DNA from: a virus
Virus record (IMG/VR): IMGVR_UViG_3300043409_001142
Coordinates: 1 to 22,316 of that record
Strand: one strand, 5' to 3'
DNA length: 22,316 bases
In this document: one piece after another, positions 1 through 22,316 of the stretch
How the letters are laid out: each line of letters begins with the position of its first letter
How positions within the stretch are numbered: position 1 is the first letter of the stretch
Position numbers and translations under genes: made by a program
Notes under the pieces: model-generated
Databases searched by the model: none
Seen by the model: the letters and a program-made list of their open reading frames with translations, nothing else
Told to the model about the DNA's origin: nothing

Positions 1-79
1 GAAAGGACGTGATATTCGTCGTATACCTGAGCATGTAGACAAACTGCTCATTCTTTTGTTTCACTTAATACTAAATACA

Positions 80-334
80 ATGAGAATTATTGTTTCTAAT
101 TACAGTGGATATTATGAATCAATTCACACTGAAGATAGTTTGTGTTTACTTACTATCAAGATTAAATACTTGTTTAAAGGCTACAAAGTACACACAACAC
201 CATTGTGGTATGCTAAACTTATAAAGAAAGTATTTAATAAGAATGTATTCAAATGTGCTAATGTTTCTTTCGAGAAATTTGACCCTTCAAAAGATCAAGT
301 CACTTGGCATATGCCTTGGGACAACTTTCATTAA
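80..334 (+). CDS. hypothetical phage protein (possibly longer at its 5' end)
   Basis: A protein of about 84 residues starting MRIIVSNYSGYYES, with no domain I recognise. It has a hydrophobic/aromatic first half, a basic middle (several Lys near residues 45-60) and ends WHMPWDNFH. I chose the ATG at 80 because a TTAA-containing AT-rich leader lies 10 nt upstream, the same arrangement as at 364 and 1939. The reading frame stays open to the left edge of the window (from base 2, through KGRDIRRIPEHVDK), so it could instead be the 3' part of a longer gene, or start at the ATG at 56. Function unknown. Confidence 0.55.
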   Translation: MRIIVSNYSGYYESIHTEDSLCLLTIKIKYLFKGYKVHTTPLWYAKLIKKVFNKNVFKCANVSFEKFDPSKDQVTWHMPWDNFH

Positions 335-338
335 TGAT

Positions 339-353
339 TATTTATTCCTTAAA
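339..353 (+). promoter_or_regulatory. start-site element, copy 1 (TATTTATTCCTTAAA)
   Basis: This 15-mer lies exactly 10 nt upstream of the ATG at 364. The identical 15-mer occurs at 1914-1928, also 10 nt before an ATG (1939). Near-copies precede 1612 and 2826 at 10 and 9 nt. It may be a translation-initiation element (Bacteroidota rely little on Shine-Dalgarno) or part of a phage promoter; the sequence alone does not separate these. Confidence 0.5.
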
Positions 354-363
354 CTAAACTATT

Positions 364-624
364 ATGAACCAAGAAGAACTGTCAAACATCGTTGTAGAAA
401 CAAGAGATATGAAATCTTTTTGTCGCAAACTATCTAGACTTGCTGATAACAATACAGCAACTGATAGTTTTAAATTCACACAGAATCATTTAAACAGAAT
501 GAATCAATATGCTAAGTGGATTGTTGAAATGACTGAGCAGTTGCAACAAATTATTGAGGAGCATGGAGAAGATACTCTACATTCTCTACTCAAAGATGAA
601 CTAACAATGAATATTAAACATTAA
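364..624 (+). CDS. hypothetical small phage protein
   Basis: An 86-residue, probably all-helical protein (MNQEELSNIVVETRDMKSF...), rich in charged and Gln/Asn residues, with a likely amphipathic or coiled-coil segment around residues 45-80 (MNQYAKWIVEMTEQLQQIIE). No signal peptide or membrane segment. It follows the first gene after 29 nt and precedes the next by 12 nt, so they are probably cotranscribed. The start is supported by the 15-nt element 10 nt upstream. No family recognised. Confidence 0.75.
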   Translation: MNQEELSNIVVETRDMKSFCRKLSRLADNNTATDSFKFTQNHLNRMNQYAKWIVEMTEQLQQIIEEHGEDTLHSLLKDELTMNIKH

Positions 625-636
625 ACTTTTGAACTA

Positions 637-1056
637 ATGGAAATTATCATTAACAAATGCTATGGTGGATATGGATTATCTAACAAAGCAATAGAGTTGT
701 ATTTACAAAAGCTAGGTATTCCTGTTGTTGTAAATCCAGACTACGAAAATTCTTACTATAAGAAATATATAGTAGGAGATGATCATCATTTTGATGCATG
801 GAATATTAAACACCGTAATGATCCTATATTAATTCAAGTAGTCAAAGAACTTATTGAAGAAGCCAATGGTAGCTCTGCTGACTTGGAAATTGTTGAAATA
901 CCTGATGGTTGCGAATATTATATTGGCGAGTATGATGGTATGGAACATATTGCAGATACTTGGTTTGAAGTAACAACAGAAGAACTAGTAAAAGGTATGT
1001 CCTTGGAACGAGTTCGACAGTTACTTGAAGTGGATTCAATTAAAATTAAGAAATGA
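637..1056 (+). CDS. conserved phage protein with CYGGYGLS motif
   Basis: A soluble 139-residue protein. Its N-terminus (INKCYGGYGLSNKAIELY), the middle RNDPILIQVVKEL and the stretch LEIVEIPDG followed by a Tyr/Glu/Asp-rich part match, from memory, a widespread phage protein whose members share a CYGGFGLS start, an 'R-x-DP-x-L' segment and an 'IVEIPD' segment. No biochemical role is established for that family as far as I know, and I assign none. The last codon overlaps the start of the next gene (ATGA at 1053), indicating translational coupling to a small membrane protein. Confidence 0.85.
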   Translation: MEIIINKCYGGYGLSNKAIELYLQKLGIPVVVNPDYENSYYKKYIVGDDHHFDAWNIKHRNDPILIQVVKELIEEANGSSADLEIVEIPDGCEYYIGEYDGMEHIADTWFEVTTEELVKGMSLERVRQLLEVDSIKIKK

Positions 1057-1265
1057 AAAAGTTCTTAATCTCAGAGCTAGCACAATCTTACATAAATTTT
1101 GTGCTAGCTCTATATGTTCTCATCGGGATGATGATAGCATTTATTCATACATCTACTAATATTATATATGCTGTAAGTGTATTAAGTTCTTTAATTCTTT
1201 TCCTTGCATATAACTATTGGGTTAGCGAGGAACTTTATAAACATCGTAAACACAGAAGATTATGA
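1053..1265 (+). CDS. small two-helix membrane protein
   Basis: Seventy residues with two predicted transmembrane helices (about residues 14-31 and 36-54), a short polar N-terminus and a strongly basic C-terminal tail (KHRKHRRL) that by the positive-inside rule should face the cytoplasm. It is the first of three tiny membrane proteins linked by ATGA overlaps (1053, 1262, 1405), so they are probably made in fixed ratio. A role in superinfection exclusion or lysis timing is possible but nothing in the sequence proves it. The first codons contain a 13-bp perfect inverted repeat (1073-1111). Confidence 0.75.
   Translation: MKKFLISELAQSYINFVLALYVLIGMMIAFIHTSTNIIYAVSVLSSLILFLAYNYWVSEELYKHRKHRRL
1073..1111 (+). 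other. 13-bp perfect inverted repeat inside the coding sequence
   Basis: Left arm AGAGCTAGCACAA (1073-1085), right arm TTGTGCTAGCTCT (1099-1111), 13-nt loop. It begins 20 nt after the ATG at 1053, encodes part of ELAQSYINFVLAL, and is not followed by a T-run. In RNA it would form a stable stem just inside the coding sequence. It may influence translation, RNA processing or coupling; function unknown. Confidence 0.7.
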
Positions 1266-1408
1266 AAGCTTTATTAATTTTGTGCTCTGTAATGGCTTTG
1301 TTTAGCCTTTATGGAGTAATGACACAAGGCCATATATTATGGCATGTTTGTTTTGTGTGCTACACAGGAATGGGTACATTAGTATTAATTTTAAATCCAA
1401 AGCTATGA
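1262..1408 (+). CDS. tiny membrane protein, 48 aa
   Basis: A 48-codon frame (MKALLILCSVMALFSLYGVM...) starting in an ATGA overlap with the stop of the preceding membrane protein and ending in an ATGA overlap with the next. It is almost wholly hydrophobic, with likely membrane helices at about residues 2-20 and 26-45 and Cys at 8, 30 and 33. The two flanking overlaps and the uninterrupted hydrophobic character are the evidence that it is real. The first helix could also act as a signal peptide. Function unknown. Confidence 0.6.
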   Translation: MKALLILCSVMALFSLYGVMTQGHILWHVCFVCYTGMGTLVLILNPKL

Positions 1409-1524
1409 AAATGTTAGCATTTGTGGGATTAACAGCCTTGGCTATCTTTGGCCATCCAATAGGGATAATATCCCTGTCTTTATTAGCGATAATCTCGCTA
1501 CCTTATCTTGCAGTGACAAGATAA
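1405..1524 (+). CDS. tiny membrane protein, 39 aa
   Basis: A 39-codon frame (MKMLAFVGLTALAIFGHPIG...) with two short hydrophobic segments (about residues 3-16 and 19-36) separated by GHP, probably a membrane hairpin. The ATG at 1405 overlaps the previous stop (ATGA), which is why I prefer it to the upstream in-frame ATG at 1339. The strong terminator at 1545-1587 follows, so this is the last gene of the 5' unit. The coding sequence holds two small perfect hairpins (1461-1475, 1485-1499). Function unknown. Confidence 0.55.
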   Translation: MKMLAFVGLTALAIFGHPIGIISLSLLAIISLPYLAVTR

Positions 1525-1544
1525 TTAGGTCTTATAGACCTGTT

Positions 1545-1587
1545 GAATCCTCACATTATATAGCTTAATGTGGGGATTCTTTGTTTT
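1545..1587 (+). terminator. intrinsic terminator after the small membrane genes
   Basis: A 14-bp stem (GAATCCTCACATTA at 1545-1558 with TAATGTGGGGATTC at 1566-1579, one G-T wobble), 7-nt loop, followed by TTTGTTTT. It lies in the gap between the genes ending at 1524 and starting at 1612. Confidence 0.9.
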
Positions 1588-1601
1588 GTAAATCTTTTAA
1601 A
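1587..1601 (+). promoter_or_regulatory. start-site element, variant (TGTAAATCTTTTAAA)
   Basis: It ends 10 nt before the ATG at 1612, the same spacing as the elements at 339 and 1914, and shares the TTAAA end. It starts directly at the end of the terminator T-run, leaving no other room for expression signals of the 1612 gene. Confidence 0.4.
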
Positions 1602-1611
1602 CTATATAATC

Positions 1612-1800
1612 ATGAAAACAATTGTTCTATTATTGGTAATGAGTGCAAGTTTTACAACTATGGCTCACGGTGCAGCACCAAGTAATGATCCTGGAAGAGG
1701 ATTCAATTACAAAAAGCATCAAAGAAAATCACAACGTGTGGTATTTTTCAATCGCTTATTCAACCGTAATGGTTGTTATGGCAAAACAAACATTAATTAA
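1612..1800 (+). CDS. small secreted protein with signal peptide
   Basis: Sixty-two residues. The N-terminus MKTIVLLLVMSASFTTMAHG is a typical Sec signal peptide with a cleavage site probably after AHG (residues 18-20), leaving a mature basic peptide of about 42 residues with one Cys near the end. No lipobox Cys follows the hydrophobic core, so it is not an obvious lipoprotein. It sits between two terminators (1545 and 1872), so it is transcribed essentially alone. An in-frame ATG at 1570 exists but lies in the terminator. Function unknown; it acts outside the cytoplasm if the signal peptide is real. Confidence 0.65.
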   Translation: MKTIVLLLVMSASFTTMAHGAAPSNDPGRGFNYKKHQRKSQRVVFFNRLFNRNGCYGKTNIN

Positions 1801-1855
1801 TGTACGATTATGCTTTGTACGAGTTTTATTTCCTCAATACAGTGAAATAGCTCAC

Positions 1856-1909
1856 GACTCTAAGAGTCAGAAAGAAGTCCGTAGAGTTTCTCTATGGGCT
1901 TCTTATTTT
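1856..1909 (+). terminator. double hairpin terminator
   Basis: A small perfect hairpin GACTC-TAA-GAGTC (1856-1868) precedes a 13-bp stem (1874-1886 with 1890-1902, two G-T wobbles, loop TTT), extended by A-T pairs and followed by TTATTTTC. The 138-nt gap between the genes ending at 1800 and starting at 1939 holds nothing else but the start-site element. Confidence 0.85.
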
Positions 1910-1913
1910 CTTA

Positions 1914-1928
1914 TATTTATTCCTTAAA
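1914..1928 (+). promoter_or_regulatory. start-site element, copy 2 (TATTTATTCCTTAAA)
   Basis: Identical over 15 nt to 339-353 and at identical distance (10 nt) from its start codon (1939). The downstream decanucleotides also resemble each other (CTAAACTATT and ACTATAAGAC). Confidence 0.55.
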
Positions 1929-1938
1929 ACTATAAGAC

Positions 1939-2202
1939 ATGGAAACTTCAATTTATCAAATAAAAATAGACTGTGATGATGAATTTACACTCATAATTTA
2001 TTTGGACGAACAGAAAGGCAAAGAGATGGAATTATTAGATAAGTTTTATCTAATGTACATCATGGAGCAGAGTGATATTACAAAGTATTCTGTAAAGGAT
2101 ATCACAAAAGAACATGCTCCTTTAACCTTAAATCTTGACAAATCATCAGCTACTGTACATTGCGCTAGTAAAGCAATGGAGTATGCAACTAAATTTAACT
2201 AA
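1939..2202 (+). CDS. hypothetical small phage protein
   Basis: An acidic, soluble 87-residue protein (METSIYQIKIDCDDEFTLIIYLDEQ...). The N-terminal part looks like alternating beta strands, followed by a helical part rich in Asp/Glu/Lys and a C-terminal CASKAMEYATKFN. No domain recognised. It begins a new unit after the terminator at 1874-1909 and is followed after 2 nt by the signal-peptide protein at 2205. Confidence 0.75.
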   Translation: METSIYQIKIDCDDEFTLIIYLDEQKGKEMELLDKFYLMYIMEQSDITKYSVKDITKEHAPLTLNLDKSSATVHCASKAMEYATKFN

Positions 2203-2204
2203 CT

Positions 2205-2588
2205 ATGAAAACTTTAATCTTAATGATGCTATTATTCTGTGGACAGGTAATAGCACAAACAACTGTAATACTTCCTACTAACTATTCTGAAATTAGTTTG
2301 TACAAAGTATTTAAAGTAAATGACTTAGTTCGTATGAAATACATTGAGATGCCTAAATTAACAGCTATCAATGATTCTACAAGTAAAGTTATTATACCCA
2401 ACAACGAACTGCTGTACTTTAAATTTGTAGATGAAGATTCTAATGAAGAAATAGTAGGAATTAATTCTTCAATTACAACAACAGTAAATCTTTCATTAGA
2501 TTTTACTGATGAGTATAGTATTGAAATGGTTTACAACAAAGAAACAAAGCAGTTTGATAAATTCTATCTTGAATTAGAAAAACTATAA
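2205..2588 (+). CDS. exported protein of unknown function
   Basis: A 127-residue protein starting MKTLILMMLLFCGQVIAQT, a Sec signal peptide probably cleaved after the Ala before Gln18 (VIA-QT). Cys12 lies in the hydrophobic core and does not form a convincing lipobox. The mature part (about 110 residues) is rich in Thr, Ser, Asn and alternating hydrophobics and looks beta-rich. A small periplasmic or envelope-exposed protein is the reasonable reading. The signal-peptide codons contain a nested inverted repeat (GCTATTA at 2228-2234 with TAATAGC at 2248-2254, enclosing CTGT/ACAG). The gene is followed by a terminator. Function unknown. Confidence 0.75.
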   Translation: MKTLILMMLLFCGQVIAQTTVILPTNYSEISLYKVFKVNDLVRMKYIEMPKLTAINDSTSKVIIPNNELLYFKFVDEDSNEEIVGINSSITTTVNLSLDFTDEYSIEMVYNKETKQFDKFYLELEKL

Positions 2589-2607
2589 TCCCATTGTTTT
2601 AGGGAAG

Positions 2608-2646
2608 AAAAAGCCAGGAAATCGAAAGAGAGTACTGGCTTTTTTG
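2608..2646 (+). terminator. intrinsic terminator
   Basis: AAAAAGCCAG (2608-2617) pairs with CTGGCTTTTT (2635-2644), loop of 17 nt, ending in a T-run. It closes the 1939-2588 unit. Confidence 0.8.
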
Positions 2647-2825
2647 ATTTAACAGCATTTATTACAAGTTCTTTATTTAATAGCAATGATCGTTAGCATC
2701 AGCAAGAAAAATACGATCACATTGCAAATCATAGTATAATCGCTCAGTTATATTATGATAGACTTTACAAGTCTGAACTCCAATGAGCACTAGTGTATAT
2801 TTATTTATCTTTTAAAAAGAAAATT
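2647..2825 (+). promoter_or_regulatory. structured leader / promoter region of the 2826 gene
   Basis: About 180 nt with no convincing gene. It holds an imperfect stem (GCAATGATCGT at 2683-2693 with ACGATCA-ca-TTGC at 2713-2725, a 2-nt bulge), a second hairpin AGACTT-TAC-AAGTCT (2760-2774), TATAAT at 2735-2740, and a variant of the start-site element at 2802-2816. It must contain the promoter for the 2826 gene because a terminator lies just upstream. It could also encode a small RNA. Confidence 0.5.
2802..2816 (+). promoter_or_regulatory. start-site element, variant (TATTTATCTTTTAAA)
   Basis: It matches TATTTATTCCTTAAA at 12 of 15 positions and ends 9 nt before the ATG at 2826. Confidence 0.45.
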
Positions 2826-3338
2826 ATGAAATCAATTGTTTTAGAATCAGCAAAAGGAGTAAAAAATGGTAAAGTTCAACTTTGCTTTTCTCAAATCGTA
2901 GAAACAGGTACAGCACCTACAAACATCTTAGGATTGTTGAATAAGTCTGACGACCGTTTTAATCAATCTAAGCCTCGTTATGCTTGGTTGACTGCAGAAC
3001 CTACAGATGTGCAAACGCTTTTCGGTATTAATGTAAGTAACATCGCAGAAGGTGATACATTGGAAATCGATATGGTAGATGCTCGTATGGCAGGTGATAG
3101 TCGTTCTTTGAATATTCAAATCAATGAAACTACTGAAGGCAATGCTTACGAAGTTGCTAACTTCGAGAAATCTGCCAAAAGGGCAGGGAAAGATGGCGAA
3201 TTCATTATGCACAACGGTAAGTACATTTATGTACGTACAACTGTTGTAGCAGGTGATGCAAAACATTTCCAATTCGAAAACACAACTCGTAAAGCTGCAG
3301 GTAATTCTTCAATCATTGCTGACGCTTTGGGTGAATAA
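2826..3338 (+). CDS. probable abundant phage protein of unknown function, monocistronic
   Basis: A 170-residue soluble protein (MKSIVLESAKGVKNGKVQLCF...). I start it at 2826 because the start-site element lies 9 nt upstream; the ATG at 2793 would add MYIYLSFKKKI from what looks like leader. Pattern: beta-rich first half with FNQSKPRYAWLTAEPTDV, then a lysine-rich patch (FEKSAKRAGKDGEF) and a short C-terminal helix IIADALGE. More CGT, GGT and GCT codons than its neighbours, its own terminators on both sides and a long leader suggest high expression. A small nucleic-acid-binding protein is possible (basic patches, replication context), but no SSB signature is visible and I leave the function open. 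Confidence 0.8.
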   Translation: MKSIVLESAKGVKNGKVQLCFSQIVETGTAPTNILGLLNKSDDRFNQSKPRYAWLTAEPTDVQTLFGINVSNIAEGDTLEIDMVDARMAGDSRSLNIQINETTEGNAYEVANFEKSAKRAGKDGEFIMHNGKYIYVRTTVVAGDAKHFQFENTTRKAAGNSSIIADALGE

Positions 3339-3360
3339 TAGCAAAGTTTAGTTCTTATAA

Positions 3361-3401
3361 AAAAAGGAAAAGTGGCTTCAGGGCTACTTTTTCTTTTTTT
3401 T
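3361..3401 (+). terminator. intrinsic terminator of the 2826 gene
   Basis: An A-rich stem (3361-3376) pairs with 3383-3398, including GTGGC/GGCTAC, and is followed by a T-run to 3401. The arrangement could work on both strands, but no genes lie on the minus strand. Confidence 0.85.
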
Positions 3402-3426
3402 ATGTAATAGCCTTAATAACGTAATA

Positions 3427-3678
3427 ATGGAAAATAGCAATAACATTTCTGAAAAACCAAGAGTACGACAAGATGAAATAGGACTTTATATAAGAACTGT
3501 TGAGTTAGATTATAGAGTAAATTCTAATCAAGAATTAGCTGACTTAATAACTCATTTCTTTAACGTATTGTGTTTGGAAGAAGATATAATAAACTATAAA
3601 TCAATAACAAACGATTGGGAACTAGAGTCCCGCAGAGAAGAATACTTTCAATCAATTAACCGAATAAACCCTTACTAA
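3427..3678 (+). CDS. hypothetical small phage protein
   Basis: Eighty-three residues, soluble and acidic (MENSNNISEKPRVRQDEIGLYIR...), with a probable helical core around residues 33-52 (NQELADLITHFFNVLCLEED). CCTTAAT followed by 9 nt precedes the ATG, a weak version of the start-site element. The stop overlaps the next start by 1 nt (TAATG at 3676-3680), coupling it to the Myb-like protein. No family recognised. Confidence 0.7.
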   Translation: MENSNNISEKPRVRQDEIGLYIRTVELDYRVNSNQELADLITHFFNVLCLEEDIINYKSITNDWELESRREEYFQSINRINPY

Positions 3679-4118
3679 TGGCAAAGTTTAAAAATTGGAC
3701 TAAGGAAGAGCATGCTCTATTAGCCCACCTTATAGAAACATATTTACAAACAGAAGATAATCTTCTAGATGCTTGTGAATTTGCAAGTAAAAAACTTGGC
3801 AGATCTAAAGCTGCTTGTTATGCACAGTATCATAATAAAATGCGCAATAAACCTTTATCTGAATTTGCTCTTGCAGAAACAGCAGAAGAATATAAAAGCG
3901 GAGATTATGATATTGATAAAGAAAAGCCAAGCGAAATACTTGAAGCAATAGATTTCTTAAATAGCATTTTGAGCTCTAGTAGCATTCGAAATGAGCCACA
4001 AAAAGATCCTGAAATCACAGTGTATTCAGGTTTTAAACAAAACTGTACTATTATTACAAGAACTGAAGATATGATAGTAGCAGAGTTTGGAGGATCAATA
4101 ATAACAATTAAACTTTAA
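3678..4118 (+). CDS. Myb/SANT-like DNA-binding protein
   Basis: A 146-residue protein. Residues 4-55 fit a Myb/SANT fold: W7 and TKEEHALL in helix 1, F35 in the place of the second aromatic, then KKLGRSKAACYAQYHNKM as the third, DNA-reading helix. The remaining residues are an acidic linker (ETAEEYKSGDYDIDKE) and a beta-rich C-terminal part. Myb-like domains with the pattern 'W-T-x-E-E ... L-G-R-S-x-x-A' are used by phage and bacterial regulators. A role in regulating phage transcription is inferred from the domain only. It sits between small genes and upstream of the tRNAs. Confidence 0.7.
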   Translation: MAKFKNWTKEEHALLAHLIETYLQTEDNLLDACEFASKKLGRSKAACYAQYHNKMRNKPLSEFALAETAEEYKSGDYDIDKEKPSEILEAIDFLNSILSSSSIRNEPQKDPEITVYSGFKQNCTIITRTEDMIVAEFGGSIITIKL

Positions 4119-4121
4119 GCT

Positions 4122-4337
4122 ATGAATGTAGATAATGATGAAGCTAGATTTTTATTCTATAAAAACGGCACAGCAAGTAGTTTTGAAACAGGGCTTTATG
4201 ATTTGTATTTTAATGCAGATAATGGTAATAGGGCTAAATTAGTAGGAGCTTTTCCTTATCTTTGGGTAGCTGAAAAGTATTCTAAAGAATCAGGATACTA
4301 TGAAGAACTACGAATGAGATGGGTTAACTCAAGATAA
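4122..4337 (+). CDS. hypothetical small phage protein
   Basis: A 71-residue soluble protein rich in aromatic residues (FLFYKNG, LYDLYFN, FPYLWVAEKYSKESGYYEELRMRW). It starts 3 nt after the Myb-like gene and is the last gene before the tRNA cluster. The motif-like C-terminus (AEKYSKESGYYEELRMRW) looks conserved in character but I cannot name a family. Confidence 0.7.
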   Translation: MNVDNDEARFLFYKNGTASSFETGLYDLYFNADNGNRAKLVGAFPYLWVAEKYSKESGYYEELRMRWVNSR

Positions 4338-4361
4338 TATCTGCTGCAACCCAGATAGGAT

Positions 4362-4434
4362 AGTCAGGTGGCGAAATTGGTTAAACGCTATGAGCGATTG
4401 TTCTACTGTACAGGTTCGAATCCTGTCCTGACTA
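4362..4434 (+). tRNA. tRNA with abnormal anticodon arm, isotype not assigned
   Basis: Acceptor AGTCAGG/CCTGACT pairs over 7 bp with discriminator A at 4434. The D arm (GCG, loop with GG, CGC) resembles bacterial tRNA-Leu. The T arm ACAGG-TTCGAAT-CCTGT is perfect. The 21 nt between D and T stems are 2 short of the usual length and do not form a clean anticodon stem. The best fold (TATGA/TTCTA, 4 of 5 pairs including a G-T) puts GAT at the anticodon position but has C33 and T37, both unusual. No CCA is encoded. It may be a diverged functional tRNA, a decaying gene or a tRNA mimic. Confidence 0.65.
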
Positions 4435-4485
4435 CTACCTGAAAAGGTACCATGAATAGTTCAAGTTTAGTTGTTAGGTAAGGTG

Positions 4486-4503
4486 GCCACTACGGCTAGT
4501 GGC
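4486..4503 (+). other. hairpin between the two tRNA genes
   Basis: GCCACTA-CGGC-TAGTGGC, a perfect 7-bp stem with a 4-nt loop, ends 4 nt before the tRNA-Leu 5' end. The rest of the 73-nt spacer (4435-4507) shows no gene. It may guide processing of the joint tRNA transcript. Confidence 0.5.
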
Positions 4504-4507
4504 AATT

Positions 4508-4590
4508 GCTTCGGTGTTGGAAAGGTAGACAAGACAGACTTAAAATCTGTTGCTCAGCTGAGCGTGCGGGTTCAAGTCCCGCCCGAAGTA
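4508..4590 (+). tRNA. tRNA-Leu (anticodon TAA)
   Basis: A complete class II tRNA. Acceptor GCTTCGG/CCGAAGT has G1-T72 as a wobble; the D arm is TTG...CAA. The anticodon arm ACAGA-CTTAAAA-TCTGT has T33 and anticodon TAA, reading TTA and TTG. The long variable arm GCTCA-GC-TGAGC is typical of Leu. The T arm is GCGGG-TTCAAGT-CCCGC and the discriminator is A, as needed for leucine charging. No CCA is encoded. TTA is the dominant Leu codon in the genes of this window, so the tRNA matches the phage's own demand. Confidence 0.95.
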
Positions 4591-4591
4591 C

Positions 4592-4664
4592 GAATGTTTT
4601 AACATTCAATCAGTCTTTTTTTGTAATTTAGGTAAAATAGCCAACTTTTTGTAAGTTGGCTATT
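4592..4664 (+). terminator. hairpins and T-run after the tRNA genes
   Basis: GAATGTT-TT-AACATTC (4592-4607) is followed after 8 nt by seven Ts (4616-4622). A second, perfect 12-bp hairpin AATAGCCAACTT/AAGTTGGCTATT (4636-4647, 4653-4664) has only a weak T-rich tail. The first pair of elements may end the tRNA transcript. The second could be a terminator or a 5' leader hairpin of the 4679 gene. Confidence 0.5.
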
Positions 4665-4678
4665 CTAATTTAAGTAGT

Positions 4679-4762
4679 ATGAAAGCAAAATGTAAAACAA
4701 TAATTGAGAAGATAAAAGATATCTTCTTTATAGTATTAATTCATTTAATTTATAAATCATGA
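4679..4762 (+). CDS. tiny hydrophobic peptide, 27 aa
   Basis: A 27-codon frame: a basic N-terminus (MKAKCKTIIEKIKD) then IFFIVLIHLIYKS, one membrane-length hydrophobic stretch. It overlaps the next start codon by ATGA (4759). It may be a real micropeptide or a leader whose translation couples the next gene. The overlap is the main evidence. Confidence 0.4.
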   Translation: MKAKCKTIIEKIKDIFFIVLIHLIYKS

Positions 4763-4914
4763 ATAGCGTACAAGAAGAAGAAATCCGATATAGGAAAGAA
4801 CTTCAAGAAAAATGTAGAACGCAAGCATTTTATAATGGTCTACAAATAGGTCTATCACTTGGTGTGATATTGACTTGTGTATCAGTAATAATAATACTTA
4901 AATATTTTATGTAA
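4759..4914 (+). CDS. small single-pass membrane protein, 51 aa
   Basis: The N-terminal 26 residues are charged and helical (MNSVQEEEIRYRKELQEK...). Residues 28-49 (GLQIGLSLGVILTCVSVIIILK) are a transmembrane segment, and the frame ends KYFM. It overlaps the preceding frame by ATGA and the following one by TAATG (4912-4916). The topology (charged coiled N-domain, single C-terminal anchor) suits a membrane-anchored phage effector, but no function can be assigned. Confidence 0.6.
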   Translation: MNSVQEEEIRYRKELQEKCRTQAFYNGLQIGLSLGVILTCVSVIIILKYFM

Positions 4915-5123
4915 TGAAAGTAGAAATTCTAATGAATGGGACAACTAAGATTGTACTCATACCTGAAAACGATATTGAGAAGGCCATTCTTGATAACGTA
5001 GGTAAGAATGATGTAATGGCTACTAGTATCACACAGCATACTGCAATATTAGATAAAGTAGTACAAGAAGGGTTAATTATTGCATCCAAAGTCAATAAAA
5101 ACGAATACCCTGTGAATGATTAA
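4914..5123 (+). CDS. hypothetical small phage protein
   Basis: A 69-residue soluble protein (MKVEILMNGTTKIVLIPENDIEKAILDNVGKNDVM...). The beta-beta-alpha start 'VEILMNGTTKIVLIPENDIEKAIL' is typical of small phage proteins of unknown function. It overlaps both neighbours (1 nt upstream, 8 nt downstream), so it is part of a translationally coupled chain 4679-6438. Confidence 0.7.
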   Translation: MKVEILMNGTTKIVLIPENDIEKAILDNVGKNDVMATSITQHTAILDKVVQEGLIIASKVNKNEYPVND

Positions 5124-5337
5124 CTTGACATCAGGTTTATTGGTCATTGCCTGGTTGTTAGTGCTTGCCTTTGGGAAATCTGAAGGCAAGCATTTTTATT
5201 CTAAGCAAAAGTATCGATATGACACACCCAATGATTGGGCAGAAGACAGTACAGTATCTGAATCCAAAAGAGAATACTGTGAATACGTCTATACTAAGGA
5301 GATAGAAGATTATAAACGTAAACTTAAATCAGAATAA
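5116..5337 (+). CDS. small membrane-anchored protein
   Basis: Seventy-three residues. Residues 3-19 (NLTSGLLVIAWLLVLAF) form an N-terminal anchor or signal sequence; no signal-peptidase site is obvious. The rest is polar and charged, with many Tyr, Lys and Glu (KQKYRYDTPNDWAEDSTVSE...EIEDYKRKLKSE). It overlaps the previous gene by 8 nt. A 10-bp hairpin with a T-tract, identical in form to an intrinsic terminator, lies in its coding sequence at 5162-5200. Function unknown. Confidence 0.65.
   Translation: MINLTSGLLVIAWLLVLAFGKSEGKHFYSKQKYRYDTPNDWAEDSTVSESKREYCEYVYTKEIEDYKRKLKSE
5162..5200 (+). other. terminator-like hairpin inside a coding sequence
   Basis: TGCTTGCCTT (5162-5171) pairs perfectly with AAGGCAAGCA (5183-5192), 11-nt loop, followed by TTTTTATT. 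It lies 46 nt downstream of the ATG at 5116 and would cut the transcript before the genes at 5339 and 5575 unless translation or antitermination prevents it. Confidence 0.6.
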
Positions 5338-5338
5338 G

Positions 5339-5578
5339 ATGAGTAGATACACACAAAAATTAGAAAATGGAAAATCTGTAGCATACGGATTTGACAATGC
5401 ATTAGGTTATTTTATTGATGTATTTAGTGTGCCTGATTCTGAAGGCAAACACGAATTATTAATAGACGAAAGTAGTGTATTAACAGGAATGTCTAATGGT
5501 AAAATGATGGAGCTTATGGCAGAATATGAAGTGCCACAAGAGCATATAGACAAAGTAGGATTAGACTTGCCTTTATGA
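5339..5578 (+). CDS. hypothetical small phage protein
   Basis: A 79-residue acidic protein (MSRYTQKLENGKSVAYGFDNALGYFIDVFS...). The pattern Y-G-F-D-x-A-L-G-Y-F-x-D-V, followed by a helix (NGKMMELMAEYEVPQEHIDKVGLDLPL), recurs among phage small proteins but has no known function. It overlaps the radical-SAM gene by 4 nt (ATGA at 5575), coupling their translation. An 8-bp hairpin with one wobble lies 33 nt after the start (5372-5392). Confidence 0.7.
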   Translation: MSRYTQKLENGKSVAYGFDNALGYFIDVFSVPDSEGKHELLIDESSVLTGMSNGKMMELMAEYEVPQEHIDKVGLDLPL

Positions 5579-6438
5579 ACTTAATAGAAAAGGTTAACAG
5601 AAAAGCTATGGTGATACGGCCTTCGGGCCGATCATCAGATTATATTACTCCGTCGTTTGGTTATGGTTGTTTGTTAAAATGTTCTTATTGTTATATGAAG
5701 AGACATAAACCTGAAGGATTGTCTGTAGCAAAGAACTTTGGGGACATTTTAACAAGTATTAACAATCATGCATATTTCTATGCTGATGTTGAGAAACCAA
5801 ATCAAACAGATGAGAAATATATTACATATGACTTAGCGTGCAATGAAGACTTTGCTTTGCATTCTAAATATTATCCTTGGGAAAATATCTTTGAGTTCTT
5901 CAAAAATCATCCCATAGCAAAAGCTACTTTAGCTACTAAAATCATTCCTGTGAATTTCTTGACTTATAATCCTGACTACAAGGTTAGGATTCGTTTTAGT
6001 CTAATGCCACAGAAGATTTCTAGTATACTAGAGCCTAATACAAGCATGATAATAGATAGAATAAAAGCAATCGACGCATTTATCGAGTCAGGTTACGATA
6101 TTCATGTTAATTATTCACCTGTTGTTATTTATGACGGCTGGCAAGAAGATTATGAAGAGTTATTTCATATGATGAATGATTACGTAGAATACAAAGATAT
6201 GGTCAAAGCAGAAGTAATATTCTTAACTCATAACGAGCAAAAGCATTATTATAATCTGGAACATAATGTACCTGGCGAAGATTTACTCTGGACCCCTGAG
6301 ATACAAGAAGAGAAAACTTCATCTTATGGTGGAAAAAATGTTAGATATAAATATAATCTGAAAGCAGGTTATATTGAAGAATTTAAACAATTACATAATA
6401 GCATTATTCCTTGGAATACTATTAGATACATTTTTTAA
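5575..6438 (+). CDS. radical-SAM protein, spore photoproduct lyase-like
   Basis: A 287-residue protein. C32, C36 and C39 in GYGCLLKCSYCYMKRH form the CX3CX2C site that binds a [4Fe-4S] cluster and S-adenosylmethionine. CYCY and the strand RIRFSLMP (139-145) match the spore photoproduct lyase branch, which uses the SAM-derived radical to reverse a thymine dimer. Family members are often about 340 residues, so this one is shorter, mainly at the N-terminus. I cannot identify the Cys that donates the final hydrogen atom with confidence. DNA photolesion repair is plausible; an unrelated radical reaction (base or peptide modification) is equally possible. Overlaps the previous gene by 4 nt. Confidence 0.8.
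   Translation: MNLIEKVNRKAMVIRPSGRSSDYITPSFGYGCLLKCSYCYMKRHKPEGLSVAKNFGDILTSINNHAYFYADVEKPNQTDEKYITYDLACNEDFALHSKYYPWENIFEFFKNHPIAKATLATKIIPVNFLTYNPDYKVRIRFSLMPQKISSILEPNTSMIIDRIKAIDAFIESGYDIHVNYSPVVIYDGWQEDYEELFHMMNDYVEYKDMVKAEVIFLTHNEQKHYYNLEHNVPGEDLLWTPEIQEEKTSSYGGKNVRYKYNLKAGYIEEFKQLHNSIIPWNTIRYIF
5617..5630 (+). other. GC-rich UUCG hairpin in the radical-SAM coding sequence
   Basis: CGGCC-TTCG-GGCCG: a 5-bp all-GC stem closed by C-G on a UUCG tetraloop, an exceptionally stable RNA hairpin, 42 nt after the start codon. It spans codons for RPSGR using CGG, CCT, TCG, GGC and CGA, which are rare in the surrounding AT-rich genes. Confidence 0.7.
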
Positions 6439-6439
6439 T

Positions 6440-6652
6440 ATGAATATTGATGAACTAGAAGAGTACTCTAGAATTAGAGTCAAAGATTTAAAGATTCGTG
6501 GTGTATTTAGCGAAGAGATTAATTTTTATTATCTCGAAGGCGATCAAGCTTATTGTCAGAATGACAAAGGCCACGAAATCTATTTAGAATTGGATACTCC
6601 TGTTGAGTATCTTTGCACAATGAAAGAGTATATTAATAACTTAAACCAATAA
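6440..6652 (+). CDS. hypothetical small phage protein
   Basis: A 70-residue acidic protein (MNIDELEEYSRIRVKDLKIRGVFSEEINFYYLEGD...), starting 1 nt after the radical-SAM stop. I chose this ATG over the in-frame one at 6374, which would overlap the previous gene by 65 nt. A mostly beta, compact domain is likely. It is followed after 2 nt by another small gene. Function unknown. Confidence 0.65.
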   Translation: MNIDELEEYSRIRVKDLKIRGVFSEEINFYYLEGDQAYCQNDKGHEIYLELDTPVEYLCTMKEYINNLNQ

Positions 6653-6654
6653 CA

Positions 6655-6834
6655 ATGGTAAAATTTAAAATTGAAGAGTCAAAGGAAAACTCTATTTACA
6701 CTGTATTAGTGAAGAAAGCATGGTATACGCCATGGAGAATTGCAAAGAAGAAAAGTGGACAAGCTGCCACTTATACTACAAAACAAGGTGCTAAATTGTA
6801 CATTAATTTAGCAACCAAAGAATTAAATTCTTGA
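6655..6834 (+). CDS. hypothetical small basic phage protein, 59 aa
   Basis: A 59-codon frame (MVKFKIEESKENSIYTVLVKKAWYTPWRIAKKKSGQ...) with a basic centre (VKKAWYTPWRIAKKKSGQAATYTTKQGAK). The beta-rich, Lys-rich pattern could bind nucleic acid. It starts 2 nt after one gene and its stop overlaps the ATG of the DNA polymerase (TGATG at 6832-6836), so its translation should feed into the polymerase start. No family recognised. Confidence 0.65.
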   Translation: MVKFKIEESKENSIYTVLVKKAWYTPWRIAKKKSGQAATYTTKQGAKLYINLATKELNS

Positions 6835-8843
6835 TGATTTATTTAGTCACTGGCCAACAGGAATTTTTTACGCCTGTTGGCTACTCTATGGCTACTGTTG
6901 AAGAGTCTTTAGAATATCTAAATACATTAGATGTCATAGGCTTTGACACAGAAACTAGAGGATTCGACTCCTACACTAAAGAACTGCTGTCTATGCAGCT
7001 CGGTGATGGTGAAAAGCAATACGTGATAGATTGTCTGACTGTAAGCCCACAATTGTATAAAAAAATTCTTGAAGAAAAAGAGTTGATAATGCACAATGCT
7101 AAGTTTGACTTAGGATTCTTGTACTATCAAAAGATAGTACCAACAAAGGTATTTGATACTTTTTTAGCAGAACGTGTATTAACTACAGGTCTCGATACTG
7201 TAAGAAGATCTTTAGACGCTGTAGTATATAAATACTGCAAGATAGAATTAGACAAAACTATCCGTGGTAATATACACCGTGAAGGCTTAAGCACTAGAGT
7301 GATCAAGTATGCTGCTGACGATGTAAAGTATTTACATCAAGTAAAACGAAAGCAAGAAGTTGCCCTAAAAGGAAACAATTTACTTAAGACTATGAGCTTA
7401 GATAATAAGTTTGTAAGAGTTCTTGCTTACATAGAGCACTGCGGTATGTATATGAATCCTATTGATTGGCAGGCTAAAGTTGATGATGATCTTAGGGATT
7501 TACACGCTGTAAAAGAAATCTTAGATAAGTTTATTCTTGATAATCCTCAGAAATATGCTAAGTGGATAGATAATCAACTTAGTTTGTTTGACGAAGGAAT
7601 AACATGTAAGTTAAACTGGTCTTCTTCTCTGCAAGTAATAGAGTTTATGAAATCTTTAGGAGTCGATACTCTGACAAAAGACAAGGAAACAGGTTTGATG
7701 AAGAACTCTGTAGACAAGAAAGTGTTAGGACCGCAGAAGAAGAAACATCCTATTATTCCGACGTACATAGAGTATACTGAGCATCAAAAAGTAGTAAGTA
7801 CATATGGTGATAATTGGTTCGATTATATCAACTCTGTAACAGGTAGAATTCATAGCAACTATACGCAGATTATGAACACAGGTAGATTGTCTAGTGGTCA
7901 GAAAGGTAAGCCTAAACAGGGCGTACCTCAAAAGCCAAATATGCAAAATATACCTTCTGATAATCGCACTCGTGGATGCTTTCAAGCACAGCAAGGCAAC
8001 GTACTATTAGTAAGCGACTATAGTGGTCAAGAACAGATTGTACTTGCTAACAAATCATTAGATGCTGACTTGTTAGCTTTTTATCAGCAAGGTCTAGGAG
8101 ACATGCATAGCTTTATTGCTTCTAAGATATTTCCTGAACTCAGTGATTTAACTCTGGATGAGATTAAAGATAATCATAAGAATAAGCGTCAAATCGCTAA
8201 GGGTGCAGGTTTTGCTATTAACTACGGTGGTACGGGAATTACTATTGCACAGAATCTTAATATTTCTATGCAAGAAGGTGAAGAAGTTTACAAAGCATAC
8301 TTTAAAGCATTTCCTGGATTAGCTAATTACTTTAAGCAAGAGAAAGCTCGAGCATTGAGTCTAGGTTACATTCAATTTAATAATGTAAGTGGCAGAAAAT
8401 GCTTTATTCCGTTCTTTGACGAGTATCAAAAATTGCATGAAGAAATCTATACTACTGAAGGGTTTTGGGATGATTATAAGTTGGAAAAGTCAAGGAATAG
8501 TAGTACATTTATTAGTCATTTTAAGCCTAAAGTACGTGAGTATTTTATGAAGAAAGGTGATATTGAAAGGATGTCTCTTAACTATCCTATTCAAGGTACT
8601 TCTGCCGACATTACTAAACTTGCTGGTATTTATTTCTTTGAGTATTTAGAAAAAAACAATCTAATCTTTAAGGTCTTACTGCCTAATGTAGTTCATGACG
8701 AATGGATTGTAGAATGTCCAAAAGATCTAAGTGAAGAGTTGAGCAAAGTATTGCAAGATTGTATGGAAAAAGCAGGTGATGTATTCTGTAAGACTATTAA
8801 ACTTAGAGCAGAACCTTGTGTAACTTTAAATTGGAAACATTAA
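6834..8843 (+). CDS. DNA polymerase, family A, with 3'-5' exonuclease
   Basis: A 669-residue replicative polymerase. Exonuclease: Exo I FDTET (D38, E40), Exo II HNAKFD (N88, D92), Exo III Y159-x3-D163; all catalytic residues are present, so it should proofread. Polymerase: TGRLSS (349-354), QNIPS, motif A SDYSGQE (D395, E400), motif B R452-x3-K456-x3-F460-x3-Y464-G465, motif C VHDE (H621-E623). Motif A resembles the T7 form (DASGLE) more than DYSQIE. Phe460 at the O-helix position is the E. coli-like state rather than the Tyr of T7. There is no 5'-3' exonuclease domain, as usual for phage replicases. I use the ATG overlapping the preceding stop. The next gene overlaps its stop (TAATG). Confidence 0.95.
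   Translation: MIYLVTGQQEFFTPVGYSMATVEESLEYLNTLDVIGFDTETRGFDSYTKELLSMQLGDGEKQYVIDCLTVSPQLYKKILEEKELIMHNAKFDLGFLYYQKIVPTKVFDTFLAERVLTTGLDTVRRSLDAVVYKYCKIELDKTIRGNIHREGLSTRVIKYAADDVKYLHQVKRKQEVALKGNNLLKTMSLDNKFVRVLAYIEHCGMYMNPIDWQAKVDDDLRDLHAVKEILDKFILDNPQKYAKWIDNQLSLFDEGITCKLNWSSSLQVIEFMKSLGVDTLTKDKETGLMKNSVDKKVLGPQKKKHPIIPTYIEYTEHQKVVSTYGDNWFDYINSVTGRIHSNYTQIMNTGRLSSGQKGKPKQGVPQKPNMQNIPSDNRTRGCFQAQQGNVLLVSDYSGQEQIVLANKSLDADLLAFYQQGLGDMHSFIASKIFPELSDLTLDEIKDNHKNKRQIAKGAGFAINYGGTGITIAQNLNISMQEGEEVYKAYFKAFPGLANYFKQEKARALSLGYIQFNNVSGRKCFIPFFDEYQKLHEEIYTTEGFWDDYKLEKSRNSSTFISHFKPKVREYFMKKGDIERMSLNYPIQGTSADITKLAGIYFFEYLEKNNLIFKVLLPNVVHDEWIVECPKDLSEELSKVLQDCMEKAGDVFCKTIKLRAEPCVTLNWKH
6853..6881 (+). 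other. 9-bp perfect hairpin at the start of the polymerase gene
   Basis: GCCAACAGG (6853-6861) pairs with CCTGTTGGC (6873-6881), 11-nt loop, 19 nt after the ATG. It encodes GQQEFFTPVG. It could limit translation of the polymerase or mark an RNA-processing site; function unknown. Confidence 0.6.
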
Positions 8844-9259
8844 TGAAAGATGATTTTACAGAGAATTTAGATAGGTTAAAGAAAGAATTTACTAAGCTAG
8901 AGCATAGGATTCAAATTCTTGAGAGTTTAGAACCTTTAAGAAAATATCTACTAAAGACTGGATTTAATCGTAGTTGTTATTTAGTAGAGATGCGTAGAAG
9001 AATTATTCTTGATTTATTAGAATTAGGATTAAACAGATACGATATATCTAAAGTACTTAACAAAAATCACGCAACTATACTGCATGCTATTAAAACGCCT
9101 GCAGATCCTCGTGTAGAAAAGGTTGTATTAGAAAATTACAAACAATGGATAGAAGACAAAGTATATCCTATGACAGTTCCTCTAGTAATCCCATCTGCAA
9201 ATCATCCTACGGGATATAAAACTATAGTAAATTATAAACTAAGAAAATTATTAGAATGA
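8843..9259 (+). CDS. DnaA domain IV-like DNA-binding protein
   Basis: A 138-residue protein. Residues 8-36 look like a coiled coil (LDRLKKEFTKLEHRIQILESLEPL). Residues 47-84 (LVEMRRRIILDLLELGL...DISKVLNKNHATILHAIK) resemble the helix-turn-helix of DnaA domain IV, whose signature is 'G-x-x-D-H-T/S-T-V/I-L-H-A'; here NHATILHA. There is no AAA+ domain. The C-terminal 45 residues are of unknown fold. Located between the polymerase and an SF2 helicase (TAATG and ATGA overlaps). A likely job is recognising a phage origin or recruiting replication proteins; this is inferred from the domain and position. Confidence 0.7.
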   Translation: MKDDFTENLDRLKKEFTKLEHRIQILESLEPLRKYLLKTGFNRSCYLVEMRRRIILDLLELGLNRYDISKVLNKNHATILHAIKTPADPRVEKVVLENYKQWIEDKVYPMTVPLVIPSANHPTGYKTIVNYKLRKLLE

Positions 9260-10482
9260 ATATAGACAGAACAACTCGTCAGATCTTGGGATTGAAAAGA
9301 TGGCGAGAGAATAATTTTTGTGGTATAGCTGAGTATCCTACGGGCTTTGGTAAAACATACACAGCCATAATGGCAATTAAGGGTATGGTTCCAAGAGCTG
9401 GAATAACTTCTTGTTTAGTAGTAGTGCCTACAGTTGAGCTTAAATCACAATGGGAAGTAGAATTAAAGAAGAACAAGGTTACGATTGCTGAAGTTATGGT
9501 TATCAACACGGCTATCAAACATATGCATAAAGTAGATATGTTGGTGCTTGACGAGGTACATAGATATGCTGCAGAGAGTTTTAGAAAGATTTTTCAGACT
9601 GTATCGTGTGACTATGTTATGGGCCTAACGGCGACTCTTGAACGTGAAGATGGTTTTCATGAAGTAATCTTAGAGCACCTAACAGTGTTTGATAAGATTA
9701 CTGTAGATGAAGCATTAGAGAACGAATGGATTGCTCCTTATGTAGTGTATAACATTCCTGTGAGTTTAGATGCTGCAGATCAATTAGAGTATAATAAGGC
9801 TAACAATGCTTTTAGACACTTTGCTGCGCAATTAGGCCACGGCGGACAGGCTTTTAGAAATGCTAATACGTTTTTGAAATCTTCTGATAAAGCTTTGGCA
9901 GGTCAAGCAGGTGCTTATTATAACTCTATGAGAAAACGTAAGAACATTTGTCAGAATAACTCTAACAAAATCTTAGCTACTAAGCAAATCATAGATGCAC
10001 TACCTGGACGTAACGGTTTAATATTTAGTGCGACTACTGAGTTTGCTGAGAGTTTACAAGATTGCTTAGGTGATATCTGCATGACATTTCATAGTAAAAT
10101 CAAGCGTAAAGACCAAGAGCTAATAGTCAAAAGATTCAAAGACAAAAGAACTAAGGTTAGATTCCTAAGTTCTGTACAAGCGCTCAACGAAGGCTTTAAT
10201 GTACCTGATTGTTCTTTGGCTATCATTGCTGGCTCTACTAGTACTAAGCGTACTTTCATTCAGCAATTGGGTCGTGTGGTTAGAAAAACTCCTGATAAAG
10301 AAGCTATAATCATCAATCTTTATACTCCTGGTAGTCAGGAAGAAGTTTGGATGAGTAAGCGTCTTGAAGGAATTAATCTTGATAGAGTAATAAATTGTTC
10401 TTTAGAAGATTTTTTAAAACTATATACACATGGAACTGACACTGACACTAGCGTTACTGAAGCGATCGAAATTACAGCCTAA
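9256..10482 (+). CDS. SF2 helicase, UvsW/XPB-like (SNF2-type in phage nomenclature)
   Basis: A 408-residue helicase/translocase. Walker A EYPTGFGKT (27-34), motif Ia LVVVPTVELKSQW, motif II DEVH (99-102), motif III TAT (125-127), then motif IV LIFSAT, motif V SVQALNEGFNVPDC and motif VI QQLGRVVR (336-343). All motifs are intact, so it should hydrolyse ATP and move on DNA. The short 'ATP-in-a-compact two-RecA-domain' layout is that of T4 UvsW, which remodels branched replication and recombination intermediates. The tail (residues 390-408, rich in Thr/Asp) overlaps the next gene by 53 nt. Overlaps the DnaA-like gene by ATGA. Confidence 0.9.
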   Translation: MNIDRTTRQILGLKRWRENNFCGIAEYPTGFGKTYTAIMAIKGMVPRAGITSCLVVVPTVELKSQWEVELKKNKVTIAEVMVINTAIKHMHKVDMLVLDEVHRYAAESFRKIFQTVSCDYVMGLTATLEREDGFHEVILEHLTVFDKITVDEALENEWIAPYVVYNIPVSLDAADQLEYNKANNAFRHFAAQLGHGGQAFRNANTFLKSSDKALAGQAGAYYNSMRKRKNICQNNSNKILATKQIIDALPGRNGLIFSATTEFAESLQDCLGDICMTFHSKIKRKDQELIVKRFKDKRTKVRFLSSVQALNEGFNVPDCSLAIIAGSTSTKRTFIQQLGRVVRKTPDKEAIIINLYTPGSQEEVWMSKRLEGINLDRVINCSLEDFLKLYTHGTDTDTSVTEAIEITA

Positions 10483-10999
10483 TCAGTTGTATTTATTAAA
10501 CCTTCTGTATTACAAGGATTTAGATAGTATCAAAGAGATATTTGGAATTGAGGAGGCTATTTCTATAAGAAATAGTCTCTTTGGTACTCCCTATATTTTG
10601 AATTCTACTGATAATTCTCTTAAATTTACAGACACTTTAATAAGTAAGAAACATGTCGAAAAGTTGCTGGGTATTCGTGCTGACAATATTAATTTTCTGG
10701 AATTCTATTCTTGTTATCCTATTCGTATTGGTAATAGGGTTCTTCGAAGTGCTGGTGCGAATACACAAATTTATCAAAAACATGAAAAGAAATATCTTAC
10801 GCGGGTTAAAACGCTCGAAGCACACCAAATAGCAATCAAAGCTATAGAAGCCTTTGTAGCTAAACAAAAATCTGCATCAAAACTTCAATTTCTGCCTAAC
10901 ATGGAAACTGTCATGAATAATAATTTGTGGGAGATGTGGGAAGTATTTATTGATGATTTTGGAACAGAAGGACAAGACTGGAACACTCAAGTAATTTAA
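10430..10999 (+). CDS. conserved phage protein of unknown function
   Basis: A 189-residue soluble protein starting MELTLTLALLKRSKLQPNQLYLLNLLYYKD, a helical start reminiscent of a winged-helix N-terminus. A Lys/Arg-rich middle (YQKHEKKYLTRVKTLEAHQIAIKAI) and a Trp-rich end (NNLWEMWEVFIDDFGTEGQDWNTQVI) follow. The ATG at 10430 lies inside the helicase gene, giving a 53-nt out-of-frame overlap; the only other early starts are non-ATG codons such as TTG at 10486. I keep 10430 because the added residues continue the amphipathic pattern. Conserved position next to a helicase suggests a role in replication, otherwise unknown. Confidence 0.75.
   Translation: MELTLTLALLKRSKLQPNQLYLLNLLYYKDLDSIKEIFGIEEAISIRNSLFGTPYILNSTDNSLKFTDTLISKKHVEKLLGIRADNINFLEFYSCYPIRIGNRVLRSAGANTQIYQKHEKKYLTRVKTLEAHQIAIKAIEAFVAKQKSASKLQFLPNMETVMNNNLWEMWEVFIDDFGTEGQDWNTQVI
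10553..10579 (+). other. 12-bp hairpin inside a coding sequence
   Basis: GAGGCTATTTCT (10553-10564) pairs with AGAAATAGTCTC (10568-10579), one G-T wobble, 3-nt loop, followed by TTTGG. It lies in the gene at 10430 and encodes EEAISIRNS. It resembles a weak terminator without a full T-run. Confidence 0.5.
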
Positions 11000-11001
11000 T
11001 T

Positions 11002-11175
11002 ATGACACCAAAAGAAAAAGCAGACGCACTATATGTTAGTGCAAGTACTCAACATGGGTTAGAAAAAGCAAAGATAGAAGCTTTAAATACAGCAGTGACT
11101 GTAAAGACTCTTGCTCCCATAGAATTAAAAAATTATTGGGAAAATGTAATTAATAATTTAACTAAGAAAAAATGA
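11002..11175 (+). CDS. hypothetical small phage protein, 57 aa
   Basis: A 57-codon frame (MTPKEKADALYVSASTQHGLEK...) that starts 2 nt after the previous stop and ends in an ATGA overlap with the next gene (11172). Mostly helical, ending NNLTKKK. MTPKEKA resembles the first residues of the 11386 protein (MTPKQQAEVYIDMF), and both share the phage-wide 'TPK-x-x-A-x-x-(L/Y)' start, perhaps a small duplicated family. Function unknown. Confidence 0.6.
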   Translation: MTPKEKADALYVSASTQHGLEKAKIEALNTAVTVKTLAPIELKNYWENVINNLTKKK

Positions 11176-11408
11176 AAAGGAGAAACTTAAGTGGAGTATA
11201 CATCTTTGAAAAGTTTGAAGATGAAGAAAAAAAAGAGCCTACATGTTTTGAAGATTGTACGGAAGAAACTCAAGATAAATGGCTAGACAGTTTAGAAAAA
11301 GAAGCATTAGTTAATATATGCAAACATTTAGGAAAGCAGTTAAGACATTTAGGTGATGAGTTTGGTATTATAGCAGGAGAAGAAGATGACACCGAAACAA
11401 CAAGCTGA
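11172..11408 (+). CDS. hypothetical acidic small phage protein
   Basis: A 78-residue, strongly acidic protein with a basic N-terminus (MKRRNLSGVYIFEKFEDEEKKEPTCFEDCTEETQDKW...) and two Cys close together (TCFEDC). The C-terminus is acidic (GEEDDTETTS). It could mimic nucleic acid or bind a basic partner, but this is only a charge argument. It overlaps the next gene by 23 nt. Confidence 0.7.
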   Translation: MKRRNLSGVYIFEKFEDEEKKEPTCFEDCTEETQDKWLDSLEKEALVNICKHLGKQLRHLGDEFGIIAGEEDDTETTS

Positions 11409-11589
11409 GGTTTATATCGACATGTTTGATCCTGATGAGTATTATAATGTGTATAGAGAAGCTATTCTTATAGTCGACGATGTACTAGATAATCTTCATG
11501 AAGATAACGTAGAAGACATAAACTTTTATTGGGCAGTAAGAGACATAATAACTAATAAATCTGAACGTGAAAATAAGATATTGGGATAA
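11386..11589 (+). CDS. hypothetical small phage protein (MTPKQQA type)
   Basis: Sixty-seven residues, acidic, helical. The start MTPKQQAEVYIDMF followed by AILIVDDVLDNL and INFYWAVRDII is a pattern seen in small phage proteins of unknown function. It is embedded between replication genes and overlaps both neighbours by 23 nt: its 5' end overlaps the 11172 gene and its 3' end overlaps the DnaB-like helicase. Confidence 0.7.
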   Translation: MTPKQQAEVYIDMFDPDEYYNVYREAILIVDDVLDNLHEDNVEDINFYWAVRDIITNKSERENKILG

Positions 11590-12637
11590 GTTAAAGCAAA
11601 GCATTGAGCGCGGTGAGCGTGGTTTAAATACTGGCATACCGTTTAATGGCTTTACATCGTTAAGTAAACAGATAAAGAATATTCAACAAGGTAGATATGA
11701 TTTGATTTTTGCAGGTACGTCTGTGGGTAAAACTGCATTTGTGAATAGTACTTATGTGTATGGCGCTGTAGAGTTCTTGCAAAACAATCCTGATTATATT
11801 CATGATTTAGAAATCATTTATTATTCTTTAGAAATTCCACCCGAGCAACAAATAGCTAAGCACATTGCTGGTTTAATTTGGCGTGAGCATGGAATACTAA
11901 CATCTGTTGATGAAATTTTATCAAAAGGCGATAAAAGAATACCACCTGAAGTAAAGCAACTTATCGAAGATTACGAAGATAAGATGCAAGAAATTCAGAG
12001 TAAGTATCTCAAGTATCGTAGCAGTCTGAATCCAGATTTTCTCTTCAAGGATCTTATAACGTATGCTGAAAAACGCGGTCAAGTTATAAGGAATGAAGAA
12101 GGTTTGATTGTGGAATATATTCCTAACAATCCTGGATTAATTACCCTCATTGTCATAGATCATATTGGTCTGATAAATTACACAGGTTACAAAGATTTAA
12201 AGGAGGCAATAGATAAAGCCTCAAGAACTCTTGTATTCTTTAGAAACATGTTTAATTTCAGCCCTGTAGTCATTTCTCAAGTTAATCGTAGCTCAGAGCA
12301 AATGGACCGCAGAGATAGTGACAATTGGATGCCAATGTTGAGCGATATTAAAAATACTGGTAACGTAGCAGAAGATTGCAATACTGCAATTGGCATTGCT
12401 TCTCCATTTTATTATGGCGTAGATAAATGTCTTGGCTATGATATTACTAAGTATAAAAATCGTTACAGGTTGGCTAAAATCTGTAAGAATCGTGACGGTG
12501 ACGTCAATCTTCTAGTGAGTTTTCTATTTATCGGGGAATACGGTGGCTATTACCAACTCCCACCAGCTAATGAAGCATTTGGAAAACCAGAAGAGTTGAA
12601 GAAAATCGACGAGTATTACAATAATTTAAACTCATAG
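11567..12637 (+). CDS. DnaB-like replicative helicase (RecA-fold domain)
   Basis: A 356-residue protein carrying only the RecA-like half of DnaB. Walker A AGTSVGKT (49-56), YYSLE with the catalytic Glu (E89), Walker B LIVIDHIGL (D198), then SQVNRSSE (237-244) and SDIKNTGNVAEDCNTAIGIA, the 'S-D-(I/L)-K/R-x-(S/T)-G ... A-D' segment of the family. An insertion of about 60 charged residues follows the catalytic Glu. There is no N-terminal primase-interaction domain. The start appears to be GTG at 11567 because no in-frame ATG precedes the conserved 'GLNTGIPFNG' segment; it overlaps the previous gene by 23 nt. It ends with TAG, the only TAG stop I found here, and the next gene continues in the same frame. 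Confidence 0.9.
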   Translation: MKIRYWDKLKQSIERGERGLNTGIPFNGFTSLSKQIKNIQQGRYDLIFAGTSVGKTAFVNSTYVYGAVEFLQNNPDYIHDLEIIYYSLEIPPEQQIAKHIAGLIWREHGILTSVDEILSKGDKRIPPEVKQLIEDYEDKMQEIQSKYLKYRSSLNPDFLFKDLITYAEKRGQVIRNEEGLIVEYIPNNPGLITLIVIDHIGLINYTGYKDLKEAIDKASRTLVFFRNMFNFSPVVISQVNRSSEQMDRRDSDNWMPMLSDIKNTGNVAEDCNTAIGIASPFYYGVDKCLGYDITKYKNRYRLAKICKNRDGDVNLLVSFLFIGEYGGYYQLPPANEAFGKPEELKKIDEYYNNLNS

Positions 12638-12649
12638 CTATTATTTGTT

Positions 12650-12946
12650 ATGGTAAAAGACAAGTATCAATGGGTGAAAGGAAAGCTTACTGCTCATCCT
12701 GAATTGCGAGATTCTAATGAAAGATTGTATTATCACTATCTAATAGAGATAAACTATGACTTCTCTAAATCTGCTAAAGATCTACTAAAAGATATGGAAA
12801 ACAGAATTATCCCTTATATGGATAGTTTTGGTCGTGCTTCTCGTAAAGTACAAGAAGAACATCCACATCTTAGAGGTAAACTATGGCAAAAAAAGAAGTT
12901 TAAGAAAGCAGAAGAAGTTAAGCAAGAAATTAGGGATTTAAGCTAA
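12650..12946 (+). CDS. small conserved phage protein with HPELRDS motif
   Basis: A basic 98-residue protein. WVKGKLTAHPELRDSNERLYYHYL at the start, then RIIPYMDSFGRASRKVQEEHPHLRGKLWQKKK: from memory, the pair 'HPELRDS ... ASR-x-x-Q-E-x-x-P-x-L-R-G' marks a widespread small protein family in phage replication and DNA-packaging neighbourhoods. The ASRKVQEEHPHLRG part resembles a helix-turn-helix recognition segment. It is directly downstream of the DnaB-like helicase (12 nt) and in the same reading frame behind its TAG. Probable DNA-binding or helicase-associated role, inferred. Confidence 0.75.
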   Translation: MVKDKYQWVKGKLTAHPELRDSNERLYYHYLIEINYDFSKSAKDLLKDMENRIIPYMDSFGRASRKVQEEHPHLRGKLWQKKKFKKAEEVKQEIRDLS

Positions 12947-12952
12947 AATTCC

Positions 12953-12961
12953 TTATCTTTA
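12953..12961 (+). promoter_or_regulatory. candidate promoter -7 element (TTATCTTTA)
   Basis: TATCTTTA differs from the Bacteroidota -7 consensus TAnnTTTG only at the last base and lies 31 nt upstream of the ATG at 12993, in the only sizeable gap (46 nt) between replication genes. The same 9-mer occurs at 17579-17587 just before the homing-endonuclease gene. No clear -33 TTG is present. Confidence 0.35.
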
Positions 12962-12992
12962 ATGTAAGTAAACAATTCAAAATTAACATTTT

Positions 12993-13667
12993 ATGGGTCA
13001 ATTATGTTTCCTGGTTGGTAAATCAGGTACAGGTAAATCGACGTCTCTAAGGAATCTTAATCCAGATGAGACGCTAATTATTAATACGGATCAGAAAGCT
13101 CTTCCGTTTAAGAATTTTAGTGCTAAGTACAATGAAGAAAAAGAAAACTATGTAAAGACATCTGATGTCTCTGTAGTTATCGAGACTCTTAAGAAAGCGC
13201 ACAAGAATCCTTATATCAAAACCATTATAATAGACACTTGGTCAAGAATTATGACTGATGCTATTATGAGCCCGAGTTTTCGTGGCGAGAAAGGTTTCGA
13301 TAAATGGACTAAAATGGCAAGTGCTCAGTATGATTTAATTAATATCATTAACGATAGACTTCGCGATGATATTATTATCTATTTATTTGCACACCCAGAG
13401 ACGCATTATGACGAAGCAGGTTTTGCTTCTGAGCGTATTGGTGTACAGGGTAAGATGCTTGAGCGCTTTGTGCCAGAGTCGTTCAGTTCAATTGTTTTAT
13501 ACGCAGAGATTGTTAAAACACCTGGACAACCTAACAGACATGTATTCCGCACTCTTAATTCGGGTATGGATACATGCAAAACTCCACTTGAGATGTTCGA
13601 AGACGCTCAAGTAGATAATGACTTGGTAAACATTAACCAAGCAATTCGTGAATATTATACAATTTAA
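12993..13667 (+). CDS. RecA-like NTPase (Sak4/AAA_24-type), probable recombination protein
   Basis: A 224-residue P-loop protein. Walker A VGKSGTGKST (8-17) at the very N-terminus, TLIINTDQKALPF, Walker B TIIIDTWS (77-84), then YLFAHPETHYD and GKMLERFVPESFSSIVLYAEIV. This order (early P-loop, 'NTDxKxLPF', 'FAH' strand, 'K-x-L-E') is typical of the short RecA-like ATPases that phages use in place of RecA or as single-strand annealing partners (Sak4 and the AAA_24 family). It is followed by two proteins with acidic C-terminal tails, a usual SSB-recombinase pairing. Annealing or strand exchange during replication is inferred. Confidence 0.8.
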   Translation: MGQLCFLVGKSGTGKSTSLRNLNPDETLIINTDQKALPFKNFSAKYNEEKENYVKTSDVSVVIETLKKAHKNPYIKTIIIDTWSRIMTDAIMSPSFRGEKGFDKWTKMASAQYDLINIINDRLRDDIIIYLFAHPETHYDEAGFASERIGVQGKMLERFVPESFSSIVLYAEIVKTPGQPNRHVFRTLNSGMDTCKTPLEMFEDAQVDNDLVNINQAIREYYTI

Positions 13668-13682
13668 TTTAAAACAGCAAAA

Positions 13683-14249
13683 ATGCAAGATTTAATTTGG
13701 GATGCAGTTCCCGCACAAAGAAAAAGAAAAGAGGAGCAATTTACAGCTCCTGTATTAACAATGTCAGCTTTAGTAAAAGCAGGTGGTGGTCGTAAGTTTA
13801 CGTTTAACAAAGCTTCACAAAGCTTATTAGAAATTGAAGGTGAAGACCGTGTATCATTTGGTTTTTCTGCTGATGGACGACATATTTTTATTCGTAAAGC
13901 AGCTGATAAAGCAGGTTTTGCGTTAACAAAGACTTGTACTCTTAGCGATAAGAGAACGTTTGAGTTTATCGCAAAGCGTTTAGGTTTAAATACTGAAGTA
14001 GAAAATCACTTTTTATTTACAGCATGTGAATACCCAGGTGTATTTGAATTGCTTACTATGACAGTAACTGAAGCACCTGTATTTGTTACTACTCAATTTG
14101 GAGAAATTTCTGATGAAGAAGATTTGACAGCTGATTTAGATTCTCTTCCTGAAGTACCTGAAGGTGGAAATGTGTATGAAGAAGCAGTAGTAACTCCAAC
14201 AGAAGATGTTGTTGTAGAAGAATCAGCAGATGAAGACGGAGTTTGGTAA
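13683..14249 (+). CDS. phage replication protein with acidic C-terminal tail
   Basis: A 188-residue protein. The N-terminal 135 residues contain a compact domain (GGGRKFTFNKASQSLLEIEGEDRVSF..., then TFEFIAKRLGLN). The last 50 residues are an unstructured acidic tail full of Glu, Asp and Val that ends ESADEDGVW. An acidic tail ending in an aromatic residue is the hallmark of SSB-type proteins (E. coli SSB, T7 gp2.5), used to bind partner proteins. I recognise no OB-fold motif, so SSB-like is inference from tail and context. It follows the RecA-like NTPase by 15 nt and precedes another protein with an acidic Trp tail. A TTTAAA leader lies 9 nt before the ATG. Confidence 0.7.
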   Translation: MQDLIWDAVPAQRKRKEEQFTAPVLTMSALVKAGGGRKFTFNKASQSLLEIEGEDRVSFGFSADGRHIFIRKAADKAGFALTKTCTLSDKRTFEFIAKRLGLNTEVENHFLFTACEYPGVFELLTMTVTEAPVFVTTQFGEISDEEDLTADLDSLPEVPEGGNVYEEAVVTPTEDVVVEESADEDGVW

Positions 14250-14273
14250 TTAATTTTAAAATAAAAAATAAAT

Positions 14274-14870
14274 ATGTTTAATTTAAATGACAGCGCGTTT
14301 GACGCTAAAGAAGGAGCAGCAATTTTCAACAATGGAAAAGCTGGCGTAGCAGAAGATGTAGTAGTAGCTGTGGCTAAGAAAAAGCCAGAGGACAAACCTA
14401 ATTCTCCTGATTACAAACTAACATTCACTGATTCAAAAGGTGGTGCTTGTAATATGAGTTTCTGGTATGTTGATAAGGCTACTGATTATGCTACTGTTGA
14501 AGAGCTAGTGCAAAAACAAGGTAAAATCCTAAAGCATGTTATCCATGCTATCTATGGTAGCAACTATCAGTTTCTTACAGGATTTGATTCTGCTAATGGT
14601 TTATTAGACGGTTGTATGAAAATCATTCGTGATGGTCTTGCTTCAGGTGTAAAGTTCCGTGTGTTTGCTAACTACGGTTCTACGCAATCTGTAAAGCAAT
14701 ATATTCAACCTCGTTCTTGGGTACCCTTTATGGAGCCGATGAGTGTTGATATTGCTGAGACTCGTTTGAAAGCAGGTAATATCGATGCTATGGACCGTAT
14801 TGAGAAAGATAATTTCTCTTCTACGCCATCTGGAAGCAGCACTACTTTAATAGCAGGAGACGATTGGTGA
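14274..14870 (+). CDS. phage protein with GDDW tail, possible ssDNA-binding protein
   Basis: A 198-residue protein with a conserved-looking globular part (PDYKLTFTDSKGGACNMSFWYVDKAT..., HVIHAIYGSNYQFLTG) and a Ser/Thr linker before the last residues TLIAGDDW. The beta-strand pattern with aromatic residues and the stretch VKFRVFANYGSTQSVKQYIQPRSWVPFME would suit an OB-type fold, but I cannot prove it. The acidic tail ending in Trp parallels that of the preceding protein. Codon choice (GGT, GCT, CGT) suggests good expression, and a terminator follows directly. Possible role: coating ssDNA at the phage fork. Confidence 0.7.
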   Translation: MFNLNDSAFDAKEGAAIFNNGKAGVAEDVVVAVAKKKPEDKPNSPDYKLTFTDSKGGACNMSFWYVDKATDYATVEELVQKQGKILKHVIHAIYGSNYQFLTGFDSANGLLDGCMKIIRDGLASGVKFRVFANYGSTQSVKQYIQPRSWVPFMEPMSVDIAETRLKAGNIDAMDRIEKDNFSSTPSGSSTTLIAGDDW

Positions 14871-14892
14871 TCAATTACTGATTAAATTTACA

Positions 14893-14923
14893 GGAGAGGG
14901 TCTAATCCCTCTCCTTTTGTTTT
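14893..14923 (+). terminator. intrinsic terminator abutting the primase start codon
   Basis: GGAGAGGG (14893-14900) pairs with CCCTCTCC (14907-14914), 8 bp, loop TCTAAT, then TTTTGTTTT (14915-14923) immediately followed by the ATG at 14924. It is a textbook terminator shape with no gap before the next gene, so the primase must be made from readthrough transcripts or a promoter overlapping the hairpin. Confidence 0.85.
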
Positions 14924-15925
14924 ATGAAAGACATAAACTTAAATTCAATTGCATTTAATAGTCAGATTACTCGAGAAGATATCTTAAAGTATCTCACTCA
15001 GGAAGAAATCTATTCGTTTTATTTAGGTGAAGATATTAAAACTTTAGGCGTATATCATAGTCCTCTTCGTGAGGATAATATTCCATCGTTTGCTTTGTAT
15101 TTTCACAAAATGGAAAGAAATATTCTAATGTTTAAGGATTTTGCAACAGGAGACTGTGGAGACTTTGTGGTATTGGTGATGAAGATGTATAACTTAAATT
15201 ACCCTGAAGCACTGAGAAAGATCACATTTGATTTAGGTCTTTCCACGTTTAGCGTTGACGCTGTAAAGCAAACAGTAAATTACACTAGAATAATAGAGAA
15301 AGATAGAGTTGATTTAGGCATTAAGTCTAGACCTTGGGAAGTAAGAGATAAAAAGTTCTGGTCTTCCTTTGGTGTTAAAAGATCTACTCTTGAAAAGTTT
15401 AATGTGCATGCAATTAGTCATATATTCTATAATGACACTGCTGTTAAAACACATGAATATGCTTATGCATATGTAGAGGAAAAAGATAATCGAGTTAGTT
15501 ATAAGATTTATCAGCCTTTTGAACAGAAAATCAAAAAGTGGATTAATAATGCAGATTATTCTGTGCACCAAGGTTACATGCAATTAGTTGCAGAAGGTGA
15601 ATTATTAATTATTACTAAATCTCTAAAAGATGTAATGAGTATCCATGATTGTATGGAAATCTCAGCTGTAGGTTTGCAATCCGAGAGTGTTACAATGAAA
15701 GACTCTGTAATGGATGAGTATAAAACAAGGTTTAAAAAAGTAATCTGCCTGTTTGACAATGATGCAGCAGGCAAAAAGCTATCAATTAGCTTTACTGAAA
15801 AGTTTCAAATACCGCATTTCTTTGTGCCTGAGTTGCTAGGCGTCACAGATTTTAGTGACTTAGTAAAACACAGTGGCAAAGAAGAAGCAGTAAGAATCGT
15901 TAAAAACAAAATAGAAGAACTATGA
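14924..15925 (+). CDS. DnaG-like primase with TOPRIM domain
   Basis: A 333-residue protein. Residues 37-100 (GVYHSPLREDNIPSFALYF...FKDFATGDCGDFVVLVMKMYNLNYPEALRKI) follow the DnaG zinc-domain pattern 'xx-SPFREEKTPSF ... DFxxGxGGDxxxFV' but without the zinc-ligand cysteines. The TOPRIM fold is at 225-300: LLIITKSLKDVMSI in place of the usual 'EGxxD', ISAVGLQSE, and VICLFDNDAAGK (D278-N-D280). The Asp pair that binds Mg2+ is present; the first Glu is replaced by TKSLKD, as in many phage primases. It makes RNA primers for the family A polymerase. Its stop overlaps the vWA gene by ATGA. Its start directly follows the terminator at 14893-14923. Confidence 0.85.
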   Translation: MKDINLNSIAFNSQITREDILKYLTQEEIYSFYLGEDIKTLGVYHSPLREDNIPSFALYFHKMERNILMFKDFATGDCGDFVVLVMKMYNLNYPEALRKITFDLGLSTFSVDAVKQTVNYTRIIEKDRVDLGIKSRPWEVRDKKFWSSFGVKRSTLEKFNVHAISHIFYNDTAVKTHEYAYAYVEEKDNRVSYKIYQPFEQKIKKWINNADYSVHQGYMQLVAEGELLIITKSLKDVMSIHDCMEISAVGLQSESVTMKDSVMDEYKTRFKKVICLFDNDAAGKKLSISFTEKFQIPHFFVPELLGVTDFSDLVKHSGKEEAVRIVKNKIEEL

Positions 15926-17103
15926 ATAGAGCCGATTCACTAAGTAAAACCAGTAAAGATTTAATGTTGAAAGAGCCCTATTACGGGTTCTTTTTAATTA
16001 TGTTAAATAAGGTTTGGAATGATAAAATTCCAACCGCTGGTGTAAGTAAGCAACATATCAATTATCAACTCGTGATAAGCCCTACATTTTGGGAAAGTTT
16101 ATCTGAGGACCATAAGTTAGGTTTGCTAAAGCATGAACTGCTTCATATTGCTTTTGGGCATTTGTCTATCTACTTTAAGTTTGAAGATAGAAGACTAGCC
16201 AATGTTGCAATGGATATGGAGATAAATCAATATATCGATCCTAGTTACCTTCCTGAAGGTGGGATTAAGATAGAAGATTACCCTGAACTAAATCTTGATC
16301 TTAAAGCAGGTTGTAGATATTACTACGATAAGCTTAAACAAGCTCAAGATAAGAAACAACAGACAGGTAGCTGTGGTAGTAAGCCGATGGATAAACTCTT
16401 AGATCAATTAGAAGCAGGAGAAGATCCTTGCAATCACGGTACTTGGGAAGATTTCAAAGATTTATCTGAAGCAGAGCAAAAACTCATTGACAAGCAAATA
16501 CAAAGAATCTTAAACGGAGCAGCTGAGCAAACACGAAAGACTCGTGGCCACGTTCCTGGAGAGATTGAAGGAGTATTAGTGCTTGATGAGATTGTGCCTC
16601 CTAAGTTTAATTGGCGTGCTTATATTCGCAGGTTTACTGGAATTAGCACGAAGATATTTACTAAGAAGAGTCAGCGTAAAGAGAACGTAAGATTTTCTGA
16701 TAATCCTGGTATTAAAATCAAGATGCGTCAGAAAATGCTGTTAGCTATTGACACTTCTGGGTCTGTGAGCAATCAAGAACTGCAAGAATTTATGAATGAG
16801 ATTTATCATATTCATAAAGCAGGTGTAGATATCACAATTATTCAGTGTGATACCAATATTACATCTGTTGAGCCGTACAAGCCAAAAGACAAAGAGTATA
16901 GTGTTACGGGCCGTGGAGGTACTGATTTTGATCCTGTGTTAAAATATTACATGGAACACAGAGAATATACTAGTCTAGTATATTTTACCGACGGTGAATG
17001 TAATACTAGTCTTAAGCCTTCTAAGAAAATCTTATGGGTTTTATCCGAGCGGTCTTATCTCAATGAATCTTTGCCTGGGCAAGTAATTAAATTAGAAATT
17101 TAA
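15922..17103 (+). CDS. vWA-like protein with zinc metallopeptidase motif
   Basis: A 393-residue two-part protein. The N-terminal half has HELLHIAFGH (H71, E72, H75, H80), a HExxHxxxGH zinc-protease signature. The C-terminal half is a von Willebrand A domain with an intact metal site: DTSGS (277-281), GGTDF (332-336) and TDGE (356-359). This is the architecture of the DUF2201 'vWA-like metallopeptidase' family. Such proteins usually sit beside a MoxR-type AAA+ ATPase that acts as their chaperone, and a split MoxR gene follows 12 nt downstream. Substrate unknown; remodelling of a phage or host protein complex is inferred. A terminator-like hairpin lies in its first codons (15971-15992). Confidence 0.85.
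   Translation: MNRADSLSKTSKDLMLKEPYYGFFLIMLNKVWNDKIPTAGVSKQHINYQLVISPTFWESLSEDHKLGLLKHELLHIAFGHLSIYFKFEDRRLANVAMDMEINQYIDPSYLPEGGIKIEDYPELNLDLKAGCRYYYDKLKQAQDKKQQTGSCGSKPMDKLLDQLEAGEDPCNHGTWEDFKDLSEAEQKLIDKQIQRILNGAAEQTRKTRGHVPGEIEGVLVLDEIVPPKFNWRAYIRRFTGISTKIFTKKSQRKENVRFSDNPGIKIKMRQKMLLAIDTSGSVSNQELQEFMNEIYHIHKAGVDITIIQCDTNITSVEPYKPKDKEYSVTGRGGTDFDPVLKYYMEHREYTSLVYFTDGECNTSLKPSKKILWVLSERSYLNESLPGQVIKLEI
15971..15995 (+). other. terminator-like hairpin at the start of the vWA gene
   Basis: AAGAGCCC (15971-15978) pairs with GGGTTCTT (15985-15992), one G-T wobble, loop TATTAC, followed by TTT (15993-15995). It begins 49 nt downstream of the ATG at 15922 and could terminate transcription before most of the vWA gene if untranslated. 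Confidence 0.5.
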
Positions 17104-17115
17104 AAAATTTATTAA

Positions 17116-17535
17116 ATGAGTAATGTACAATTGAATGTCGATGAGCTGAAAGGTTTCATGGGCCACATGGTTAGAAATAATCAATATATTCAATCACAAG
17201 GTAAAGTTCCTGTGACTGTGAATATTTCAGGTGATGCTGGTCTCGGCAAAACCTCTGCAATCTTGCAATTAGGTGAAGAATTAAATATCCCTGTTGTAAA
17301 ATTGAATTTATCTCAGCTAGAAGAGCTTGGTGACTTAATAGGTTTTCCTGTTAAAGAATTTCAAGTTAAAAACGCTGAAGGTAAAACTCTATGGATTACT
17401 GAGCAAGAAATTGACACAGCGACTTCTAAAGGATATCGAGTAACAGATAAGCGAATGACTCATGCTGCGCCTAAATGGATTCAAGGTAAGGGCGAAGGCG
17501 GGTTTTTGATTTTAGATGACTTTACTCGTGCGGAT
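17116..17535 (+). CDS. MoxR-type AAA+ ATPase, exon 1
   Basis: Codes residues 1-140 of a 389-residue ATPase: Walker A GDAGLGKT (39-46) and Walker B LILDDF (131-136), ending FTRAD. The frame runs straight into TAA, the first three bases of the intron, so an unspliced transcript gives a 140-residue fragment with no sensor 1. Joined to 18585, the sequence reads FTRAD-HRFMQAVMEICDRQEY, which matches the 'DEINRA ... LLEAMQER' region of MoxR proteins in length and character. MoxR ATPases work with vWA-domain partners; the upstream gene encodes one. Confidence 0.9.
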
Positions 17536-18584
17536 TAACAAAATATGCAGTCTATTAGTGTTAGTGTAGATAATTTAATTATCTTTATGATATGGAAAAA
17601 TTAAATACACAAACTCTTACGGCAGCATTAAAGTGTAAAGGAGTCTACAAAATTAAAATTAATGATAAAGAGTACATTGGTAGCTCTTGTAATATTGGCC
17701 AAAGATTAAAACACCACTTGTGGTCTCTTGAAAATTTAAAGCATCATAATAGAACAATGCAAAACTTATACAATAAATACGGTAAAGATGAAATTTACTT
17801 TGAAGTTGTAGAAGAATGCATTGATGATATATTAATAGAAAGAGAAGCTCATTATATTAATACACTTAATCCATATATAAATCATATACTAGATCCTCAA
17901 AAAATAATAAGAGATCAGGTGTATAAAAATAGGATAAGTAGTGGATTAAAAAATGCTTACGCAAATGGTCTAAAACCTCATAATCTTAAAACAGTACATA
18001 AATATTCACTTGATAAAGGTGAGTATTTAGAAAGTTTTGATTCTCTTACAGCTGCTGCTAAATCTATTAATGCTAAAAGTGTTAATAGTATAAAAGCAGT
18101 ATGTAATGGAAAACAAACTTCTGCTGGGAGTTATGTTTGGGCTTATAATAAAGTGGATCTAGTTTTTTCTAGAGATAAAAAATATAAGTTGGAACCAGTA
18201 TTACAATATACTAATGATAATCTTTTTATCAAAAAATGGGAGTCTATAACTCAAGCAACTAAAGAACTTAGTGTCTCTAATATTAATAGAGCAATATCTA
18301 AAAACTTAACTGCTGGTGGTTATAGATGGAAAAAAGCATAAAGCGGGTGGTCCGCAATAAATTCTGTGAATTCAGGGAAACTCCAGAGATGGACAATCCT
18401 GAGCCAAGCCTTATAGGGATATAAGGAAGGTGCAACGACTAGTATATGGAGCCTAGAACAGGCAGTAAAATACCAAGAGCGCAGAACACATAGAAATATG
18501 TGATGATATAGTCTGAACTGTAGATATAATCTAAAAAAAAACTACAGAATCATAGGATAAAGAGCCTATGAGTTAACAATAATG
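17536..18584 (+). mobile_element. group I intron (subgroup IA-like) with GIY-YIG endonuclease gene
   Basis: A 1049-nt intron. Guide: GTCCGCA (18350-18356) pairs with exon-1 TGCGGAT (17529-17535), 7 bp with the G-T wobble at the splice site (P1). GGTG (18346-18349) pairs with exon-2 CACC (18585-18588) as P10. Core: P4 TCAGG/CCTGA (18372-18376, 18398-18402), P6a CCTTATA/TATAAGG (18409-18415, 18420-18426), P7 GACTA/TAGTC (18437-18441, 18509-18513), P8 CACATA-GAAA-TATGTG (18487-18502), P9 CTGTAG/CTACAG (18518-18523, 18542-18547) and P9.x CATAGG/CCTATG (18551-18556, 18565-18570). G18584 is the terminal G. A small GCCT/AGGC hairpin between P7 and P3 suggests IA. Insertion is just after Walker B. 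Confidence 0.95.
17592..18341 (+). CDS. GIY-YIG homing endonuclease encoded in the intron
   Basis: A 249-residue protein. N-terminal GIY-YIG nuclease domain: GVYKI (17-21), EYIGSS (27-32), R38 in GQRLKHH and the catalytic Glu in EREAHYI (E85). The C-terminal part carries two IENR1/NUMOD1-like DNA-binding repeats, near residues 136-186 (VHKYSLDKGEYLESFDSLTA and following) and 206-249 (VLQYTNDNLFIKKWESITQA and following). It cleaves intronless alleles so that the intron is copied in; the target should be the exon junction 17535/18585. The gene lies between the 5' splice site and the guide sequence, so it is carried in the P1 loop. TTATCTTTA 5 nt before its ATG may be a promoter; no other signal is visible. 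Confidence 0.9.
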   Translation: MEKLNTQTLTAALKCKGVYKIKINDKEYIGSSCNIGQRLKHHLWSLENLKHHNRTMQNLYNKYGKDEIYFEVVEECIDDILIEREAHYINTLNPYINHILDPQKIIRDQVYKNRISSGLKNAYANGLKPHNLKTVHKYSLDKGEYLESFDSLTAAAKSINAKSVNSIKAVCNGKQTSAGSYVWAYNKVDLVFSRDKKYKLEPVLQYTNDNLFIKKWESITQATKELSVSNINRAISKNLTAGGYRWKKA

Positions 18585-19334
18585 CACCGCTTTATGCAAG
18601 CAGTAATGGAAATCTGTGACAGACAAGAATATGTATCATGGAAGTTGCCTAAGAACTGGCATGTAGTTTTGACTACTAATCCTGACAACGGTGACTATAA
18701 TGTAACTAGCTTAGACGTAGCGCAGCAGACTCGTTTTATTTCTGTTGAACTTAAGTTTGACGAAAGAGTATGGGCTCGTTGGGCAGAAAACGTTAAGATT
18801 GACGGTCGTTGTATTAACTTCTTGTTGATGCATCCTGAGTTAGTAACGCAAAAGGTTAATCCTCGTGCAGTAACTACTTTCTTTAATTCTATTAGTTCTA
18901 TTGAGAAGTTTAACGAAGAGTTGCCGTTGATTCAAATGATCGGCGAGGGTTCTGTTGGCGGTGACTTTAGTTCTATGTTTACTATGTTTATTAACAATAA
19001 GCTAGATAGAATTATTTCTCCTGAGGATATCTTGACCAAGGACGAAGCTTATGTAGTAGGTGCTTTGCGTTCTATGATCGGCGAAGACGATGAGTTCCGT
19101 GCGGATATCTCTAGTGTAGTATCAACTCGTTTGATTAACTATGCGCTACGTGAAGCGGAAACGAAGTCTGTATCTCAAGATGTAATCAATCGCTTGATTA
19201 AGCTGACTACTGATTGCACTTCGTTTACAGATGATTTGAGCTATTATATTGTCAAAGAGTTGACCAATGGGAACAAGCCTAAATTTAGTAAGATGCTACT
19301 TAATCCAAAAGTAGCTAAAATGGTAATTAAATAA
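18585..19334 (+). CDS. MoxR-type AAA+ ATPase, exon 2
   Basis: Codes residues 141-389. It begins HRFMQAVMEICDRQEY and contains NWHVVLTTNPDNGDYNV (sensor 1, TTNP at 170-173), DVAQQTRFISVEL with the likely arginine finger, and a helical C-terminal lid (VNPRAVTTFFNSISSIEKF, sensor 2 region). The apparent start ATG at 18582 lies in the intron's last bases and should not be used. Together with exon 1 this gives a complete AAA+ module, about the usual length for phage MoxR proteins. With the vWA protein upstream it probably forms a protein-remodelling pair; the target is unknown. Confidence 0.9.
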   Translation, partial: HRFMQAVMEICDRQEYVSWKLPKNWHVVLTTNPDNGDYNVTSLDVAQQTRFISVELKFDERVWARWAENVKIDGRCINFLLMHPELVTQKVNPRAVTTFFNSISSIEKFNEELPLIQMIGEGSVGGDFSSMFTMFINNKLDRIISPEDILTKDEAYVVGALRSMIGEDDEFRADISSVVSTRLINYALREAETKSVSQDVINRLIKLTTDCTSFTDDLSYYIVKELTNGNKPKFSKMLLNPKVAKMVIK

Positions 19335-19343
19335 TTAGAACTT

Positions 19344-20483
19344 ATGTATAATACATTATTGCACGTAGATATTGAGGCTAATTATGATGGTAGCACTGTA
19401 CACAGTGTTAGTATCGACATGGGCCCTCAAATTTATCTAGATAAAAATGCACATTTGACAATTAATAAAGACGGTTATACTCCACAGATTGGAGATAAGC
19501 TGTATTTTATGCCAGGTGTGAATATTCCTAGAATTAAGTTAAAAGACTTAGCCATTAACTATAACATCAAAGTTGTTAGAGATCCTAATGAGGCAGATGT
19601 AATTTTTGCAGGTGATTCAACATTTCATAAAATGTCGAATTATACATGGAAATATACACTCAAGATTGAAGATATAAAAAACTTTATTCAGGCTTGTGTT
19701 ACTAAATTAGATTCTTATGACTACGCAGTGCTTACTCGTACTTTAGAAGAATACAAAGAGCCAACAGTAGTAATGGACTATAGGGCTTCTCGTATTATAG
19801 GCGATGAAGGTTTTCCATTGTATAAAAACTTTCAAATAAATCCTGGGTCAATAGCAGATCAAAATAGAGATTCTAAGCATGTTTTGGAATTGCTTAATGA
19901 GTATAAAGATTTGTATGATATAGTTTCTTCTAAAATTTTAATCCACGAGAGTTGTTTGTTAGATAAACTTAACGGTAATGATGCAGTGGTTATTAATGAA
20001 GAAGTTTTTGAGCAGATTTCAAGTATGTTTAAAAGCTCCGATACAGACAATCATGTGTTGGCTATGGAGATTATGTCAAATTGCAACTACACAGAAAGCT
20101 TGTTGTATTTAGAAATGCTATTTCATGAGTACTATAATACTATGAGAAGTAATAATGCTCGAACACATGTGAATTTTAAGAGCTTATTGAGCTATTTGCA
20201 AAAAGACAAAAATTACTTTAGTACTAGTATTGACGAAATGATTCGCAGCTTATTAAAGAAGAAAGTACTTACTGTTGATATGGTAAATATTATTCTTTCT
20301 AAGTATTCTGACCAAGTTTCTCACGGTACAGATTGTTTTAAAGTAAAGACTTTGACTCTTAACGAAGAATATTTGAAATTTCTAAATAGTAATTATCTTT
20401 ATGAAATTCAAAAAGATTTCACTCCTGAAGTTATTCAGGTAGTAGAAGAAGTTCAAGCTACTTCAGAAGTTAAATGGCTCTAA
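19344..20483 (+). CDS. conserved phage protein of unknown function, 379 aa
   Basis: A soluble protein starting MYNTLLHVDIEANYDGSTVHSVSIDMG. The first 100 residues look beta-rich (DGYTPQIGDKLYFMPGVNIPRIKLKDL, then KVVRDPNEADVIFAGDSTF). From about residue 200 it is helical with acidic patches, ending EVVEEVQATSEVKWL, another acidic tail with Trp near the end. It sits directly downstream of the MoxR gene (9 nt) and upstream of the resolvase, and probably belongs to the same transcript. I recognise no domain. It may be a substrate or adaptor for the MoxR/vWA pair, but that rests on position alone. Confidence 0.8.
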   Translation: MYNTLLHVDIEANYDGSTVHSVSIDMGPQIYLDKNAHLTINKDGYTPQIGDKLYFMPGVNIPRIKLKDLAINYNIKVVRDPNEADVIFAGDSTFHKMSNYTWKYTLKIEDIKNFIQACVTKLDSYDYAVLTRTLEEYKEPTVVMDYRASRIIGDEGFPLYKNFQINPGSIADQNRDSKHVLELLNEYKDLYDIVSSKILIHESCLLDKLNGNDAVVINEEVFEQISSMFKSSDTDNHVLAMEIMSNCNYTESLLYLEMLFHEYYNTMRSNNARTHVNFKSLLSYLQKDKNYFSTSIDEMIRSLLKKKVLTVDMVNIILSKYSDQVSHGTDCFKVKTLTLNEEYLKFLNSNYLYEIQKDFTPEVIQVVEEVQATSEVKWL

Positions 20484-20493
20484 ATTAAATCTT

Positions 20494-21090
20494 ATGGTAA
20501 GTGCATTAAAATTAGAATTTCCAGAATTTATTACGCACATACCGCAAAGTAAATCTGTATGGATTAAAATTGGTTACAATAAAATCCATGCATCTGCGCA
20601 TTACACAACAAGAGCTGCTCTCGTAGCAGCTATGCACGGGTATATCGAAAAACACATTCCTCCGAATTTAACTATTCAAGGACCGATAGAGACAAAGCTA
20701 ACGGTATATGCTCCTTTAAATTTTGGGAACATGAAAATGGTTATGGATAAGGAAACGAATAAACGAGTAGTGCAATGGAAACCTGCTCCTGAAGGTTATA
20801 AACCTAATTGGGATATTGGCAACCTAGCATTAATCTGGCTTAAATGCTTAGACGATGTATTAATTAAGAAGGGAATCCTTCCTGATGATACTGTCGAGTA
20901 TTTACAAAGAACTACTTATGAGTTTATTCCTGTCGCTAATCTAAAAGACAGAAAATTAGTTTATAACTTAAAAACAATTAAATCAAATGGAGTATGCACA
21001 AATAGACAAACTCAACCAAAGCTTATTAAAGAAGATACTAGTAAGCCCAAAATCGTTTCTAGGCGAACAAGCCAGGTACAAAAGAAATGA
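20494..21090 (+). CDS. RusA-like Holliday junction resolvase
   Basis: A 198-residue protein. PNWDIGNLALIWLKCLDDVLIKKGILPDDTVEY (105-136) fits the RusA pattern 'D-x-D-N-x-x-K-x-x-x-D-x-L ... D-D': D107, N110, D120, D131 and D132. The usual second Asp of the first cluster is Ile-Gly here, so activity should be checked. RusA cuts four-way DNA junctions that arise in recombination-dependent replication. The last 34 residues (Lys/Gln/Thr-rich, from about 165) overlap the nuclease gene at 20987 in another frame and look like a disposable tail. Confidence 0.75.
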   Translation: MVSALKLEFPEFITHIPQSKSVWIKIGYNKIHASAHYTTRAALVAAMHGYIEKHIPPNLTIQGPIETKLTVYAPLNFGNMKMVMDKETNKRVVQWKPAPEGYKPNWDIGNLALIWLKCLDDVLIKKGILPDDTVEYLQRTTYEFIPVANLKDRKLVYNLKTIKSNGVCTNRQTQPKLIKEDTSKPKIVSRRTSQVQKK

Positions 21091-22021
21091 TACAACAACT
21101 GAGGATCATTTTATCTTTGGTACTGCCGTTGATATAATGCTAACAGGTACTTACGAAGAGTTTGAAAGTAAATTTCACAAAGTTCCTGACTCAGATTCTT
21201 GTTCTGACACAATCAAAGCTATTATTAGAGATGTTTACGAAGCCTTAGATTATATGGCTTGTGAGATTTCTGTAGAATTTGATTTGACTCAGCATGAATC
21301 TATTGTGTTAGATCATTGTAAGTATCAAAACTATCAAGGTAACTGGAAAGATCAAACAAGAGTAGACAAAGTAATCGAACAAGGTAGTGCGTATTTTGAC
21401 CTGCTTGTTAAAAGCAAGAACAAAATGATGATTACTGACTCTGAGTATGCTTTAGCTCGTAATGCTGTTATGGCGCTTAAATCTGATAAGTATACTAAAA
21501 AGTTTACTGATAAGAAACTTGACCCTAAGAATTTAGAGTTCTGGGACAAGCCTATTATCGAATTTGAATTTCTTGGTGTAGAGATGAAAGGTGAGCTAGA
21601 CAGAGTCGTGATTGATCATTACAACAAAGTAATCATTCCGATTGACTTTAAGACTACGGGTAAAACTGTCAATAGTTTTCAAAGTGATTTCTGGTCATTA
21701 AGATATGATTTTCAAGCAGCTACTTATCGTCATGGTTTGTATCAACATCCAAAGGTTATGGATTTAATCGACAAAGGTTATTCAGTGGATAATTTCCACT
21801 ACATAGTCGTTGAAAAGAATCTTACCAATAATCCTATGATATTTATTGTAGGACATGATGTAGAGCAAATCGGCATGTACGGTGGTCCATTGTCAAATGG
21901 TAGAAGATATGAAGGTCTTGAGCAAGCAATAGAACGGTTTAACTATGCCGTCGAAAATGATGCTTGGGATTATCCTATGGAGTATTATCTAAATGATGGA
22001 GTAATATATCTAGAACCATGA
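20987..22021 (+). CDS. PD-(D/E)XK nuclease, RecB/Cas4/RecE-like
   Basis: A 344-residue protein. The N-terminus MEYAQIDKLNQSLLKKILVSPKSFL followed by HFIFGTAVDIMLTG (H41) is the start of the RecB/RecE-type nuclease fold. The catalytic core follows as KGELDRVV (D205) and VIIPIDFKTTG (D220-x-K222), the PD-(D/E)XK triad. A Gln/Tyr-rich segment (QAATYRHGLYQ) resembles the 'Q-x-x-x-Y' motif of the same family. It probably degrades DNA ends or trims recombination intermediates next to the RusA-like protein. The start overlaps that gene by 104 nt out of frame; it is kept because the conserved N-terminal helix begins there. Its stop overlaps the next start (ATGA). Confidence 0.85.
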   Translation: MEYAQIDKLNQSLLKKILVSPKSFLGEQARYKRNDTTTEDHFIFGTAVDIMLTGTYEEFESKFHKVPDSDSCSDTIKAIIRDVYEALDYMACEISVEFDLTQHESIVLDHCKYQNYQGNWKDQTRVDKVIEQGSAYFDLLVKSKNKMMITDSEYALARNAVMALKSDKYTKKFTDKKLDPKNLEFWDKPIIEFEFLGVEMKGELDRVVIDHYNKVIIPIDFKTTGKTVNSFQSDFWSLRYDFQAATYRHGLYQHPKVMDLIDKGYSVDNFHYIVVEKNLTNNPMIFIVGHDVEQIGMYGGPLSNGRRYEGLEQAIERFNYAVENDAWDYPMEYYLNDGVIYLEP

Positions 22022-22316
22022 GTGATGTAAAATTTACCAGAACAGCAACTTTCTTGTTTCCATTGCTAGAAATTTCAAAGAATCTATTTGATTGTGATAT
22101 TCGTGATAAGTATAATAGGCCACAACATAAAACAAGGTTTTTAAATGCTTATTTAAATCATGAAGGAATTACAAAAGAAGAAGATTGTTTGTATCTAGTT
22201 CTTAGAAACTATCGAGATGTGAGTTTTGATACATTTTACTCAACAATTCAAGCTCTTCCTAATTATGTAGATGATTATGATATCCATGATTGTTTAATAG
22301 TTATTTTTTCTATTCC
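22018..22316 (+). CDS. hypothetical phage protein (partial, runs off the right edge)
   Basis: The first 99 codons of a gene starting in an ATGA overlap with the nuclease stop: MSDVKFTRTATFLFPLLEIS, then a charged, Tyr-rich region (FDCDIRDKYNRPQHKTRFLNAYLNHE...). No stop occurs before base 22316. No domain recognised. The overlap suggests it belongs to the same translational unit as the recombination genes. Confidence 0.8.
   Translation, partial: MSDVKFTRTATFLFPLLEISKNLFDCDIRDKYNRPQHKTRFLNAYLNHEGITKEEDCLYLVLRNYRDVSFDTFYSTIQALPNYVDDYDIHDCLIVIFSI

Follow-up and report, generated by a model that had tools for sequence, protein, structure and literature searches.

A tRNA-like gene without an anticodon arm

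A stretch of phage DNA of 22,316 nt (IMG/VR virus record IMGVR_UViG_3300043409_001142; the whole stretch is called the window here) carries at 4362 to 4434 a gene with the acceptor, D and T arms of a tRNA, in which a short core takes the place of the anticodon arm. Probably, this gene encodes a maintained non-decoding tRNA-like RNA, whose ends would be matured by tRNA enzymes and whose middle would work in trans. The same scaffold recurs in many phages, where the anticodon arm is replaced by an exchangeable and often large structured insert, a pattern beyond the view of a single sequence. Such a large class of phage RNAs with a tRNA body and a replaced codon-reading arm is apparently undescribed; it was not found in the open-licence literature of PMC, and an older or subscription description is possible. 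The features of the locus are listed below.

4357..4361, plus strand: leader AGGAT, abutting the mature 5' end and, by sequence comparison, common to the syntenic relatives L070, L018 and L020
4362..4434, plus strand: probable gene of a non-decoding tRNA-like RNA, entire element, 73 nt up to the discriminator; 42.5 bits with the Rfam tRNA model, 67.2 bits with the family model R1
4362..4368, plus strand: 5' strand of the acceptor stem, AGTCAGG; 7/7 Watson-Crick pairs with 4427-4433
4371..4388, plus strand: tRNA-Leu-like D arm; GCG 4371-4373, GG-bearing loop 4374-4385, CGC 4386-4388
4389..4409, plus strand: variable core replacing anticodon arm and variable loop; 21 nt, TATGAGCGATTGTTCTACTGT
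4392..4403, plus strand: core hairpin GAGC-GATT-GTTC (4 bp, 4-nt loop) in the MFE fold
4410..4426, plus strand: T arm ACAGG-TTCGAAT-CCTGT; stem 4410-4414/4422-4426, 5/5 paired
4427..4434, plus strand: 3' strand of the acceptor, CCTGACT, and discriminator A73 (A4434); of the CCA, C74 alone is encoded next
4508..4590, plus strand: ordinary tRNA-Leu(UAA), companion in the same tandem (ARAGORN; Rfam 54.8 bits)

Outside its core the element resembles a canonical elongator tRNA, with an acceptor of 7 bp, a T stem of 5 bp closing a TTCRA loop and GG in the D loop. The perfect acceptor and T arms reported in the initial annotation were found again. The Rfam tRNA model matched 4362-4434 above threshold (cmscan, E 4e-6) and left the anticodon arm unmodelled, and the R1 match had an E value of 5e-14, the window being one of the 60 sequences on which R1 was trained. 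Unconstrained folding gave a cloverleaf with GAGC-GATT-GTTC as third arm (-20.7 kcal/mol). ARAGORN reported no normal cloverleaf on the element, only a strained tRNA-His(ATG) at 4353-4435 with another acceptor.

Class I tRNAs require 22-23 nt between the D and T stems. The core of the window element is 1-2 nt below this length. A 5-bp anticodon stem with a 7-nt loop, U33 and a purine at 37 was absent from all five 5+7+5 placements in 4389-4409. The best placement has 4/5 pairs with C33 and T37, exactly as the initial annotation had described, and none of the five unites U33, a purine at 37 and four pairs. It is extremely unlikely that the gene encodes a functional tRNA with a removable insert, i.e. 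an intron, or with an unusual decoding loop. The window phage does carry a group I intron at another site, and in a few members of the class the arm is a normal one for Lys(UUU) or Ile(UAU). However, removal of an insert does not restore an anticodon arm in the window element. There is nothing to splice out of its 21-nt core, because this is already shorter than canonical, and the 62-kb phage G015 already holds normal tRNAs for nearly every amino acid.

The middle is the least certain part of the window copy, since it is unusually short and unique. An exact 17-mer from it occurs in no other tRNA-like element, and its two matches elsewhere lie in sequences that are not tRNA-like. A partial motif, GCGATWGTT, located 5-7 nt before the T stem, is common to the window and two short-core families, L309/L312 and L090/L099/L307/L313. 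The sharing is suggestive only, because the pattern was chosen after the resemblance had been noticed. Between the tRNA-like gene and the tRNA-Leu gene lies a perfect 7-bp hairpin, GCCACTA-CGGC-TAGTGGC (4486-4503), which is possibly a processing or stability element.

The scaffold is under constraint

The window phage is crAss-like. Its DNA polymerase shares 38-40% identity with that of crAss001 and further crAss-like phages; with many IMG/VR contigs the full-length identity reaches 83%. Syntenic relatives were gathered via the polymerase, without use of the RNA as a query. In L017, L058, L070, L018, L059, L012, L004 and L007 the scaffold lies upstream of the polymerase with quite different middles. 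It was also found upstream of the polymerase in the 91-kb relative of L009, with two copies in L216. The acceptor of L018 is compensated (AGTCCAG/CTGGACT). Another acceptor is present in L027, L028, L029 and L047, together with a long hairpin with a 2-nt loop at the position of the anticodon loop.

In 60 sequences the three scaffold stems are 98.2% paired, and changes on both sides were observed at 10 of 15 pairs (4/7 acceptor, 2/3 D and 4/5 T pairs). When the partner strand was slid by one to three columns, pairing in the same set fell to 29-39%. The search filter partly imposes the pairing of the acceptor, but it bears neither on the D stem nor on the syntenic relatives. A covarying 3-bp D stem is present in 163/181 relatives. 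Constraint on the window scaffold is therefore well supported, and the claim of the initial annotation that the arms are constrained holds with compensatory changes in all three scaffold stems of related phages. U48 is retained in 143/181 relatives, and so is the GG of the D loop. Since these are the residues of the elbow in known tRNA structure, the contacts of the L-shape probably persist by analogy.

Decay of a tRNA gene, in which the window copy would have lost its anticodon arm on the way out, is very unlikely. The copy is indeed among the shortest of its class and has a unique middle, but its acceptor, D and T stems are perfect, and the constraint on acceptor and T stem, which tRNA pseudogenes lose, is kept. 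In about 97% of the class the abnormality is confined to the middle. Moreover, the short-core elements L099, L090, L307 and L313 are conserved across phages, L313 with a compensated acceptor (ACTCATG/CATGAGT). The initial annotation had likewise argued against a decayed tRNA. A sequencing error in 4389-4409 is unlikely as well, because an abnormal middle is the rule across the family.

Two other loci of the window phage were recorded. The group I intron (18298-18533, Rfam 84 bits) is accompanied by a GIY-YIG/NUMOD1 ORF (17592-18341) and lies in a region (17116-19334) whose flanking ORFs, 17116-17538 and 18582-19334, resemble halves of one ATPase-like gene. The protein encoded at 5575-6438 matches Spore photoproduct lyase (PF20903, E 1e-21); such a DNA-repair gene is unusual in a crAss-like phage.

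A widespread class of phage elements

The window element belongs to the class by its intact acceptor, D and T stems and its core without a canonical anticodon arm. The scaffold of the class, AGTCAGG-TG-GCGGAATNGGTAGACGC ... CAGG-TTCGAAT-CCTG-CCTGACT-A, is present in crAss-like relatives and in many unrelated aquatic phages. In IMG/VR, at least 120 stretches matched the 3' end. When 85,000 cellular genomes were scanned in the same way, 8 contigs matched, of which 5 were binned with Bacteroidota. Because contigs of the latter set bear phage genes, namely terminase (L199, L205) and phage recombination genes (L198), the AGTCAGG-type element looks like a phage feature. Because most loci were collected by means of CAGGTTCGANTCCTGTCYTGACTA at the 3' end and a filter for a 7-bp acceptor, the uniformity of the ends is exaggerated. 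In 2.01 Mb of relatives a structural scan detected 374 elements with this build, whereas five Markov-1 shuffles contained none; the build is thus no product of chance. The core measures 16-140 nt (median 52), and the encoded C74 is present in nearly all relatives.

Only 7/201 distinct AGTCAGG-type elements have a canonical anticodon arm by a strict test (1.9 expected from shuffled middles), compared with 184/249 of the tRNA-like genes that lie on these contigs but have other acceptors. This difference is no search artefact, because the anticodon arm was in no search pattern. In G015, 11 elements with 11 different middles lie among 24 normal tRNAs on the same strand. A packaging RNA, one of the roles proposed in the initial annotation, is disfavoured by this genome, since it holds 11 different copies. 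The tRNA family is the sole Rfam family matching these elements, and blastn against sequenced phages matched fragments of the T arm alone.

Some members stand close to ordinary tRNAs: L158 and L170 are near-canonical Leu(UAA) genes. At L121:6420-6518 lies a tRNA-Leu-like gene of class II whose 5-bp anticodon stem is normal and whose anticodon is CAG, but with G33 instead of U. Two scaffold members, L090:6272-6365 and L124:11541-11632, have an 8-nt loop, TAATGAAT, closed by a stem of 5-6 bp at the anticodon position. In one tRNA array, shared with several AGTCAGG elements, a GOLLD RNA (RF02032, L218:15258-15748) contains an embedded normal tRNA (15332-15404). This GOLLD RNA is separate from the elements.

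Leucyl-tRNA synthetase does not read the anticodon, as established for E. coli. This enzyme could charge the RNA through its Leu-type D arm, A73 and U48, which would then feed or drain leucine outside the ribosome. The tRNA-Leu-type D arm, GCG-GAATNGGTAGA-CGC, is found in most members, as are A73 and, at the frequency given above, U48, and L158 and L170 suggest descent from tRNA-Leu. Such a non-decoding aminoacyl acceptor is nevertheless quite improbable. D arms of other types exist, e.g. TAGCTCAGTTGG in L189 and TAGCTCAGAGG in L147, and the acceptor differs in other families of the class, so that charging by this synthetase cannot be general.

Many middles are conserved and exchanged

Comparison of the sequences indicates that many middles are conserved despite unrelated flanks. 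L168 and L156 share 33 identical nt of the middle, their 300-nt flanks being at the background of 58-61%, and 58 nt are identical in L167 and L129. All 36 nt of the middle are identical in L017 and L070 (flanks 35% and 70%). The middles of L172/L134, L173/L216 and L177/L149 are 84%, 89% and 84% alike, with 300-nt flanks at random level. Conversely, one middle occurs on different, fully compensated acceptors (L012/L189, L138/L153). Stems within the middles are compensated, too. L089 and L128 have TTGAA/TTCAA and AGCAA/TTGCT, respectively, around a constant GCTGGGTAA loop, and compensated stems were also found in L173/L216. The middle of L087, L116 and L162, read by eye, is consistent with an H-type pseudoknot (GGTAT/ATACC changed to GATGT/ACATC).

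A sub-family with the core GCGUAAUGAGG-NN-UGG...NNCC-RARUCC...GGUUG was found on 59 viral contigs (L244-L297, L120, L151, L166, L184, L185 and L020), with 48 distinct members and many compensated acceptors. Its inner pair is paired in 39/39 aligned sequences (GC:16, CG:11, AU:9, UA:3); the search pattern set part of the core, but neither this varying pair nor GGUUG. No Rfam family of its own exists for this sub-family. Overall, the middles exceed shuffles in stability only slightly (mean z -0.7). Hairpin insertions in the D loop occur in L152, L125, L141 and L195. The T arm is never replaced in members of the class; it was demanded by the search.

These data bear on the possibility that the ends alone matter, as cut signals for RNase P and RNase Z, and that the middle is filler. 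The acceptor and T arm, which these enzymes recognise, are also the most constant parts, and the elements sit within tRNA arrays. However, the middles are conserved more than the flanks, have compensated stems and can be carried on different acceptors, and the neighbouring canonical tRNAs already supply cuts. Such processing punctuation is therefore highly improbable.

Candidate partners of the middles were also searched for. The longest complements of 41 middles to their own genome and tRNAs were no better than those of shuffles, and antisense guides were rejected on this ground. ORF clustering over 128 loci revealed no family present in more than 15 loci, and a dedicated partner gene was rejected.

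Two recurrent details were observed. Some middles contain a second T-arm-like hairpin (at the 3' ends L114:3785-3808 and L088:1526-1549; also L147:13264-13356, L175:291-416 and L181:727-839), as if part of another tRNA were nested within. Across families (L027, L028, L029, L047, L090, L307), a D-loop GGAAA recurs together with a TTTCC close to the 3' end of the core, and the two could pair with each other.

Similarity to T4 species 1 RNA and other tRNA-like RNAs

Phage T4 encodes an annotated small stable RNA, rnaC (species 1 RNA), within its tRNA cluster. RNAC and RNAD were described in a 2022 study as late RNAs, checked by Northern blot, with a function yet unknown (PMC9697503). The 3' end of rnaC is formed by a perfect T arm, CCGGG-TTCGAAT-CCCGG, and an acceptor-like strand. 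At the 5' end CGATTCG pairs with CGTTTCG at 5/7 positions, with two U-U mismatches. We compared the T4 locus (L301:1409-1547) with L302, L303 and L304. The acceptor-like helix covaries, with A-U in T4 and G-C in Enterobacter phage myPSH1140, and in Yersinia phage TG1 all 7 bp are formed (CGGTCCG/CGGACTG). Citrobacter phage NM4.3 retains the ends, whereas most of the middle is replaced. The gene is at least 95% identical in 651/718 matching phage records, and the matches listed are all T4-like phages.

Like the window element, rnaC thus combines a tRNA-like acceptor and T arm with a replaced anticodon arm, in or beside a tRNA cluster. Unlike the AGTCAGG class, it has no visible D arm, and the T loop is the sole sequence relation; R1 gave only 20.6 bits on T4 rnaC, and no Rfam family matched it above threshold. 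Because of these differences, we regard rnaC as a likeness of architecture and not as a member. T4 rnaD (species 2 RNA) has no T arm.

In tmRNA, a tRNA-like acceptor and T arm are likewise kept, and a domain able to hold pseudoknots replaces the anticodon arm. The class differs from it in retaining the D stem and in inserts down to about 20 nt, and the tmRNA model (RF00023) had no match in the window at E up to 1. The tRNA-like structures of plant RNA viruses are virus-coded mimics of the acceptor end and lie at the 3' ends of genomic RNA, whereas each element of the class is a gene of its own, located in a tRNA array of a DNA phage. Phage tRNAs that evade nucleases are also altered in the anticodon region, but still decode (PMC10264068); the class has no anticodon arm.

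Similar genes exist in cultured phages. In Tenacibaculum phage pT24, two genes annotated as tRNA-Undet (L207:1790-1868 and 2157-2235) bear a triloop hairpin, GGGTA-TAT-TACCC, inside a TTCG/CGAA stem. In Bacteroides phage BS-TP3 an unannotated tRNA-like gene (PQ571276.1, 27702-27811; L206:923-1032) is located between a small ORF and the terminase gene, and an extended GTATTC/GAATAC stem bearing an insert occupies the anticodon position. These genes are tRNA-like and have no anticodon loop, as in the class, but have other acceptor sequences.

Discussion

The intact scaffold, the missing anticodon arm and the exchangeable middle point to a tRNA-like RNA kept for something other than decoding. Host RNase P, 3' processing and CCA-adding enzymes would mature both ends as in a tRNA, the CCA being completed after transcription in the predicted product. 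We infer that this product would be a stable, compact L-shaped RNA incapable of decoding. With less confidence, the middle at the position of the anticodon arm may be taken as a payload that works in trans; most likely, it would bind a protein or an RNA of the host or the phage in the course of takeover or counter-defence. The window copy has a middle reduced to a 4-bp hairpin, and the scaffold itself may therefore do much of the work, e.g. by mimicking the elbow or acceptor end of a tRNA. The initial annotation had also proposed a tRNA mimic, which is borne out as to shape.

A role in counter-defence is plausible by analogy, since several defences cut tRNAs and phage tRNAs answer such defences (PMC10264068, PMC13096335). 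In one version, the RNA would be a decoy or sponge that mimics the acceptor, elbow and variable-loop region and ties up a defence nuclease or tRNA enzyme, with a middle that tracks the enemy. Phage tRNAs with altered anticodon loops do escape nucleases (PMC10264068), and a conserved scaffold with a varied middle would suit such an RNA. We consider it unlikely, as conserved middles in unrelated contexts favour a specific function of the middle over mere escape. The decoy for host tRNA nucleases that the initial annotation had in mind is disfavoured in its anticodon-nuclease form, because there is no anticodon loop to cut.

More tentatively, the elements may together represent a modular tRNA-scaffold platform, mainly of Bacteroidota phages, in which a constant, host-enzyme-matured tRNA body would carry swapped, unrelated payloads (hairpins, pseudoknots and multi-helix domains), up to 11 per genome, directed at host targets. 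On this view, the same strategy would have arisen independently in T4 species 1 RNA, or the latter would be a very distant case of it. A stable tRNA-like RNA encoded by a phage is of a known kind; the modular platform in its entirety has a fair chance of being new.

The tRNA genes of phages are commonly counted and interpreted as suppliers of codons or as spares that resist nucleases. If our reading is true, some genes in tRNA arrays that are annotated as odd, as undetermined or not at all are non-coding RNA genes with a tRNA body. Elements of the AGTCAGG type are common, conserved and modular, and cultured examples are at hand in Bacteroides phage BS-TP3 and Tenacibaculum phage pT24. The class may also give the stable RNAs of T4 a family for study, and because it resembles rnaC, the function of species 1 RNA would become testable by family comparison.
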